Assembly (NCBI GenBank): GCA_016794585.1
Contig: JAEUJM010000011.1
Span: forward strand, 124,001 to 188,000
Source: Acidimicrobiales bacterium
Lineage (GTDB): Bacteria > Actinomycetota > Acidimicrobiia > Acidimicrobiales > DATDAH01
DNA length: 64,000 nucleotides
Direction: 5' to 3'
Part shown: positions 1 to 64,000 of the stretch, piece after piece
Numbering within the stretch: position 1 is the first letter of the stretch
How the letters are laid out: every line of letters starts with the position of its first letter
The notes under the pieces: generated by a model
Told to the model about the DNA's origin: nothing
What the model saw: the letters and a program-made list of their open reading frames with translations, nothing else
The model's database searches: none
Translations under genes and position numbers: made by a program

Positions 1-2276
<2,276 letters not shown>

Positions 2277-2300
2277 CGCCGGCGCGCCGCCGGCCAGCTT

Positions 2301-2344
2301 CTCGAGGCAAGAGCCCCCCGGAATCTGCGGGCTCTTGCCTCGAG
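2301..2344 (+). terminator. Perfect 16-bp-stem hairpin after clpB
   Basis: Arms 2301-2316 (CTCGAGGCAAGAGCCC) and 2329-2344 pair without mismatch around a 12-nt loop containing GGAATCTG. It starts 25 nt after the clpB stop and ends 22 nt before the next promoter-like hexamer. There is no T-tract. It is a terminator or insulator candidate. Confidence 0.7.
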
Positions 2345-2366
2345 TTCGCGCGCTCGCGGCCGCGGG

Positions 2367-2372
2367 TAGCGT
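2367..2372 (+). promoter_or_regulatory. -10 hexamer TAGCGT, leaderless spacing
   Basis: TAGCGT lies 8 nt before the ATG of the Rieske oxygenase gene, which would place the transcription start at or next to the start codon. No -35 box is evident. Confidence 0.5.
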
Positions 2373-2380
2373 CGGCGGGG

Positions 2381-3385
2381 ATGGAGACCCTGCCGGCGTC
2401 GGCGTACCGGGACCCCGAGGTCTACGCCGCCGAGCGGCGGGCGGTGTTCGGGCGGGAGTGGCTGGTGTTCGCCCGGGCCGACGAGGCGCCGGGCCCCGGG
2501 ACGAGCGTGGCCAAGGCCATCGCCGGCTACCCGATCGTCGTGGTGCGCGACCTCGACGGCGGGCTGCGGGGGTTCCACAACGTGTGCCGTCACCGGGCGG
2601 CGCAGGTCGCCAAGGACGGGAGCCACCCGTGCAAGGGTGGGCTGGTCTGCGGCTACCACGGGTGGAGCTACGAGCTCGACGGCTCGCTGCGCCGGGCGCG
2701 GGACTTCGGCGACGAGGCCCTCGACCCTGACGAGTGGGGCCTCCACCCGGTGCAGGTGGGGGAGTGGTGCGGGCTCGTCTGGGTGAACCTCTCGCTCGAC
2801 GCGCCGGTGCTTCTGGACGACCTCGGCGGGTTCGCGGCGGAGGCCGACGGCTTCCCCGTCGCCGATTACCGCTTCAGCCACGAGGTGGTCCACGACCTGG
2901 CCTGCAACTGGAAGACCTACTGCGACAACTACCTCGAGGGCTACCACGTCCCCTTCCTGCACCCCGAGCTGAACCGGGAGCTCGACATGGCGACGTACCG
3001 GGTCGAGGTGCGCGAGGGCGATCGCTACTGCATCCACTCGTCGAACACTCGGACCGGCACCCTCAGCGCCGGCCGCTGGCTGTTCCGCTGGCCGAACCTC
3101 GCCCTCAACCTGTACCCGGACGGCATGAACGTCGAGCGCATCCTCCCGAACGGCCCGGACCGCACGACCATCGTCTACACGTACTGGTTCTGCGAGCCGG
3201 GCAGCGCGGGCGCCAAGGAGTCCGAGCGCCTCTCGATGCTGCTCATGGACGAGGACAAGGCGATGTGCGAGGAGGTCCAGCGCAACCTCGACGCCGGCGT
3301 GTACGACACCGGCGTGCTCAGCCCCCGCCACGAGGCCGGCGTGGCCCAGTTCCAGTCCCTCTGGCGGGCCGCCCTCGATCGCTGA
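2381..3385 (+). CDS. Rieske [2Fe-2S] aromatic-ring-hydroxylating oxygenase alpha subunit
   Basis: 334 aa. The N-terminal Rieske domain carries the cluster ligands C69-x-H71 and C90-x2-H93 (CRH ... CGYHGW). The C-terminal catalytic domain shows the mononuclear iron site in DNYLEGYHVPFLHPE, with D182, H189 and H194. Such enzymes hydroxylate or demethylate aromatic, quaternary-amine or steroid-like substrates using electrons from a partner reductase. No reductase or beta subunit is adjacent, so the substrate is unknown; the form resembles single-component-type alpha subunits. The gene stands alone between the clpB hairpin and a convergent metallo-hydrolase gene. Confidence 0.88.
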   Translation: METLPASAYRDPEVYAAERRAVFGREWLVFARADEAPGPGTSVAKAIAGYPIVVVRDLDGGLRGFHNVCRHRAAQVAKDGSHPCKGGLVCGYHGWSYELDGSLRRARDFGDEALDPDEWGLHPVQVGEWCGLVWVNLSLDAPVLLDDLGGFAAEADGFPVADYRFSHEVVHDLACNWKTYCDNYLEGYHVPFLHPELNRELDMATYRVEVREGDRYCIHSSNTRTGTLSAGRWLFRWPNLALNLYPDGMNVERILPNGPDRTTIVYTYWFCEPGSAGAKESERLSMLLMDEDKAMCEEVQRNLDAGVYDTGVLSPRHEAGVAQFQSLWRAALDR

Positions 3386-3404
3386 CCCCGCCCCTCCTCC
3401 CGTT

Positions 3405-3448
3405 CTGGCACCGGATTTCGGTGCCAGGGCACCGAAAGCCGGTGCCAG
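3405..3448. repeat. Intergenic inverted repeat with nested palindromes
   Basis: Two 21-nt arms (3405-3425 and 3428-3448) pair with one mismatch. Each arm is itself palindromic (GGCACCGGATTTCGGTGCC). The same 19-mer recurs at 8554. It sits between two convergent genes, so it may act as a bidirectional terminator. Confidence 0.75.
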
Positions 3449-3477
3449 TTCGCCGCAGGTAGGGGCGACGGCGGGGC

Positions 3478-4398
3478 TCAGGCGCCGGCGACGGCCTGGA
3501 GCGGGTCGAGGACGCGCACCGGGGTGCCGGGCGCCACCTTGGCCACGTCGGTGACGAAGCCACCGAGGTTCACGTTGAACGAGAAGCCCATGGCGTCGGC
3601 GTCGGACGCCAAGGGCCGGAAGAAGTCGTCGTGGTGGTGGGCGACGATCACCTTGGGGGAGAGCCGCCCGAGGACCCGCTCGACGAAGCGGTCCGTGTAG
3701 ACGCGACCGGCGATGCCGCACAGGAAGACGTCGACGTCGCGGTCACGGATCTCGTCGTCGACGAGGTCGGCGCTGCCCTGGTGGTAGATGGTCGTGCCGG
3801 CGACCTCGATGGCGATACCCCACACCTGCCCGCAGCGGTAGGCGCCGGCGCCGAGGTGGTCGAGCGAGTCGCAGGTCAGCTCGCCGTCGCTCGGCACGGC
3901 CAGACCGAAGAGCAGCTTCGAGTGGCGGCTCGGGGTGAAGCGGACCGTGAAGGGGCCGATGGCGTAGGGCTGGTGCGGCTCGACCGCGACGGCGAGCTCG
4001 GGGCGCCCGTGGAGGGCCAGCAGGTGCCGTGCGGACGACGAGCCGTAGACCGGGCAGTCGTGGGCGGCGGCAACGGCGGCGGCGTCGATGGCGTGGTCGA
4101 AGTGGGTGTGGCCGAGCAGGACCGCGTCGGCAGCGGGGAGCAGGTCGGCCACGAGGCCGGCGTCGGCGTGCAGTGGTCGGCGCTGGCGGGCGACCGCACC
4201 GAGCGGCGCTCGCGAGACGTACGGGTCGATCAGGATCGTCGTGCCCTCGTAGGTCAGGCGGAACCCGGCCGTCCCCAGCCACTGCACCTCGAGGCCGGTG
4301 GGCAGGTGTTCGCCGGCGCCGCCGCGCCCCCAGTTCAGGTCCCGCTGGACCGCCGGGTCGTCCCGGTGCTTGAGGGGAAACCATCGGGGAGCGTCCAC
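3478..4398 (-). CDS. Metallo-beta-lactamase-fold hydrolase (UlaG/NAPE-PLD-like)
   Basis: 306 aa from a GTG start. The metal-binding signature is HTHFDH (H97, H99, D101, H102), preceded by an IDPY strand and followed by a late AHHHDD segment. This is the arrangement of the UlaG-like/N-acyl-PE phospholipase-D-like branch of the fold; the substrate cannot be told. I prefer GTG at 4398 because GAGACT lies 6 nt upstream, the spacing seen at many starts here, and MDAPRWFPLKH begins the conserved part. An upstream ATG at 4470 with an AGGA box would add 24 arginine-rich residues. Convergent with the Rieske oxygenase gene. Confidence 0.75.
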   Translation of the reverse strand: MDAPRWFPLKHRDDPAVQRDLNWGRGGAGEHLPTGLEVQWLGTAGFRLTYEGTTILIDPYVSRAPLGAVARQRRPLHADAGLVADLLPAADAVLLGHTHFDHAIDAAAVAAAHDCPVYGSSSARHLLALHGRPELAVAVEPHQPYAIGPFTVRFTPSRHSKLLFGLAVPSDGELTCDSLDHLGAGAYRCGQVWGIAIEVAGTTIYHQGSADLVDDEIRDRDVDVFLCGIAGRVYTDRFVERVLGRLSPKVIVAHHHDDFFRPLASDADAMGFSFNVNLGGFVTDVAKVAPGTPVRVLDPLQAVAGA

Positions 4399-4404
4399 CC
4401 CACC

Positions 4405-4410
4405 AGTCTC
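4405..4410 (-). promoter_or_regulatory. Possible -10 hexamer GAGACT (minus strand)
   Basis: Six nt upstream of the GTG at 4398 on the minus strand. It fits the NANNNT pattern only loosely, but it supports the shorter start of the metallo-hydrolase gene. Confidence 0.3.
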
Positions 4411-4535
4411 GCCGCTCCGGCGGCGGGCCGTCCGTCCTACTCCCGACCACGCTCGTCCGGGCAGCGACATCGATTCGTCCTGGTGCCGGAGCCCGGTGCC
4501 AGAGAGCGGCGATCGGGAGCCCGTTCGCCACGGGT

Positions 4536-4541
4536 TAGCGT
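4536..4541 (+). promoter_or_regulatory. -10 hexamer TAGCGT with a short leader
   Basis: TAGCGT 30 nt before the GTG start at 4572. A GGAGG box at 4561-4565 follows, so this gene probably has a real 5' leader, unlike many neighbours. Confidence 0.45.
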
Positions 4542-4571
4542 TCGGGGCGTTCCGGGGACGGGAGGGCGCGC

Positions 4572-6284
4572 GTGGACGAGCCGTGGGATGAGCAGTGGGA
4601 CGTCGTGGTCGTCGGTTCGGGCCCGGGCGGGCTGACCGCCGGCGCGAGCCTCGCCGCCGCCGGGCGGAGGGTGCTCGTGGTCGAGCGCCATGACCTCGCC
4701 GGCGGCAACGCCCAGGTCTTCCGCCGGCACCACCAGGGGGCCGAGTACGAGTTCGACGTCGGCATCCACTACATCGGTGACTGTGGGCCCGGGGGCCTGT
4801 TCCCGAGCATCTTCGGTGCGCTCGGCGTCGGTGATCGCATCGAGTTCCGCCCCCTCGACCCCGACGGCTTCGACACCCTGCGCTTCCCCGGGGTCGAGCT
4901 GCGGGTTCCCGCCGACTGGGACGAGTATGGCCGCCGTCTCACGGGCGCCTTCCCCGACGACCAGGCCGGCCTCGAGCGGTGTCTGCGCACGCTGCGAGAC
5001 GTCGCCGAGGAGAGCCGCAGCCGGCTGATCCCCGGCGTCGAGACGCCGACATTCGACCGGTGGGCCTTCCGGCCGCTGTCCGAGCTGTTCGCCGAGTGCG
5101 AGCTCTCGCCGAGTGCGGCGGCGGTGCTCGACCACTGGTCCGGCCTCTACGGGGGCGGCCCGAGCCAGACCGCCACCGCGATGCACGCCAGCATCATCGA
5201 CCACTACATGCGGGGCGCCTACTACCCCGAGGGCGGCGGTCAGGTGCTGCCCGCCCGTCTCATCCAGGTGATCGAGGCCCACGGCGGCGAGGTGCGGACC
5301 CTCACGCCCGTGCGCGAGATCGTCGTGCGCGACAAGGTGGCCGAGGGGGTCGTGCTGGACGACGGCACCCGCGTCGGTGCGCCCCTCGTGATCTCGAACG
5401 CTGACTACGCCCGAACCGTCCAAGGCCTGGTCGACCGGTCCCAGTGGGATCCCGCCACCCTCGACTGGGTCGAGCACGCCACGATGACCGTCGGGCTCGT
5501 CTGTGTGTACGTCGTGGTCGACATCGACCTGCCCGGGCCGAACACCAACTACTTCGTGTTCTCCAACGACGACGTCGAGGGGCTGTACGACCGGCTCTAC
5601 GCCGGCGACGGGATGGCCGACGACGAGCTCTTCGCCTATGTGGCCATGGCGTCGCGCAAGGATCCCGGCAACGAGCACCTGTGCCCGCCCGGGCACACCA
5701 ACTTCCAGGTCATGACGCTGGCGCCGGCCGGCTACGGGTACTGGGGGGTCGACGCCGGGCCCGCCGACGGCGGCTCCTACCGCCGCAGCAAGGCCTACCG
5801 GGCCCGCAAGGAGGCGCTCACCGAGCACCTCCTGACCGCGGCCGAGCAGGTGCTCGGGCCGTTCCGCGACCACATCGTCCACGTCGAGACGGCCACGCCG
5901 CTCAGCCAGGAGCGCTACACGCACTCCACCGGTGGGACGAGCTACGGCTACGTCCACTCGCCCGAGCAGAGCGGTGACCGCCGGCCCCAGCACCGCACCG
6001 AGATCGACGGGCTGTGGGTGGTCGGCGCCAACACCGCGTCGGGCCACGGCATCGCCGGGACGATGGTGGGCGGCGTGAACTGCGCCGGCGAGATCCTCGA
6101 CCGGCCGCTGCTCATCGAGATGGTCCTGGGCCAGGCCCTCGTCGAGCCCGGCACCATCCCGCCCGACCCGCCCGACTTCGACCCCATGGAGTGGAGTCGC
6201 GGCGCCCGTCTCCGCGAGCGCCGCGCTGCAGGTCGCGCCGCACGAGCCGAGGCCGCCGCCGGCTCACCACCCGCTCCCTCCTGA
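4572..6284 (+). CDS. FAD-dependent phytoene-desaturase/retinol-saturase-like oxidoreductase
   Basis: 570 aa, GTG start with GGAGG six nt upstream. The N-terminus has the dinucleotide-binding GSGPGG (15-20), followed by VVERHDLAGGNAQ, typical of the CrtI/RetSat superfamily. The C-terminal FAD-contact motif is LWVVGANTASGHGIAGTMVGG. Members desaturate, isomerise or saturate polyenes. No carotenoid synthesis genes (crtB, crtE) are nearby, so a role in carotenoid or retinoid metabolism is inference from family only. The last 45 residues are Arg/Ala-rich and probably a disordered tail. Confidence 0.75.
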   Translation: MDEPWDEQWDVVVVGSGPGGLTAGASLAAAGRRVLVVERHDLAGGNAQVFRRHHQGAEYEFDVGIHYIGDCGPGGLFPSIFGALGVGDRIEFRPLDPDGFDTLRFPGVELRVPADWDEYGRRLTGAFPDDQAGLERCLRTLRDVAEESRSRLIPGVETPTFDRWAFRPLSELFAECELSPSAAAVLDHWSGLYGGGPSQTATAMHASIIDHYMRGAYYPEGGGQVLPARLIQVIEAHGGEVRTLTPVREIVVRDKVAEGVVLDDGTRVGAPLVISNADYARTVQGLVDRSQWDPATLDWVEHATMTVGLVCVYVVVDIDLPGPNTNYFVFSNDDVEGLYDRLYAGDGMADDELFAYVAMASRKDPGNEHLCPPGHTNFQVMTLAPAGYGYWGVDAGPADGGSYRRSKAYRARKEALTEHLLTAAEQVLGPFRDHIVHVETATPLSQERYTHSTGGTSYGYVHSPEQSGDRRPQHRTEIDGLWVVGANTASGHGIAGTMVGGVNCAGEILDRPLLIEMVLGQALVEPGTIPPDPPDFDPMEWSRGARLRERRAAGRAARAEAAAGSPPAPS

Positions 6285-6310
6285 CCCCACTCGTTCTGGT
6301 AGCGAGTTGG

Positions 6311-6337
6311 CGACGCTGGGGGAGCGTCGATCTTTCC
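6311..6337 (+). terminator. Terminator-like hairpin after the FAD oxidoreductase gene
   Basis: CGACGCT (6311-6317), loop GGGGG, AGCGTCG (6323-6329), then ATCTTTCC. It begins 27 nt after the stop codon. Stem 7 bp with a short T-rich tail. Confidence 0.5.
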
Positions 6338-6419
6338 AGCGGCGCCTGCATACGGCCAGCGCGGCCGAGCGTTTCCCCTGGTGGGAATGCATCGTCGCGC
6401 AGGTCCGAGCATGGCTATG

Positions 6420-6475
6420 CGTTCTGGTCCCATTGCGCGACAGCCCCCTGGTGTTGCAGGCGAGGGACCAGAACG
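6420..6475. repeat. Intergenic inverted repeat with CGTTCTGG outer arms
   Basis: Perfect 12-bp arms CGTTCTGGTCCC (6420-6431) and its complement (6464-6475) around a 32-nt loop. It lies 12 nt before the minus-strand stop at 6488. The arm start matches those of the repeats at 3405 and 32277. A half-site, CCCCACTCGTTCTGG, is at 6286-6300 and recurs at 32277. Confidence 0.65.
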
Positions 6476-6487
6476 AGAGGAGGGGGG

Positions 6488-7366
6488 CTACCAGCGGATG
6501 CCGATGGGGTTGACGCCGGGCAGGACGCCGCTCTCGGCCACGGCCTTGGCCAGCGGACGCAACAGGGCGTGCAGGCGCTCGGTGGCGTCGGCGCCGATGG
6601 ACCGCCAGGGCGCGAGGTCGGTCTGGTCGGTGCAGAGCTCGATCGAGTCACGGAGTGCCCGGCCGGCCTCGGTGGCCTCGTCGGGGCGGCCGGGGACGAG
6701 CAGGCCCCGGTCGGTGAGACCGGCGGCGGCCGAGTCCCACTCGTCGTCGGTCCAGCCCCGCGCCACCTGGAGCATCTCCCGTGGCGGGCCGGCGCAGGCG
6801 GCGGCGAGCACGTGGCACTGGCAGCCGTCGACGTTGGCGGCCAGCAGGGCGGCGTTGTGGCCGTCGCCGCGGTACTCCCGAAGCAGGGTGAGGGCCTGCC
6901 AGAGGACGAGATGGGGTGCCGCCGGCCAGTCGAGGTCGAGGTGGGCGGCGAAGAACGTGCGGCCGGCGGCGGGGGAGGCCTCGGCCGCCCGGCGGGCCAG
7001 GTCGGCGGCCTCTGCCACCTCGGCACCGTCGAGCACCGACGGGTCGTCGAGCGTCGCCCGGAGCGCAGCATCCATGCCGACGAGGCGGGCCGCCCAGGCG
7101 TCGGTCGGCGACGCCATCGTCCAGACCTCGGGGATGGAGCGGGCCACGAACGACGGCGCGAAGTTGTAGAAGGCGGCGGTGACGACGGGGGCGCTCGCCG
7201 GCCCGAGCGGCGCCGCCCGGGTGGCGAAGTAGCCCCGCCAGAAGCCGCGCAGCCCGGCGTCCTCCCACGCCGCCCGCGACTCGGGGGCGAAGTAGCCGAG
7301 GGCGTGGACGGGCTCGCCCACCGCCCACATCCGCCGGGCGGTGGTGGCGTCGAGTGCGGTGCTCAC
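6488..7366 (-). CDS. SCO6745-family protein of unknown function
   Basis: 292 aa, all-helical appearance, no signal peptide or membrane segment. The opening (RRMWAVGEPVHALGYFAPE, then GLRGFWRGYFATRAAPLG) matches what I know of the actinobacterial SCO6745 family. The C-terminal half looks like a winged-helix-type regulatory fold (GWTDDEWDSAAAGLTDRGL). No biochemical role is established. The start is GTG at 7366, because TAGCGT lies 7 nt before it on the minus strand. Divergent from the agmatine deiminase gene. Confidence 0.7.
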   Translation of the reverse strand: MSTALDATTARRMWAVGEPVHALGYFAPESRAAWEDAGLRGFWRGYFATRAAPLGPASAPVVTAAFYNFAPSFVARSIPEVWTMASPTDAWAARLVGMDAALRATLDDPSVLDGAEVAEAADLARRAAEASPAAGRTFFAAHLDLDWPAAPHLVLWQALTLLREYRGDGHNAALLAANVDGCQCHVLAAACAGPPREMLQVARGWTDDEWDSAAAGLTDRGLLVPGRPDEATEAGRALRDSIELCTDQTDLAPWRSIGADATERLHALLRPLAKAVAESGVLPGVNPIGIRW

Positions 7367-7373
7367 ACCGCCG

Positions 7374-7379
7374 ACGCTA
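7374..7379 (-). promoter_or_regulatory. -10 hexamer TAGCGT (minus), leaderless spacing
   Basis: Read on the minus strand, TAGCGT is followed by 7 nt and then the GTG at 7366. It decides the start of the SCO6745-family gene. Confidence 0.5.
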
Positions 7380-7477
7380 CGCGTCGCGCCATCCGGCGCC
7401 GCTCTCCCACGGCCGTGGATCGGACCAGCCGGGATCCGATCCTCTCCGGCGACGACGGCGTGACGCCGGCGGCGTAG

Positions 7478-7483
7478 CAAGAT
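7478..7483 (+). promoter_or_regulatory. -10 hexamer CAAGAT, leaderless spacing
   Basis: CAAGAT ends 6 nt before the GTG of the agmatine deiminase gene. It is a variant of the NANNNT pattern with T in the last position. Confidence 0.4.
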
Positions 7484-7489
7484 GGCGGC

Positions 7490-8533
7490 GTGATCTTTGG
7501 TGAGGGAGAGCCGGGCGCCTCGACGCCCCATACCGACGGGTTGACCATGCCGCCCGAGTGGGCGCCGCACGAGCGCTGCGTCATGGCGTGGCCCGCCCGT
7601 GCGTCGATGTGGGGCGAGCAGTTCGCCGCCGCCAAGGACGACTACGCCGAGATCGCCCGCACCATCTCCCGCTACGAGCCGGTGCTCCTCGTCGCCCGCC
7701 CCGGGGACGGCGAGGAGGCCAGCGCGGCCTGCGAGGCCGGCAGCTACGACATCGAGGTGGTCGAGTGGGGCCTCGACGACTCGTGGGCGCGTGACATCGG
7801 CGCCCTCGTGGTCACCGACGGCACCGGCCGGCGGGCCGGTGTCGACTTCGCCTTCAACGCCTGGGGCGAGAAGTTCACTCCGTACGACGAGGACGCCCGC
7901 TTCGCCGAGCGCATGTGCGCCCACCTCGGCATCGAGCGCTACGACGCGGACCACCTGGTCCTCGAGGGCGGCTCGGTCTGCGTCGACGGCGCCGGCGGCG
8001 TGATCACCACCGAGCAGTGCCTGCTCCACCCCAACCGCAACCCCGACCTGTCGAAGGGCCACCTCGAGGCCGAGCTCGAGACGTGGCTGGGCGTCGACCA
8101 CGTCGTCTGGCTGCCGTTCGGGCTGGTCGAGGACGACGACACGGACGGCCACGTCGACAACGTCGCCGCCAGCATCGGGCCGAACGTGGTCGTGGCCCAG
8201 ACCACGGCGGACCGCACCAACCCGAACTACGGCCGCCTGCACCGCAACCTCGAGGTGCTCGAGGCCGCCGGCTACGAGGTGCGCACCATCGACGTGCTGC
8301 CCTACGCGGAGATCGGGGGCGAGACCGTCGTGGTGCCGCCCACCAACTTCTACCTGGCCAACGGCGCCGCCATCGTCCCGGTGACCGCGGGCAGCGACCT
8401 CGACAAGGCCCTCGACGCGGTCCAGTCGGTGCTCCCCAGCCACGAGGTGGTGGGCGTGCCCGGCTCGGTCCTGGCCTTCGGGGGCGGCGGCGTGCACTGC
8501 ATCACCCAGCAGGTGCCGGCGGTGGCGCCGTGA
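7490..8533 (+). CDS. aguA: Agmatine deiminase
   Basis: 347 aa, guanidino-group-modifying (pentein) fold. It hydrolyses agmatine to N-carbamoylputrescine and ammonia in the cytosol. Visible family motifs are TMPPEWAPHERCVMAWP at the N-terminus, DDSWARDIGA, LEGGSVCVDG, DGHVDNVA and the C-terminal FGGGGVHCITQQ with the catalytic cysteine (C337). Length agrees with the family. The start is a GTG with no Shine-Dalgarno box. The next gene encodes the enzyme for the following step, and a putative putrescine-using aminotransferase lies further on, so a small polyamine pathway is likely. Confidence 0.93.
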   Translation: MIFGEGEPGASTPHTDGLTMPPEWAPHERCVMAWPARASMWGEQFAAAKDDYAEIARTISRYEPVLLVARPGDGEEASAACEAGSYDIEVVEWGLDDSWARDIGALVVTDGTGRRAGVDFAFNAWGEKFTPYDEDARFAERMCAHLGIERYDADHLVLEGGSVCVDGAGGVITTEQCLLHPNRNPDLSKGHLEAELETWLGVDHVVWLPFGLVEDDDTDGHVDNVAASIGPNVVVAQTTADRTNPNYGRLHRNLEVLEAAGYEVRTIDVLPYAEIGGETVVVPPTNFYLANGAAIVPVTAGSDLDKALDAVQSVLPSHEVVGVPGSVLAFGGGGVHCITQQVPAVAP

Positions 8534-8553
8534 GCATCGACCTCCTCCGAACC

Positions 8554-8593
8554 GGCACCGGATTTCGGTGCCCTGGCACCGAGATCCGGTGCC
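8554..8593. repeat. Inverted repeat, second copy of the 3405 element
   Basis: Arms GGCACCGGATTTCGGTGCC (8554-8572) and 8575-8593 pair with one mismatch around CT, and CCAGAAC follows. The left arm is identical to part of the element at 3405. It is placed between aguA and aguB, where it could attenuate read-through. Confidence 0.75.
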
Positions 8594-8639
8594 AGAACCG
8601 AGGGTGCGGGAGTGAACACCGCCAGAGGACAGCCGGACG

Positions 8640-9656
8640 ATGAGCGAGACCGTTCGCCTGCTCGTCGCCGACGGGGTGCCCGACTCGCCGGCGCGGGTCG
8701 ATGCCCCGACCCGGCCGCCGTTCCGCATCGGCGCGGTCCAGCATCGCTGGCACCCCGATCCGGACGAGCATCGGGCCGCGCTGGCCGAGGGCGTGCGCAT
8801 GGCCGCCGGCGAGGGCGCCGAGCTGGTCTGCCTCCAGGAGCTGACCCTCTCGCCGTACTTCGCCATCACCGCCGACGGTCCCGCCGCGGTCGGCGCCGAG
8901 CCCGAGGACCTGCCCGGCGGCCCCACCTACGAGCTGGCCGCCACCCTCGCCGCCGAGACCGGCGTCGCCGTCCACGCCTCGCTCTACGAGCGGCCGGGGC
9001 CCCACGAGACCGGCACCGACGGCCTCGCCTACAACACCGCCATCGTGGTCACCCCCGACGGCGCTCTCGCCGCTCGCACCCGCAAGCTCCACATCCCCGT
9101 CACCGCGGGCTACTACGAGGACCGGTACTTCCGGCCGGGTGACGGCGGCTACCCCGTGGTCGGCCTGGGCGAGGCGCGCTTCGGGTTCCCCACCTGCTGG
9201 GACCAGTGGTTCCCCGAGCTGGCCCGGGCGTACTCGCTGGCCGGCGCCGAGGTCATCGTCTACCCGACTGCCATCGGCTCCGAGCCCGACCACCCCGGCT
9301 TCGACACCCAGCCCCTGTGGCAGCAGGTGATCGTCGGCAACGGCATCGCCAACGGCACCTTCATGGTCGCGGTCAACCGCATCGGCGACGAACCGCCGCT
9401 GACCTTCTACGGGTCGTCGTTCATCAGCGACCCGTACGGCCGGGTGCTCGTCCAGGCGCCCCGGGACGAGCCCGCGGTCCTCGTGGCCGACCTCGACCTC
9501 GACCAGCGGGGCGACTGGCTCACCCTCTTCCCCTTCCTCACCACCCGTCGCCCCGACACGTACGCCCCGCTGCTGGACGCCCCGTCGAGTCGCTCGGGCA
9601 CGGACGACCCGCTCCTCGGCGGCCCTGTGGACCGACCCGGAGAACCGACGGTCTGA
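8640..9656 (+). CDS. aguB: N-carbamoylputrescine amidase (nitrilase superfamily)
   Basis: 338 aa. Converts N-carbamoylputrescine to putrescine, CO2 and ammonia. The Glu-Lys-Cys triad is visible as E67 in LVCLQELTLSPYF, K149 in TRKLHIP and C186 in FGFPTCWDQWFPE; the PTCWDQWFPE form is characteristic of this amidase. About 28 residues at the N-terminus precede the usual catalytic domain start (RIGAVQH). GAGGA lies 11 nt before the ATG. It follows aguA by about 100 bp with an inverted repeat between them. Confidence 0.92.
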   Translation: MSETVRLLVADGVPDSPARVDAPTRPPFRIGAVQHRWHPDPDEHRAALAEGVRMAAGEGAELVCLQELTLSPYFAITADGPAAVGAEPEDLPGGPTYELAATLAAETGVAVHASLYERPGPHETGTDGLAYNTAIVVTPDGALAARTRKLHIPVTAGYYEDRYFRPGDGGYPVVGLGEARFGFPTCWDQWFPELARAYSLAGAEVIVYPTAIGSEPDHPGFDTQPLWQQVIVGNGIANGTFMVAVNRIGDEPPLTFYGSSFISDPYGRVLVQAPRDEPAVLVADLDLDQRGDWLTLFPFLTTRRPDTYAPLLDAPSSRSGTDDPLLGGPVDRPGEPTV

Positions 9657-9704
9657 CGCGGATCTGACAGTGCCCGGCCGACGGCAGGGGGGCGGCCCGC
9701 TCGG

Positions 9705-9710
9705 TAGGGT
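9705..9710 (+). promoter_or_regulatory. -10 hexamer TAGGGT, leaderless spacing
   Basis: TAGGGT ends exactly 6 nt before the ATG at 9717 of the dienelactone-hydrolase-like gene. Confidence 0.55.
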
Positions 9711-9716
9711 CTGGCC

Positions 9717-10415
9717 ATGGCCCAGACCGTCGAATTCGCATCCAACGGCAACACCGCGTCCGGCTACCTGGCCCTCCCCGAGGGCGGCACCGGTCCGGGG
9801 CTGCTCGTCATCCAGGAGTGGTGGGGTGTGAGCCAGAGCCTCAAGGACGTCTGCGACCGCCTCGCCGGCGAGGGCTTCGTCGCCCTCGCCCCCGATCTCT
9901 ACCGCGGCGAGCTGGCCGACCCCGAGCACCAGGAGATGGACAAGGCCGCCGCCCTCATGAACGCCATGCCCGCCGACCGGGCCGGCAAGGACATGAGCGG
10001 CGCCGTCGACTACCTGGTCGCCCACGACGCGACCACCGGCGACGGTGTCGGCGTGGTCGGCTTCTGCATGGGCGGCATGCTCACCTTCCTGATCGCCGCC
10101 AACCGAGGCGACAAGGTGAAGGCGGCAGTGCCGTTCTACGGCTATCCGTCCGGCGACGGCGAGCCCGACTGGTCCGGGCTCACCGCGGTGGTGCGGGGCC
10201 ACATGGCCGAGACCGACGACTTCTTCGGACCCGAGGGCGCCCACGCGCTCGAGGCCAAGCTGCAGGGCCTCGGCAAGGACGTGCAGCTCACGGTGCACCC
10301 GGGGACCGGTCACGCGTTCATGGGCCCGCACAACGCGCTCGGCACCCTCGACGCCGAGCTCGCCGAGCAGATCTGGCCGCAGGTGGTCGGGTTCCTGCAC
10401 GAGCAGCTGGGCTGA
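9717..10415 (+). CDS. Dienelactone hydrolase family protein
   Basis: 232 aa alpha/beta hydrolase. The nucleophile is a cysteine, C117 in VVGFCMGG, with E34 in VIQEWWG and a histidine in HPGTGHAFMGP: the Cys-Asp-His arrangement of dienelactone hydrolases. Such enzymes open lactone rings in aromatic degradation, but many actinobacterial members act on other esters. It sits between polyamine genes with its own start signal, so a link to polyamines is not shown. A similar protein is encoded at 61296. Confidence 0.85.
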   Translation: MAQTVEFASNGNTASGYLALPEGGTGPGLLVIQEWWGVSQSLKDVCDRLAGEGFVALAPDLYRGELADPEHQEMDKAAALMNAMPADRAGKDMSGAVDYLVAHDATTGDGVGVVGFCMGGMLTFLIAANRGDKVKAAVPFYGYPSGDGEPDWSGLTAVVRGHMAETDDFFGPEGAHALEAKLQGLGKDVQLTVHPGTGHAFMGPHNALGTLDAELAEQIWPQVVGFLHEQLG

Positions 10416-10421
10416 ACCGCC

Positions 10422-10436
10422 GGCGGCACGGCCGCC
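10422..10436 (+). terminator. Short hairpin after the dienelactone hydrolase gene
   Basis: GGCGGC, ACG loop, GCCGCC. Six GC pairs, no T-tract, 7 nt after the stop. Weak candidate. Confidence 0.25.
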
Positions 10437-10502
10437 ACGCAGCGACGCAGGATCCGGATCGCCGTCGGCGGCCGTGAACGCACACCTCGGGGGGAGCCCC
10501 AC

Positions 10503-11771
10503 ATGACCGACGACCTCGCCACCGCCTCGGTGCCGCACCTGACCACCGACCTGCCTGGCCCCAAGGCCCGCGAGTGGATCGCCCGCGACGCCGCCGTCGC
10601 CAGCCCGTCGATGGCGCGCGTCTACGACCTCGTGCCCGCTCGCGGCGCCGGCTGCACCATCGAGGACGTCGACGGCAACCGCTTCCTCGACTTCAACGCC
10701 GGCATCGCGGTCACCGCCACGGGCCACTGCCACCCGGCGGTGGTCGAGGCCATCGAGCGCCAGGCCCGCGACCTCATCCACTACTGCGGCAGCGACTGGG
10801 CCATGCCCGGCTACACCGAGGTGTGCGAGCGCCTCGCCGCCTCCGCTCCGTGGGACGGCGCGAGTCGGGTGTTCCTCGCCAACTCCGGCACCGAGGCGGT
10901 CGAGGGCGCCATCAAGCTGGCCCGCGCGGCCACCGGCCGGCCGAACGTCATCGCCTTCCTCGGCGCCTTCCACGGCCGCTCGCTGGGCAGCCTCTCGCTG
11001 ACCGCCAGCAAGGCGCACTACCGCGGCGGCTTCGGCCCGCTCCAGGCCGGCGTCTACCACGCCCCCTACGGCGTATCGGGCTACATCGAGGACGTGATCT
11101 TCCGGCACCTCACCGTGCCCGAGGACGTCGCCGCCATCGTGGTCGAGCCCCTCCAGGGCGAGGGCGGCTACCTCGTCCCGCCGCCCGGATGGCTGGCCGA
11201 GCTGCGCGACGTGTGCGACCGCCACGGCATCGTGCTCGTGGCCGACGAGGTGCAGTCGGGGGTGGGCCGCACCGGCACCATGTGGACCATCGAGCAGGAC
11301 GACGTGGCCCCCGACGTGCTGCTCACCGGCAAGGGCCTGGCCTCGGGTCTCCCCCTCGCTGCGGTCGTGGGCCGGGCCGATCTCTTCACCTGGGGCGCCG
11401 GCCGCCACGGCTCCACCTTCGGCGGCAACGCCGTCGCCTGCGCCGCCGCGCTCGCCACCCTCGACCTCGTCGAGGGGGGCCTCGCAGAGCATGCCGCCAA
11501 GGGGGGCGCCCAGATCATGGAGCGGCTGCGGACCGTGCGGGCCGACCATCCCGACACCGTCGTCGACGTGCGGGGACGAGGCCTCATGATCGGCATCGAG
11601 CTGCCCGACCACGACGCCGCCGAGGCACTCGAGCAGGCGTGCTTCCGGGCCGGCCTCCTCGTGCTCACCTGTGGCCCGGCCGCGGTCCGCCTGGCCCCGC
11701 CCCTCGTGGTCACCCCCGAGCAAGCCGACCTCGCCGTCGACCTCCTCGCCGGCGCCCTCGCCACGCTCTGA
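10503..11771 (+). CDS. Class III (acetylornithine/4-aminobutyrate/putrescine-type) aminotransferase
   Basis: 422 aa PLP enzyme. Motifs: DVDGNRFLDFNAGIAVTATGH, the phosphate-binding FLANSGTEAVEGAIKLAR, AFHGRSLGSLSLTASK, the VADEVQSGVGRTG Asp, and the PLP lysine K277 in LLTGKGLASGLPL. The sequence fits 4-aminobutyrate or putrescine transaminases best. Downstream of agmatine deiminase and carbamoylputrescine amidase, use of putrescine or its product 4-aminobutyrate is a reasonable inference. A GGGGGGAG ribosome site lies 6 nt before the ATG, so this gene has a true leader. Confidence 0.85.
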   Translation: MTDDLATASVPHLTTDLPGPKAREWIARDAAVASPSMARVYDLVPARGAGCTIEDVDGNRFLDFNAGIAVTATGHCHPAVVEAIERQARDLIHYCGSDWAMPGYTEVCERLAASAPWDGASRVFLANSGTEAVEGAIKLARAATGRPNVIAFLGAFHGRSLGSLSLTASKAHYRGGFGPLQAGVYHAPYGVSGYIEDVIFRHLTVPEDVAAIVVEPLQGEGGYLVPPPGWLAELRDVCDRHGIVLVADEVQSGVGRTGTMWTIEQDDVAPDVLLTGKGLASGLPLAAVVGRADLFTWGAGRHGSTFGGNAVACAAALATLDLVEGGLAEHAAKGGAQIMERLRTVRADHPDTVVDVRGRGLMIGIELPDHDAAEALEQACFRAGLLVLTCGPAAVRLAPPLVVTPEQADLAVDLLAGALATL

Positions 11772-11779
11772 CTGCCGCC

Positions 11780-11796
11780 GTCGCCCCGCGGGCGAC
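11780..11796 (+). terminator. Hairpin after the aminotransferase gene
   Basis: GTCGCCC, CGC loop, GGGCGAC, then GTTCGTTCTCC. The seven-pair perfect stem begins 9 nt after the stop. Plausible terminator isolating the sigma factor gene. Confidence 0.45.
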
Positions 11797-11897
11797 GTTC
11801 GTTCTCCCTGGCGCGCGCTACCGCGGAAAGATCCGGGTCGTCCCGGACACGTGGACGGTGATGGCAAGCGTGGGAGCGAGCACACCGGGGCGCGGAC

Positions 11898-12464
11898 ATG
11901 GATGAAGCGGCCTTCCACGACCTCTTCCGGGAGCACTTCGCCGACGTCTGGCGCTTCGCCCGCCGGCGCTGTGCGTCCGGACACGAGGCCGACGACGTCA
12001 CCGCCGAGACCTTCGCGGTGGCGTGGCGTCGACGCGCCGGTGTCCCACCCGCACCCGACGCCCGCCTGTGGCTGTTCGGCACGGCGCGCCTGGTCCTGGC
12101 CAACCGGCGCCGGAGCGACGACCGCAGGAGTCGGCTCGACCTCCGACTGGCGGGTGAGCCCGGTCCGACCGTGGCGGATCCGGCGGCGGTGGTCGTCGAT
12201 GCTGTCGGCCGGCGCCTGGCTGGCGCGCTCTCGTCCCTTTCGGGCGACGACCGCGAGCTGCTCATCCTGCGGGCCTGGGACGGCCTGTCGGTCACCGACA
12301 TCGCCGCCCTCCTCGGCTGCACGCCGAACGCCGCCTCGGGCCGTCTGCACAAGGCCCGGGGTCGCCTGGCGGCGCTCCTGGCCGAGGCGGACGACTCGGA
12401 GGGCACGCCTCGATCGGCGGTCCCGACTGACGAACCACAGCGAGAGGCGGTGGCCGATGACTGA
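11898..12464 (+). CDS. ECF-type RNA polymerase sigma factor
   Basis: 188 aa. Region 2 is near the N-terminus (FHDLFREHFADVWRFARRRC, then HEADDVTAETFAVAWRRR, the -10 recognition helix). A linker and region 4 follow (LSGDDRELLILRAWDGLSVTDIAALLGCTPNAASGRLHKARGRL) with the helix-turn-helix that reads -35 boxes. The two-domain form without region 3 is typical of extracytoplasmic-function sigma factors. The stop overlaps the start of a membrane protein gene, as expected for a sigma/regulator pair. No ribosome site is obvious. Confidence 0.9.
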   Translation: MDEAAFHDLFREHFADVWRFARRRCASGHEADDVTAETFAVAWRRRAGVPPAPDARLWLFGTARLVLANRRRSDDRRSRLDLRLAGEPGPTVADPAAVVVDAVGRRLAGALSSLSGDDRELLILRAWDGLSVTDIAALLGCTPNAASGRLHKARGRLAALLAEADDSEGTPRSAVPTDEPQREAVADD

Positions 12465-13341
12465 TGACGCAGAGCTCTGGCACGACCTGGTGGCCCTCGA
12501 CCCGGTCTGCCACGAGTCGCCGCCGCCCCCCGCCTCGGACCGGTATGCGGCGATCCACGCGCGAGCCATGGCGTACGACGCCGATGCCGCGACCTCGACG
12601 GCTACCGCAACCGCGACCCCGAGGCCCGCGGCGCACTCCTCCCGCCGACGCATCGTGCACCCGCGACGCTTGGCCGCCCTGGCGGCCGCGGTCGTGCTCG
12701 TCGTGGTCGTGGCCGCGGTGGCGCTCGGGCGGTCGGGGACGGTCGATCCCGCCAGCGCCGCCGAGCTCGTCACCCGGGCGGCCCGGGCCACCGGTGACGC
12801 GACCAGGTTCCGCGGTCGCCTTGTGGTGGAGGAGAACGGCGCGGTGCGCTCGTCGGATCTCGAGGTCGACGGAGCGGACATCCAGGTGCGCGGCGACGGC
12901 CGATCGCAGTCCTTCACCGTGGTGGGCGACCAGATCTGGGAGGGCGACGATCCGACGCCCTCGACGTTGTCACCCACCGGCCGTCTGGCGCCGTTCGGGT
13001 CGTCGTCCGAGGCGGTTGTCCTGGCCGCGCTCCGCAGCGACTCGGTGGTCGCGATCGGCGAGGAGGAGGTGCGGGGGCAATCGGCAACCCACTATCGGAT
13101 CGAGCTCGACGAACCCTCTCGGAGCGCGCTGGGCCGGCTGACCCCTGGGCAGCTGGCGTGGTTCGAGCTGGAGTACCCCGAGGAGGCAGAGACGCTCGAC
13201 GTCTGGTTGGGGGACGGTCTCATCCGTCGCATCGAGGTCGTGTCCCAGTGGGAGGCGAACGAGACGGGCCCGGGGGACCTGCGAACGACCACCGAGTTCT
13301 ACGACTTCGGGGCCCCGGTGGACATCGACCCGCCCGGCTGA
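12457..13341 (+). CDS. Single-pass membrane protein, probable partner of the ECF sigma factor
   Basis: 294 aa. The ATG at 12457 overlaps the sigma factor stop by 8 nt (ATGACTGA), so translation is coupled. Residues 1-70 are cytoplasmic-looking and Pro/Ala/Thr-rich, 71-91 form one transmembrane helix (RLAALAAAVVLVVVVAAVAL), and the remainder is an exported beta-rich domain (FRGRLVVEENG ... LEVDGADIQVRGDG) reminiscent of LolA/LppX-type lipid-binding folds. No HxxxCxxC zinc anti-sigma motif is seen. Anti-sigma function is inferred from position and topology, not from a recognised domain. Confidence 0.65.
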   Translation: MTDDAELWHDLVALDPVCHESPPPPASDRYAAIHARAMAYDADAATSTATATATPRPAAHSSRRRIVHPRRLAALAAAVVLVVVVAAVALGRSGTVDPASAAELVTRAARATGDATRFRGRLVVEENGAVRSSDLEVDGADIQVRGDGRSQSFTVVGDQIWEGDDPTPSTLSPTGRLAPFGSSSEAVVLAALRSDSVVAIGEEEVRGQSATHYRIELDEPSRSALGRLTPGQLAWFELEYPEEAETLDVWLGDGLIRRIEVVSQWEANETGPGDLRTTTEFYDFGAPVDIDPPG

Positions 13342-13375
13342 GGGGTGCCCCGAGTCGGTGACTCGGCCGTCCGGT

Positions 13376-13381
13376 TAGCGT
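13376..13381 (+). promoter_or_regulatory. -10 hexamer TAGCGT before a 9-codon mini-ORF
   Basis: TAGCGT is followed by 7 nt and an ATG (13389) that opens a 9-codon frame (MIDEARPRG) ending at 13418, across the GTG start of the SDR gene at 13411. Transcription beginning here would read the mini-ORF first. Confidence 0.4.
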
Positions 13382-13410
13382 TCCGGCGATGATCGACGAG
13401 GCGCGACCCC

Positions 13411-14148
13411 GTGGCTGACCGACGGTCCGTTCGAGGGCGGGTGGCGGTGGTGACCGGCGCCGCCTCGGGGATCGGAAGGGCGACCGCGGCGCTGCTCGCC
13501 GAGGACGGCGCGCTCGTGGCTGCACTGGACCGGGACGAGCCGGAGGCGCCGGCCGGGGGGCGGGCGTGGGCGTGCGACGTGACCGACGGCGACCGGGTGG
13601 ACGCCGTACTGGCCGAGGTGCGGGCGGCGCTCGGGCCGGTCGACATCCTCGTGAACTGCGCCGGCGTGTCCCTGCCGGCGGCGATCGACGGCCCCGACTT
13701 CGAGGCGTCGTGGGACCGGACCCTCGCCGTGAACCTCACCGGCATGGCTTGCACCGTCCGGGCCTGCGTCGATGACCTGCGGCGCAACGGCGACGGGCGG
13801 GTGGTCAACATCGCCTCCAGCGAGGCGCTCGGCGCCACCGCCTACCTGTCCGCCTACACCGCCTCGAAGCATGGCGTCGTGGGCCTGACCAAGGCGCTGG
13901 CGGTCGAGCTCGGCCGCAGCGGCGTCACCGTCAACGCGGTGTGCCCGGGCCCGATCCACACCGGGATGACGTCGATCATCCCCGACGAGGCCAAGGCCAA
14001 GTTCGCCCGCCGACGGGTCCCCGCCGGCCGCTACGGCGACCCCGCCGAGGTCGCCCAAGCCATCTGGTCACTCGTCCTGCCGGGCGCCTCGTTCGTCAAC
14101 GGCTCGGTGCTCAGCGTCGACGGTGGCATGGTGGCGCAGAACACGTGA
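13411..14148 (+). CDS. Short-chain dehydrogenase/reductase (FabG-like)
   Basis: 245 aa classical SDR. Cofactor motif TGAASGIG (15-22), structural NCAGVS, catalytic serine in NIASSEA and Y149-x3-K153 in YTASKHG, with C-terminal NGSVLSVDGG. It reduces or oxidises a carbonyl/alcohol using NAD(P)H; the substrate is unknown. The GTG start overlaps a 9-codon leader-like frame by 8 nt. Upstream, a GACTCGG hairpin lies between the sigma-partner gene and this one. Convergent with the DsbA-like gene. Confidence 0.85.
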   Translation: MADRRSVRGRVAVVTGAASGIGRATAALLAEDGALVAALDRDEPEAPAGGRAWACDVTDGDRVDAVLAEVRAALGPVDILVNCAGVSLPAAIDGPDFEASWDRTLAVNLTGMACTVRACVDDLRRNGDGRVVNIASSEALGATAYLSAYTASKHGVVGLTKALAVELGRSGVTVNAVCPGPIHTGMTSIIPDEAKAKFARRRVPAGRYGDPAEVAQAIWSLVLPGASFVNGSVLSVDGGMVAQNT

Positions 14149-14206
14149 CACTGGCTCGGACTTCGTCGCCGCGGCTTGGCCACACGGTTCGTCGGTGCTG
14201 CGGCTC

Positions 14207-14830
14207 CTAGGCGAAGCAGGAGTCGAGGAACTGCTCGAAGCCGACGGGGTCGGCGGTGATGCGCAGGTGGCCATCGGCGTCGCGGGAGATGTCGAGTGAC
14301 GGGCAGAAGAAGGCGCCGGCCGGGGTGAAGAAGTGAGGGGAGCCCTGGACGCCGCGGCCCCCGCCCTCGGCGTGGTCCGCCTCCACCAGCTCGACGGGCG
14401 GGTCGTCGACGTCGAAGTCCACGCCGTGGCGCTCCGCCACCTCCGACAGCACCGCGGGGTCGGCGATGTCCCGCCCCTGCTCGAACAGCAGGTCGCGCAG
14501 CTCCAGGCTGACGGCCTCACCGGTGGCGACGTCGACCCGGTAGCCGGCGGCCGCCAGCGCCATGGCGGGCAGCGAGGTGGCCGGGAAGGCCTCGGGGTCG
14601 AACGACCGGAACAGGTCGCCGGCGACCTGCTCGCGGATCTCGTCCACCTCGTCGGCGATGAACTGCGGGTCCAACGGCTCGCCGTTCACGATCTCGAGGG
14701 GCCAGGAGCGCACCCGGAGGCGCACCTCGGCGAGGGCGGGGTCGGCGTCGCGGCGCTCCACGAAGCGGCGGAGCCCGACATGGGTGAAGGGGCATCCGAC
14801 GTCGGCGAACACTTCGATCTCGGAGGACAT
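14207..14830 (-). CDS. DsbA-family thioredoxin-fold protein with a single active-site cysteine
   Basis: 207 aa. Thioredoxin-fold start IEVFADVGCPFTHVGLRRFVERR, helical insert, then the cis-proline loop VQGSPHFFTP and a C-terminal helix, as in FrnE/2-hydroxychromene-2-carboxylate isomerase-like DsbA relatives. The usual CxxC is reduced to C13-P-F-T16, so a disulfide oxidase role is doubtful; a glutathione- or mycothiol-using isomerase or transferase is more likely. No signal peptide, so cytosolic. AAGGAGGAG abuts the ATG, unusually close for a ribosome site. Confidence 0.75.
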   Translation of the reverse strand: MSSEIEVFADVGCPFTHVGLRRFVERRDADPALAEVRLRVRSWPLEIVNGEPLDPQFIADEVDEIREQVAGDLFRSFDPEAFPATSLPAMALAAAGYRVDVATGEAVSLELRDLLFEQGRDIADPAVLSEVAERHGVDFDVDDPPVELVEADHAEGGGRGVQGSPHFFTPAGAFFCPSLDISRDADGHLRITADPVGFEQFLDSCFA

Positions 14831-14883
14831 CTCCTCCTTCTACCCGGCGGGACGGTCGACGTCCCGGGCCGAACGTCCCATTT

Positions 14884-14900
14884 CCCACCCGTGGGGTGGG
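14884..14900 (-). terminator. Hairpin downstream of the J-domain gene
   Basis: CCCACCC, GTG loop, GGGTGGG. On the minus strand it follows the J-domain stop (14923) by about 22 nt and precedes the DsbA-like start. Seven perfect pairs. Confidence 0.45.
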
Positions 14901-14922
14901 TGGAGCGCCCAGGGCCTGCGGG

Positions 14923-15594
14923 TCAGGAGCCGAAGAGCTCCCGCCGGGACGGGCGGAGCATGCGCTTGAGCTCGGCGTAGGCCCGGTTGAGCTCGCTCAT
15001 GCGCCGCTGGCCCTCGGCCTGGACCAGGGGGTCGGTGCCCGCCAGGCGGTCCGGGTGCCAGAGGGCGGCGTGGTCGCGGAACACCTCGACCACCTCGTCC
15101 CAGGTGGCCTCCCAGTCGATGCCAAGGGCCCGATAGGCGGCCAGCGCCTCCGGGGAGGTGGATCGGTGCCACGGGTCCTCGACCGGCTCGGCGCCGGTCA
15201 TCCCCAGCGCCTCGCGCTCGAACGGGAACGCCGTCGACGTCGACCCCACCCGCTCGGCCTGCGACTCCGCGGCACCGGAGGCTCCTACGGGAACCAGGGT
15301 GGGCAGGCTGATGGCCGGCGCCGAAGCAGGTCCATCGAGGACGTCGGCGCGGGCAGCGGCAGGTGCCTCGGGGGCCGGGACACGAAGAGGGGCCGGTGGC
15401 GGGGGAGGTGGCGGAGGGGGAGGAGGGGGAGGCGGCGGAGGAGCGGTCATGAGGGTGAGGGTGTCGTGCTGGCGGCGCTCGCCCATGCCCGCCGGCGGCT
15501 CGCCGGCCTCCTTGCGCCGGTCCCGGCCCGACCACCAGGCGTGCTCCTCGTCCGAGAGGTCCGCGTTGTCGTCGCGGTCCCTTCGCAGTCGCAT
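14923..15594 (-). CDS. J-domain protein with a polyproline stretch
   Basis: 223 aa. The C-terminal third is a J-domain: LAAYRALGIDWEATWDEVVEVFRDHAALWHPDRLAG with the HPD tripeptide at 180-182, then MSELNRAYAELKRML. J-domains stimulate the ATPase of DnaK-type chaperones. The N-terminal part is charged and then contains 16 consecutive prolines (52-67), likely needing elongation factor P for translation. No zinc-binding or client domain is present, so this is a specialised J protein rather than DnaJ itself. Divergent from purA. Confidence 0.75.
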   Translation of the reverse strand: MRLRRDRDDNADLSDEEHAWWSGRDRRKEAGEPPAGMGERRQHDTLTLMTAPPPPPPPPPPPPPPPPAPLRVPAPEAPAAARADVLDGPASAPAISLPTLVPVGASGAAESQAERVGSTSTAFPFEREALGMTGAEPVEDPWHRSTSPEALAAYRALGIDWEATWDEVVEVFRDHAALWHPDRLAGTDPLVQAEGQRRMSELNRAYAELKRMLRPSRRELFGS

Positions 15595-15671
15595 GTCCCC
15601 CCATCGACCGACTCGTGAGTCACCGTGAGGGGAACCGGCCGGTCACACCGGGAATGACACGTTCGGCCTAG

Positions 15672-17042
<1,371 letters not shown>

Positions 17043-17060
17043 CCACCGGGAGGGTCGTCC

Positions 17061-18290
17061 ATGAAGGTCTGTGTGGTCGGGAGTGGAGGTCGCGAGCACG
17101 CGCTCGCGCACGTGCTGGCCCGGACCGCCTCGTCGGTCGTGGTCACCCCGGGCAACCCCGGCATCCCGGGCTCGGTGCCCACACCGCCCGAGGAGATCGA
17201 TGCCGATCTCTTCGTGATCGGCCCCGAGGCGCCGTTGGTGGACGGGATGGCCGATCGCCTACGGGCCCAGGGCAAGCTCGTGTTCGGCCCGGGTGCCGAC
17301 GGGGCCCGGCTCGAGGGCTCGAAGGCATGGATGAAGCAGGTGCTCGTCGACGCCGGCGTGCCCACTGCCGCCTACGGCACCTTCTCCGCCGACGAGGAGC
17401 GCGCCGCCCTCGACTTCCTGGGCTCGATGGCCGGGCCCTACGTGGTCAAGACCGACGGGCTGGCTGCGGGCAAGGGTGTCGTGGTCACCGAGTCGTTCGA
17501 CGAGGCCCGCAACGCCGTCATCGCCTACCTCTCGGGCTCGGCCTTCGGCGCGGCGGGCCAGCGCCTCGTCATCGAAGAGTTCCTCGACGGTCCCGAGCTC
17601 TCCATCCTCGCCGTGTGCGACGGCCGGCGCGCCGTGGCCCTGGCGCCGGCGCAGGACTTCAAGCGCATCGGCGACGGTGACGCCGGCCCCAACACCGGCG
17701 GCATGGGCGCCTACACCCCGGTGCCCTTCGCCGGTCCGGACGTGGTCGACGAGGTCATGCACGCGGCAGTCGAGCCCACCCTGGCGGCGCTGCGCGACCG
17801 TGGCATCGACTACCGAGGCGTGCTCTACGCGGGGCTCGTGCTCACCGCTGATGGGCCGAAGATGCTCGAGTACAACGTCCGCTTCGGCGACCCCGAGACC
17901 CAGGTCGTGTTGCCGCGGCTCTCGTCCGACCTCGTCGAGTTGCTGGCCCAGGCCGCCGCCGGCGAGATGACGGCCACGCCGACCTTCGTCGAGGATGCCT
18001 TCGTCACCGTGGTTTGCGCCGCCGAGCACTACCCCTCGGCGCCCCGCACCGGCGACGTCATCGAGGGCATGGACGCGGCGGAAGCCACCGGCGCCTCGGT
18101 GTTCTGCGCCGGCGTCACCGCCGACGACGAGGGTCGCCTGGTCACCGCCGGCGGCCGGGTGCTGGCGGTCACCGGGTCGGGTCCGACCATCGGCGCCGCC
18201 CGTGACGCCGCATATGCGGCGGTGGACTGCATCTCGTGGCCTGGTATGCAGAGGCGGACGGACATCGCGCGGCGGGCGGCCGGGCAGTAG
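17061..18290 (+). CDS. purD: Phosphoribosylamine-glycine ligase (GARS)
   Basis: 409 aa ATP-grasp ligase, second step of purine synthesis (phosphoribosylamine + glycine). Motifs: [18 protein letters not shown] at the N-terminus, the ATP-grasp loop [37 protein letters not shown] and the metal-binding [18 protein letters not shown]. Slightly shorter than many GARS proteins but all domains are present. GGGAGG lies 7 nt before the ATG. Followed by purE after a palindromic spacer. Confidence 0.96.
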
Positions 18291-18301
18291 TAGCTATCAA
18301 C

Positions 18302-18319
18302 GGGCGGGAGCTCCCGCCC
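18302..18319 (+). promoter_or_regulatory. 18-bp perfect palindrome between purD and purE
   Basis: GGGCGGGAG/CTCCCGCCC without spacer, 12 nt after the purD stop and about 10 nt before the purE ribosome site. It can be an operator dyad, or an RNA hairpin with a GAGCTC loop that tunes purE expression. Confidence 0.4.
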
Positions 18320-18342
18320 ACACTGACCAGGAGGGTCTACTG

Positions 18343-18792
18343 ATGAAGGTCGCCGTGCTGATGGGGTCGGAGTCCGACAAGGACAAGATGGCGCCTGCCG
18401 CTGACACGCTCGCCAAGTTCGGCATCGAGGCCGACGTGCGGGTGCTCTCCGCCCACCGCACCCCCGCCAAGGTGGCCGAGCTGGCCAGCACCGCCCGCGA
18501 CAACGGGTACGTCGCCTTCATCTGCGGGGCGGGCATGGCCGCCCACCTCGCCGGCGCGGTGGCCGCTCAGACCACGCTGCCGGTCGTCGGGGTGCCGCTT
18601 TCGGGCGGAGCCCTCGACGGTGTCGACGCCCTCTACTCCACCGTTCAGATGCCCAAGGGCATCCCGGTGGCCACCGTGGCCGTCAACGGCTCGATGAACG
18701 CCGCCCTGCTGGTCGTCCAGATGCTGGCCATCAGCGACGAGGGTCTCGCCGCCAAGCTGGCCGATCACCGCCGGGAGATGGCCGGGGGGTGA
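18343..18792 (+). CDS. purE: N5-carboxyaminoimidazole ribonucleotide mutase
   Basis: 149 aa. Rearranges N5-CAIR to CAIR in purine synthesis. Motifs: [12 protein letters not shown] (phosphate binding), VLSAHRTP with the catalytic histidine, [25 protein letters not shown] and [18 protein letters not shown]. The GAG-AAHL form matches class I PurE, which normally needs PurK; no purK is in the window. AGGAGG is 8 nt before the ATG. Convergent with the zinc-finger gene, whose stop lies 22 nt away. Confidence 0.95.
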
Positions 18793-18813
18793 GCCGGGTG
18801 CCGGGCGGTCGCC

Positions 18814-20736
18814 TCAGCGCGGGGGCGGCGTGGGGTCCTCGCCCAGCTGCTCGGGAGTGACCGGGGCGAAGAACGATGGCTCGGCGCGCTTCGGCGGCGG
18901 GGGCGGCGGTGGTGGTGGCGGGGGCGGGGCGCCTTCCTCGGGGCCGGCCAACAGGTCGCGCACCCGCAGGGTCGGGCGTCCGCTGTTGACGTGCTCCCAC
19001 GCCGAGGCGGCGTCGGGGATCGACGCCTGCGCGCGTTGGACCGGTGGCGTGTCGGCGGTGAAGAGCTGGTCGACGTCGACGTGGGGCGCGACCTCGGGGT
19101 CCGGCGTGCCCGGTGGCGCCGCAGGGGGCAGGGGCGCCTCCGGCAGCGGTGAGGTGTCCCCCGAGAACCCCGGCATGGGGGGCAGCCCCTCGAAGGGGTC
19201 GGCCGACGGGGCCCAGTTCTCCTCGGGTGGCGTCCTGGCGGGTTCGCCGTCGTGGGCTGGAGCCACGACCGGCGGGGGCGGCGGCGGGGGAGGCGGCGGC
19301 GGAGGCGGAGGAGGCGGTGGGCTGGGTACCGCCGCGGCCGGGCTGGGGGCGACGCGTGTCGGCGGCCGGAAGGGGGGCGGCGGCACGGGGACCGACGGCG
19401 GGTCTGGCAGAGCCGTCGCGTCGCCGGCGGCAGGGGTGATCGGTGACGCGGGAGGCACGGGCGGGACGTGGGAAGGCGTCGGGTCGATTGCCGCGGCGAG
19501 GTCGTCGGCGGGCGACGCGAACGCAGGCGGAGGTTCGGCGAGGCCCAGCTCGTGGTCGGCTTCCGGCACGAGCGGCGGGGAGGACGAGCGGTCCGTGGGA
19601 AGGTCGACGGCCGGGGCCGGCGGTGCTGGCGGCGGGGGGACCACGGCGGAGGTCGGCTCGTCACGCTGGGGGCGTGGCCGCGGGCGCCGTTCGGGGGGGA
19701 CCAGCTCGGTGGCCACCGTGTCGAAGCCCGCGGGCTCGAGGAGGGGTAGGGCGGCGGGAGCCGGCGGGGGCGCGCCCAGGTCGTCGGCCGCGGGTGGGGG
19801 TGGGGCGACGATCGCGCCCAGGTCGCCGGCCGCAGGTGGGGGTGGGGGGATGATGGCGCCGAGGTCGTCGGCCGCCGATGCCGGGATGATCGCGGTGAGG
19901 TCGTCGGCCGCTGATCGGTCGACCGGGGCCGTCCCCGACGGCGCGAGCAGGGGCGGCGCCGCCATGGTGGGCGACGGCGGCGGCGGGGTGAGGGACTCCG
20001 GCGGCAGCATCGGGCCAGGGTCGGGCAGCTCGCCGAGACCCGCCAACGGTGCCCGCGGATCGGCTGCGCCCACCGGCTCGAACACGGGGGGCGGCAGCGG
20101 CGGCAGCAGCGGCGGCGCGGGCGGCTCGTCGGGCAGCGCGGGGATCTCCGACTGGCGCAGCAGGAACTGCGGCGGCTCGTCCCCTGCACCCGGTGGAGCG
20201 CCGGCGGGCACCACGTCGGACGGCGCGGGGGCCGGCGGCGGGGGAGGGGGTGGCGAGAACGTGGCCACCACCGCAGGGGCCGTGGCGTCGTCGAAGCCGG
20301 GAGCCGACCCATGGTCGGGGCCGGCGTCCGTCCGGTCGTCCCCGCCGGTCCCTGTGCCCTCGACGACCGGCGGGAGGGGAGGCAGAGCGGCATCCACGGG
20401 CGCCGAGGGCAGGCGCAGGTCCTGCTCGGTCAGCCCCTCGGTCGGGTCGGCGGTGATCGACCACTCCACCTCCACCGAGCCGGCGCCGTGCTTCTGGGAC
20501 TCCTTGGCCGCCTTGCGGCGGGCGCGCACCTCCTTCTTCAGCTCCTTCTTCGGCTTCGCCGGGGCGTTCGCCGCAGTGGTGCGCACGCCGGCAGCGGCCA
20601 GGGCGCACGCGATGCAAAAAGGTGGCTTCTTGGGCCCGAACGAGTACACCAGGCACTCGCTGCAGAACTCGTTGCCGCATTCGCGGCAGACGTCTTCTGC
20701 AGCTTCGAACTGGTGCTTCGCGCAGCGGCCCTCCAT
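18814..20736 (-). CDS. B-box-like zinc-finger protein with a very long proline-rich tail
   Basis: 640 aa. Residues 1-45 hold eight metal-type ligands (C5, H8, C17, C20, C25, C28, C41, C44) in a B-box/treble-clef-like pattern. A basic segment (KPKKELKKEVRARRKAAKESQKH, about 62-84) follows. From about 100 to the end it is Pro/Ala/Val/Asp-rich with several runs of 8 or more prolines and no hydrophobic core, so probably disordered. No transmembrane helix is seen. The zinc head resembles those of actinobacterial B-box/YIP1-type membrane proteins, but the membrane part is replaced here. Divergent from purB with a 35-bp gap. Confidence 0.65.
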   Translation of the reverse strand: MEGRCAKHQFEAAEDVCRECGNEFCSECLVYSFGPKKPPFCIACALAAAGVRTTAANAPAKPKKELKKEVRARRKAAKESQKHGAGSVEVEWSITADPTEGLTEQDLRLPSAPVDAALPPLPPVVEGTGTGGDDRTDAGPDHGSAPGFDDATAPAVVATFSPPPPPPPAPAPSDVVPAGAPPGAGDEPPQFLLRQSEIPALPDEPPAPPLLPPLPPPVFEPVGAADPRAPLAGLGELPDPGPMLPPESLTPPPPSPTMAAPPLLAPSGTAPVDRSAADDLTAIIPASAADDLGAIIPPPPPAAGDLGAIVAPPPPAADDLGAPPPAPAALPLLEPAGFDTVATELVPPERRPRPRPQRDEPTSAVVPPPPAPPAPAVDLPTDRSSSPPLVPEADHELGLAEPPPAFASPADDLAAAIDPTPSHVPPVPPASPITPAAGDATALPDPPSVPVPPPPFRPPTRVAPSPAAAVPSPPPPPPPPPPPPPPPPPVVAPAHDGEPARTPPEENWAPSADPFEGLPPMPGFSGDTSPLPEAPLPPAAPPGTPDPEVAPHVDVDQLFTADTPPVQRAQASIPDAASAWEHVNSGRPTLRVRDLLAGPEEGAPPPPPPPPPPPPKRAEPSFFAPVTPEQLGEDPTPPPR

Positions 20737-20771
20737 CCGGTTTCACGTCGGCAGCGGAATGGTGGTTCTTG

Positions 20772-22205
20772 ATGGAACATGACCCGATGATCCCCAACGT
20801 CCTGGCCTCCCGGTACGCCAGCGCGCCCGTGGCGGCGCTGTGGTCGCCGTCGCACAAGGTGGTGCTGGAGCGGCAGCTCTGGGTCGCCATCCTGCGGGCC
20901 CAGCGCGACCTCGGCGTCGACGTGCCCGACGGGGTGATCGAGGCGTACGAGGGCGTGATCGACCAGGTGGACCTCGCCTCGATCGACGCCCGTGAGCGGG
21001 TCACCCGCCACGACGTGAAGGCCCGGGTGGAGGAGTTCTCCGCCCTCGCGGGCCACGAGCACGTCCACAAGGCCATGACCTCGCGTGACCTCACCGAGAA
21101 CGTCGAGCAGCTGCAGGTGCGGCGCTCACTCGAGCTCGTCCGGGACCGCATGGTCGCCGCCCTCGTCGTCCTGGCCGACCGAGCCGTCGAGCACCGCGAC
21201 ACCGTCATCACGGGTCGCAGTCACAACGTGCCCGCTCAGGCCACGACGCTGGGCAAGCGCTTCGCCAGCGCCGGCGAGGAGCTGCTCGTCGCCTACGAGC
21301 GGATCGAGGACCTGCTCGGCCGCTACCCGCTGCGGGGCCTGAAGGGCCCGGTGGGCACCTCGCAGGACCAGCTCGACCTCTTCGGGGGCGACACCGACAA
21401 GCTCGACCGGCTCGAGCAGCAGGTGGCCGCCGAGCTCGGCTTCGCCCGGGTGCTCGGCAGCGTCGGCCAGGTCTACCCGCGCTCGCTCGATCTCGACGTG
21501 GTCACCGCACTGGCCCAGGCCGTGGCCGGCCCCTCGAGCCTCGCCACGACCATCCGCCTCATGGCCGGCCAGGAGCTGGCCACCGAGGGGTTCCGTCCGG
21601 GTCAGGTGGGTTCGTCGGCCATGCCCCACAAGATGAACAGCCGTTCGTGCGAGCGCATCTGCGGTTTCGGCACCATCCTCGCCGGCCACGTGACGATGGC
21701 CACGGGCCTCGCCGGCGACCAGTGGAACGAAGGCGACGTGAGCTGCTCGGTGGTGCGACGGGTGATGCTGCCCGACGCCTTCTTCGCCGCCGACGGCGCC
21801 TTCCAGACCTTGCTCGACGTGCTCGGTGCCTTCGGGGCCTACCCGGCGGTCATCGAGCGCGAGCTGCGCCGCTACCTGCCGTTCCTCGCCACCACCAAGA
21901 TCCTCCTCGCCGCCGTGCGCCTCGGCTTGGGGCGTGAGGAAGCCCACGAGGTGGTCAAGGAGCACGCGGTCGCGGCGGCGCTGGCCCTGCGTGAATCCGG
22001 CGGAGACGCCAACGACCTGTACGAGCGCCTCGGCGCCGACCCCCGCCTGCCGCTGACGGCTGCCGAGGTGGAGGCGCTGGTGGGTGACCCCATCACCTTC
22101 GTGGGCGACGCCGGTCGCCAGGTCGGCGTGTTCGCCGAGCGGGTAGGGGAAGTGGCCGCGCAGCACCCCGAGGCGGCAAAGTACGAAGCTGAGTTCGTCA
22201 TCTGA
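20772..22205 (+). CDS. purB: Adenylosuccinate lyase
   Basis: 477 aa. Cleaves SAICAR to AICAR and adenylosuccinate to AMP, each releasing fumarate. Family motifs: EHVHKAMTSRDLTENVEQ, GRSHNVPAQATTLGKRF, KGPVGTSQDQLDLF and the fumarase/aspartase signature GSSAMPHKMNSRSCERI containing the flexible catalytic loop. Two starts are possible: ATG 20772 or ATG 20787 (MIPNVLASRYAS). The second begins at the conserved sequence and has GAACAT 6 nt upstream; neither has a strong ribosome site. purC follows after 92 bp. Confidence 0.96.
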   Translation: MEHDPMIPNVLASRYASAPVAALWSPSHKVVLERQLWVAILRAQRDLGVDVPDGVIEAYEGVIDQVDLASIDARERVTRHDVKARVEEFSALAGHEHVHKAMTSRDLTENVEQLQVRRSLELVRDRMVAALVVLADRAVEHRDTVITGRSHNVPAQATTLGKRFASAGEELLVAYERIEDLLGRYPLRGLKGPVGTSQDQLDLFGGDTDKLDRLEQQVAAELGFARVLGSVGQVYPRSLDLDVVTALAQAVAGPSSLATTIRLMAGQELATEGFRPGQVGSSAMPHKMNSRSCERICGFGTILAGHVTMATGLAGDQWNEGDVSCSVVRRVMLPDAFFAADGAFQTLLDVLGAFGAYPAVIERELRRYLPFLATTKILLAAVRLGLGREEAHEVVKEHAVAAALALRESGGDANDLYERLGADPRLPLTAAEVEALVGDPITFVGDAGRQVGVFAERVGEVAAQHPEAAKYEAEFVI

Positions 22206-22297
22206 GAGACTGGCGGCGCCGCCTCCGCTCTCCCCAGCCCCATCTTCCCAACCCCGTTCTCCACCCGACCCTGCTCGCCAATCTCCGAGGAGCACCC

Positions 22298-23194
22298 ATG
22301 GCCACCATCGACCTGCCCCACCTCGCCACCGGGAAGGTGCGGGACATCTACGACGCCGGCGACGACCGCCTGCTCATCGTCACCTCCGACCGCATCTCGG
22401 CGTTCGACGTGGTCATGGACCAGCCCATCCCCGACAAGGGCCGGGTGCTCACCGCCATCTCGGCGTTCTGGTTCGACGAGCTCGGTTCGGTGGCCCCCCA
22501 CCACCTGCTCTCGACCGACCTCGCCGACGTGCCCGCCGGCGCCCAGGACCCGAGCCTCGCCGGGCGGGTGATGCTGGTGAAGAAGGCCGAGATGCTGCCT
22601 CTCGAGTGCATCGTGCGCGGGTACCTCACCGGCTCGGCGTGGAAGGAGTACCAGCGCAGCGGCACGATGCACGGTGAGCGCCTGCCCGAGGGGCTCCAGG
22701 AGTCGTCGAAGCTGCCCGAGCCGGTGTTCACCCCGTCGACGAAGGCCGAGGAGGGCGACCACGACATCAACATCTCCCTCAGCGAGGCCGTCGACCTCGT
22801 CGGTGCCGAGGTGGCGGGCAAGGCCCGGTCCATCAGCCTCGAGCTCTACCAGCGGGGCGCGGCGCTGGCCGCCGAGCGGGGGATCGTCATCGCCGACACC
22901 AAGTTCGAGTTGGGGATGGTCGACGGCGAGCTCATCGTCTGCGACGAGGTCCTCACGCCGGACTCGTCCCGCTTCTGGCCCGCCGACCAGTGGCAGGTGG
23001 GCTCCACCCCGCCGTCGTTCGACAAGCAGCCCGTGCGGGACTACCTCGACGGCCTCGACTGGGACAAGCAGCCGCCCCCGCCGCCGCTTCCCGACGAGGT
23101 GGTGGCCTCGTCGTCGGCCCGCTACATCGAGGCCTACGAGCGCATCACCCAGAAGTCCTTCGCCGACTGGCCCGGCGCCGGCACCGGTTCCTGA
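22298..23194 (+). CDS. purC: SAICAR synthetase
   Basis: 298 aa. Couples CAIR with aspartate and ATP to give SAICAR. Motifs: LATGKVRDIYDAGDDRLLIVTSDRISAFD at the N-terminus, PLECIVRGYLTGSAWKEY, EGDHDINIS, IADTKFELGM and DEVLTPDSSRFWPADQW. At 298 residues it is the longer form found in actinobacteria and yeast rather than the roughly 240-residue enterobacterial form. CGAGGAG lies about 7 nt before the ATG. Directly after it comes an inverted repeat, then the comB-like gene. Confidence 0.97.
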   Translation: MATIDLPHLATGKVRDIYDAGDDRLLIVTSDRISAFDVVMDQPIPDKGRVLTAISAFWFDELGSVAPHHLLSTDLADVPAGAQDPSLAGRVMLVKKAEMLPLECIVRGYLTGSAWKEYQRSGTMHGERLPEGLQESSKLPEPVFTPSTKAEEGDHDINISLSEAVDLVGAEVAGKARSISLELYQRGAALAAERGIVIADTKFELGMVDGELIVCDEVLTPDSSRFWPADQWQVGSTPPSFDKQPVRDYLDGLDWDKQPPPPPLPDEVVASSSARYIEAYERITQKSFADWPGAGTGS

Positions 23195-23201
23195 CCGTCC
23201 C

Positions 23202-23256
23202 CCGGAGGTGGAGGCGACGGCGTCCGGAATCCGGAAGCCCTCACCTCCACCTCCGG
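23202..23256. repeat. Inverted repeat on the left side of the comB-like gene
   Basis: Perfect 13-bp arms CCGGAGGTGGAGG (23202-23214) and complement (23244-23256). The loop centre is TCCGGAATCCGGA, itself a dyad. A related element with the same 13-nt core lies on the other side of the gene at 24036. Confidence 0.7.
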
Positions 23257-23275
23257 TGACCCACGGGCAATGGTG

Positions 23276-23281
23276 GACAAT
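23276..23281 (+). promoter_or_regulatory. Possible -10 hexamer GACAAT
   Basis: GACAAT ends 6 nt before the ATG at 23288 and supports that start of the comB-like gene over the ATG at 23270. Confidence 0.35.
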
Positions 23282-23287
23282 CGGGTG

Positions 23288-24031
23288 ATGCCCGTAGAGC
23301 CGTCCTCCCCCTCGGTCCGCTTCGAGTGGGGCCCGAACGGGCTGCGTCGCCTCGCCCCGGGGTCCGACGTGGTCGTGATCGTGGACGTGCTGTCCTTCAC
23401 CACGGCCGTGGACGTCGCCCTCGGGCGCGGCGCCACCGTGTTGCCCTACCGCTGGCACGACGGCGGCGAACAGGCCCACGCCGCCGCCCATGACGCGCTG
23501 GTGGCGGGGGAGGGGCCGGCCGCGGCCTGGACTCTCGCCCCTGCCACCCTCGTCGACCTGCCCGCCGGCACGCGTCTGGTGCTGCCGTCGCCCAACGGCT
23601 CGGCGCTGTCGTTCGGGGCCGCCGAAGCCGGCGCCCGCATCGTGCTGGCCGGGTGCCTGCGCAACGCCTCCGCCGTCGGCCTGGCTGCGACCGCCCTGGC
23701 CGGCCCGGACGGGGTCGTCACCGTGATCGCCGCGGGCGAGCGCTGGAATGGCGCCACCGGCCCGCTACGCCCCGCCCTCGAGGACCTCCTGGGCGCCGGC
23801 GCCGTGCTCGCCGCCCTTCCCGAGGCCGGTGCCACCCCCGAGGCCGTGGTCGCCGCCGACGCGTTCCGGGCGGCTGCGACACGAGGCCTGGCCGACGTGC
23901 TCCATCGCTGCGCCTCGGGCCTCGAGAAGGCCGAGCGGGGCCAGTCCGCCGACGTCGACCTCGCCGCCGCGCACGACGTGTCCGGCGTCGTCCCTCACCT
24001 CGTCGGCGCCGCATTCACGTCCTGGTCCTGA
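23288..24031 (+). CDS. 2-phosphosulfolactate phosphatase family protein (ComB-like)
   Basis: 247 aa. Motifs of the ComB family are visible: VVVIVDVLSFTTAVDVALGRGATVLPY, LVLPSPNGSALSF and GCLRNASAVG, then VTVIAAGERW. ComB is a magnesium-dependent phosphatase, first known from coenzyme M synthesis; many bacteria carry homologues without coenzyme M, so the substrate here is uncertain. The gene is inserted between purC and purS and is flanked on both sides by related inverted repeats, which suggests it arrived or moves as a unit. An ATG at 23270 would add six residues. Confidence 0.75.
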   Translation: MPVEPSSPSVRFEWGPNGLRRLAPGSDVVVIVDVLSFTTAVDVALGRGATVLPYRWHDGGEQAHAAAHDALVAGEGPAAAWTLAPATLVDLPAGTRLVLPSPNGSALSFGAAEAGARIVLAGCLRNASAVGLAATALAGPDGVVTVIAAGERWNGATGPLRPALEDLLGAGAVLAALPEAGATPEAVVAADAFRAAATRGLADVLHRCASGLEKAERGQSADVDLAAAHDVSGVVPHLVGAAFTSWS

Positions 24032-24035
24032 CGAA

Positions 24036-24083
24036 CCGGAGGCGGCAGCATCCGGAATCCGGACGCGCTCGCCTCCACCTCGG
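24036..24083. repeat. Imperfect inverted repeat on the right side of the comB-like gene
   Basis: CCGGAGGCGGC ... core TCCGGAATCCGGA ... CGCCTCCACCTCGG. Arms pair imperfectly. The 13-nt core and the right-hand CCTCCACCTC match the element at 23202. Confidence 0.6.
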
Positions 24084-24137
24084 TCGACGGTGCGTCGGCC
24101 GGCCCGATCGAGGTCTGGAGCCGCAGGCGGCGCCGCC

Positions 24138-24143
24138 TAGAGT
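24138..24143 (+). promoter_or_regulatory. purS: -10 hexamer TAGAGT, leaderless spacing
   Basis: TAGAGT ends 6 nt before the purS ATG at 24150. Confidence 0.55.
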
Positions 24144-24149
24144 GAGGCC

Positions 24150-24410
24150 ATGACGTTCGATGTAGTGGTCGAGGTGCAACTGCGGCCGGGCGTGGCCGAT
24201 CCGCAGGGCGCCACCATCGAGCGGTCGCTGCCCACGCTGGGCTTCGGCGGCATCTCCGGGGTGCGGGTGGGCAAGTGCATCCGCTTCACCATGGATGCCG
24301 ACGACGAGGCCGCCGCCCGGGCCGAAGCCGAGGACCTCTGCGCCCGCTTCCTCACCAACCCGGTGATCGAGGACGCCACGGTCACCCTCCACGAGGCGGC
24401 TGCGGTCTGA
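24150..24410 (+). CDS. purS: FGAM synthetase subunit PurS
   Basis: 86 aa. Small subunit that bridges PurQ and PurL in the multisubunit formylglycinamidine ribonucleotide synthetase. Sequence features: VVVEVQLRPGVADPQGATIERSLPTLGF, then VRVGKCIRFTMDADDEAAARAEAEDLCARFLTNPVIED, the typical ferredoxin-like repeat. The stop overlaps the purQ start (TGATG). It has its own promoter-like hexamer, so purS-purQ form a short unit separate from purC. Confidence 0.95.
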   Translation: MTFDVVVEVQLRPGVADPQGATIERSLPTLGFGGISGVRVGKCIRFTMDADDEAAARAEAEDLCARFLTNPVIEDATVTLHEAAAV

Positions 24411-25120
24411 TGGGTGCCAGCGTCGGCGTCGTCCTCTTCCCCGGGTCGAACTGCGAGTTCGACGTGCTCGAGGCCGTCGGTGCCCTCGGGGGTGAGGGTC
24501 GCCTGCTCTGGCACGGGGACTCGTCCCTCGGGGACGTCGATGCCGTCGTGGTGCCCGGTGGGTTCGCCCACGGTGACTACCTGCGGCCCGGCGCCATCGC
24601 CCGCTTCTCGCCGGTCATGGCCGCGGTCGCCGAGTTCGCCGCCGCCGGCGGTCCGGTGGTCGGCATCTGCAACGGCTTCCAGGTGCTCACCGAGGCGGGC
24701 CTGCTGCCCGGCGCGCTCCAGAAGAACCGTGGCCTCAAGTTCCTGTGCACCACGGTCGAGCTCGAGGTGGCGACCACGGATTCCGCCCTCACCAATCAGG
24801 CCGATGCCGGCGCCCGCCTGCGCATCCCCATCAACCACTTCGAGGGAAATTTCACCTGCTCGCCGGAGGTGCTCGCCGAGCTCGAGGGCGAGGATCGGGT
24901 CGTCGTCCGCTACGTCGACAACCCCAATGGCTCCGTGGGCGACATCGCCGGCATCTGCTCGTCGGGTCGCAACGTGGTGGGGCTCATGCCCCACCCCGAG
25001 CGCGCCTACGACCCGCTGCTCGGCAGTGGGGACGGCCGGGTGCTGCTCGAGTCCCTCCTGGCCGCGGCAGCGGGTGCCGCAGGGGCCCGTCTGGGCGAGC
25101 CGGCGTCAGCGACCGCGTGA
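24410..25120 (+). CDS. purQ: FGAM synthetase glutaminase subunit PurQ
   Basis: 236 aa class I glutamine amidotransferase that supplies ammonia to PurL. Motifs: VVLFPGSNCEFD, the oxyanion/nucleophile region VVGICNGFQVLTEAGLLPGAL with catalytic cysteine, FTCSPE, and the His/Glu pair in GLMPHPERAYDP. The start is the ATG whose first base is the last base of the purS stop, so the two are translationally coupled. Its 3' end overlaps by 15 bp the stop of an antiparallel small gene. Confidence 0.96.
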   Translation: MGASVGVVLFPGSNCEFDVLEAVGALGGEGRLLWHGDSSLGDVDAVVVPGGFAHGDYLRPGAIARFSPVMAAVAEFAAAGGPVVGICNGFQVLTEAGLLPGALQKNRGLKFLCTTVELEVATTDSALTNQADAGARLRIPINHFEGNFTCSPEVLAELEGEDRVVVRYVDNPNGSVGDIAGICSSGRNVVGLMPHPERAYDPLLGSGDGRVLLESLLAAAAGAAGARLGEPASATA

Positions 25121-25492
25121 GATCCCGGCGGCCTTGAGGGTCGCGGCGGGGACCCCGGCCTCACGCCAGGCCGCGTACGAGATGCCCTTGCGCTCGCTGT
25201 AGCCCTTCGCCGCGCTCACGAAGTTGGCTTCGAGCGCGCTCAGGTCGACGGTCTCACCGCTGCTGGCCAGCTCCTGCTCGAGGTCCATGCGCTCCTGCAC
25301 GAGCTGGAGGCGCTGCACCGGGCTGGCGTCGGGGAGCTCGGCCCCGATGCGCTCGAGGCGCTTCTCGACCGACTCCTTGGTGCGCTTTCGGCCCCGCTTG
25401 GGGCGGTTGGCGGCGAGGGCCTCGAGATACACACGAACGGCCCTCCCTTGGACCCTCCCTTCCGCAAGTGCCGCCTTGTGCTGCGCGGACAT
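25106..25492 (-). CDS. Small charged protein of unknown function
   Basis: 128 aa. Highly charged and helical: MSAQHKAALAEGRVQGRAVRVYLEAL, then RPKRGRKRTKESVEKRLERIG, and LVQERMDLEQELASSGETVDLSALEANFV. Such proteins recur in actinobacteria, but I know no function; the end (ISYAAWREAGVPAATLKAAGI) resembles a small DNA-binding helix pair. Start ATG 25492 chosen because the conserved part begins there; in-frame ATGs at 25522 and 25552 lie within a regulatory-looking AT-rich stretch. Its 3' end overlaps purQ by 15 bp. Divergent from purL. Confidence 0.6.
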   Translation of the reverse strand: MSAQHKAALAEGRVQGRAVRVYLEALAANRPKRGRKRTKESVEKRLERIGAELPDASPVQRLQLVQERMDLEQELASSGETVDLSALEANFVSAAKGYSERKGISYAAWREAGVPAATLKAAGISRGR

Positions 25493-25515
25493 TCCCGTTG
25501 AGCGGGTCGATGCAT

Positions 25516-25535
25516 TTGCCATACGAGCATGGCAA
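25516..25535. promoter_or_regulatory. Inverted repeat TTGCCAT-N6-ATGGCAA
   Basis: Perfect 7-bp arms in a locally AT-rich stretch upstream of the small charged gene. On the minus strand a TTGCTT ... TATGGC pair spaced 17 nt runs through it, so a bound protein could regulate that promoter. Confidence 0.5.
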
Positions 25536-25563
25536 CACAGAAGCAATGACATAGCAAGTCAGG

Positions 25564-25579
25564 GCGACACATTTGTCGC
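25564..25579. promoter_or_regulatory. Inverted repeat GCGACA-CATT-TGTCGC
   Basis: Perfect 6-bp arms, 48 nt from the previous repeat, between the divergent small gene and purL. Operator candidate for either gene. Confidence 0.4.
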
Positions 25580-25681
25580 AATCTTTGCCTTTCTGACCGG
25601 TGAGGAAGGCGCCCATTCGAGGGGGTCGACAACCCCCTTCTGGTCCTCCATCCGCCGCACCTTGCCGGGCTCGTCGCGGGG

Positions 25682-25687
25682 TAGCGT
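25682..25687 (+). promoter_or_regulatory. purL: -10 hexamer TAGCGT, leaderless spacing
   Basis: TAGCGT ends 6 nt before the purL ATG at 25694. Confidence 0.55.
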
Positions 25688-25693
25688 GCAGGC

Positions 25694-27946
<2,253 letters not shown>

Positions 27947-28060
27947 CTCGAGGGGGCCACCCCCGCGAGTCCCCCGTGTCCCGCCGGCCGGGTCCTGTCG
28001 GCGGACATCCGTTTCGGGCCATGCTCGCTCGGTCCTCGCTGCGCTCGTCGCTCGCTGCGC

Positions 28061-28250
28061 GTGGCCCGAAGCCGTTCCGCCGCCACCCGGCCGGCTGGCT
28101 CTGTGGCTCGCCACCCCGTTTTGCGGGCGGCGGGCTGCGCCCGCCGCGGGTGGCCCGAAGCCGTTCCGCCGCCACCCCCCGAGCTCCTCACCGGCGCGAC
28201 TCACCACCCCGTTTTGCTGGGCGGCGGGCTGCGCCCGCCGCGGTGGCCCG
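28061..28250. repeat. Tandem pair of about 90-bp repeats with strong hairpins
   Basis: The 318-bp gap after purL holds GTGGCCCGAAGCCGTTCCGC at 28061 and 28150 and CACCCCGTTTTGC at 28112 and 28205. Each unit contains GCGGCGGGC-TGC-GCCCGCCGC (28127-28147 and 28221-28241), a 9-bp perfect stem. I see no gene here. It could terminate transcription from both flanking convergent genes. Confidence 0.6.
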
Positions 28251-28268
28251 AAGCGCCGGGCGCTCAGA

Positions 28269-28658
28269 TCAGAAGTACGAGGTGAGGAAGGCGGTCTCTC
28301 CCTCGCCGACGGCGACGAACTTGTTGGTGGCCTGGCGGTAGAGCTTGCGGGCGATCTCGGCTTCGGGGGAGCCGTCGTCGAGGTCCCGGTAGGGCCGTAG
28401 CTCGCCCCGCCCGAGCGGGCGGCGGGCCTGCGCCTCGATGCGGATCTGCACCTTCCACCGGTGCTCGGGGGCGTGCTCGACGGAGGTGATCACGCCCCGG
28501 GCGCAGAGGCCGGCACCGCCCTGGTGATCCGAGTCGAAGACAAAGATCTGATGGTCAGGCGCGACCTTCCACCCGCCGTACATCGCCTTCTCGACCAGTG
28601 TGAGGGTCGCGCCCACCGAGAGGGGCGCACCCACCGCCGCTTTCACCGCGAAGCTCAT
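28269..28658 (-). CDS. Hypothetical protein, possibly PUA/EVE-like
   Basis: 129 aa, soluble, mixed alpha/beta with many aromatic and basic residues: GGWKVAPDHQIFVFDSDHQGGAGLCARGVITSVEH, then RWKVQIRIEAQARRPLGRGELRPYRD, ending KFVAVGEGETAFLTSYF. The alternation (a strand ending in IFVF, then GLCARGVITSV) is reminiscent of PUA/EVE-type nucleotide-binding barrels, but no signature residue confirms this. Codon use matches the neighbours. It is followed on the same strand, 91 bp away, by an excisionase-like gene. Confidence 0.55.
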   Translation of the reverse strand: MSFAVKAAVGAPLSVGATLTLVEKAMYGGWKVAPDHQIFVFDSDHQGGAGLCARGVITSVEHAPEHRWKVQIRIEAQARRPLGRGELRPYRDLDDGSPEAEIARKLYRQATNKFVAVGEGETAFLTSYF

Positions 28659-28749
28659 GGTGTCGTGCTACCCGAACCCGGGCGGACTGCGTCGAGGCCG
28701 TCGTGTCGATGACGACGAAAAGGGAGCCGGCCGAGCCGCCGCACGAGCG

Positions 28750-28941
28750 TCAGGTCGACGTGGTCTGGGGATGACGGGCGAGGTACTCCTCGAGGTCGAC
28801 TTCCCGCACCAACAGCCGGCTGTAGTCCGATGCCGGCCGCCCCGGCAGCTCCCCGTCGAGAACGAGACACGCCACGTCTCCGGAGCTGATGCCCAGTCGC
28901 TGTGCCGCCTCACCGGTCGTCAACCAGCGCTGCTCCGTCAT
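28750..28941 (-). CDS. Excisionase/MerR-like helix-turn-helix protein
   Basis: 63 aa. RWLTTGEAAQRLGISSGDVACLVLDGELPGRPASDYSRLLVREVDLEEYL is a winged-helix HTH_17-type domain as in phage excisionases and small transcription factors. The gene overlaps the upstream 73-residue gene by 4 nt (ATGA), so the two form a coupled pair. No integrase or attachment site is nearby, so a regulator role, perhaps as antitoxin-like partner, is more likely than true excisionase. Confidence 0.65.
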   Translation of the reverse strand: MTEQRWLTTGEAAQRLGISSGDVACLVLDGELPGRPASDYSRLLVREVDLEEYLARHPQTTST

Positions 28942-29159
28942 GGCTCCACCGTACCTCCGTCGTCGATCTCACCGAGTTCTGGCCACACCCGGTGCAGGAG
29001 CACCTCGAGGGCCTCGCGGGCGCGCCCGAGCAGCGCGCCGTAGGCCGGCCCCCAACGGGTGAATTCGTCCTCCGCGTCGAAAAGCGCGCGCATGATGAGC
29101 CGGTACTCCGCCCACGTGAGCTCGATGGACGCAGGCATTTCGTAGAGCGGCCCGGTCAC
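28938..29159 (-). CDS. Hypothetical 73-residue protein coupled to the HTH gene
   Basis: MPASIELTWAEYRLIMRALFDAEDEFTRWGPAYGALLGRAREALEVLLHRVW is largely helical with regularly spaced Leu, Ala and aromatic residues. No known domain is recognised. GTG start with GGAG close by. The 4-nt overlap with the HTH gene suggests a two-gene module of the toxin-antitoxin or regulator/partner type, but nothing in the sequence shows toxicity. Confidence 0.5.
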   Translation of the reverse strand: MTGPLYEMPASIELTWAEYRLIMRALFDAEDEFTRWGPAYGALLGRAREALEVLLHRVWPELGEIDDGGTVEP

Positions 29160-29302
29160 GGGCTCCGCCTGGTGACTCTGCGATGTGGCATGGCGAACCT
29201 CCTGAGAAGACGAACATCAGGAGGGGAAGTGCGAGCAACCTAGCCCCGCGATCGGTGCCTGTCGACGGGCCGAATCGGGTGCCCGGGTGCCGTCGCAAGG
29301 CG

Positions 29303-29552
29303 CGGACGGGAGCCGGGGGGAGCGCGGCAGCGGCACCCCCACCCCAGCCCCAGACGCCGAGCGGGACCGGCCCCGGGAGCGCCGGCCGACGACGGAGCAC
29401 CGAGCGGGTCGGCCACGGACGAGAGCCGGGGGGAGCGCGGCAGCGGCACCCCACCCCAGCCCCAGACGCCGAGGGGGACCGGCCCCGGGAGCGCCGGCCG
29501 ACGACGACGAGCACCGAGGAGGTAGGCCACGGACGGGAGCCGGGGAGCGCCG
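29303..29552. repeat. About 113-bp GC-rich tandem repeat, 2.2 copies, in a 520-bp non-coding gap
   Basis: Units begin CGGACGGGAGCCGG at 29303, CGGACGAGAGCCGG at 29416 and CGGACGGGAGCCGG at 29530. Each full copy runs through AGCGCGGCAGCGGCAC and CCCAGACGCCGAG to GCGCCGGCCGACGACG. Open frames across it change composition with the repeat and have no start signal, so I see no gene between 29160 and 29681. Confidence 0.6.
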
Positions 29553-29638
29553 CGACATCGGAGCGAGTCCCGCGCCGCAGGCGCCCCCGAGGCGACTAGG
29601 AGCAAGCCCCCGGGTCCCGGTCGGGGCCGGGAGGTAAC

Positions 29639-29677
29639 GAGCGCGAGGAAGAAAGAGGGAAAGCGAAGGAGAGAGAA
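29639..29677 (-). terminator. Purine-rich tract (minus strand C/T-rich), possible Rho site
   Basis: The plus strand is almost pure A/G (GAGGAAGAAAGAGGGAAAGC ...), so the transcript of the minus-strand SDR gene would be C-rich and G-poor just after its stop. This is the composition of Rho-utilisation sites. The base bias is striking against the surrounding GC-rich DNA. Confidence 0.35.
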
Positions 29678-29681
29678 CCGC

Positions 29682-30422
29682 TCAGGCCGTCATCCCTCCG
29701 TCCACCACGAACTCACTCCCGGTGGAGTACCGGCTCTCGTCGCTGGCCAGGTAGAGGACCAGGTTGGCCACGTCGTCGGCCTGCGCCACCTGGCCCATCG
29801 GGATGGCCCGCACGACGCGCTCGAGCATCGCCCCCTCGACGGTGGCCTCGGCCATCATCGGGGTGTCGATGATCCCGGGGTGGACCGAGTTGACCCGGAC
29901 GCCGAAGGGGGCGACCTCCTTGGCGGCCACCTTGGTCATGCCCCGCACCGCCCACTTGCTGGCGGCGTAGGCCATGGTGCCGGCCGCACCCTGGAGGCCG
30001 GCCACCGACGAGATGTTGACGATCGAGCCCGACTCGGCCTGCACCATCGTCGGGATCACCGTCTTCATCCCGAGGAAGGTGCCGACCTGGTTGATGTCGA
30101 TGATCTGGCGGTACTCGGCCTCGGAGGTCAACACCGTCGGCATCACCCGGAAGATGCCGGCGTTGTTGACCAGCACGTCGAGGCGCCCCTCGGTCTCGAC
30201 GATCTGCTCCACCAGGGTGATCCAGGCGTCCCCGTCGGTCACGTCGAGGTGGTGGTAGGAGGCGGCGGCGCCGATGTCGGCGGCGACGGCGGCCCCCTCG
30301 TCGTCGAGCACGTCGCTGAGGTACACCCGGGCGCCCTCGGCGGCGAACAGCCGGGCCTCGGCCGCACCCTGGCCGCGGGCGGCCCCCGTGATCAACGCGA
30401 CCTTGTCGTCCAACCGTCCCAT
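29682..30422 (-). CDS. Short-chain dehydrogenase/reductase (glucose-1-/3-alpha-hydroxysteroid dehydrogenase-like)
   Basis: 246 aa classical SDR. TGAARGQG (13-20), aspartate in YLSDVLD suggesting NAD preference, VNNAGIF, serine pair S138/S139 in IVNISSVAG, Y152-x3-K156 in AYAASKWAVRG, PGIIDTPM and C-terminal EFVVDGGMTA. The start is ATG 30422 with GGGAGG six nt upstream; longer frames upstream are out of character. Divergent from purF; the substrate is unknown. Confidence 0.85.
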   Translation of the reverse strand: MGRLDDKVALITGAARGQGAAEARLFAAEGARVYLSDVLDDEGAAVAADIGAAASYHHLDVTDGDAWITLVEQIVETEGRLDVLVNNAGIFRVMPTVLTSEAEYRQIIDINQVGTFLGMKTVIPTMVQAESGSIVNISSVAGLQGAAGTMAYAASKWAVRGMTKVAAKEVAPFGVRVNSVHPGIIDTPMMAEATVEGAMLERVVRAIPMGQVAQADDVANLVLYLASDESRYSTGSEFVVDGGMTA

Positions 30423-30522
30423 GCGAACCCTCCCGACCGGGTCCGTCCCGGCGCCGGCCGTCAGCATCCCAGATCGGCCTCGGCGCCGCCGCCGGCCCGG
30501 TCCGAGGGCCCGGATCGGCCGG

Positions 30523-30528
30523 TAGCCT
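30523..30528 (+). promoter_or_regulatory. purF: -10-like TAGCCT upstream of purF
   Basis: TAGCCT about 39 nt before the GTG at 30568. A second hexamer, GACGAT at 30574-30579, lies 6 nt before GTG 30586, so purF may have two alternative starts. Confidence 0.35.
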
Positions 30529-30567
30529 GAGGGCTCACAGCCACCGATTCGCGGGGTCCACCGAGCA

Positions 30568-32199
30568 GTGTGCGACGATGAGGACGTGAGGGCGTCGGAG
30601 CAGCCAGACACCGCTTCTGACCTGGTCGATCCGGCGGGTGCGGCCGACCCCGACGACGACACCCCGAAAGAGGCGTGCGGCGTCTTCGGGGTCTACGCCC
30701 CCGGCCAGCCGGTGGCCCACCTGACCTACCTCGGCCTCTACGCCTTGCAGCACCGCGGGCAGGAGTCGGCCGGCATGGCGGTCAGCAACGGCGAGACGCT
30801 GATGGTGCAGAAGGACATGGGCCTCGTCGCCCACGTGTTCGACGACATCAAGCTCGCATCGCTCCGGGGCCACCTGGCCATCGGCCACACCCGCTACTCC
30901 ACCACCGGGTCGAGCACCTGGCGCAACGCCCAGCCGGTGTTCCGGGCCACCGCCGAGGCCGAGTTCGCGCTCGGCCACAACGGAAACCTGGTCAACACCG
31001 AGGCCCTCGCCGACGAGCAGGGCATGTTGCCGGGCACCGTGACCAGCGACACCGACCTCGTGGCCGAGATGCTCGCCACCGAGATGGCCGCCGCCGGCCC
31101 CCGCAGCGACGAGCGCGAGCTCGAGCACGCGCTGGTCAAGGTGCTGCCCCGTCTCGAGGGCGCCTTCTCGTTCGTGCTGATGGACGAGGGCCACGTCATC
31201 GGTGTGCGCGATCCCAACGGCTTCCGCCCGCTGTGCCTCGGCAAGCTCGACCACGGCTGGGTTCTCGCCTCCGAGACGCCGGCGCTCGACGTCGTCGGCG
31301 CCCACTTCGTGCGCGAGCTCGAGCCCGGTGAGATGGTCATCATCGACGCCACCGGCTACCGCTCGGTCCGCCCCTTCGACGCCGAGCGCATCGACCCCAA
31401 GCTCTGCCTGTTCGAGTTCGTGTACTTCGCCCGCCCCGACAGCCAGCTCTACGGCCGCAGCGTGCACCACGCCCGGGTGAAGATGGGCGAGCGCCTGGCC
31501 GAGCAGGCACCGGTCGAGGCCGACCTCGTCATGGGTGTGCCCGAGTCCGGCATCGCCGCCGCCGAGGGCTACGCCCGCCAGAGCGGTATCCCCTTCGGCC
31601 AGGGCCTGGTGAAGAACCGCTACATCGGGCGCACCTTCATCGCCCCCACCCAGGAGATGCGGGCCCTCGGGGTGCGCATGAAGCTCAACCCCCTGCGGGA
31701 CAACATCGCCGGCAAGCGCCTGGTGGTCGTCGACGACTCGATCGTGCGGGGCACCACCACCCGGGCCATGGTCAAGATGCTGCGCGAGGCCGGCGCTCGC
31801 GAGGTCCACCTGCGCATTTCGTCGCCGCCCTACAAGTGGCCCTGCTTCTACGGTATGGACACGGGCACTCGCGGCGAGCTGCTGGCCGCCAACCTCACCG
31901 TCGACGAGATCCGCGACTACGTCGACGTCGACACCATCTCCTACCTCACCCTCGACCGACTGCTCGAGGCCACCGGTGCGGTCAACGCCGGCTTCTGCGA
32001 CGCCTGCCTCACCGGCGAGTACCCCATCGAGGTGCCGGTGAACCTGCGCAAGGCCGTCCTCGAGGTCGACCCCGTCGAGCGCGACGAGAACGGCACCCCG
32101 ATCCGCCGTGAGCCGGCCGCGGGCTCAACGCCCGCAGCCGTCGCCACCGGCGACTCGCTCTTTCCCGCGGCCGACGCGGCTGCCCGCAACCAGCCTTGA
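30568..32199 (+). CDS. purF: Amidophosphoribosyltransferase
   Basis: 543 aa. Transfers glutamine ammonia to PRPP, the first step of purine synthesis. After a 36-residue acidic propeptide the mature N-terminal nucleophile is C37 in KEACGVFGVY. Glutaminase motifs include LQHRGQESAGMAV, GHTRYSTTGSS and GHNGNLVN. The PRPP loop is VVVDDSIVRGTTT. Cysteines in KWPCFYGMDTGTRGEL and NAGFCDACLTGEYP match ligands of the oxygen-sensitive [4Fe-4S] cluster of Bacillus-type enzymes. GTG start; GTG 30586 is an alternative. purM follows after a repeat-filled gap. Confidence 0.96.
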   Translation: MCDDEDVRASEQPDTASDLVDPAGAADPDDDTPKEACGVFGVYAPGQPVAHLTYLGLYALQHRGQESAGMAVSNGETLMVQKDMGLVAHVFDDIKLASLRGHLAIGHTRYSTTGSSTWRNAQPVFRATAEAEFALGHNGNLVNTEALADEQGMLPGTVTSDTDLVAEMLATEMAAAGPRSDERELEHALVKVLPRLEGAFSFVLMDEGHVIGVRDPNGFRPLCLGKLDHGWVLASETPALDVVGAHFVRELEPGEMVIIDATGYRSVRPFDAERIDPKLCLFEFVYFARPDSQLYGRSVHHARVKMGERLAEQAPVEADLVMGVPESGIAAAEGYARQSGIPFGQGLVKNRYIGRTFIAPTQEMRALGVRMKLNPLRDNIAGKRLVVVDDSIVRGTTTRAMVKMLREAGAREVHLRISSPPYKWPCFYGMDTGTRGELLAANLTVDEIRDYVDVDTISYLTLDRLLEATGAVNAGFCDACLTGEYPIEVPVNLRKAVLEVDPVERDENGTPIRREPAAGSTPAAVATGDSLFPAADAAARNQP

Positions 32200-32214
32200 G
32201 CCCACCGCCCGAGC

Positions 32215-32324
32215 TTCTGGCCGCGGCCGGCTGTTCTCACGCCAGAGATCTCGCGGCCAGAACCGCACCCCACTCGTTCTGGCCGCGGCGACCTGTTCCC
32301 ACGCCAGAGATCTCGCGGCCAGAA
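32215..32324. repeat. Two tandem inverted repeats between purF and purM
   Basis: Copy 1 at 32215-32262 and copy 2 at 32277-32324, offset 62 bp. Each opens TTCTGGCCGCGG and closes CGCGGCCAGAA, with CACGCCAGAGATCTCGCGG shared. The second ends 17 nt before the purM GTG. They probably form hairpins in the purF-purM transcript. Same outer arm type as the repeats at 3405 and 6420. Confidence 0.75.
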
Positions 32325-32341
32325 CGGGCCCCGGTGCTGCC

Positions 32342-33388
32342 GTGAGTGACGGACGAGGCGCAGAGCAGGGCGCCACCTACGACGTCGACATCGCCGCCGG
32401 CGAGGACGCGGTCGACCGCATCAAGGCCGCGGTCCGCTCCACCTACCGGCCCGAGGTGCTGGGCGACATCGGCGGGTTCGGCGGCCTGTTCGCCCTGTCC
32501 ACCGAGGGGCGGCCGCAACCGGTGCTGGTGTCGGCCACCGACGGGGTCGGCACGAAGTCGCAGATCGCCCGGGCCCTCGGCCGCCTCGACACCATCGGCA
32601 TCGACCTGGTGGCCATGTGCGTGGACGACCTGGTCTGTCAGGGCGCCGAGCCGCTGTTCTTCCTCGATTACATCTCGGTCGGCAAGCTCGTGCCCGAGCG
32701 CATGGAGGCGCTGGTGGCGGGGGTGGCCGAGGGGTGCCGGCAGGCCGGATGCGCCCTCATCGGCGGCGAGATGGCCGAGCACCCCGGCGTCATGCCCGAC
32801 GACGACTTCGACCTCGTGGGCTTCGCCGTCGGCGTGGTCGACCGGGACCGCATCATCACCGGCGAGCACGTCGCCGTGGGCGACACCCTCATCGGGCTGC
32901 CGTCGCCGGGCCTCCGCTCGAACGGGTACACGCTGGCGCGCAAGGTGCTGCTCGAGATCGCCGGCCTCGACCTCGACGCCCCTGCCTACGAGGGCGCGCC
33001 CACCACGGTGGGCGACGAGTTGCTGCTGCCCTCGGTGATCTACGCGCCTGCGGTGCGCGCCGCCACCGAGGCGGTGGACGTGCGGGCCGTCGCCCACATC
33101 ACCGGCGGCGGCATGGCCGGCAACCTCAACCGGGTCCTGCCCGACGGCGCCGACGCCCAGGTCGAGACGAGCGCCTGGGAGTCGCCCCGCATCTTCAGCG
33201 AGATCCAGCGCCTGGGTTCGGTGGAACCCGACGAGATGGCCCGCGTGTTCAACCTGGGCATCGGCATGGTCCTGGTGGTGCCGCCGTCGGACGCCGGCGC
33301 CGCGCTGTCCGTCCTCGCCGAGCACGGCCACGCCGCGGTCGAGATCGGCACCATCACTCCCGGCACCGGTGAGGTGCATCTCACATGA
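32342..33388 (+). CDS. purM: Phosphoribosylformylglycinamidine cyclo-ligase (AIR synthetase)
   Basis: 348 aa. Closes the imidazole ring of FGAM using ATP. Motifs: TYDVDIAAGEDAVDRIK, GFGGLFAL, VSATDGVGTKSQIA, GIDLVAMCVDDLVCQGAEPLFFLDY, LIGGEMAEHPGVM, GLPSPGLRSNGYTLAR and HITGGGMAGNLNRVLP. GTG start without a clear ribosome site, just after the tandem inverted repeats. The stop overlaps the pyrE start (ATGA), so the two are coupled. Confidence 0.96.
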   Translation: MSDGRGAEQGATYDVDIAAGEDAVDRIKAAVRSTYRPEVLGDIGGFGGLFALSTEGRPQPVLVSATDGVGTKSQIARALGRLDTIGIDLVAMCVDDLVCQGAEPLFFLDYISVGKLVPERMEALVAGVAEGCRQAGCALIGGEMAEHPGVMPDDDFDLVGFAVGVVDRDRIITGEHVAVGDTLIGLPSPGLRSNGYTLARKVLLEIAGLDLDAPAYEGAPTTVGDELLLPSVIYAPAVRAATEAVDVRAVAHITGGGMAGNLNRVLPDGADAQVETSAWESPRIFSEIQRLGSVEPDEMARVFNLGIGMVLVVPPSDAGAALSVLAEHGHAAVEIGTITPGTGEVHLT

Positions 33389-33942
33389 CGACGATCGACG
33401 CCCTCATCGCCCACCTCCGGGAGCACGCGGTGCGCACCGACGGGCCGTACACGCTGAAGTCGGGGCGCCAGAGCGACTGGTTCATCGACGCCAAGGCCAC
33501 CACCTGCTCGCCCGAGGGCATGCTCCTGGTCGCCGACGCCGCCCTCGAGGTCATCCCCGACGACGTGACGGCCATCGGCGGGCTCACGGTCGGCGCCGAC
33601 GCCATGGCCTACGCCATCGCCGCCATCGCCGCGACCCGCGGCCGCATGCTCACCAGCTTCACGGTGCGCAAGGAGGCCAAGGCCGGCGGCACGGGCGGCC
33701 GCATCGCCGGCGTCCTCGAGCCCGGCGCCAAGGTCGTCATCACCGAGGACGCCGTCACCCGCGGCGTGTCGATGCTCGAGGCCGCCGAGGTGGTGCGCGA
33801 CGAGGGCCGGGCCGACCCCGTGCTGCTCCTGCCCCTCGTGGACCGCGGCGGCACCGTCGCCGCCCTCGCCGAGGCCGCCGGCATCCCCCTGCACGCCCTC
33901 GTGCCGGCGCCGGCGCTGGGCTTCGACTACGACCCCGGCTGA
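33385..33942 (+). CDS. pyrE: Orotate phosphoribosyltransferase
   Basis: 185 aa. Joins orotate and PRPP to give OMP in pyrimidine synthesis. YTLKSGRQSDWFIDAK is the orotate/PRPP-contact start; TSFTVRKEAKAGGTGGRIAG gives the mobile basic loop and VVITEDAVTRGVSMLEA is the PRPP signature. Length is at the short end of the family. The 4-nt overlap with purM puts a pyrimidine gene under purine-gene translation; both products consume or serve PRPP pathways. Confidence 0.87.
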   Translation: MTTIDALIAHLREHAVRTDGPYTLKSGRQSDWFIDAKATTCSPEGMLLVADAALEVIPDDVTAIGGLTVGADAMAYAIAAIAATRGRMLTSFTVRKEAKAGGTGGRIAGVLEPGAKVVITEDAVTRGVSMLEAAEVVRDEGRADPVLLLPLVDRGGTVAALAEAAGIPLHALVPAPALGFDYDPG

Positions 33943-33997
33943 GCGCCCCCCCGGTAACCACCCGGGGCCTCATTGGGTCGGACTCGGCGTGCGAACG

Positions 33998-34003
33998 TAT
34001 TGT
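33998..34003 (+). promoter_or_regulatory. -10 hexamer TATTGT with a possible -35 TTGGGT
   Basis: TATTGT ends 8 nt before the GTG at 34012. TTGGGT at 33973-33978 lies 19 nt upstream of it. One of the few sites with a plausible -35. Confidence 0.55.
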
Positions 34004-34011
34004 GCTCCCTC

Positions 34012-35568
34012 GTGACCGAACACCCACTGCGTGAGCGCCTGGCGGAGCTCGAGAAGCGCAAGGACGAGGCCCGCCACGCCGGCTCCGAGCGCTCCGTCGA
34101 GCGCCAACACGCGAAGGGCAAGATGCTCGCCCGCGAGCGGGTCGAGTACCTGCTCGACGACGGCTCGTTCCACGAGCTCGACATGTTGGCCAAGCACCGG
34201 GCCCACGACAGCGGGCTCCAGGAGCGTCCCTACACCGACGGCGTCATCACCGGGTGGGGCACCATCGACGGCCGCAAGGTCTTCGTGTTCTCGCAGGACT
34301 TCACGGTGTTCGGCGGCGCCCTGGGCGAGGTGTTCGCCGAGAAGATCCACAAGCTCATGGACCTCGCCCTGTCGGTCGGCGCGCCGCTCATCGGCCTGAA
34401 CGACGGCGCCGGTGCCCGCATCCAGGAGGGCGCGGTCTCCCTCGACAGCTACGGCGGCATCTTCTACCGCAACGTGCTGGCCTCGGGCGTCACGCCCCAG
34501 ATCAGCGTCATCCTCGGCCCCTGCGCCGGCGGCGCGGTCTACAGCCCGGCCATGACGGACTTCATCTTCATGGTGCGCGAGACGTCGCACATGTTCATCA
34601 CCGGCCCCGACGTGGTGAAGACGGTGACGGGCGAGGAGGTCACCCTCGAGGAGCTGGGCGGCGCCATGAGCCACGCCACCAAGTCCGGGGTGGCCACCTA
34701 CGTGGCCGACAGCGAGGAAGCCGTCCTCGACGACGTGAAGTACCTGCTGTCGTACCTGCCCTCGAACAACCTCGAGGAGCCGCCGTGGTTCGCCCCCACG
34801 GACGATCCGAACCGGCAGCTCACCGAGCTGTACGACCTCATGCCGGCCTCGTCGAACCTGCCCTACGACATGCACCAGGTGATCCGGGCCACCGTCGACG
34901 ACGGCGACTTCTTCGAGTACTTCCCCCACTGGGGCATGAATCTCGTCTGCGGGTTCGCCCGCCTCGACGGCCACCCCGTGGGCGTGATCGGCAACCAGCC
35001 CATGATGCTGGCCGGCGTGCTCGACATCGAGGCGTCCGAGAAGGGCGCCCGCTTCGTGCGCACCTGCGACGCGTTCAACATCCCCATCCTCACCTTCGTC
35101 GACGTCCCCGGCTTCCTGCCCGGCGTCGACCAGGAGTACGGCGGCATCATTCGCCACGGGGCCAAGCTGCTCTACGCGTTCTGCGAGGCCACCGTGCCCC
35201 GCATCCAGGTCATCACCCGCAAGGCCTACGGCGGCGCCTACGTGGTCATGAACGCCAAGTCCATCGGCGCCGACCTGGCCTACGCCTGGCCCTCGGCCGA
35301 GCTGGCGGTGATGGGCCCGCACGGTGCGGTCGAGATCGTCTACCGCCGTGAGCTGACGTCGGCGGCCGACCCCGAGGCCCGCCGGGCCGAGCTGGTCGAG
35401 GAGTACACCGAGCGCTTCACCAACCCCTACATCGCCGCCGAGCGGGGCATGGTCGATGACGTCATCGACCCGGCCGACACCCGCCGGAAGGTGATCGCCG
35501 GCTTCGAGATGCTGCGCTCGAAGCGCGAGGAGCTGCCCAAGCGCAAGCACGGGAACGTGCCCCTTTGA
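34012..35568 (+). CDS. Acyl-CoA (propionyl/acetyl-CoA) carboxylase, carboxyltransferase beta subunit
   Basis: 518 aa, typical length. Carboxylates acetyl- or propionyl-CoA together with a biotinylated alpha subunit encoded elsewhere. Motifs: KGKMLARERVEYLLDDGSFHELD, GALGEVFAEKIHKLMDLA, LNDGAGARIQEGAVSLDSYGGIF, CAGGAVYSPAMTDF and, in the C-half, DVPGFLPGVDQEYGGIIRHGAKLLYAF and RKAYGGAYVVMNAK. Whether it is AccD- or PccB-type cannot be settled by eye. Its stop overlaps the TTG of the epsilon subunit gene. Confidence 0.93.
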   Translation: MTEHPLRERLAELEKRKDEARHAGSERSVERQHAKGKMLARERVEYLLDDGSFHELDMLAKHRAHDSGLQERPYTDGVITGWGTIDGRKVFVFSQDFTVFGGALGEVFAEKIHKLMDLALSVGAPLIGLNDGAGARIQEGAVSLDSYGGIFYRNVLASGVTPQISVILGPCAGGAVYSPAMTDFIFMVRETSHMFITGPDVVKTVTGEEVTLEELGGAMSHATKSGVATYVADSEEAVLDDVKYLLSYLPSNNLEEPPWFAPTDDPNRQLTELYDLMPASSNLPYDMHQVIRATVDDGDFFEYFPHWGMNLVCGFARLDGHPVGVIGNQPMMLAGVLDIEASEKGARFVRTCDAFNIPILTFVDVPGFLPGVDQEYGGIIRHGAKLLYAFCEATVPRIQVITRKAYGGAYVVMNAKSIGADLAYAWPSAELAVMGPHGAVEIVYRRELTSAADPEARRAELVEEYTERFTNPYIAAERGMVDDVIDPADTRRKVIAGFEMLRSKREELPKRKHGNVPL

Positions 35569-35798
35569 GCGACGCCCCGGCGCCGGCCACCGAGCCGGTG
35601 GTCTCCGTCGACGGTGCCCGCACCCGTCTCGCGCCCCCGGGGCCCGAGGAGATGGCGGCCATCATGGCGGCCATCGAGGTGGCCTGGCCCCGCCCATCCG
35701 CGGCCGACACCGACCCCCGCGCCGCCACGCCGCGTTGGCGGTTCTCGGGCCGGTGGTGGACCAAGCCCATCCCCAGTCGGCGCGACCGCCCCTCCTGA
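35565..35798 (+). CDS. Acyl-CoA carboxylase epsilon subunit
   Basis: 77 aa. Short proline/alanine-rich N-terminus, helix GPEEMAAIMAAIEVAW and C-terminal RWRFSGRWW, the layout of actinobacterial carboxylase epsilon subunits that stabilise the alpha-beta complex. TTG start overlapping the beta-subunit stop (TTGA), so translation is coupled. Confidence 0.75.
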   Translation: MSDAPAPATEPVVSVDGARTRLAPPGPEEMAAIMAAIEVAWPRPSAADTDPRAATPRWRFSGRWWTKPIPSRRDRPS

Positions 35799-35856
35799 GC
35801 ATCGCGACCCGCGCCGGGTCGCGCCCCGTCGCCGGGGCGGCGCCCGACGGAGTCGG

Positions 35857-35862
35857 TAGCCT
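35857..35862 (+). promoter_or_regulatory. -10 hexamer TAGCCT, leaderless spacing
   Basis: TAGCCT ends 8 nt before the ATG at 35871 of the metallophosphoesterase gene. Confidence 0.45.
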
Positions 35863-35870
35863 CGCCGCCC

Positions 35871-36875
35871 ATGGACCTGACCACCGTCGCCGACGACGAG
35901 GCCGTCGTCCACGACGGGCCCGTGGCCCGGGTCCACGCCGGCCTCGCGCCCGACACCGAACACCAGCTCGACGGATTCTCGTTCCGCACCCTCCCCGCGC
36001 CGGGAGAGCGCCTCGCCACCTTCGCCACGGTCAACGACGTGCACTTCGGCGAGGTGGAGTGCGGGGTGATCGAGGGCCTCGACCTCGGCCCCACCTACCG
36101 CAGCGAGCCGGGTGAGGACCCCTACCCCGAGGTCATGAACCGGGGAGCGGTGGCCGACATCGCCGCCATCGACCCCGATGCCGTCCTGGTCAAGGGCGAT
36201 CTGACCAACGTGGGCAGCCAGGAGGAGTATGAGCAGTTCCTCGACTGCTACCAGGGCGCCTTCGGCGACCGCCTCCACCACGTCCGCGGCAACCACGACG
36301 GCTACCACGGCGGGACCTTCGCCAGCGACGCCCCGTTCCTCGTCGAGCTGCCTGGCGTGTCCCTGGCCGTGCTCGACACCACCATCCCGCTCCACACGCC
36401 GGGACGAGTCACGAGCGAGCAGCTCGAGTGGCTGGCCGACGTGGCCGCCGAGAGCGACCGTCCCGTGTTCGTGTTCGGCCACCACCACGTCTGGGACCCG
36501 ACCTCGAACCACCGCCCCGACGACTACTTCGGCATCAACCCCGACGACTCCGAGCGCCTCATCGACGTGGTGGCCGCCCATCGCTCGATCGTGGCCTACT
36601 CGGCCGGGCACACCCACCGGAACCGGGTGCGCCGCTTCCCCGCCACGGGCGACGTGCCGTGGGCCGAGGTGGCGTGCGTGAAGGACTTCCCGGGCACGTG
36701 GGCCGAGTACCGGGTGTTCGAGGGAGGGATCCTCGCCATCCACCGGCGCATCTCGTCGCCCGAGGCACTCGCGTGGAGCGACAAGACCCGGGACATGTAC
36801 GACGGCACCTACTTCGAGTACGCCTTCGGCGCCCTGGACGAGCGGTGCTACCCCATCTGGCCCCGGCGCGGGTGA
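35871..36875 (+). CDS. Calcineurin-like metallophosphoesterase
   Basis: 334 aa, no signal peptide. The five metal motifs are all present: NDVHFGE, VKGDLTNVGS, VRGNHDGYHG, VFGHHHVWD and SAGHTHRNR. This is the order of 3',5'-cyclic-nucleotide or Icc-type phosphodiesterases in the superfamily; the substrate is not evident. It has a promoter-like hexamer of its own and is followed almost directly by the first of three septum-domain lipoproteins. Confidence 0.87.
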   Translation: MDLTTVADDEAVVHDGPVARVHAGLAPDTEHQLDGFSFRTLPAPGERLATFATVNDVHFGEVECGVIEGLDLGPTYRSEPGEDPYPEVMNRGAVADIAAIDPDAVLVKGDLTNVGSQEEYEQFLDCYQGAFGDRLHHVRGNHDGYHGGTFASDAPFLVELPGVSLAVLDTTIPLHTPGRVTSEQLEWLADVAAESDRPVFVFGHHHVWDPTSNHRPDDYFGINPDDSERLIDVVAAHRSIVAYSAGHTHRNRVRRFPATGDVPWAEVACVKDFPGTWAEYRVFEGGILAIHRRISSPEALAWSDKTRDMYDGTYFEYAFGALDERCYPIWPRRG

Positions 36876-36885
36876 TGATGTGGCG

Positions 36886-37425
36886 ATGACCGGACCGGGG
36901 CGGCGCGGCCTGCGAGGGGCGAGGTGGCGGGCCGCGGTGCTTTCGGTGGTCGTCCCGGTCTCGTTGCTGGTGCTGGCCGGCTGCTCGGCCTTCGGTGACG
37001 ACGAGACCACCGCCACGACCGTGCCCAACGGGGTGCGGATCGTCGACCTCGAGCCCGGCACCTGCTTCCTGGCTCCGGCCAACACCGACGTGCGCGCCGT
37101 CGAGGAGGTCGACTGCGACGAGGCCCACGACGGTGAGGCCTACGCGGTCTTCGCGCTCCCGGCCGGTGCCGACGCCCCCTTCCCCGGGGGCGCCGAGGTG
37201 CAGAGCCTCGCCCAGTTGGGCTGTCAGGACCGCTTCGCCGACTACGTCGGTCAGGCCTATGAGGACTCGGCCTACTACTTCTCGGCCATCGCCCCGACGC
37301 GCAAGTCGTGGGAGGACCGCGGGGACCGCCGGGTGCTCTGCTCGATCATCGCCTCCGACGGTGGCCAGTTGGAGGGGAGCGTCGCGGCCGGCGGCTCGGG
37401 CGGGGGCCAGGGGTCCGACGGCTAA
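36886..37425 (+). CDS. Septum-formation-domain lipoprotein 1
   Basis: 179 aa. Signal peptide with lipobox LAGC, lipidated C33. The exported domain has four spaced cysteines in GTCFLAP, VDCDEAHDGEAYAVF, LGCQDRFADYVG and RRVLCSI, fitting two disulfides. It matches the domain called septum formation in actinobacteria, whose role is poorly known. The same domain occurs in the next two genes. GTG 36880 is an alternative start two codons upstream; ATG 36886 has GATGAT 6 nt before it. Confidence 0.7.
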   Translation: MTGPGRRGLRGARWRAAVLSVVVPVSLLVLAGCSAFGDDETTATTVPNGVRIVDLEPGTCFLAPANTDVRAVEEVDCDEAHDGEAYAVFALPAGADAPFPGGAEVQSLAQLGCQDRFADYVGQAYEDSAYYFSAIAPTRKSWEDRGDRRVLCSIIASDGGQLEGSVAAGGSGGGQGSDG

Positions 37426-37492
37426 GGTCGCTCACGAAACCCAGGTGCGCGAACCGGAGCGCGTCGGGACGACACGATGGAGCGGATGGGCA

Positions 37493-37996
37493 ATGCGGAC
37501 TTGGCTGAAGGCGCTCGGGGCGGTGCTGTTGGTGCTGGCACTGGCCACCTCATGCAGCAGCGACGAATCGACGGCCGACAACTCGACTCGGGACGACGAG
37601 GGCAACATCACCGAGGGCGGCGACGTCGGCATCTTCACCCTCGAGGTGGGTGACTGCTTCGATCAGCCGCCGGACGGCAACATCCTCGAGGTGGCCGCGG
37701 TGCCCTGCAGCGAGCCGCACGACACCGAGCTGTACGCCAAGTTCGACATGGAGGGCGGCGACGACGCGCCGTTCCCGGGCCAGGCCGCCGTCGAGACCGC
37801 CTCCGAGGAGTGCATCGGTGCGCTCTTCGAGGACTACGTGGGCCTCGACTACGCCAGCTCGCGCTTCCAGGCCTTCCCCATCACGCCCACCCAGGAGAGC
37901 TGGGAGAGCGAGCTGAACGACCGCGAGATCCTCTGCACCGCCAACACCGTGGACGGGACCCAGATCACGGGCTCCATCCAGGGCACCGCGGAGTAG
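37493..37996 (+). CDS. Septum-formation-domain lipoprotein 2
   Basis: 167 aa. Signal peptide with lipidation site C21 (LALATSC; the lipobox is weak because Ala replaces Leu at -3). Domain motifs parallel the preceding gene: GDCFDQP, VPCSEPHDTELYAKF, ECIGALFEDYVG, REILCTA. Paralogue of the genes on both sides, probably from tandem duplication. GGAG lies about 10 nt before the ATG. Confidence 0.7.
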   Translation: MRTWLKALGAVLLVLALATSCSSDESTADNSTRDDEGNITEGGDVGIFTLEVGDCFDQPPDGNILEVAAVPCSEPHDTELYAKFDMEGGDDAPFPGQAAVETASEECIGALFEDYVGLDYASSRFQAFPITPTQESWESELNDREILCTANTVDGTQITGSIQGTAE

Positions 37997-38005
37997 TCGA
38001 GACCC

Positions 38006-38030
38006 GCCGGCGCCCCGCCCGGGCGCCGGC
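38006..38030 (+). terminator. Ten-bp perfect GC hairpin between septum-domain genes 2 and 3
   Basis: GCCGGCGCCC (38006-38015), loop CGCCC, GGGCGCCGGC (38021-38030), starting 9 nt after the stop codon. Very stable, without a T-tract. Confidence 0.55.
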
Positions 38031-38082
38031 GCCCGCCGCGCCGCAGATCGGGGCGTGGCCGTGAGGGCCGAGAGGAGCACCC

Positions 38083-39129
38083 ATGTCCGACACCCCACCG
38101 CCGCCGGACGGCACGCCCGCGGAGGGCGCGGCGCCCGAGCCCCCGGCCCCGCTCCCCGATCCCGGTGAGACCGTGACCGGCCCGTTGCCGCAGTACCCGA
38201 CCCCCGAGCCGACCCCGCCGCCGGCGGCCACGCCGCCACCCGCGCCGACTCCTCCTCCCGCCGCGGACTACCCGCCCACGGCGCCACAGCCCGAGTACCC
38301 CGCCGCGGCCCCGTACCCGCCGGCGCAGGCGCCGGCAGCGGGCTACCCCCCGGCCGCGCCCGGCCAGCCCGGCGCCTACCCGCCCGGCGGCGTCGCCGCA
38401 CCCGCCGCCGCCCCGGGCTACCCGCCGCAGGGCCCGCCGCCCACCGAGGCCGGCTGGGGCGCCGGCGGTGGTGGGGTACCGCCCTATGGGGCACCGCCGC
38501 CGTCCGGGGGTGGAGGCAAGAAGGCGCTGTTCATCGTGCTGGGGGTCATCGGCGCGCTGCTCGCGCTCGTGATCGTGGGCGTCATCATCACCGCGGTCCT
38601 CGCCGGCGACGACGACGCCCCGTCGGTGGACCGCACCACCCTCGCCACCTCGGCGACCACCGCGCCCGACTTCGAGCCGGGCAGCACCACCACCGAGGCC
38701 GCCCAGCCCGGCGACAGCGCGCTCACCACCACCACCGGAGGTGGCAACAGCACGTCGATCAACGTCTTCGACCTGGCGGTGGGCGACTGCTTCGACGTGC
38801 CCACCAGCGGCAACATCACCAACGTCGACGGGATCGACTGCGACGAACCCCACGACAACGAGGTGTTCGCCATCTTCGAGATCGCCGGCGGCCCCAACGC
38901 CCCGTTCCCGGGGGTGGCGGCCATCAGCAGCCAGGCGCAGGACCAGTGCACCGGGGCGCTCTTCACCGACTACGTGGGCGTGCCCTTCGCTCAGTCGGAG
39001 TTCAACGCCACCTCCATCAACCCCACCGAGCAGACGTGGAACCAGCTCGACGACCGCGAGGTGATCTGCGTGGCCACCAGCGGCGACTCCTCGCCCCTCA
39101 CCTCGTCGGTGCAGGGCGCCAACCGCTGA
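38083..39129 (+). CDS. Proline-rich membrane protein with a C-terminal septum-formation domain
   Basis: 348 aa. Residues 1-145 are Pro/Ala/Tyr/Gly-rich and cytoplasmic by topology; 146-175 form one transmembrane helix (ALFIVLGVIGALLALVIVGV). A Thr/Ser-rich linker leads to the exported domain GDCFDVP, IDCDEPHDNEVFAIF, QCTGALFTDYVG, REVICVA. Same four-cysteine domain as the two lipoproteins upstream, here on a transmembrane anchor with a long cytosolic proline-rich arm that could bind cytosolic partners. GAGGAG precedes the ATG by about 6 nt. Confidence 0.7.
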   Translation: MSDTPPPPDGTPAEGAAPEPPAPLPDPGETVTGPLPQYPTPEPTPPPAATPPPAPTPPPAADYPPTAPQPEYPAAAPYPPAQAPAAGYPPAAPGQPGAYPPGGVAAPAAAPGYPPQGPPPTEAGWGAGGGGVPPYGAPPPSGGGGKKALFIVLGVIGALLALVIVGVIITAVLAGDDDAPSVDRTTLATSATTAPDFEPGSTTTEAAQPGDSALTTTTGGGNSTSINVFDLAVGDCFDVPTSGNITNVDGIDCDEPHDNEVFAIFEIAGGPNAPFPGVAAISSQAQDQCTGALFTDYVGVPFAQSEFNATSINPTEQTWNQLDDREVICVATSGDSSPLTSSVQGANR

Positions 39130-39142
39130 CCGGCCCGCCTTC

Positions 39143-40327
39143 GTGACCGCCGACGTGCACGACGGGGGCGTCGCCCCCGACGGGCCGTCGCCGGGCGCCT
39201 CCTCACCGGGACCGCTGGCCGACCTTCGGGTGGTCGACGTCTCCACCGTCGTGGCCGGGCCCGGGTGCGCCCGCTACCTGGCCGACTTCGGGGCCGACGT
39301 CATCAAGGTCGAGCGGCCCGACGGCGGCGACACCACGCGCACCATGGGGTGGGTCGACCCTCGCGACGGCGTCACCCTCTGGTGGAAGCTCGAGGGTCGG
39401 GGCAAGCGCAGCGTGGCCCTCGACCTGAAGTCCGACGAGGGGCGCGAGGCCTTCCTCGCCCTGTGCGACACCGCCGACGTGCTCGTGGAGAACTTCCGCC
39501 CCGGCACCCTCGAGCGCCTCGGCCTCGGCCCCGACGTCCTGCTGGCCCGTCGCCCCTCGCTGGTCGTCACCCGGGTGACGGGCTTCGGCCAGGACGGCCC
39601 CTACGCCGGGCGCCCCGGCTTCGCCACGATGGCCGAGGCGATGTCGGGCTTCGCCGCCATCAACGGCGAGGCCGACGGCGGGCCGGTCCTGCCGCCCATC
39701 GCCCTCACCGACGAGATCACCGGCCTGGTGGCCGCGTTCGCCACCATGGTGGCGGTGCACTCGGGCGTCGGCCAGGTGGTCGACGTCAACCTGCTCGAGT
39801 CCATGTTCCAGATCATGGGGCCGCTCATCTCGGGCTACCTGCTGCGCGGCGAGCTGCAGCCCCGGCTGGGCTCGGGCATCCCCTACTCGGTGCCCCGCAA
39901 CGTCTACCGGACCGCCGACGACCGCTGGGTGGCGGTGTCGACGTCGGCCGAGTCGGTGGCCCAGCGGGTGCTCGACCTGCTCGGCGTGCAGGGGGACCCC
40001 CGCTTCGGGTCGTTCGCCGACCGCGCCGCCCACCGGATCGAGCTCGACGAGCTGATGACGGCGTGGATCGCCGAGCGATCGCTCGCCGACGTGCTCGCCG
40101 CCTTCGAGGCGGCCAACGCCGCAGCGGCGCCCATCTTCGACATGGCCGACATCGCCGCCGACCCGCACTACGCGGCGCGCGGCGCCGTGGTCGAGGTGGA
40201 CGGGGTGCCCATGCAGGGCCTGGTGGCCCGCCTGTCGGCGACGCCCGGTGCCATCCGCTGGGCCGGCCGTCCCCTCGGCGCCGACACCGAAGCGGTGCTC
40301 TCCGAGCTCGACGCCGAGCACGGCTGA
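39143..40327 (+). CDS. CaiB/BaiF family (class III) CoA transferase
   Basis: 394 aa. Moves CoA between carboxylic acids without a covalent thioester to glutamate. Motifs: LADLRVVDVSTVVAGPGCARYLADFGADVIKVERPDGGD, GKRSVALDLKSDEGREAFLAL, ENFRPGTLERLG and VTGFGQDGPYAGRPGFATMAEAMSG. The catalytic aspartate of the family should lie around the SGFAAINGEADGG stretch. GTG start 13 nt after the previous stop; no promoter-like hexamer, so it may be co-transcribed with the surface-protein genes. Substrate unknown. Confidence 0.88.
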   Translation: MTADVHDGGVAPDGPSPGASSPGPLADLRVVDVSTVVAGPGCARYLADFGADVIKVERPDGGDTTRTMGWVDPRDGVTLWWKLEGRGKRSVALDLKSDEGREAFLALCDTADVLVENFRPGTLERLGLGPDVLLARRPSLVVTRVTGFGQDGPYAGRPGFATMAEAMSGFAAINGEADGGPVLPPIALTDEITGLVAAFATMVAVHSGVGQVVDVNLLESMFQIMGPLISGYLLRGELQPRLGSGIPYSVPRNVYRTADDRWVAVSTSAESVAQRVLDLLGVQGDPRFGSFADRAAHRIELDELMTAWIAERSLADVLAAFEAANAAAAPIFDMADIAADPHYAARGAVVEVDGVPMQGLVARLSATPGAIRWAGRPLGADTEAVLSELDAEHG

Positions 40328-40370
40328 GCGCCCTCGGGGCGGGCCCGGAGCGCCACCTCCGATCGATCAC

Positions 40371-40376
40371 TACGGT
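40371..40376 (+). promoter_or_regulatory. -10 hexamer TACGGT, leaderless spacing
   Basis: TACGGT ends 6 nt before the ATG at 40383 of the radical SAM gene, deciding that start. Confidence 0.5.
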
Positions 40377-40382
40377 TGGCCC

Positions 40383-42038
40383 ATGGGGGCGAGCGGACGT
40401 TCGGTGGTCGACGTCCCGCGCCGCGTGCGCGGCAAGGTCGGTGTGCTCCGCCGGGATGCGCAGCGTCGACGCCTGGGCACCCCGTGCCTCGCTCCGTACG
40501 CCAACCTCTACCTCGGGCCCCAGGGGGAGGTGCGAGCCTGCTGCGTGCAGTCCCAATACCTGGGGAACATCCGGGTGCAGCGCCTCCCCGAGATCTGGAA
40601 CGGGGTGCAACAGCTCGAGCTCCGTCGTCACCTCGGCGAGCAGGACTACTCGTACGGGTGCGGGTTCTGCGGGTGGCAGGACGAGCGCGGCATCGGTACC
40701 TACGCGCGCTACTACGACGTGCTCGACGTGCGCGCGCCCGCCCCGGCGTTCCCCATCCGGATGGAGTTCGCCCTCACCAACGCCTGCAACCTGCAGTGCA
40801 CGATGTGCAGCGGCGAGAACTCGTCGGCCATCCGAATCCACCGTGAGGGACGCTCGGCGTCGCCGAGGTCGTACGGCGACCGGTTCTTCGAGGATCTCGA
40901 GGCGTTCATCCCGCACCTGCGTCACGCCAACTTCGTCGGCGGCGAGCCTTTCCTGGGGCCCGAGAACTACCGGGTGTGGGACCTGCTGGCCCGCCACGGC
41001 GGCCCGGCGGCCATCGACATCACCACGAACGCCACCCAGTGGGACCCCCGGGTGGAGGAGGTGCTGCGGACCCTGCGCCCCGCCGTGCAGGTGTCGATCG
41101 ACGGGACCACCCCTGCCACCTTCGAGTCCATCCGCCAGGGGTCCGACTTCCACGAGGTGATGGCCAACGTCGAGCGCTTCCTCGGGCATGCCCGTGAGGT
41201 GGGGACGCGGGTCGACATCTCGCACTGCCTCATGCCCCAGAACCACCACGAGTTCGGTGACCTCCTCCTGTACGCCGAGGCCCGGGGCATGAAGGTGCAC
41301 GTCGGGGTCGTCACCACGCCGGCCGACCATTCCATGGAGCGCCTGGATGCCAGCGAGCTGGCGACGGTGCTCGCGTCGCTGCGCGCCCAGGCCGAACGGG
41401 TGCTCCCGCAGCTCCGAGGGCACAACGCGTCCGCGTTGGTGCAGCAGGTCGACCGGGTGCGGACCTGGGTCGAGCAGCGCGACGAGCAGGAGCCGGCGGA
41501 GACGATCGAGTACGAGCAGGTGCTCGGCTTCCCCCGACGGGCACGGTCGGGAGGCGACCGGGTGGTGGTCGGTGCCCGCCTCGAGGAGCCCGCGAACCCC
41601 GGTGTCGACCTCGACGCGTTGCTCGGTCGGCGCCTGGACCGCGCCAGCCGGGTGCTCGAGGTCGGCCCGAACGACATCATCCGCGACTGCTCACCGGAGG
41701 CGGCCGACTGGTTGGGCGTCGAGCGGGCGAGCGTCATCGGCATCCATGTCGACCGGCTCGACGATGCGCTCGCTCGGCGATTCGGGACCCTGACACCCGA
41801 GCCCGAGCTCGATGCCGAGCTCGATGCCGATGCCGAAGGGCTCGGGGCGACCGGCGAGGTCGTGGAGCGGACGTACACGGCTACCACGGGCATCGCCGCC
41901 GCCGACACCGACGTCGACGGGCCGGACTCGGTGCCGCGCGCCGAGCTGTGCCGCGTCCGCACGGTGTCCGCCGCGGTGCGCGACCGTTCCGGGTGGATCG
42001 TCCACGTCGTGCTCGCGATCGGCCACCCCGCCCGCTGA
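40383..42038 (+). CDS. Radical SAM protein with N-terminal SPASM-like cluster domain and C-terminal PAS-like extension
   Basis: 551 aa. Radical SAM motif C135-x3-C139-x2-C142 (CNLQCTMC), then VGGEPFLGPENYRV and DITTNAT. The auxiliary-cluster region is unusually at the N-terminus: C35, C53, C54, C93 and C96 in TPCLAPYANLYLGPQGEVRACC and YGCGFCGW, as in twitch/SPASM-first radical SAM proteins. Residues about 417-470 (VLEVGPNDIIRDCSPEAADWLGV) look like a PAS sensor. Such enzymes often modify peptides or cofactors, but no precursor peptide is encoded nearby. A long linker with PEPELDAELDADAEG follows the PAS-like part. Confidence 0.75.
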   Translation: MGASGRSVVDVPRRVRGKVGVLRRDAQRRRLGTPCLAPYANLYLGPQGEVRACCVQSQYLGNIRVQRLPEIWNGVQQLELRRHLGEQDYSYGCGFCGWQDERGIGTYARYYDVLDVRAPAPAFPIRMEFALTNACNLQCTMCSGENSSAIRIHREGRSASPRSYGDRFFEDLEAFIPHLRHANFVGGEPFLGPENYRVWDLLARHGGPAAIDITTNATQWDPRVEEVLRTLRPAVQVSIDGTTPATFESIRQGSDFHEVMANVERFLGHAREVGTRVDISHCLMPQNHHEFGDLLLYAEARGMKVHVGVVTTPADHSMERLDASELATVLASLRAQAERVLPQLRGHNASALVQQVDRVRTWVEQRDEQEPAETIEYEQVLGFPRRARSGGDRVVVGARLEEPANPGVDLDALLGRRLDRASRVLEVGPNDIIRDCSPEAADWLGVERASVIGIHVDRLDDALARRFGTLTPEPELDAELDADAEGLGATGEVVERTYTATTGIAAADTDVDGPDSVPRAELCRVRTVSAAVRDRSGWIVHVVLAIGHPAR

Positions 42039-42122
42039 GTACGACGCGCGCGGTCGCGGCGACCCGCCGCTCCCGTGTTTCCCGTGGTTCCGGCGTGTCG
42101 GCGTGTCGGCGTGCCGCCGGGC

Positions 42123-42521
42123 TCAGCTGGCGAAGAGGCGGGCGGTCAGGTCGGTGTCCTCGGTGCCGCGGTAGCGGGCCACCTTGTCGCCCTCGAAGTG
42201 CCACCAGTGGTGGAGCGCCATGGTCCCGGAGCGCCCGGTCGACTTCACCGTGACCCCGAAGCGGATGATGGCCATGACGTCTTCGGGGCCCTCGACCATG
42301 GCCAGCGGCGTGAACTCGGTGACGTCGACCGCCTCGGCCAGCGCCCGGAAGAACCCGGGGACCTCGTCCTTGCCCTCGTACTGACCCCACCAGGGGGCGA
42401 CGGTGCCCGAGGCCTCGGGCGCCCAGTCCACGTCGTCGGTGAGGTGGGTGAGGATCGTCCCCACATCCCCCTCCGCGAAGGCCTGGTAGATGGCGGCGAC
42501 GACGTCGCTCTTGGTCCTCAT
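42123..42521 (-). CDS. NTF2-like/SnoaL-type protein
   Basis: 132 aa. VVAAIYQAFAEGDVGTILTHLTDDVDWAPEAS, YEGKDEVPGFFRALAEAVDVTEFTP and ALHHWWHFEGDKVARYRGTEDT outline the cone-shaped alpha+beta fold of SnoaL/limonene-epoxide-hydrolase relatives. The family holds enzymes and ligand-binding proteins; catalytic identity cannot be assigned. Lies downstream of the tetR gene on the same strand, with a hairpin between them. Confidence 0.7.
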   Translation of the reverse strand: MRTKSDVVAAIYQAFAEGDVGTILTHLTDDVDWAPEASGTVAPWWGQYEGKDEVPGFFRALAEAVDVTEFTPLAMVEGPEDVMAIIRFGVTVKSTGRSGTMALHHWWHFEGDKVARYRGTEDTDLTARLFAS

Positions 42522-42573
42522 GATCTGCTCCTGGTTCGCCCGGATCGTTCGGGCGCATTCGCCGCTGCCCTCC

Positions 42574-42591
42574 CGCCCGGATCACCGGGCG
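42574..42591 (-). terminator. Hairpin between the tetR and SnoaL-like genes
   Basis: CGCCCGG, loop ATCA, CCGGGCG. Perfect 7-bp stem about 27 nt past the tetR stop on the minus strand. Confidence 0.45.
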
Positions 42592-42617
42592 GCGCAGTTG
42601 TCGAGCGGCCGTCGGTC

Positions 42618-43244
42618 TCAGGTGCCGTGGCGGGTGAGGAACTCGTCGACCATGGTGTCGATGCGCTCGTCGGAAAGGCGCTCGCCGAGGAAGAAGCGAC
42701 GGAAGAAGACCGGGGCCACGAAGTCGATGGCCACCTCGTCGACGTCGAGTTCGGCCCGGAGCTCGCCCCGCTCGACGCCCCGGGTGAGGATGTCCCGTAG
42801 CGGCCCGAGGCGACGCTCGATGCGGGCGCGGCGCAGGTCGGCGAACGTGCGGTCGCCCTCCGAGCGCGCCACCAGCTCGGTCATGCCGGCGTGCTCGCGG
42901 CGGCGGCCGACGCCGGTGCGGAGCTGGTCGAGGTAGAGGTGCAGGTCGCCCCGTACCTCGCCCGTGTCGGGGCCGACCGGCGCCGTGCCCGTGTCGCTGA
43001 GGACGGCGGCCAGGAGGGCCTCGTGGTCGGGCCAGTGGCGGTAGATGGTGGTGCGGGCGATCCCGGTGGCCTCGCCGATGCGCAGGTGGGTGACGGCGTC
43101 AGGGCCCTCGGCGTCGAGCAGGTCCCGCCCGGCCTTCAGCACGGCCTCCCGCGTCCGGGTGACGCGAGGGTCGTCGCCGGCTTCGCCCTCACGGCGGCGG
43201 CGGCGGTGGGGACCACCGTGGGGTCCTCGTCGGTGCGGGGGCAT
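42618..43244 (-). CDS. TetR family transcriptional regulator
   Basis: 208 aa. The DNA-binding part is TRTREAVLKAGRDLLDAEGPDAVTHLRIGEATGIARTTIYRHWPDHEALLAAVL (about 29-82), with the usual recognition helix ARTTIYRHW. The C-terminal ligand/dimer domain includes LRDILTRGVERGELR and FRRFFLGERLSDERIDTMVDEFL. Residues 1-27 are Arg/Gly/His-rich and may be an added tail or an overlong start. Divergent from the His-rich Spy-like gene; dyads in the shared intergenic space are likely its operators. Confidence 0.85.
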   Translation of the reverse strand: MPPHRRGPHGGPHRRRRREGEAGDDPRVTRTREAVLKAGRDLLDAEGPDAVTHLRIGEATGIARTTIYRHWPDHEALLAAVLSDTGTAPVGPDTGEVRGDLHLYLDQLRTGVGRRREHAGMTELVARSEGDRTFADLRRARIERRLGPLRDILTRGVERGELRAELDVDEVAIDFVAPVFFRRFFLGERLSDERIDTMVDEFLTRHGT

Positions 43245-43280
43245 GGGTCTCGATCCGGGTCAGGTCAAGAAGTACGAAAC

Positions 43281-43345
43281 ACTGTGTTGCGTTTCTCTGC
43301 GCATCACTGTACAACAGTCTGTAGCGCAACAACGTGTTGCACAGT
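43281..43345. promoter_or_regulatory. TetR operator candidates in the divergent spacer
   Basis: ACTGT-ACA-ACAGT (43306-43318) and GCAACA-ACG-TGTTGC (43326-43340), with outer ACTGT at 43281 and ACAGT at 43341. The 120-bp spacer is much more AT-rich than the genes around it. The sites cover the promoter side of the Spy-like gene. Confidence 0.6.
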
Positions 43346-43364
43346 TTGAACGAAGGAGGAGCCC

Positions 43365-43724
43365 ATGTCGGCTCAAACCAAGCAGCGAGGCCCCGGCGGG
43401 CGCCGGATCGAGATGATGCGCCGCCGCCTCGACCTCACCGACGAGCAGGCCGAGACCCTGCGCGAGCGCCTCGGCGAGCACCGCCGCCAGGCGGTCGAGA
43501 TCATCCGGGACGTGCTCGACGACGAGCAGCGGGCGCGTTTCGACGCCCACCTCGAGCGCCGGCGCAACCGGGGACGGGGTCGAGGCCGAGGTCCCGGACG
43601 GGGCCATGGCCACCACGGTCACGGTCACGGTCAGCACGGCGAAGGCGGGACAGCGGCGGAGGCCACCAGCCCCGACGTGCCCGATGCCCCGGAGGCGGAC
43701 GTCACGCCCACCGACTCCGACTGA
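43365..43724 (+). CDS. Spy/CpxP-like LTxxQ protein with a histidine-rich segment
   Basis: 119 aa, no signal peptide. Two Spy/CpxP-type motifs: LTDEQAETLRERLGEHR (24-40) and LDDEQRARFDAHLERR (51-66). A basic Arg/Gly stretch follows, then a histidine cluster GHGHHGHGHGQHG (80-92) and an acidic tail. Periplasmic relatives bind metals or act as chaperones; this one should be cytosolic. AAGGAGG 5 nt before the ATG is the strongest ribosome site in the window, and TetR-type dyads precede it. Metal or stress response is inference. Confidence 0.65.
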   Translation: MSAQTKQRGPGGRRIEMMRRRLDLTDEQAETLRERLGEHRRQAVEIIRDVLDDEQRARFDAHLERRRNRGRGRGRGPGRGHGHHGHGHGQHGEGGTAAEATSPDVPDAPEADVTPTDSD

Positions 43725-43741
43725 TCACGCAGGTCACCCCC

Positions 43742-43780
43742 GGACGGCCCGGGCCTGCTGCGGCAGCGCCCGGGCCGTCC
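43742..43780. terminator. Thirteen-bp bidirectional hairpin between convergent genes
   Basis: GGACGGCCCGGGC (43742-43754) and its exact complement (43768-43780) with a 13-nt loop that contains a 4-bp inner stem. It lies between the Spy-like gene and the convergent methyltransferase gene; the remaining spacer shows nothing else. Confidence 0.65.
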
Positions 43781-43880
43781 CGCGTCCGGACCGTGGGGAG
43801 CGTCCGCCCCCGCCGATGGCGTCGCCGCCGGTGCAGGCCGGGTGGTCGGGCGGCGTGTCGACCCAGCGGTGTCCGGCCGG

Positions 43881-44663
43881 TCAGCCGGCGCCGGGACTGA
43901 TGACGAGGCGGTAGCCCCCGTCGATGGCGTCCTGGGTGAGCAGGTCGGCGTGGCGCTCGGCGAACGCGCCGGAGGCCAGGTCCTGCGCGAGGCGCTCGAC
44001 GCCGGCGGCCACCACGTCGTCGGGCAGGCGAGCGAGCCCGGAGATGGCGGCCCGCACGCCGGGGTCGAGGTAGGCCTCGGGTCGGCACCACCAGGCGTGC
44101 ATGAACCCGTCGGTGCAGTCGCGGGGGACCGGCACCACCTCGACGGTGCCGCCGCCGAGGGCGTCGGCCAGCGCGGTGGGCGCGGGCAGGTCGACGTCGA
44201 ACTGGAGCATCTCGGGGAAGTAGTCGGTGACCAGCCACTGGCGGCCGTGCACCTCGAAGTCGAAGGTGAAGACCACCACCGGCCCGGTCGTGACCCGGCG
44301 CACCTCGGCCAGCCCGGCATCGATGTCGGGCCAGTGGTGGACGGTGAGCAGGGCGGTGGCCGCGTCGAAGGTGCCGTCCGGGAAGGGAAGGGCGCCGCCG
44401 ACCGCCCGGACCACCTGGGTGGTGGGGGGCGCCGCCGGGCGCTGGCGGATCATCTCGGGCGACGGCTCGACCGCGGTGATCCGCCGGTCGTCGGGCTCGT
44501 AGGAGCCCGTCCCGGCGCCGACGTTGAGCAGGTGGGGCCGCTCGGCCGGCGACCCGAGGTGGCCGTGGATCTGGGCGGCGACCCGCGGGTCGGGTCGGCG
44601 CTTGGCCGAGTACCCGACGCCGATGGCGTCGTACAGCGGGTCCGCTCCTCCGGGCGGGGTCAT
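43881..44663 (-). CDS. Class I SAM-dependent methyltransferase
   Basis: 260 aa. LYDAIGVGYSAKRRPDPR start, SAM-binding motif I LLNVGAGTGSYEPDD, post-I acidic residue in ITAVEPSPEMI, motif II LPFPDGTFDAATALLTVHHW and motif III VRRVTTGPVVVFTFDF. This is the UbiE/COQ5-like (Methyltransf_11) layout for small-molecule methylation; the acceptor is unknown. ATG chosen at 44663, 17 nt after the stop of the glycosidase gene on the same strand, so the two are likely co-transcribed. Confidence 0.82.
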   Translation of the reverse strand: MTPPGGADPLYDAIGVGYSAKRRPDPRVAAQIHGHLGSPAERPHLLNVGAGTGSYEPDDRRITAVEPSPEMIRQRPAAPPTTQVVRAVGGALPFPDGTFDAATALLTVHHWPDIDAGLAEVRRVTTGPVVVFTFDFEVHGRQWLVTDYFPEMLQFDVDLPAPTALADALGGGTVEVVPVPRDCTDGFMHAWWCRPEAYLDPGVRAAISGLARLPDDVVAAGVERLAQDLASGAFAERHADLLTQDAIDGGYRLVISPGAG

Positions 44664-44680
44664 CGGCGGGTCGTCGCCTC

Positions 44681-47242
44681 TCAGTCGCGGACGACGGGGA
44701 CGGGGCTGTCGATGTCCACCCGGCCGTCGGCGTGCGCCTCGACGGTCACGAAGCCGTGGGGGGTGGGGACCGTGGCGCGGGCCCACTCGAGGTCGCCGAG
44801 GGCGGGTGCCACGCGCACCTCGTCGTAGCCGGGCTCGAACGGGGTGATGCCCAGCACGTGGACGATGAGGTCGCGGGTGGGAGTCGAGGACCAGCCGTGG
44901 CAGCGGGTGCCCCCGTTCCAGTTCTCGGGCCAGCTGGTCTCGCCGGCGTCGACGAAGACCTGCCAGTCCCGGCACAGGCCGGCGATGAGATCGGCCCGGC
45001 CGGCCCGGGCGATGCCGTCGTGGAGCACGTAGCGGAAGAACGGCTCGCACTCGACCATCTGCTCGTGCACGTCCCAGTCGGGCTCGGGGTAGCCGAAGGC
45101 AAGGTAGGCGCCGCCGTCGTTGCCCCGCTCGATGGTGGCGGTGTCCATCACCCATGAGTGGCGAATCAGCCGGGAGCGGTCGGTGAGCCGGGCGATGACC
45201 CGCTCGGTGCGCTCGGCGGGGACGAGCCCGGCGGCGAGCGCCGCCGCACCCCCGTGCTGGGCGGCGACGGGCTGTTGCTCGCCGTCGACGACGTGGTCGA
45301 CGTAGACGCCCCGGCCGTCGTCCCAGAAGGCGTCGAAGGCGGCGGCGACCTCACCGTGGCGGGCGCGGGCCCACTCGGCGGTGGCGGCGTTGCCCAGCCA
45401 GTCGGCCATGGCGGCGAGGTCCTCGAGGGCCCGGGCCCACAGGGCGTTCACGGGAGACGAGCATCCCGAGCTGTACAGGCTGGCCCAGTCGATCAGCGTC
45501 CAGCCGGTGACCCCGTCGAGCAGGCCATCGTCGCCCTGGTAGGGCTCGAACCAGCGCAGGGTGCGCTCGGCCACGGGCAACAGCTCGGCCACCGTGGTGC
45601 GGTCGCCGGTGGCCCGCCAGAGGTTGTGCACCGACCGCACCCAGTGCAGCGACCAGTCGGGGAGGATGGTGCGGTCCTCGTAGGTGAAGTCGGCGGCCGC
45701 GGTCATGGGCACGAGGCCGTCGCTGCGGGGGCTGGCGGCGAGCACCGGGTGCCAGCGGGCCAGGGACCAGTCGGGGTTGGTGACGAGGTCGACCATCTGG
45801 TGGACCACCGAGTCGCCCGTCCAAGCCCGCTGCTCGCGGGTGGGGCAGTCGACGTAGGCGTCGTGGGCGCAGAGGTCGACGGTGCGCAGGCCGATGGCGT
45901 GGATGCGATCGAGGGCGGGGTCGCTGCAGGCGAACGACGCTCCCTCGGGTCTCGGGCGGAGGCGCTCGTTGACCGAGACGGCGATCGTGGGGGCCTCGCC
46001 CCGGAGCCCGTCGGAGGCTCCGTCTGGGGTCTCGCCGGCGCCGGCGGGCGGTCGCACGGACAGGTGCAGGTGGCGGGCGCCGAGCACGTCGAGCGACTCG
46101 AAGCGCTCGGCTCCGCCCCGGCAGACGTAGCGCAGGCCGGCGTGCTGGCCGATGGGGCCGAGGCGGCCGTGGTCGTCCACCTGGTCGGCCGCGGCGAGGT
46201 CGATCACGGAGCCGGGGGCAGCACCGTCGATGTCGAGCACCACGGTGCCGGCGGCGACGTGGCCGAGGTCGAAGCGCAGCACCTCGCCGGCCGCGGGGGT
46301 GGGGGCGTCGTGGGCGTGGTCCGAGCCGTGCTCGGCGGCGGCGAGGAACCCGGCCCGCTGCTCGTCGGCCAGCACCTGGTCGACGGGGTCGAGCGCGGTG
46401 TGGGCGTCGTCGGGCCCGTCCACCCCCTCGTCGGCGGCCACCACCGCGGGGAGGGGGAGGCGCCCGACGAGGGTGGCGTCGTGGCGGACCGGCCGGCCGG
46501 CACCGGCGCCCGTCCGCACCGGGGGCAGCAGCAGGCCGAAGGGCTCGCTGGGCGGGTGGGGGTCGCCGTGGGTGCCGGTGTGGACGGGCTGGATCTCGAT
46601 CGCCGGCGCCCAGCCGGCGTCGTCGAAGCCCGGGTCCTCCCAGCCCGGTGGGAGGACCCGGGCATCGAAGGACTCGAGGGGGAGGCAGGCGACGTCGCCC
46701 GGCATGGGCATCGGCGTCCAGGCGTCGCCCGGCACGGTGCTCCAGGACGCGTCGCCCACCAGCCAGCCGGCGTCGTCCTCGTCGGCGGCGGCGGTCCCGG
46801 GGGCGACGAGCGTGTCGCCCAGCCAGGCCTCGACCGCCAGGCTGCCGGCGCCGAGCGTGTACGAGGGCGGGACCGGCGTCCACCACGACGTCTGCTGCTC
46901 GAAGTGCACCGCGGTGATGGTGAGCACGTTGGCGCCCACGCGGAGGTGGGGCGCGAGGTCGAACGCGTCGTAGCGGGCGCGCCGGGGGTTGGCCCGCACC
47001 GGGCCCCGGGCCACCTCGACCCCGTTCACCCGCAGGACGTGGCGCCCGTCGGTCCAGATGCGGGCCGGGGCGGTGGCGGGCACCGCGGACAGCTCGAAGC
47101 GGCGGCGGAACAGCCCGACCCGGTCGCCGGCGACGTCGCGCTCGGGCCGGGTGAGCGTGGCCAGGCGGATGGCGGGCCGCTCGAACCAGATCCAGCGTGA
47201 CCGCCAGCGGTTGGCGAACGGGGTGGGGTGCTCGACGCCCAT
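44681..47242 (-). CDS. GH78-type alpha-L-rhamnosidase-like glycoside hydrolase
   Basis: 853 aa, cytosolic (no signal peptide). N-terminal beta-sandwich domains (FRRRFELSAVPATAPARIWTDGRHVLRVNGVEVARGP, about 45-90) precede an (alpha/alpha)6 barrel with the GH78 landmark DCPTREQRAWTGDSVVHQMV carrying the catalytic acid region, LPDWSLHWVRSVHNLWRATGD and ENWNGGTRCHGWSSTPTRDLIVHVLG near the end, then a C-terminal beta domain. It likely removes rhamnose or related terminal sugars. No transporter or other glycosidase is next to it. Confidence 0.82.
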   Translation of the reverse strand: MGVEHPTPFANRWRSRWIWFERPAIRLATLTRPERDVAGDRVGLFRRRFELSAVPATAPARIWTDGRHVLRVNGVEVARGPVRANPRRARYDAFDLAPHLRVGANVLTITAVHFEQQTSWWTPVPPSYTLGAGSLAVEAWLGDTLVAPGTAAADEDDAGWLVGDASWSTVPGDAWTPMPMPGDVACLPLESFDARVLPPGWEDPGFDDAGWAPAIEIQPVHTGTHGDPHPPSEPFGLLLPPVRTGAGAGRPVRHDATLVGRLPLPAVVAADEGVDGPDDAHTALDPVDQVLADEQRAGFLAAAEHGSDHAHDAPTPAAGEVLRFDLGHVAAGTVVLDIDGAAPGSVIDLAAADQVDDHGRLGPIGQHAGLRYVCRGGAERFESLDVLGARHLHLSVRPPAGAGETPDGASDGLRGEAPTIAVSVNERLRPRPEGASFACSDPALDRIHAIGLRTVDLCAHDAYVDCPTREQRAWTGDSVVHQMVDLVTNPDWSLARWHPVLAASPRSDGLVPMTAAADFTYEDRTILPDWSLHWVRSVHNLWRATGDRTTVAELLPVAERTLRWFEPYQGDDGLLDGVTGWTLIDWASLYSSGCSSPVNALWARALEDLAAMADWLGNAATAEWARARHGEVAAAFDAFWDDGRGVYVDHVVDGEQQPVAAQHGGAAALAAGLVPAERTERVIARLTDRSRLIRHSWVMDTATIERGNDGGAYLAFGYPEPDWDVHEQMVECEPFFRYVLHDGIARAGRADLIAGLCRDWQVFVDAGETSWPENWNGGTRCHGWSSTPTRDLIVHVLGITPFEPGYDEVRVAPALGDLEWARATVPTPHGFVTVEAHADGRVDIDSPVPVVRD

Positions 47243-47297
47243 GCCGGCGAGCCTAAGCGCCCCGGGGGACGGCGTCGCCGGCGGTCCTCGTGTCCAG

Positions 47298-47313
47298 CCG
47301 GCGGCGCCGCCGG
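47298..47313 (-). terminator. 16-bp palindrome after the alpha/beta hydrolase gene
   Basis: CCGGCGGC/GCCGCCGG directly beyond the minus-strand stop at 47315. Terminator or dyad candidate; no spacer and no T-tract. Confidence 0.3.
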
Positions 47314-47314
47314 G

Positions 47315-48310
47315 TCAGGCGGTCTTGACCGCCCGGGGCCGGGCGTCGGTGCCGCTGGGGGCGAGGTCGAGCCGGGGGAGCGGGTCGTCGCCGGAGGCGT
47401 CGCTGCCGGGCCGGCCGGACTCGAGCAGGTCGCGCCAGTGGGCCGGGTCGTGGTCGGCCGGGCGGGTGGTGGCCACGAAGGTCTGGATGAGCTCGACGAA
47501 GCGCTCGGGGTCGTCGTGGTGGGGGAAGTGGCCGGCGCCCTCGAACAGCTCGAGGCGGCTGCCCGGCATGGCCGCGTGGGCGGCGTGGGCGTGGCTGACC
47601 GGGATCACGCCGTCGCGGGTGCCCCACACGATGAGGGTGGGCATCGCCTCGGCCAGGTAGCACCGGTCCCGCAGGGTGACCACCTGGCCCCGCCAGTCCA
47701 CCCCGGAGCGCAGGGTGCGGGTGAAGGCCACCCGGGCGTCCCGGTCGGGCAGGGCGTCGAAGACCCGGGCGATCTGGTCGTGGTCGCGGCCCAGGTCGGT
47801 GCCGCTGAGGCGGAGGGCCTCGAGGCCGAGGCGGCCGATGGGCTTGGCGAAGGGGAGGCTGAGGGGGACGAGGAAGATCTCGGCGAGGGGCGCGGCGGCG
47901 ATCCGCAGGAACGGGTTGACGGCCTTGGCCACGCCGCCGGTGGCCACGAGCACCAGGCGCTCACAGCGCTCGGGGTACTGGTAGGCGAACTGGGCGGCCA
48001 CGCCGCCGCCGAGGGAGTGGCCCACCACGGTGACCCGGTCGACCCCGAGGAGGGTGAGCAGGTCGCGCATGCCGTTGGCGTAGGCCGCCACCGAGTAGTC
48101 CGCGCGGGGTCGGGCCGACTGCCCGTGGCCCAGCAGGTCGGGGGCGATGACGGTGTGGTCCTCGGCCAGCTCGTCCATGACGTCGAGCCAGCCCACCGAG
48201 CTGTCGCCGATGCCGTGCAGGAGCAGCAGGGGCGGCCCGCTGCCGGCGATGCGGTAGGCCCGGCGGTGGCCGTGCACGGTGCGGAAGCGGACGCGGGTCG
48301 GGTCACCCAT
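47315..48310 (-). CDS. Alpha/beta hydrolase
   Basis: 331 aa. PLLLLHGIGDSSVGW oxyanion loop, VIAPDLLGHGQSARP, nucleophile elbow VVGHSLGGG with S99, LIVWGTRDGVIPVSHA acidic region and GAGHFPHHDDPERF with the catalytic histidine. The layout matches the broad epoxide hydrolase/haloperoxidase/esterase group; the substrate is unknown. The last 50 residues are Asp/Pro/Arg-rich and probably disordered. ATG 48310 was chosen because TAGCGT lies 7 nt before it on the minus strand. Confidence 0.83.
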   Translation of the reverse strand: MGDPTRVRFRTVHGHRRAYRIAGSGPPLLLLHGIGDSSVGWLDVMDELAEDHTVIAPDLLGHGQSARPRADYSVAAYANGMRDLLTLLGVDRVTVVGHSLGGGVAAQFAYQYPERCERLVLVATGGVAKAVNPFLRIAAAPLAEIFLVPLSLPFAKPIGRLGLEALRLSGTDLGRDHDQIARVFDALPDRDARVAFTRTLRSGVDWRGQVVTLRDRCYLAEAMPTLIVWGTRDGVIPVSHAHAAHAAMPGSRLELFEGAGHFPHHDDPERFVELIQTFVATTRPADHDPAHWRDLLESGRPGSDASGDDPLPRLDLAPSGTDARPRAVKTA

Positions 48311-48317
48311 GGCCGAA

Positions 48318-48323
48318 ACGCTA
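48318..48323 (-). promoter_or_regulatory. -10 hexamer TAGCGT (minus), leaderless spacing
   Basis: Read on the minus strand, TAGCGT is followed by 7 nt and the ATG at 48310. Confidence 0.5.
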
Positions 48324-48432
48324 GGCAACGGGCGTCTCGCGGTCATCACCGGTGCGTGACGGGAAGGTGAACGCCGGCCGCGCACGGCCCGAGAACCTTC
48401 TACGGGCTGGCCTGATGGGGGAGGGGGGCGCC

Positions 48433-48438
48433 TAGGGT
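48433..48438 (+). promoter_or_regulatory. -10 hexamer TAGGGT with leader
   Basis: TAGGGT 36 nt before the ATG at 48475; a GGAAGA box stands 5 nt before that ATG, so this transcript probably has a normal leader. Confidence 0.45.
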
Positions 48439-48474
48439 GCATCCGGACCATTCACTGAACGCACGGAAGAACGC

Positions 48475-49818
48475 ATGACCAACGCCTCCACCACCGACGC
48501 TCCCGAGGACGTCGACGAGCACGACCACGACCACGATCACGACGACGAGCCCCGCGACCCCGAAGAGCAGGTGCGCCGCCTCGAGCGTCTGCGGGTGTGT
48601 CTGCTGGCGGTGGACCAGGCGGCCGTGCGCCGGGCGCTGAAGGGCCTTCCCGCCCCGGTGCTCGACTCGGTGGCCAAGGCCGTGCGGGTGCGCCCGCCGG
48701 TGCTGCGTGCGGGCTCGCCCAACGTGCTGCGCCGCCTGCACGACCCTCTGCTGCTCGACACGGTGGCCAGCGCGGTCAGCAGCGACTGCATCGACACGAT
48801 CCGCGAGCGGCTGGGCGACGAGGCCGACGACCCGTCCGCCGAGGCCGTGCTCGAGACCGTGAACGCGATCACCGACACCGAGTACCCGCTGGCGATGGTG
48901 CGCCTGACCCTGGCCATGGTGGCGGCCGGTGGCGCCGAGGCGTCCGAGGTCTGCAACGACCTGCTCGACACCGACGAGCGCTTCGCCACCCCCGACGAGG
49001 CCGAGCTGGAGAGCGCCCCGGTGCTCGCGGTGGCCCCCACCCCCACGGCGCGCGTCGCCGACGCCGACAAGAAGGCCGCCCGCAAGGCCCGCAAGGCCGA
49101 GGAGGCCGAGCGCAAGCGCCTCCAGGCCGAGAAGAAGGCCGCCGCCGACGCCAAGCGCAAGGCCGAGCAGAAGGCCGCGGCCGCCGGCCCCGTCCGGGCC
49201 GCCGACGAGGAGGACGAGGACGACCGGACGGTCAGCGCGGTCGTGTCCACCGCGGGCACCGGCCTGGTCACCCCCACCCCGCCGGCGCCCGCCCCGGCGG
49301 CACCGGCGGCTCCCGCCCCCAAGGCGGCGCCCCTCGGCGCGCCGCCCGGTGCCCGTCCCCTCGGCGCGCCCCCCGGTGCCCGTCCGGTCGGCCCGCCCCC
49401 CGGCGCCCGCCCCGTCAGCACCGGCGCCGGCACCGCGTCCCGGGCGCCCGTCGCCCGCCGGCGTGCCGCCCTCACCGGCGACGACGCCCGCGACTTCGAC
49501 GTCGACGACGCCTACGTGGGCTCGATCGTCATCGCCGAGATCTGGTTCGACAACGAGGAGTCCGGCGGCATGGAGGCCAAGCGCCGCCCGTGCGTGGTCG
49601 TGGGTGTGAACGACCGCGAGTTCCTCGTCCGCCCCGGCTACAGCGAGGGCGGCCGGCGGGCCCGTGACTGGCAGTCCCACGAGGTGGGCGACTGGCGCGA
49701 GGCGGGCCTCGACGGCCTGACCTACATCGAGGCCGAGACCCGCCGCATCGACAAGGCCCAAGCCGACCTGCCCCCCATCGGCAAGCTCACCATCCTCGAC
49801 TGGAACGCCCTCTGGTAG
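48475..49818 (+). CDS. Multidomain charged protein with a PemK/MazF-like C-terminal domain
   Basis: 447 aa. Acidic His/Asp N-terminus (DVDEHDHDHDHDDEP, 12-26), a helical domain (about 30-180), a Lys/Ala/Glu-rich coiled-coil-like stretch (KKAARKARKAEEAERKRLQA), three PPGARP repeats (about 290-320), and a C-terminal domain from about 345: VGSIVIAEIWFDNEE, KRRPCVVVGVND, FLVRPGYSEGG. The last part follows the first strands of the PemK/MazF SH3-like barrel. No antitoxin gene adjoins, so ribonuclease activity is only a possibility. Divergent from the alpha/beta hydrolase gene. Confidence 0.55.
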   Translation: MTNASTTDAPEDVDEHDHDHDHDDEPRDPEEQVRRLERLRVCLLAVDQAAVRRALKGLPAPVLDSVAKAVRVRPPVLRAGSPNVLRRLHDPLLLDTVASAVSSDCIDTIRERLGDEADDPSAEAVLETVNAITDTEYPLAMVRLTLAMVAAGGAEASEVCNDLLDTDERFATPDEAELESAPVLAVAPTPTARVADADKKAARKARKAEEAERKRLQAEKKAAADAKRKAEQKAAAAGPVRAADEEDEDDRTVSAVVSTAGTGLVTPTPPAPAPAAPAAPAPKAAPLGAPPGARPLGAPPGARPVGPPPGARPVSTGAGTASRAPVARRRAALTGDDARDFDVDDAYVGSIVIAEIWFDNEESGGMEAKRRPCVVVGVNDREFLVRPGYSEGGRRARDWQSHEVGDWREAGLDGLTYIEAETRRIDKAQADLPPIGKLTILDWNALW

Positions 49819-49839
49819 CAGGCGGCAGCTGACGGGCCG

Positions 49840-49856
49840 GCGCCGACGCTCGGCGC
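49840..49856 (+). terminator. Hairpin after the PemK-like gene
   Basis: GCGCCGA, CGC loop, TCGGCGC. Seven perfect pairs, 22 nt past the stop codon. Confidence 0.4.
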
Positions 49857-49884
49857 GGCGCCCCTCGGCGCTGCGGCGCGCCGG

Positions 49885-49890
49885 TAGGTT
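49885..49890 (+). promoter_or_regulatory. -10 hexamer TAGGTT, leaderless spacing
   Basis: TAGGTT ends 6 nt before the ATG at 49897 of the SEC-C protein gene. Confidence 0.55.
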
Positions 49891-49896
49891 CGGGCC

Positions 49897-52572
49897 ATGA
49901 GCACCTTCGACGCCGAGCGCATCGCCTTCGTGTTCGGGCCCGACGTCGGCGCCGACGTCTTCGACGACCTCGACGACCCGAGCGACCTCGACCAGCGCTC
50001 GTACGTCTACGACGAGCGCTTCCCCGAGGACCTGAGCGGGCCACAGCACGTCGCGCGGTCGGTGATCGCCAACCAGATCCTCGACGGGCAGCCGCCCGAG
50101 GTGTGGGCCACGGCCCAGCGCCTGCTGGCCGCCGGCGTCGAGCCCGAGTCGGCCTTCCGGCAGCTCACCATGGTGCTCGCCTCCCAACTGCGCGACGCGC
50201 TCGCCGAGCGTGCCCTGTTCGATCCCGACGCCTACACCGCCGCCCTCGCCCGTCTCCCCCTCCCCGAGGCCGGCGAGGTCGAGGCGGCGCTGGTCGAGCG
50301 CGCCGGGGCACAGCCGGGCATCGGGCTGGACGATCTGCAGGCGCAGGTCGTCGAGGCGCTCGGGGGTGTCGCCGACGACCCGGTCGTCGAGATGTTGCTG
50401 GACACGGTGACCGACCAGCTCCTTCGCGTCGGCGTCCTCGAGTTGCTCGCCGGCGACCGGGTGGTCAGCCCGTTCGCGCTCACCGGCGGCCTCGTCCTCA
50501 CCCACCGCCTGAGCGAGGACGAGCAGCGGACGGGGGTGCTCGACGTGGCCTTCGACCTGCCCATCGTGGCTGAGCGTGAGCTCCTCGAGTTGACCGACGG
50601 CTCGCCGGTCGAGCTCTCGGGCGAGCACGCACGCGACCTCCTGTGGGTGGGGCCCGACGGGTGGCTCGATGGGTTCGCACCGGGCGACCTGCTTGCGGTG
50701 CGGGTCGAGGACGTCAACCCGGCCGGCGGCGGTGAGGCGGAGGAGCAGGGCCGTGGTGCTCCCGTGGGCCGGGTGGCCATCGAGGTGGTCGCCGAGTCCG
50801 AGGCCGACCCGGGTCTCGCCGAGCGCCTACGGGCCGTCTACGACGGCGAGGTGGCCGAGCCGTGGGTACCCATCCCCGCAGGCGACCTGTTGCTCGGTCT
50901 CCAGCTCGAGGACCCCGACACCTTCCGACGTCCCCGCCCGCCGCTGACCGAGCTGGCGGCCGCCGCCGGGCTCGAACGACGAGGCGACGAGGTCGCCCAC
51001 GACGAGTCCGTCTGGCGGTCAGGTCGGCAGCTGGCCCGCTTCGGCCGCATCCTCGACTTCTTCGGCCGGGAGGAAGAGGCCGCCGGCGACGAGGCCCGCT
51101 TCGTCCTGTACCTGGCCGACGTCATCGACGGCGAGGACCCGGAAGACATCGGGCTGGCGGGCCTCGACGGGGTGAACCCGACGACGATCCGTCGCGCCCT
51201 GGCCGCGCTCGACGACGAGCTCGTCCTGCTCTTCGTGGCCGACGAGCTCGCCGACGCGCTCGGCGACCCCGACACGTCGAGTTGGGCCGAGGGCCTCGTC
51301 GACGTGCTGGTCGACGCCGCCACCCGTTCGCACGACGTCGCCGCCGCCCGCTACCTGGCCGCCCGGGTGGCCGAGGGGGCGGGCGAGACGCTCGTGGCCG
51401 AGCAGCACCTCGTCCTCGCCGAGAAGGCCGACCCCGAGAACCCCGCGGTGGTCGACCGCCTCGCCTGGTACGTGTCCGACCGCGGCGACGCCCTGCGGGC
51501 GGCCCGGCTGTGGCATCGGCTCGAGCCGACCCCCGTCATCGAGGAGGACCTCGCCCACCTGGCGCCGTTCCTCGAGATGGCGAGGTCGTCGGCTGGGTCG
51601 GAACCCGGCCGCAACGACCCCTGCTGGTGCGGCTCGGGGCGCAAGTACAAGCAGTGCCACCTCGGCGAGGTGCCGGTGCCGCCCCTCGCCGACCGGGTGC
51701 CGTGGCTCATGCGGAAGTCGGTCGCCTACGTCACCCGCCGCCTCGACCGCACCGAGGACGACGCCCTCGCCGTGGCCTTCGCCCGCACCGTCGACCTGGT
51801 CGACCCGTCGGCCGTGGTCGAGTCCTTCCAGGACCCGCTCGTGCTCGACCTGGTGCTGACCGAGGGCGGCTGGTTCGACGAGTTCCTCACCGAGCGGGGC
51901 CCGCTGCTGCCCGACGACGAGGCCCTGCTGGCGGCGAGCTGGCTGCTGGTCGACCGCAGCGTCCACGAGCTGGTCGAGGCGGCGCCCGGGGCACACCTGA
52001 CCCTGCTCGACCTGCGCAGCGGTGAGCGCCACGTGGTGGTCGACCACGCCTTCGCCCACACGGCGCGGGTGGGGGATCGCTACTGCCTGCGGGTGGTACC
52101 CGACGGCGAGGGCCACCAGATCGCCGGCGGGGTCTTCGCGGTGGCCCCCGGCACCGAGGCACGGGTGTTCGACCTTCTCGACGAGGGCGACCCCGTCGCC
52201 ATCGCCGGCTACGTCGCCGACCTCGAACGACCGCCGACGCTGGTGCTGCCGGACGGCCGCAGGGTGACCGTGGCCGAACTGGAGGAATTCGCGGCCGCCG
52301 AGGACGACGGCGAGGCCGCCGTGACCCTCGATCCTGATGACCCCGAGGTGGCCGAGGCGCTCCAGTCGTTCATCGTGGAGATGGAGCGGCGCTGGTGCGA
52401 CGAGCCCGTGCCGGCGCTGGACGGCAAGACGCCCCGTGAGTGCGCCGCCGACCCCACGCGTCGCGACGCCCTCGAGCGCCTGCTGCGCGACTTCGAGCGT
52501 CGTGCCGGCGACGCCCCCGAGAACAGCGGCACCTTCGACGTGAACCGCCTGCGAGCGCTGCTCGATCTCTGA
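49897..52572 (+). CDS. Large SEC-C motif protein
   Basis: 891 aa, soluble. The SEC-C zinc motif GRNDPCWCGSGRKYKQCH lies at about 572-589 (C576, C578, then C and H). The N-terminal half is acidic and helical with tetratricopeptide-like stretches (ARYLAARVAEGAGETLVAEQHLVLAEKADPENPAVVDRLAWY). The C-terminus has a conserved PVPALDGKTPRECAADPTRRDALERLL segment that often accompanies SEC-C in bacterial hypothetical proteins. SEC-C binds zinc and contacts SecB or ribosomes in SecA; here its role is unknown. Confidence 0.65.
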   Translation: MSTFDAERIAFVFGPDVGADVFDDLDDPSDLDQRSYVYDERFPEDLSGPQHVARSVIANQILDGQPPEVWATAQRLLAAGVEPESAFRQLTMVLASQLRDALAERALFDPDAYTAALARLPLPEAGEVEAALVERAGAQPGIGLDDLQAQVVEALGGVADDPVVEMLLDTVTDQLLRVGVLELLAGDRVVSPFALTGGLVLTHRLSEDEQRTGVLDVAFDLPIVAERELLELTDGSPVELSGEHARDLLWVGPDGWLDGFAPGDLLAVRVEDVNPAGGGEAEEQGRGAPVGRVAIEVVAESEADPGLAERLRAVYDGEVAEPWVPIPAGDLLLGLQLEDPDTFRRPRPPLTELAAAAGLERRGDEVAHDESVWRSGRQLARFGRILDFFGREEEAAGDEARFVLYLADVIDGEDPEDIGLAGLDGVNPTTIRRALAALDDELVLLFVADELADALGDPDTSSWAEGLVDVLVDAATRSHDVAAARYLAARVAEGAGETLVAEQHLVLAEKADPENPAVVDRLAWYVSDRGDALRAARLWHRLEPTPVIEEDLAHLAPFLEMARSSAGSEPGRNDPCWCGSGRKYKQCHLGEVPVPPLADRVPWLMRKSVAYVTRRLDRTEDDALAVAFARTVDLVDPSAVVESFQDPLVLDLVLTEGGWFDEFLTERGPLLPDDEALLAASWLLVDRSVHELVEAAPGAHLTLLDLRSGERHVVVDHAFAHTARVGDRYCLRVVPDGEGHQIAGGVFAVAPGTEARVFDLLDEGDPVAIAGYVADLERPPTLVLPDGRRVTVAELEEFAAAEDDGEAAVTLDPDDPEVAEALQSFIVEMERRWCDEPVPALDGKTPRECAADPTRRDALERLLRDFERRAGDAPENSGTFDVNRLRALLDL

Positions 52573-52642
52573 CGCCTGCCGGATCCGAGCAGTGCAACGC
52601 GCTGCCGGTCGCGGGTCATCTCCTCCAGCCGAGGGCGTGTGG

Positions 52643-52648
52643 GAGCAT
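52643..52648 (+). promoter_or_regulatory. Possible -10 hexamer GAGCAT
   Basis: GAGCAT ends 6 nt before the ATG at 52655 of the lipase-like gene; loose match to NANNNT. Confidence 0.3.
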
Positions 52649-52654
52649 GGCGCC

Positions 52655-54022
52655 ATGGCGGAATCGCAGGCAGGGGCGGGATCTCTTGGCGCGCGTCGGG
52701 CCCGGTGGGCCGGTCTCGCCTTGGCGGTGGTGGTCGGGTCGGCGGCCCTGGCGGGCTGTTCGTCCGGGTCCGACGACACGTCGGGGCCGACCACGTCGTT
52801 CCTCGGCGACAACCCTGCCGCCGGCCCGTTCTACCAGCCGCCCGACCCGCTGCCCGACGGCGACCCGGGCGACCTCATCCGCTCCGAGCCGCTCGACGGT
52901 GCGCCTGACGGCAGCCGGGCGTGGCGCATCCTCTACCTGTCCACGGGCCTCGACGACGAGCCCATCGCGGTGTCCGGCATGGTCTTCGCCCCCGACGACG
53001 CGTCGTCCTCGTCCGGGTCGACGACCACCGCCGCGAGCGGGGCGACCACGACCACCGGCTCCGACGCGACCACGACGACGGCGTCGAGCGGTGGCGGCGA
53101 CGGTCGTGACCGCCCCGTCGTGGCCTGGGCCCACCCGACGACGGGGGTGGCCGACACCTGCGCCCCGTCGGTGCTGTCCGACGGCCCGTCGCTGGTGGCG
53201 GGGCTCGACGCCTTCCTAGACGCGGGCTTCGTGGTGGCCGCCACCGACTACCAGGGCCTCGGCACGCCGGGCCTGCACCCGTACCTGATCGGCGAGTCCG
53301 AGGGGCGGGGCACGCTCGACGCCGTCCGGGCCGCCCGCCAGATCGACGAGGCCCACGCCGGTAGCACCGTGTTCACGTGGGGCCACTCGCAAGGTGGGCA
53401 GGCGTCGCTGTTCGCGGGCCAGATGGCCGCCGACTACGCCCCCGAGCTGGAGCTGGCCGGTGTCGCCGCGGCGGCGCCGGCGGGCGAGCTGGCCGAGGTG
53501 TTCGACCTCGACGAGAACACCGTCGACGGCATCGCCCTCGGTGGGTGGGCCATGAACGCCTTCTACCAGGTGTACAAGGACGACAACCCGGACATGGACA
53601 TCGACCAGATGGTCACCAGCGCCGGTCAGGACGCGCTCCCGCGGCTCGAGCGGCTGTGCGACGTCATCCCCCGCCAGTACGCCCGCATCGAGCGCATCGC
53701 CACGCCGCTCATCGGCGGCTTCTACGCCACCGACGACCCGGCGTCGGTGGCGCCGTGGGGCGACCTGCTCACCGAGAACAGCCCGGGTGGGGACCCCGCC
53801 GGCGCGCCGGTGTTCCTGGCGCAGGACAGCGCCGACGAGGTGGTGCCCGAGCGGTCGACCAACCGCCTCGTGCACCACCTCTGCCGGCAGGGCGACACCG
53901 TCGACTACAAGGTGTACCCCGGCCTGAGCCACACGGTGATCGGCTACGAGTCGGCCCCCGACGCGCTGGCGTGGATGCAGTCGATCCTCGCCGGCGACAC
54001 CCCGCCCGACACCTGCCCCTGA
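52655..54022 (+). CDS. Secretory-lipase-family lipoprotein
   Basis: 455 aa. Signal peptide with lipobox LAGC and lipidated C35, so it should sit on the outer face of the cell membrane. The alpha/beta hydrolase part has VVAATDYQGLGTPGLHPYLIG, nucleophile elbow TWGHSQGGQAS, acidic site AQDSADEVVP and YPGLSHTVIGYE with the histidine, as in the LIP family. A low-complexity Ser/Thr/Gly insertion (STTTAASGATTTTGSDATTTT, about 120-145) interrupts an early strand region and may be a surface loop. Probably hydrolyses lipid esters outside the cell. Confidence 0.8.
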   Translation: MAESQAGAGSLGARRARWAGLALAVVVGSAALAGCSSGSDDTSGPTTSFLGDNPAAGPFYQPPDPLPDGDPGDLIRSEPLDGAPDGSRAWRILYLSTGLDDEPIAVSGMVFAPDDASSSSGSTTTAASGATTTTGSDATTTTASSGGGDGRDRPVVAWAHPTTGVADTCAPSVLSDGPSLVAGLDAFLDAGFVVAATDYQGLGTPGLHPYLIGESEGRGTLDAVRAARQIDEAHAGSTVFTWGHSQGGQASLFAGQMAADYAPELELAGVAAAAPAGELAEVFDLDENTVDGIALGGWAMNAFYQVYKDDNPDMDIDQMVTSAGQDALPRLERLCDVIPRQYARIERIATPLIGGFYATDDPASVAPWGDLLTENSPGGDPAGAPVFLAQDSADEVVPERSTNRLVHHLCRQGDTVDYKVYPGLSHTVIGYESAPDALAWMQSILAGDTPPDTCP

Positions 54023-54067
54023 CCGCCACCTGCGGACGGGAATGCCTGGCGCCCTCCTGCGTTGATA

Positions 54068-54081
54068 CTTGCAGACGCAAG
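54068..54081 (+). promoter_or_regulatory. Dyad CTTGC-AGAC-GCAAG in front of the LLM oxidoreductase gene
   Basis: Perfect 5-bp arms overlapping a -35-like TTGCAG (54069-54074), 16 nt upstream of GAGGAT. A wider TGCGT ... ACGCA dyad surrounds it. The position suits a repressor site of the MarR or HxlR type. Confidence 0.45.
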
Positions 54082-54090
54082 GAACTGTGA

Positions 54091-54096
54091 GAGGAT
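54091..54096 (+). promoter_or_regulatory. -10-like hexamer GAGGAT
   Basis: GAGGAT ends 7 nt before the ATG at 54104; 16 nt from the -35-like TTGCAG. Confidence 0.35.
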
Positions 54097-54103
54097 CGCC
54101 GGC

Positions 54104-55180
54104 ATGGAACATCCCACTGGACGCCACCTCGAGCTCGGGCTCGACACCTTCGGGGACGCCACCTTCGACGACGACGGGCGCCTGAAGTCCGACGCCCAGG
54201 TGCTCCGAGACGTCGTCGAGCAGGGCGTGCTGGCCGACCAGGTGGGGGTCGACTTCCTCGGCCTCGGCGAGCACCACCGTGACGACTTCGCCATCTCCGC
54301 CCCCGAGGTCGTCCTCGCCGCCATCGCCGCCCGCACCGAGCGCATCCGCCTCGGCACCGCGGTCACCGTCCTCAGCTCCGACGACCCCGTCCGGGTCTTC
54401 CAGCGCTTCGCCACCCTCGACGCCCTGTCCGACGGCCGGGCCGAGGTGATCGTCGGCCGGGGCTCGTTCACCGAGTCGTTCCCGCTGTTCGGCTTCGCCC
54501 TCGAGGACTACGAGGAGCTGTTCGAGGAGCGCCTCGACCTCTTCACCCTGCTCCGCGACGAGAAGCCGGTCACGTGGCGGGGCGCCACCCGGGCCGCGCT
54601 CGACCACCAGCAGGTGTACCCGACCACCGAGTCGGGCCGACTCACCACCTGGGTGGGCGTCGGCGGCAGCCCCCAGTCCGTCGTGCGGGCCGCCCGCTAC
54701 GAGCTGCCCCTGATGATCGCCATCATCGGCGGCAACAGCGAGCGCTTCCGCCCCTTCGTGGACCTCTACCACCGGGTGCTCGACGAGTCGGGCTCACCTC
54801 GCCTGCCCGTCGGCGTCCACTCGCCCGGCCACATCGCCCCCACCGACGACGAGGCGAAGGAGCAGCTGTACCCGCACCTCAAGAAGATGCGGGACCGCAT
54901 CGGCGCCGAGCGGGGCTGGGGCCCGATGACGCCTGGCGAGTTCGCGGGAATGGCCGCCCCCGGCGGCTCGCTCTACGTCGGCTCGCCCGAGACCGTCGCC
55001 GCCAAGATCGCGGCGACGGCGACGACGCTCGACCTGTCCCGCTTCGACCTGAAGTACAGCCACGGCACCCTGCCCCACGACGCCATGCTCCGCAGCATCG
55101 AGCTCTACGGCACCGAGGTGATCCCGAGGGTCCGCGAGCTCCTGGCCGAGACCGACGCGGCGGCGCCCGTCACGGTCTGA
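54104..55180 (+). CDS. LLM class flavin-dependent oxidoreductase
   Basis: 358 aa luciferase-like TIM barrel. LELGLDTFGD start, DFLGLGEHHRDDFAISAPEVVLAAIAARTERIRLGTAVTVLSSDDPVRVFQRFATLD, GRAEVIVGRGSFTESFPLFGF and VGVGGSPQSVVRAARYELPLM. EHHRDDF is typical of the FMN-type (alkanal-monooxygenase-like) subfamily rather than F420 enzymes. Substrate unknown. Divided from the upstream lipase gene by a dyad-containing promoter region, suggesting inducible expression. Confidence 0.85.
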   Translation: MEHPTGRHLELGLDTFGDATFDDDGRLKSDAQVLRDVVEQGVLADQVGVDFLGLGEHHRDDFAISAPEVVLAAIAARTERIRLGTAVTVLSSDDPVRVFQRFATLDALSDGRAEVIVGRGSFTESFPLFGFALEDYEELFEERLDLFTLLRDEKPVTWRGATRAALDHQQVYPTTESGRLTTWVGVGGSPQSVVRAARYELPLMIAIIGGNSERFRPFVDLYHRVLDESGSPRLPVGVHSPGHIAPTDDEAKEQLYPHLKKMRDRIGAERGWGPMTPGEFAGMAAPGGSLYVGSPETVAAKIAATATTLDLSRFDLKYSHGTLPHDAMLRSIELYGTEVIPRVRELLAETDAAAPVTV

Positions 55181-55242
55181 GGCGCCGGGGGCGGCGGCGC
55201 CGGCGCCTTCCCGCCGGCTGGCCCGTCCCGTCCCGGCCCACT

Positions 55243-55293
55243 CGAACTCGACGCAATGGCTGTCGGAATCCGACGGCTACTGCGTCGAGTTCG
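55243..55293. repeat. Intergenic inverted repeat with a GTCGGAATCCGAC centre
   Basis: Perfect 13-bp arms CGAACTCGACGCA (55243-55255) and complement (55281-55293); the loop holds the smaller dyad GTCGG-AAT-CCGAC. It fills the gap between the LLM and DUF488 genes. Confidence 0.7.
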
Positions 55294-55331
55294 TCGCGTC
55301 TCGGCCCTGAGCCACGGCCGGCGCCGCCGGG

Positions 55332-55337
55332 CACACT
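55332..55337 (+). promoter_or_regulatory. Possible -10 hexamer CACACT
   Basis: CACACT ends 6 nt before the GTG at 55344; loose match to NANNNT. Confidence 0.3.
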
Positions 55338-55343
55338 GGCGTC

Positions 55344-55742
55344 GTGGCCGTCCACGTCGTCCGCCTGGGATCGCCGCGTGGTCAGTCCGAGGGACTGCGC
55401 CTCGGGACCGTCCGCCGGCCGCCCCGGGGCGTGCGTAAGGAGGACCTCGGGCGGCTCGACTACTACGACGTCTGGCTGCCGGTCCTCGCCCCGAGCGCCG
55501 AGCTGATGGCGAAGGGCCGGGCCGCCGCGACCGACCGGGAGTGGCAGCAGTTCGTGCGGGGCTACGAGCGCGAAATGGCGCGGTCCGACGCCGCCGGGGT
55601 CCTGGACCTGCTGGCGGCGGCGTCGGCGGCGGTCGACCTCGCGGTCGGGTGCTACTGCGAGGACCCGGACCGGTGTCACCGCTCGGTCCTGCGCCGCTTG
55701 TTGGCCGACCGAGGTGCGATGCTCGCTCCCGCTCCTGGGTAG
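55344..55742 (+). CDS. DUF488 family protein
   Basis: 132 aa. VHVVRLGSPR start, YDVWLPVLAPS, WQQFVRGYEREM and the hallmark VGCYCEDPDRCHRSVLRRLL with paired cysteines and histidine near the end, as in DUF488. The family's function is unknown; the Cys/His set could bind metal. GTG start. It precedes a small TraR/DksA-type zinc protein by 8 bp, so the two are probably in one transcript. Confidence 0.75.
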   Translation: MAVHVVRLGSPRGQSEGLRLGTVRRPPRGVRKEDLGRLDYYDVWLPVLAPSAELMAKGRAAATDREWQQFVRGYEREMARSDAAGVLDLLAAASAAVDLAVGCYCEDPDRCHRSVLRRLLADRGAMLAPAPG

Positions 55743-55750
55743 GGACGGGG

Positions 55751-56089
55751 ATGCACAACTCGTCCCACGCCGACGTCGTCGCCGACGAACGCGCCACCGT
55801 GGCCGCCCAGGTCGCCTCCCTCGAGCAGAGCTTCGAAGACATCGTCGACTCGAGCGAGCTCGTGTCCACCGACGACGAGCATGACCCCGAGGGCGCGACC
55901 ATCGCCTACGAGCGTGCGCAGGTGGCGTCGCTGCTGGAGAGCGCGCGGCGGCGCCTCGACGAGCTCGACGCCGCCATCGAGCGGATCGAGGCCGGCACCT
56001 ACGGCCGGTGCGACGAGTGCGGCGGCGCCATCGCCCCGGCCCGCCTCGAGGTCCTCCCCGCCACCCCATGGTGCGTCGCCTGCGCCTGA
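55751..56089 (+). CDS. TraR/DksA-type zinc-finger protein
   Basis: 112 aa. A helical N-terminal hairpin (ERATVAAQVASLEQSFEDIVDSSE, then AYERAQVASLLESARRRLDELDAAIERIEAGTYGRC) leads to the zinc finger CDECGGAIAPARLEVLPATPWCVAC (C-x2-C-x17-C-x2-C). This is the build of DksA/TraR-family proteins that act on RNA polymerase through its secondary channel. The coiled-coil-tip acidic residues are less clear, so effects on transcription are inferred. Confidence 0.75.
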   Translation: MHNSSHADVVADERATVAAQVASLEQSFEDIVDSSELVSTDDEHDPEGATIAYERAQVASLLESARRRLDELDAAIERIEAGTYGRCDECGGAIAPARLEVLPATPWCVACA

Positions 56090-56381
56090 CAACGCTTGGT
56101 CGTCTGAGGGCGCCGTCGCTGGCGAGATCTCGCTCATGGGTCCTCGCCGAGGTTGGTGCGATCGCGGCAGATGGGTACGAGGCCCTCGACGAGTACGAGG
56201 TGGTCGGGCATGGGTCAACTCCCGGGAGTCCGGTGAGATGGCCCTCCGAGCATCTCGCTGGTTCCGGTCGGGAGGACTGCGGCGGCGAACCTACCGGCTC
56301 GGGCTGCCCCGCTCAACGGGTGATTCGCGGGATCGTCCACCGGGTCGCACGGGCGGTCGGCGGCTGTGCTCTGATGAGATC
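56090..56381. other. Gap with no convincing gene
   Basis: One plus-strand frame across 56130-56290 reads protein-like (VGAIAADGYEALDEYEVVGH) but has no start signal and decays into Arg/Gly-rich sequence. It may be a remnant. No hairpin or promoter stands out apart from a weak TCTGAT 6 nt before the next GTG. Confidence 0.3.
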
Positions 56382-57167
56382 GTGCGCACCGACGGGCCCT
56401 CGCTGACGGCACGGATCGTGGCCGTGCACCGGGCCGAGCTCGACCGGCCGTCCACCCCCACGGGCGATCCCGACGGCGACGACCGCCTCTGCACCGACCT
56501 GATCGACGGGTTCGGCGACGCCCGCGACGAGGTGTTCGGCTGGGTGTCGGCCCGCACCCGGTTCTTCGACGCCGAGATCCTCGACGCGCTGGCCTGGGGC
56601 GTCCGCCAGGTGGTGATCCTCGGCGCCGGCTACGACGGCCGCGGCCTGCGGTTCCGCGCTCCGGGCGTGTCCTACTTCGAGGTGGACCACCCCAACACCC
56701 AGGCCGACAAGCGCGAGCGACTCGACCGCCTGGCCATCGACGGCGACGGCATCGTGTTCGCCCCGCACGACCTGGCCGCCGGCGGCCTGTCCCCGGCGCT
56801 CGCCGGCGCCGGCCACGACGCGTCCCGGCCAACGCTCTTCCTGGCCGAGGGCCTGCTGCGCTACCTGCCCGAGGCAACGGTCCAAGAGGTGTTCGGGGCG
56901 ACCCGTGAGCGGTCGGCGCCGGGCAGCGTCCTCGCCCTCACCTTCTCCACCCGGGAGGACGACGCCGCCGTCACCCACGAGACCGCCACCCGCGAGGCGC
57001 TCCTCGCCGACCTGGGCGAGACCGTCCTGACCCTGCCGCCACGGTCGACCGCCTTCCAGTGGATGGCCGACGCCGGTTGGCAGGGCGAGCTGGTCGAGGA
57101 CGTGCCCACCCCTGGCGGCGACGCCGGCGACGGACGCCTCCTCATCCGGGCCACGCCGATCGGCTGA
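56382..57167 (+). CDS. SAM-dependent methyltransferase of the leucine-carboxyl-methyltransferase-like (TIGR00027/PPM1) group
   Basis: 261 aa from GTG. DEVFGWVSARTRFFDAEILDALAWGVRQVVILGAGYDGRGLRFRAPGVSYFEVDHPNTQADKRERL combines the SAM-binding GAGYDGR with the EVDHP motif typical of this actinobacterial group; TLFLAEGLLRYLPEATVQEVF follows. Family members methylate carboxyl or polyketide-like acceptors; the acceptor is unknown. No better start is seen upstream, where the frame lacks coding character. Confidence 0.75.
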   Translation: MRTDGPSLTARIVAVHRAELDRPSTPTGDPDGDDRLCTDLIDGFGDARDEVFGWVSARTRFFDAEILDALAWGVRQVVILGAGYDGRGLRFRAPGVSYFEVDHPNTQADKRERLDRLAIDGDGIVFAPHDLAAGGLSPALAGAGHDASRPTLFLAEGLLRYLPEATVQEVFGATRERSAPGSVLALTFSTREDDAAVTHETATREALLADLGETVLTLPPRSTAFQWMADAGWQGELVEDVPTPGGDAGDGRLLIRATPIG

Positions 57168-57234
57168 GCGGCGGCGGCCTCGTGGTCGACGCCGACGGCG
57201 ACGCCGGCGTCAGGTCGGCGCCGGCGGAGACACC

Positions 57235-57335
57235 CTGGCCGAGTGGCGGCACGCACGCCACGTGGCCCAGGCGCCGTGCACCACACGACGAGCAGCGCCT
57301 GGAAGAGCACGCGGACGTCCCGGGCGAGCGACAGC
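57235..57335 (-). pseudogene. Decayed duplicate of the 3' end of the DoxX gene
   Basis: Read on the minus strand, LARDVRVLFQALLVVW followed, one frame over, by GAWATWRACR copies LARGVRLLFQPLLVVW ... GAWATWRACR at the end of the intact gene at 57377. The shift between the two parts is a single-nucleotide frame change plus a small deletion. It lies directly downstream of the intact copy, so the fragment probably came from a tandem duplication. Confidence 0.7.
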
Positions 57336-57376
57336 GACCCCGGTCGTCCTCGAAGTCCGGTCGGCGCCCGACCGGA

Positions 57377-57820
57377 TCAGGCCCGGCGGCAGGCCCGCCA
57401 CGTCGCCCAGGCGCCGGTGCACCACAGCGCCCACACGACGAGCAGGGGCTGGAACAGCAGGCGGACGCCGCGGGCGAGGTCCGAGTCGAGCCCGAAGGCG
57501 GCGTCGCCGTCGACGAACTGCGAGATGTTCCCCGGGAAGACGGCCACGAAGAAGGCGGCCACCACCCAGCCGACCAGTGCCCGGCGCCGGCGCAAGAACA
57601 GCAGCGCCGCGCCCAGGGCGATCTCGACGATGCCCGACAGCACCACGACGAGGTCGGCGTCGAGCGGCACCCAGTCGGGCACCTGGGCCTGGAAGGTGTC
57701 ACGCGACCAGAAGAGGTGCGCGAGGCCGGCGTAGGCGAGGGCGACGCCCAACAGCACCCGCGCCACCGTGCGAGCCGTCCCGGTCCCCTGCTCGTCGTCC
57801 GTTGCGGTCGTTGCGCTCAC
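57377..57820 (-). CDS. DoxX-like small membrane protein
   Basis: 147 aa with four hydrophobic helices: VARVLLGVALAYAGLAHLFW, DLVVVLSGIVEIALGAALLFL, LVGWVVAAFFVAVFPGNISQF and LLFQPLLVVWALWCTG. GLAHLFW and the glycine-rich second helix match the DoxX/DoxD group, membrane proteins linked to thiosulfate, quinone or redox stress. GTG start with GGAGGG 5 nt upstream. A broken copy of its tail follows downstream. Confidence 0.75.
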   Translation of the reverse strand: MSATTATDDEQGTGTARTVARVLLGVALAYAGLAHLFWSRDTFQAQVPDWVPLDADLVVVLSGIVEIALGAALLFLRRRRALVGWVVAAFFVAVFPGNISQFVDGDAAFGLDSDLARGVRLLFQPLLVVWALWCTGAWATWRACRRA

Positions 57821-57966
57821 GTCATCCCTCCGCCGGGCACGCTACGTCCCGAACGGGGCGCGCATCCTTGCTCCGGACGACGCTGGCGGCAGGAGTCCCC
57901 GTCGAACCGTGTCCCCAGAGCACTTCGATGACGGCGGCGTGGCTCTGCAGGTGGAGGGCTGGACCG

Positions 57967-58521
57967 TCACTGGTCGCTGAGGCTGCGGGCGCGGTCCAGG
58001 AGATCGGTGACCCCGAGCTCTGCCGCCCAATGGTCGAGGTAGTCCTCGTCCAGGGAGCCCTGCGCCATCGACAGGACGCCGACGACGTCCTCGATCTGGC
58101 GCTCCGAGCCGCCTGCCTTCGCCCACTCGAGCTTGGCCAGGACGGTGTCCTCGGCCGACGCGATGTAGGTCGCGAGGCCGAGGACCTCGACGGAGCGTCG
58201 TCGGGCGAACTCCTCCCGGCTGAAGGAGCGCTCCTTGCGAATGACGAGGTCGACCTTCCAGCCAGTCATCGTGTCGATCACGTTGAACTGCCCACGGTGG
58301 CGCAGGGCGTCCATGGCATCGTCCACGAAGTACCGATGACGGTCCAGGTGGTCGAGGAACCGGGTCAGCGAGCGCTCGTCGGGATCGATCACCAGGTCGA
58401 TGGCCTGGGTCGAGCGTGGCTCACCGTGGAAGCTGCTGGCCACGGAACCGGCCAGCATGTGCGGGATGGCGGCGTCGTCGAGGAGGGAGACCGTCGCTCG
58501 CAGCAGCTCGGCGGCGGTCAC
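57967..58521 (-). CDS. Nucleotidyltransferase-fold protein (AbiEii/DUF6036-like)
   Basis: 184 aa. IPHMLAGSVASSFHGEPRSTQAIDLVID matches the G-S ... D-x-D nucleotidyltransferase start, but the first catalytic acid position reads AIDL, so the pair is weakened; GWKVDLVIRKERSFSREEFARR supplies the third acid. Such proteins occur in AbiE-type toxin-antitoxin and related two-gene modules. It overlaps its small partner gene by 4 nt. Whether it is active is open. Confidence 0.65.
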   Translation of the reverse strand: MTAAELLRATVSLLDDAAIPHMLAGSVASSFHGEPRSTQAIDLVIDPDERSLTRFLDHLDRHRYFVDDAMDALRHRGQFNVIDTMTGWKVDLVIRKERSFSREEFARRRSVEVLGLATYIASAEDTVLAKLEWAKAGGSERQIEDVVGVLSMAQGSLDEDYLDHWAAELGVTDLLDRARSLSDQ

Positions 58522-58736
58522 CGGGTCAGTTCACGGTGGCCGAGGATGCGGTGCAGCTCCCTGAGGACCTCGTCGTCGGCGATGCCGGGTCGACGGGATC
58601 GGATCCCGGCGGTGGTCACGGCCATCATCTCGTCGCTCATCGACAAGGCGAGCTCGAGGCGTTCGGCCCGCGACATCGACCGGTAGATCTCGAGCTGGAC
58701 CGCTCGTGCCTCTGCACTCGTGTCGCGAGATCGCAC
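58518..58736 (-). CDS. Small partner protein of the nucleotidyltransferase
   Basis: 72 aa, helical: SAEARAVQLEIYRSMSRAERLELALSMSDEMMAVTTAGIRSRRPGIADDEVLRELHRILG. Proteins like this commonly precede AbiEii-like nucleotidyltransferases. Start GTG 58736 is chosen because TATCGT lies 7 nt upstream; a GTG at 58760 would add eight residues but lies upstream of that hexamer. The stop overlaps the next start (ATGA), so expression is coupled. Confidence 0.6.
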   Translation of the reverse strand: MRSRDTSAEARAVQLEIYRSMSRAERLELALSMSDEMMAVTTAGIRSRRPGIADDEVLRELHRILGHRELTR

Positions 58737-58743
58737 CAGGCCA

Positions 58744-58749
58744 ACGATA
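58744..58749 (-). promoter_or_regulatory. -10 hexamer TATCGT (minus), leaderless spacing
   Basis: Read on the minus strand, TATCGT is followed by 7 nt and the GTG at 58736. It decides the start of the small partner gene. Confidence 0.45.
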
Positions 58750-58798
58750 AGTGGGGGCACCGCCGCCGGCGTCCTCCCGAACCTGGGATGCTGACGCC

Positions 58799-59773
58799 AT
58801 GAGCGAGTTCGGCAACCAGACCACGACCGACGAGGTACTGGAGGGCGTCGACCTGACCGGCCGGCGCGTGCTGATCACCGGCGCCGCCGTCGGGCTGGGG
58901 CGCGAGACGGCCCGGACCATGGCCGCCCACGGCGCCGAGGTGACCGTCCTCGCCCGCAGCGCCGAGCGGGCGGCCGAGGGTGCGGCGGCGGTGGCGACGC
59001 TCGTCCCGGGGGCCAACGTGGGCGCCGGCGTCGTCGACCTCGGCAGCCTTGCGTCCATCAACGCCTTCGCCGACAGCTGGCTGGCGGACCATGACGCCTT
59101 CGACGTGCTCATCAACAACGCCGGCGTGATGGCCTGCCCGTTCGGCCACACCGCCGACGGCTTCGAGACCCAGTTCGGCACCAACCACCTGGGGCACTTC
59201 CTGCTGACGGCGCGGCTGGCGCCGGCGTTGCTGCGGGGCGACGCCCCCCGGGTGGTGACCCTCAGCTCGGCGGGCCACTCGCGCTGCGACGTCGACCTGG
59301 ACGACCCCAACTTCGAGCACACGCCGTATTCGGCGTGGGACGCCTACGGCCGGGCGAAGACCGCCAACGCCCTGTTCGCCCGTGAGCTCGCCCGCCGGGC
59401 CGGCGACCAGGGGCTGCTGTCGTACTCGGTGCACCCCGGCGCCATCATCACCGACCTCGGCCGCCACCTCACCGAGGACCTGATGAACGAGATGATGGAG
59501 ACCGCCAAGGAGCGGGCCGCCGAGCACGGCATCGAGGGCGGCATCATCTGGAAGTCCGTCGAGGCCGGCGCCGCCACCCAGACCTGGGCCGCCACCTCCA
59601 CCGACGCCGATCTCCTCGCCAACAACGGCGCCTACCTGGCCGACTGCGGCCTCGGCGTACTCGGCGCCAACCCGGGCGCCAACGGCTTCCTGCCCTACCT
59701 CCTCGACGACGCCAAGGCGGCGGCGCTCTGGGACCTCAGCGAGGAACTGGTCGGCACGACGTTCGAGGTGTGA
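58799..59773 (+). CDS. SDR family oxidoreductase (retinol-dehydrogenase/WW-oxidoreductase-like)
   Basis: 324 aa. LTGRRVLITGAAVGLGRETARTMAAHGAEVTVLAR gives the cofactor site with an arginine suggesting NADPH, LINNAGVMACPFG, NHLGHFLLT, VVTLSSAGH and the catalytic YGRAKTAN. The longer C-terminus (GGIIWKSVEAGAATQTWAATS) is typical of this extended group. Divergent from the nucleotidyltransferase pair; substrate unknown. Confidence 0.85.
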   Translation: MSEFGNQTTTDEVLEGVDLTGRRVLITGAAVGLGRETARTMAAHGAEVTVLARSAERAAEGAAAVATLVPGANVGAGVVDLGSLASINAFADSWLADHDAFDVLINNAGVMACPFGHTADGFETQFGTNHLGHFLLTARLAPALLRGDAPRVVTLSSAGHSRCDVDLDDPNFEHTPYSAWDAYGRAKTANALFARELARRAGDQGLLSYSVHPGAIITDLGRHLTEDLMNEMMETAKERAAEHGIEGGIIWKSVEAGAATQTWAATSTDADLLANNGAYLADCGLGVLGANPGANGFLPYLLDDAKAAALWDLSEELVGTTFEV

Positions 59774-59797
59774 GGGGCGGCGGCGGCGGTCTACCAG

Positions 59798-59866
59798 CGT
59801 CCGAATAGTAGGGTTTGCAGCGTCCGAATAGTAGGGTACTAACCGTCCAACTAGTACTGTTCGTTG
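59798..59866 (+). promoter_or_regulatory. Three tandem 23-bp repeats ending at a start codon
   Basis: CGTCCGAATAGTAGGGT at 59798 and 59821 and CGTCCAACTAGTACTGT at 59844, each exactly 23 bp from the next. Each copy carries a -10-like hexamer (TAGGGT, TAGGGT, TACTGT); the last (59855-59860) is 7 nt before the ATG at 59868. Iterated operator or stacked promoters for the ATPase gene. Confidence 0.65.
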
Positions 59867-59867
59867 C

Positions 59868-61139
59868 ATGAGCTACCAGGCGCGCATCGTGGATGGCGAG
59901 CTCGACGAGCTGCTTGCGGGTCTGCCCGCGGTCTCGTTGGAGGGTCCCCGGGCCGTTGGCAAGACCGAGACGGCGAAGCGTCGCGCGGCAACCATCTTCA
60001 GGCTCGACGACCCCGGGCAGCTCGAGATCCTCCGTGCCGCGCCGGACCGCCTGACATCAGGCGAGACCCCGGTGCTGATCGACGAATGGCAGCGCCTCCC
60101 GTCCTCGTGGGATCTGGTGCGCCGCGCCGTCGATCGCGACCCGGCACCGGCGCGGTTCCTGCTCACGGGTTCGGCAGCGCCAACGGAGGCGCCGGTCCAT
60201 TCCGGCGCGGGGCGGATCGTGACCGTGCGCATGCGGCCGATGTCGCTCGCCGAGCGCGGCATCGAGGCGCCGTCGGTGCGGCTGGGCGACCTCCTCAGCG
60301 GCTCACGACCGGCGGTGGCCGGGGCCACGACCGTCGGGTTGGCGGAGTACGCCGCGGAGATCACGGCGTCGGGATTCCCCGCCATCCGCCCACTGTCCGG
60401 TCGACTCCTCCGGTCCCAGCTCGACGGCTACCTCGATCGGATCGTCGAGCGCGACGTCGCCGACATCGGGCACCGGGTTCGGGATCGGGGCTCGCTTCGT
60501 CGATGGCTCACCGCCTACGCAGCGGCGTCCTCCACGACCGCCTCGTTCGAGACCATCCGGGACGCGGCGTCAGCGGGCGAGAACGACAAGCCGGCGAAGA
60601 CGACCACGGGCCCGTACCGGACCACCCTGGAGCAGCTCTGGATGATCGAGGACGTCCCGGCATGGGCACCCGCCCGGCATCGGCTGCGTCGTCTCGGTGT
60701 GTCGCCCGTCCACCAGCTGGCCGATCCGGCCCTCGCCGCCCGCCTCTTGGGCGTCGATGTCGACGCACTGCTCGAGGACCGACCGGCGGGGCCGCCGATG
60801 CCCCGCGACGGCACCTTGCTGGGAGCCCTGTTCGAGTCCCTCGTGACGCTCTCCGTCCGCACCTACGCCCAGGCCCACGAAGCGCACGTCCGCCACCTGC
60901 GCACCCGGGGCGGCGAGCACGAGGTCGACCTCATCATCGTGCGCGGCGATGGCCGCATCGTGGCCCTGGAGGTCAAGCTCGCGGCGACTGTTCGCGACCA
61001 GGACGTGCGCCATCTCCGGTGGCTCGCGGACACGATCGGCGACGATCTCCTCGATGCCGCCATCGTCACCACCGGCACCGAGGCATATCGGCGAGTCGAC
61101 GGCATCGCCGTGATCCCGGCGGCGCTGCTCGCCGCTTGA
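59868..61139 (+). CDS. AAA ATPase with DUF4143-type C-terminal domain
   Basis: 423 aa. Walker A GPRAVGKT (26-33), Walker B VLIDEWQRLP, sensor LLTGSAAP, and winged-helix-like middle part. The C-terminal domain contains HEVDLIIVRGDGRIVALEVKLA, a PD-(D/E)xK-like nuclease arrangement seen in DUF4143 proteins. Such ATPases are often horizontally acquired, of unknown role, and tied to defence or toxin-like functions. The promoter is a triple 23-bp repeat found nowhere else in the window. Confidence 0.8.
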   Translation: MSYQARIVDGELDELLAGLPAVSLEGPRAVGKTETAKRRAATIFRLDDPGQLEILRAAPDRLTSGETPVLIDEWQRLPSSWDLVRRAVDRDPAPARFLLTGSAAPTEAPVHSGAGRIVTVRMRPMSLAERGIEAPSVRLGDLLSGSRPAVAGATTVGLAEYAAEITASGFPAIRPLSGRLLRSQLDGYLDRIVERDVADIGHRVRDRGSLRRWLTAYAAASSTTASFETIRDAASAGENDKPAKTTTGPYRTTLEQLWMIEDVPAWAPARHRLRRLGVSPVHQLADPALAARLLGVDVDALLEDRPAGPPMPRDGTLLGALFESLVTLSVRTYAQAHEAHVRHLRTRGGEHEVDLIIVRGDGRIVALEVKLAATVRDQDVRHLRWLADTIGDDLLDAAIVTTGTEAYRRVDGIAVIPAALLAA

Positions 61140-61283
61140 TCAGCCGAGAGCGTCGACGAGCGCCGGTCAGCCAGAGCGGCGGTCTCCGGAGGACAGGGAC
61201 GAGCTCGCAGGCCCCTGCGGGAAGCGGGGAAGCGTCCCACCGTCACATTCGCTGCTCGTGGAGATGAGATCGCCGCTGCGCCT

Positions 61284-61289
61284 TAGGGT
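61284..61289 (+). promoter_or_regulatory. -10 hexamer TAGGGT, leaderless spacing
   Basis: TAGGGT ends 6 nt before the ATG at 61296 of the second dienelactone hydrolase gene. Confidence 0.55.
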
Positions 61290-61295
61290 TCGGCG

Positions 61296-61988
61296 ATGGC
61301 CGACGTCACGCCGCTGACCGTCCGGGAGCCCGACACGTCGCCGAAGGGCGGCGTCGTCGTGGTTCAGGAGGCGTTCGGGGTCAACGACCACATCGTCGAC
61401 GTCGCCGGCCGGTTCGCTGACGCCGGGTACCTCGCTGTCGTTCCGCACCTGTTCCACCGGTCGGGCGACCCCGTCCTGCCCTACGACGACCTGTCGCAGG
61501 TCGTCCCCCACTTCATGGCGCTCACCGCCGACGGCATCCTCACCGAGGTGGACGCCGCGCTCGCCCACCTGGCGGAGGCTGGAGTGCCGCAGGCGCAGTC
61601 CGGCGTCGTGGGCTTCTGCATGGGCGGGACGGTCTCGCTGGCGGTGGCGACCCGGCGTGACGTCGGTGCCGCCGTCACCTTCTACGGCGGCGGGCTCAGC
61701 AGCGGACGGTTCGGGTTCGACCCGCTGATCGAAGAGGCGCCCCGCCTGCGGGCGCCGTGGCTCGGGCTCTTCGGCGACCTCGACGAGGGCATCCCCGTCG
61801 ACGACGTCGAGCGCCTGCGGGCGGCCGCGGCCACGTCGGGACAGGCCGCCGAGGTCGTCCGCTACGCCGACGCCGGCCACGGCTTCCATTGCGACCAGCG
61901 GGAGAGCTACCACGAGCCCAGCGCCCACGACGCCTGGTCCCGCACGATCGCCTTCTTCGACGAGCACCTGGCGCCCGCCGGCGCCTGA
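61296..61988 (+). CDS. Dienelactone hydrolase family protein
   Basis: 230 aa. VVVVQEAFGVNDHIVDVAGRFADAGYLAVVPHLFHR, nucleophile cysteine in VVGFCMGGTVSLAV, and ADAGHGFHCDQRESYH with the histidine. It is related to the protein at 9717 but clearly a separate branch (HLFHRSGDP instead of LYRGELADP). An ester- or lactone-cleaving role is expected; no pathway genes adjoin. Confidence 0.85.
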   Translation: MADVTPLTVREPDTSPKGGVVVVQEAFGVNDHIVDVAGRFADAGYLAVVPHLFHRSGDPVLPYDDLSQVVPHFMALTADGILTEVDAALAHLAEAGVPQAQSGVVGFCMGGTVSLAVATRRDVGAAVTFYGGGLSSGRFGFDPLIEEAPRLRAPWLGLFGDLDEGIPVDDVERLRAAAATSGQAAEVVRYADAGHGFHCDQRESYHEPSAHDAWSRTIAFFDEHLAPAGA

Positions 61989-62236
61989 CCGCGGCGGCGG
62001 GTCGAGGCGCTGCCACCCTCGCCCCGCGCCGGGGTGGCGTCGAGGCCGCCGCCGGCCGGTGTGACCAGCAGACCGTGCCGTGCGAACTCCTTCTCCAGGC
62101 GCAGGTGGCGCCAGCCGCGGTCGGAGGGAAACGCCGACGGGTCGAGTCGCTGTCACACCGCCGGGCGTAGGGGCGGCGGTCGGGGCCACGGGGGCTCCGA
62201 TCCGGCGACCCCGCCGGCAACCCAGGAGGAACATCC
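61989..62236. other. 248-bp gap with a possible gene remnant on the minus strand
   Basis: On the minus strand a frame opening after a stop near 62160 reads DPSAFPSDRGWRHLRLEKEF and ARHGLLVTPAGGGLDATP with GC-ending codons, but has no start codon and runs on into the hydrolase gene. It may be the remains of a lost gene. AGGAGG at 62224 serves the next plus-strand gene. Confidence 0.3.
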
Positions 62237-62635
62237 GTGCCCGACATCGATCCCGACAGCAGCGAGGCCCGCTCACTCGGCCGACAGCTCGCCGACGAAG
62301 CCGACGCCTTCAACCACCGGATGGGGCAGTACCGCCTGCGCTTCGAGGCCACCCACTTCGGCCCCGGGTTCACCGAGGTCGAATGGCAGGAGGTGGCCGT
62401 GGTCGACGGGCGGCGCCTGGTGGCGACCTGCCCGCTCGACGGCCGCACCGCTCGCGCGGTGGTCGACCAGTCCGCCGCCGACGGCTCCTGGTCCGCCTAC
62501 GCCCTCGCCGGCGACTGGGCCGACGGCCCGGTCCATCGCCTCCGCAGCGCCGACGGCCAGTGGGAGGCGCAGAGCGTCGCCCTCGCCGCCGCCTGGGCTG
62601 TCCTCGACCCGGTGGCCTTCGAGAACGAGTCATAA
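62237..62635 (+). CDS. Hypothetical protein
   Basis: 132 aa, soluble. An N-terminal helix (ARSLGRQLADEADAFNHRM) is followed by a series of short strands (YRLRFEATHFGPGFTEVEWQEVAVVDGRRLVATCPLDGRTARAVVDQS ...) and a closing helix. I recognise no family. GTG start with AGGAGG 7 nt upstream, one of the better ribosome sites here, so it is likely a real gene with a leader. Confidence 0.55.
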   Translation: MPDIDPDSSEARSLGRQLADEADAFNHRMGQYRLRFEATHFGPGFTEVEWQEVAVVDGRRLVATCPLDGRTARAVVDQSAADGSWSAYALAGDWADGPVHRLRSADGQWEAQSVALAAAWAVLDPVAFENES

Positions 62636-62729
62636 CGGCGGGTCCGGGGGCGCAGCCGCGGCCATCGGCGTTGGGCCCGCATTCGGGCGTGTCATCGGCG
62701 GGGCGGCCGGACGCGCCGCCGTGACGTGG

Positions 62730-63734
62730 TCAGCCGAGCAGCTCGGCTCCCACGCCGCTGCGCTCGAGGCACCAGTCCCACAGGCGGGCCCGCTCATCGG
62801 GGGTGTCGGAGCGACGGGTGGCGGGCAGGCGGTGGATGGGGCGGGGGCGCCGGTCGAGCCAGAAGCGGCCCGACGTGTCCAGCGGCTCGCCCGTGTCGGC
62901 GGCGAGCCAGACGAGGGTGTCGGCGCCCTGCTCGGGCGTGCGCAGCAGTGGGCCGACGATGGTGCGGAAGCGGGGGAGCGAGCGCTCGACGCCCGGGGTG
63001 TCGGCCCAGCCGGGGTGCACGGCGTGGCACACCACGTTGCGGTCGGCGAGTCGCTCGGCCCACAGCTCGTTGAGAGTGACCTGCGCCCGCTTGGCCCGGG
63101 CGTACTGCTCGGTGCCGTTGTAGTGGTCGGCGTCCATCTCGAGGTGGTCGATGTCGAGCGCGGCGCTGTACATCCCGCCCGACGACATGGTCAGCACCCG
63201 AGAGGCGGCTGCTCCCGTGTTGTCCTCGCCGCCGCCGAGCCGGTCGAGCAGCCGGGCGGTGAGCAGGAAGGGCCCGACGACCTGGGCGGCGACGGTGCGC
63301 TCGATGCCATCGGAGTTGTCGTGCCGCTCGGCGTCGAGGGCACCGGCGTTGTGGACGAGCACGTCGACCCGGTCGTGGGCGCCGGCGATGGCGGCCGCGG
63401 CAGCCTCGACGGCGTCGAGCTCGGACAGGTCGGCGACCACCGACTCGACCCGCGCGTTGCCGGTGGCGTCGGCGACCTCGTCGCGCACCCGATCGGTCTT
63501 GGCGGCGTCACGGCCGACGAGCACGAGGGTGGCGCCGTTGGCCGCCATCTGCCGGGCGGCGGCGAGCCCGAGCCCCGAGGTGGCACCGGTGATGACGACG
63601 ACCTGGTCGCGCTGGTCGTACTCGTCGAGGCGCTTCCACCCCTCGGTGCAGGAGCGGACGTCGTACCCGAGCCGGGTGAAGCTGGGGGCGATGGGCCACT
63701 CGAGTGCGGCGTCGACCACGTCGGCGGCGTTCAC
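62730..63734 (-). CDS. SDR family oxidoreductase with N-terminal extension
   Basis: 334 aa from GTG. About 40 residues (AADVVDAALEWPIAPSFTRLGYDVRSC) precede the SDR core: VVVITGATSGLGLAAARQM, LVHNAGAL, VLTMSSGGM, catalytic YARAKRAQ and HPGWADTPGV. This N-extended form is common in actinobacteria. The GTG overlaps the stop of an upstream minus-strand gene (GTGA), so the two are translated together. Substrate unknown. Confidence 0.82.
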   Translation of the reverse strand: MNAADVVDAALEWPIAPSFTRLGYDVRSCTEGWKRLDEYDQRDQVVVITGATSGLGLAAARQMAANGATLVLVGRDAAKTDRVRDEVADATGNARVESVVADLSELDAVEAAAAAIAGAHDRVDVLVHNAGALDAERHDNSDGIERTVAAQVVGPFLLTARLLDRLGGGEDNTGAAASRVLTMSSGGMYSAALDIDHLEMDADHYNGTEQYARAKRAQVTLNELWAERLADRNVVCHAVHPGWADTPGVERSLPRFRTIVGPLLRTPEQGADTLVWLAADTGEPLDTSGRFWLDRRPRPIHRLPATRRSDTPDERARLWDWCLERSGVGAELLG

Positions 63735-64000
63735 GACGCCTCGCTCTCGCCCCAGGTGCTCAGTTGGGGCTCGGAGGCGATGGGCCGGCGTCCGTCGAGC
63801 TCGGGTGCGGCGGACCGGTGCGCCCGGCGGGCAGTGTCGTACGCCGCGGCGGGGACCAGTCGCCGGTTGCGCATCGGGTCCGGCATCTCCGCCCTGGGGG
63901 ACCACCGCCTCGCTGGGACGGTCGCCGCCCCGCAGTGCCGCCCGTCCGTATTCGGGTCCGCCGCGTTCGCCTCGAGCGCCGCCGCGCTGTCGATGGACGA
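63731..64000 (-). CDS. C-terminal end of an unidentified protein, cut by the window edge
   Basis: 89 residues visible in an open frame reaching base 64000, ending YDTARRAHRSAAPELDGRR and PIASEPQLSTWGESEAS. Codons end almost entirely in G or C, as in the real genes around it. The stop overlaps the GTG of the following SDR gene by 4 nt. No family is recognised from this tail, which looks partly disordered. Confidence 0.6.
   Translation of the reverse strand, partial: SSIDSAAALEANAADPNTDGRHCGAATVPARRWSPRAEMPDPMRNRRLVPAAAYDTARRAHRSAAPELDGRRPIASEPQLSTWGESEAS

What the first reader, a model, noticed from the sequence alone, without database searches (positions are those of the whole stretch)
59798..59867. 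Triple 23-bp repeat, each with a promoter-like hexamer, directly in front of the DUF4143 ATPase gene
Three copies of CGTCC(G/A)A(A/C)TAGTA(G/C)(G/T)GT stand exactly 23 bp apart, just over two helical turns, the last ending at the start codon. Each has a -10-like hexamer. This could be stacked leaderless promoters, or an iterated binding site by which the ATPase or another factor controls its own gene. DUF4143 ATPases are poorly understood and often mobile.
Basis: partly seen in the sequence, partly recalled or inferred. Interest (0 to 1): 0.68.

Follow-up and report, generated by a model that had tools for sequence, protein, structure and literature searches.

The report
Self-read operator array of ATPase-nuclease gene
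The three 23-letter repeats in front of this gene are almost certainly docking sites by which the gene's own product, an ATP-binding protein with a DNA-cutting-type domain, recognises and probably silences its own switch; most relatives checked carry such an array, each with its own spelling, which matters because this family is among the commonest suspected anti-virus genes in microbes and its function is untested.

Summary
Observation confirmed: three 23-bp direct repeats (59795-59863) end 4 bp before the ATG of an AAA_14-DUF4143 gene (59868-61139; PADLOC candidate defence family PDC-S01). It is not local. Of 349 distinct relatives (A1 HMM score >=150), 294 carry a period-23 array upstream; no other period is comparably enriched and control regions show nothing. 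The unit differs from locus to locus. Unit bases covary with residues of the adjacent gene's own protein: R/K347 with C at unit column 9 (H/Q/W with G), T/S245 with G at column 18, K/R244 with column 14. The code held in unseen loci (R/K347 to C9: 14 of 14, versus C in 1 of 15 others, p=2e-7), and the same residues emerged independently in a sister clade. Residues 244/245 begin a predicted recognition helix; 347 lies in a hairpin of the PD-(D/E)XK domain. In this clade columns 16-21 of the last unit form a leaderless -10 box, so binding there should block the promoter. Best reading: the ATPase-nuclease assembles head-to-tail on its own promoter and represses itself. Reading of the array by the protein is strongly supported; direction of control, cleavage and defence function are untested. 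No publication describing this was found in the papers searched.

The parts
59795..59817 (+). 23-bp unit 1 (CAGCGTCCGAATAGTAGGGTTTG); unit columns used in this report run from 59794 (column 1) to 59816 (column 23)
   Evidence: register
59818..59840 (+). 23-bp unit 2 (CAGCGTCCGAATAGTAGGGTACT)
59841..59863 (+). 23-bp unit 3, promoter-proximal, diverged (AACCGTCCAACTAGTACTGTTCG)
59799..59802 (+). predicted sub-site A of unit 1 (columns 6-9, GTCC); covaries with residues 347, 350 and 274. Same place in units 2 and 3: 59822-59825, 59845-59848
   Evidence: covariation; conserved between units
59807..59811 (+). predicted sub-site B of unit 1 (columns 14-18, AGTAG); covaries with residues 244 and 245. 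Same place in units 2 and 3: 59830-59834, 59853-59857
   Evidence: covariation; conserved between units
59855..59860 (+). TACTGT, -10-type hexamer (TANNNT) of unit 3 (columns 16-21), 7 nt before the ATG: predicted leaderless promoter. Counterparts TAGGGT at 59809-59814 and 59832-59837
   Evidence: family statistics
59868..61139 (+). AAA_14-DUF4143 ATPase-nuclease, 423 aa (P0001)
   Evidence: PF13173 E=3.9e-12 and PF13635 E=8.9e-24; PADLOC PDC-S01 E=4.4e-76
59943..59966 (+). Walker A (residues 26-33, GPRAVGKT); G26, G31 and K32 in 295 of 295 array-bearing genes
60597..60602 (+). codons of K244 and T245, first residues of predicted helix 244-256; covary with unit columns 14, 15, 18 and 19
60906..60908 (+). 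codon of R347, in the hairpin between predicted strands 340-346 and 352-358; covaries with unit column 9
60921..60977 (+). PD-(D/E)XK motif residues E352, D354, E368 and K370 (294, 294, 293 and 288 of 295 array-bearing genes)
   Evidence: fold

Best explanation
The array is the operator of the gene, and its reader is the gene's own product. Each 23-bp unit is taken to bind one protomer of the AAA_14-DUF4143 protein: the N-terminus of a helix in the middle domain (K244, T245) reads unit columns 14-19, and a hairpin of the C-terminal PD-(D/E)XK domain (R347, with 350 and 274) reads columns 6-9, about one helical turn away. Three direct repeats at a fixed 23 bp (2.2 turns) would let protomers assemble head-to-tail and cooperatively. 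The last unit contains the -10 hexamer (columns 16-21) of a leaderless promoter, so a protomer on it and RNA polymerase need the same bases: binding represses the gene and holds a potentially harmful ATPase-nuclease at a low level until the complex is disturbed. Each gene keeps its own unit spelling matched to its own recognition residues, so paralogues in one genome probably do not cross-regulate. Shown by computation: the array, its family-wide conservation, the covariation and its out-of-sample prediction, the overlap with a leaderless -10-type hexamer, absence of the unit elsewhere. Inferred: one protomer per unit, cooperativity, repression rather than activation, and the biological trigger.
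For: Family-wide array: in 110 bp upstream of 74 homologues the match at lag 23 is 0.468 against 0.23-0.27 at all other lags 12-40; 58 of 74 loci pass at lag 23, 0-2 at any other; downstream and distal controls show nothing. Larger sets: 172 of 211 and 122 of 138 above the 99.5% shuffle threshold. Covariation (APC-corrected mutual information): residue 347-column 9 z=14.8, 245-18 z=12.2; permutation maxima at most 8.4; control DNA beside the array 6.3. Base logic: R/K347 with C9, H/Q/W with G9; T/S245 with G18; K244 with G/A14, R244 with T14. 44 disjoint related pairs: 347-9 p=9e-5, 245-18 p=6e-5, ranks 6 and 5 of 7356 tests, with repeated independent R-C/H-G switches. Unseen loci, register set without the tested columns: R/K347 to C9 14/0 vs 1/14 p=1.9e-7; K244 to G/A14 p=4e-6; R244 to T14 p=6e-5; T/S245 to G18 p=1e-4. 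Sister clade of 155 arrays with its own register: 347-6 z=11.0, 348-6 9.0, 244-14 8.5, permutation maximum 6.0. The same columns (6-9 and 15-18) are the ones kept alike between units of one array in both clades. -10 overlap: 47 of 61 hexamers at unit column 16. Unit absent elsewhere in own genome, essentially only at its own gene in a complete genome with 14 paralogues, and in flanks. The window obeys the code: R347/C9, R274/T7, K244/A14, T245/G18 in units 1 and 2.
Against: No binding, transcription or nuclease data. Repression is inferred only from overlap with a predicted -10; activation, or a role of the array other than regulation, is not excluded. In unit 3 of the window column 18 is C, not G, so the promoter-proximal unit may bind more weakly. 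About 16% of homologues show no array by this test. The 245-18 prediction is less exact out of sample (52% against 41% baseline as single-base prediction), and the 347-9 single-base prediction fails in the sister clade when the register is carried over (56% against 58% baseline). Permutation nulls only partly model phylogeny.
Confidence: 0.72

Rival explanations
1. Same self-binding, opposite sign: the protein is an activator of its own weak, -35-less promoter (positive autoregulation, threshold switch).
For: No sigma-70 -35/-10 pair is found upstream; in the sister clade -10-like hexamers near the array end have no single fixed register, so the array could lie where activators sit.
Against: In the P0001 clade the -10 hexamer lies inside the last unit and a contacted column (18) is its third base, which favours competition; actinobacterial promoters commonly show only TANNNT (PMC3160421).
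Confidence: 0.15
2. The array is a substrate, not only an operator: the PD-(D/E)XK domain cleaves or nicks the array (its own hairpin next to the active site reads it), for instance to move or copy the gene, or as part of a self/non-self check.
For: The covarying residue 347 lies in the hairpin just before the catalytic E352/D354, and the catalytic set is kept in 288-294 of 295 array-bearing genes. Many paralogues per genome (17 in G033, 12 in G034) and patchy distribution suggest mobility.
Against: The unit is found on one side of the gene only and not elsewhere in the genome or flanks, so there is no second end or target; intact arrays coexist with intact nucleases; no empty-site comparison was made.
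Confidence: 0.12
3. Stacked promoters only: the repeats are reiterated -10 elements for RNA polymerase, with no regulator.
For: Each unit in the window has a TANNNT; leaderless spacing at the last one.
Against: Covariation with the protein cannot follow from promoters; the conserved columns 6-9 lie outside the hexamer; arrays such as GCCAAACTGCCGAATAATATTAA in the Bacteroides plasmid stand upstream of a different promoter type (inference for the promoter).
Confidence: 0.04
4. Binding site of another host regulator.
For: Operators of defence loci are often bound by separate regulators, e.g. RptR on three 9-bp direct repeats (PMC12255303).
Against: The spelling changes with the recognition residues of the adjacent protein; paralogues in one genome have different units; no conserved neighbour gene beside DUF4143 paralogues (6 of 55 loci) and one further family (4 of 55); unit not found elsewhere.
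Confidence: 0.03

Closest known systems
PDC-S01 (PADLOC phage-defence candidate; ATPase fused to PD-(D/E)XK; PMC12988326)
   Same: The window protein matches PDLC04790 over its length (E=4.4e-76); all 26 members of alignment A1 match.
   Different: What was read of the literature describes domains and distribution only; no upstream array or self-recognition was found in the passages searched.
RptR operator of a phage-defence island (PMC12255303)
   Same: Three direct repeats over the -10 region of a defence promoter, bound by a repressor.
Iteron-autoregulated plasmid Rep proteins (own knowledge)
   Same: Direct repeats of about two helical turns just upstream of the gene of the protein that binds them; autorepression.
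   Different: No replication role is indicated; genes are mostly chromosomal, and the protein is a P-loop ATPase with a nuclease domain.
Archaeal STAND-like ATPases PABY2304 (2qen) and SSO1545 (2fna)
   Same: Best structural matches for residues 1-295: Z 15.3 over 254 residues and Z 14.1 over 246.
   Different: The listed matches do not cover the C-terminal PD-(D/E)XK domain; upstream regions of those genes were not examined.
Controller (C) proteins of type II restriction-modification systems and autoregulated toxin-antitoxin operons (own knowledge)
   Same: Self-limiting expression of a harmful activity through an operator at its own promoter.
   Different: Single gene: regulator and effector are one polypeptide; no conserved partner.

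Membership tests
AAA_14-DUF4143 family (Pfam PF13173 + PF13635) | HMM matches above the curated cut-off for both domains | tested here: met
   PF13635 84.5 bits (cut-off 28.1), PF13173 46.7 (27)
PDC-S01 | Match to the PADLOC models | tested here: met
   PDLC04790 E=4.4e-76, residues 3-421
PDC-S01 | Anti-phage activity | not testable with these tools
   PMC12988326 says validation is pending for most such candidates
PD-(D/E)XK nucleases | Fold of the C-terminal domain | tested here: met
   AF2 pLDDT 88.9; EndoMS, McrC, Can2, EcoRV among matches; McrC Z 8.7, EndoMS Z 8.2
PD-(D/E)XK nucleases | Catalytic D...E-x-K | tested here: met
   D354, E368, K370 in 294, 293, 288 of 295 genes
PD-(D/E)XK nucleases | DNA cleavage | not testable with these tools
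   needs purified protein
STAND NTPases (archaeal ATPase clade) | P-loop, helical and winged-helix arrangement like 2qen/2fna and APAF-1/CED-4 | tested here: inconclusive
   Structural matches Z 15.3/14.1 and 12-13 to CED-4 and RPP1, but the Pfam scan at E 0.001 lists only AAA_14 and DUF4143
Self-regulated operator with iterated sites (functional class) | Iterated sites at the promoter of the gene | tested here: met
Self-regulated operator with iterated sites (functional class) | Sites recognised by the gene's own product | tested here: met
   by covariation and out-of-sample prediction; not by biochemistry
Self-regulated operator with iterated sites (functional class) | Transcription changes on binding | not testable with these tools
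   inferred from overlap with the -10
Iteron plasmid replicon | Repeats act as replication origin of an independent replicon | not tested
   gene lies in a 224 kb contig of a 5.49 Mb genome; origin function not examined
Transposable element with terminal repeats | Repeat at both ends of the mobile unit | tested here: not met
   no period-23 array downstream; unit not found in flanks above shuffled units on average (0.635 vs 0.631)
Toxin-antitoxin or controller-protein operon | Conserved adjacent partner gene | tested here: not met
   largest shared neighbour clusters: 6 of 55 loci (DUF4143 paralogues) and 4 of 55

The most novel reading that the evidence does not exclude
Each AAA_14-DUF4143 gene is a self-typed unit: one polypeptide is sensor ATPase, nuclease and sequence-specific repressor, the nuclease hairpin itself reads the operator, and the operator-bound assembly is the inactive form of the nuclease (a sentry parked on its own promoter) whose release by infection or by entry into a naive cell both derepresses and activates it. 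Spelling of array and recognition residues would then define immunity or incompatibility groups among the many copies per genome.
Probability: 0.2. Interest if true: 0.92.

Novelty: new variant of a known kind. Interest (0 to 1): 0.78.

Why it matters
PDC-S01 is reported as the fourth most common 'defence' system of prokaryotes (29,494 bacterial and 9,986 archaeal instances) while validation is pending for most such candidates (PMC12988326). The array gives the family its first concrete handle found here: a DNA target, the residues that read it, and a simple specificity code. It turns 'function unknown' into a bench question (does it bind and repress its own promoter, does it cut there, what releases it), warns that heterologous tests without the native array may give unregulated nuclease expression, and offers 23-bp arrays as a marker for annotating start sites and family members.

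Tried and rejected
Regulon idea: searched own genome for the motif and a complete genome with 14 paralogues for one of its units: only at the own gene, apart from one 2-mismatch hit at another place in the latter. Mobile-element ends: no array downstream and no unit elsewhere in flanks; no empty-site comparison was possible with the sets used. RNA-level element: Rfam finds nothing, and in leaderless loci the array lies upstream of the predicted transcript start. Sigma-70 -35/-10 pair: none. Partner gene: none conserved. Sequence relatives in PDB: none convincing. PHROGs: no match. Literature: DUF4143 in one paper on another subject, COG1373 in seven unrelated ones; the AAA_14 search was swamped by unrelated hits; combined-term searches empty; subscription journals and preprints are not in the library, so novelty is only relative to it. 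First covariation run on the more divergent 85 arrays alone was at the noise limit (top z 6.5, permutations to 6.6) and became clear only with the larger sample. Divergent DUF4143 genes (A1 score <150) do not follow the 23-bp rule: 51% have a strong promoter-side palindrome against 2% in shuffles, and a few have 32- or 33-bp repeats. Archaeal members could not be reached with the collections left.

Full report
OBSERVATION. The repeat is real: three 23-bp units at 59795-59863, the first two identical over 20 bp, the third 70%, found independently by TRF. Chance expectation for the 17-bp core in the window is 0.02. In the whole genome the motif stands only here. Each unit has a TANNNT hexamer, the last (TACTGT, 59855-59860) 7 nt before the ATG at 59868, the distance reported for leaderless genes of high-GC bacteria (PMC3160421). 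The array is AT-richer (GC 0.51) than window and gene (0.73, 0.72).

THE GENE. 59868-61139 codes for 423 aa: AAA_14 ATPase followed by DUF4143, a full-length match to the PADLOC candidate defence family PDC-S01. AlphaFold2 (pLDDT 91.8) gives residues 1-295 resembling the archaeal STAND-like ATPases PABY2304 and SSO1545 (Z 15.3 and 14.1) and a C-terminal domain that, folded alone (pLDDT 88.9), matches PD-(D/E)XK nucleases (EndoMS, McrC, Can2, EcoRV). Helices 207-219, 227-234 and 244-256 look like a helix-turn-helix with 244-256 as recognition helix (inference from the order of elements).

THE ARRAY IS A FAMILY FEATURE. 80 homologue loci were fetched from species genomes. Their upstream regions carry tandem repeats of quite different spelling but of exactly the same period. 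Over 74 loci the identity at lag 23 is 0.468 and 0.23-0.27 at every other lag from 12 to 40; 58 loci pass a 13-of-18 test at lag 23, 0-2 at any other; neither a region 800-900 bp upstream nor the 110 bp downstream shows it. With relatives from other collections 172 of 211 genes with HMM score of 150 or more exceed the 99.5% shuffle threshold; in a later, new sample 122 of 138 do: 294 of 349 in all. Arrays occur in Actinomycetota, Chlorobiota, Bacteroidota and Bacillota plasmids, a gut phage record, Planctomycetota, Gemmatimonadota, Chloroflexota, Spirochaetota and others by record titles. Median array length is 2.7 units, i.e. about three copies. DUF4143 genes outside this clade (score <150) have instead promoter-side palindromes (51% against 2% in shuffles) or, in a few, 32/33-bp repeats, while the 23-bp clades have no palindrome excess. 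Operator-like repeats therefore seem general in the superfamily, with different architecture by clade.

WHO READS IT. Unit consensus and protein columns were compared over 88 loci of the window's clade by mutual information with average-product correction. Two pairs stand out: residue 347 with unit column 9 (z 14.8) and residue 245 with column 18 (z 12.2); further 244-14 (7.8), 243-18, 350-6, 245-19. Permutations, global or within clusters, never exceeded 8.4 and a control stretch beside the array gave 6.3. The contingency follows base-recognition logic: of 35 units with C9, 29 go with R or K347, and only one R/K occurs with another base; G9 goes with H, Q, W; G18 goes with T or S245 (46 of 51); T14 goes with R244 (15 of 19), G14 or A14 with K244. 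In 44 disjoint related pairs the two main pairs rank 6th and 5th of 7356 (p 9e-5 and 6e-5), with the R-C to H-G switch repeated in several pairs. Prediction in unseen loci, with the register set without the tested columns: R/K347 and C9 14/0 against 1/14 (p 1.9e-7), K244 and G/A14 p 4e-6, R244 and T14 p 6e-5, T/S245 and G18 p 1e-4. A sister clade of 155 arrays, registered on its own, again puts 347 (z 11.0), 348 (9.0), 244 (8.5) and 245 (6.2) on top, above permutations (max 6.0), at corresponding columns. Independently of protein data, the columns kept alike between units of one array are 6-9 and 15-18 in both clades, and the promoter-proximal unit keeps columns 6-9 and 14-17 while it drifts at 1-5 and 22-23. 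The window fits: R347 with C9, R274 with T7, K244 with A14, T245 with G18 (units 1 and 2; unit 3 has C18). Residues 244/245 and 347 sit in two different domains and read two sub-sites about one turn apart.

HOW IT PROBABLY WORKS. In this clade 68 of 103 arrays have a TANNNT 5-8 nt before an in-frame start codon (shuffles: mean 10, maximum 17), and 47 of 61 such hexamers start at unit column 16. Column 18, read by residue 245, is therefore the third base of the -10 box: protein on the last unit and RNA polymerase should exclude each other. With the exact spacing this argues for cooperative head-to-tail assembly and autorepression. Repression, cooperativity and stoichiometry are inferred. Because the transcript would start at the ATG, the array acts as DNA, not RNA. 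The unit is not found elsewhere and paralogues in one genome have different units, so this is control in cis with private specificity, not a regulon.

WHAT IS NOT KNOWN. Walker and PD-(D/E)XK residues are kept in nearly all of 295 array-bearing genes, so the product should be an active enzyme; whether it cuts the array, what releases it and whether it defends against phages is open. PMC12988326 lists PDC-S01 as the fourth most common defence system of prokaryotes with validation pending for most such candidates. No paper on the array was found in the library searched; that library lacks most subscription journals and preprints. The nearest described case is RptR, a separate repressor on three 9-bp direct repeats over a -10 box (PMC12255303).

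LIMITS. Many loci are from metagenome-assembled genomes; start codons are extrapolated; the register of divergent arrays is fitted; permutation nulls do not fully model descent; about one gene in six shows no array by this test; residue-to-base prediction as a single base is moderate for 245-18 (52% against 41%) and fails for 347-9 in the sister clade under the register carried over. Archaeal members were not reached.

Noticed in passing
57967-58521 (-) and 58518-58760 (-): A 184-aa protein without a Pfam match and an 80-aa protein with a sub-threshold match to the Rv0078B-related antitoxin family (PF18993, 23.8 bits, cut-off 27.1) overlap by 4 bp: possible small toxin-antitoxin-like pair.
   Followed up: no
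29303-29545: Tandem repeat of a 112-bp unit, 2.1 copies, 93% matches.
   Followed up: no
19771-19915: Adjoining 42-bp (2.5 copies) and 36-bp (1.9 copies) tandem repeats.
   Followed up: no
L170 (own genome, G000:C15:62547-63011, minus strand): The genome's second DUF4143 gene (open frame 383 aa) has an inverted repeat of the type GTAAATCC...GGATTTCAC at its start instead of 23-bp direct repeats.
   Followed up: partly
L126, L129, L130, L153 and L207, L210, upstream of the gene: Other DUF4143 clades have 33-bp (Collinsella plasmid and Treponema genome) or 32-bp (Spirochaetota) promoter-side repeats; L062 and L065 have a 19-bp period.
   Followed up: partly
G033, G034, G206, G353: Single genomes carry many DUF4143 matches (17, 12, 14 and 27).
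   Followed up: partly
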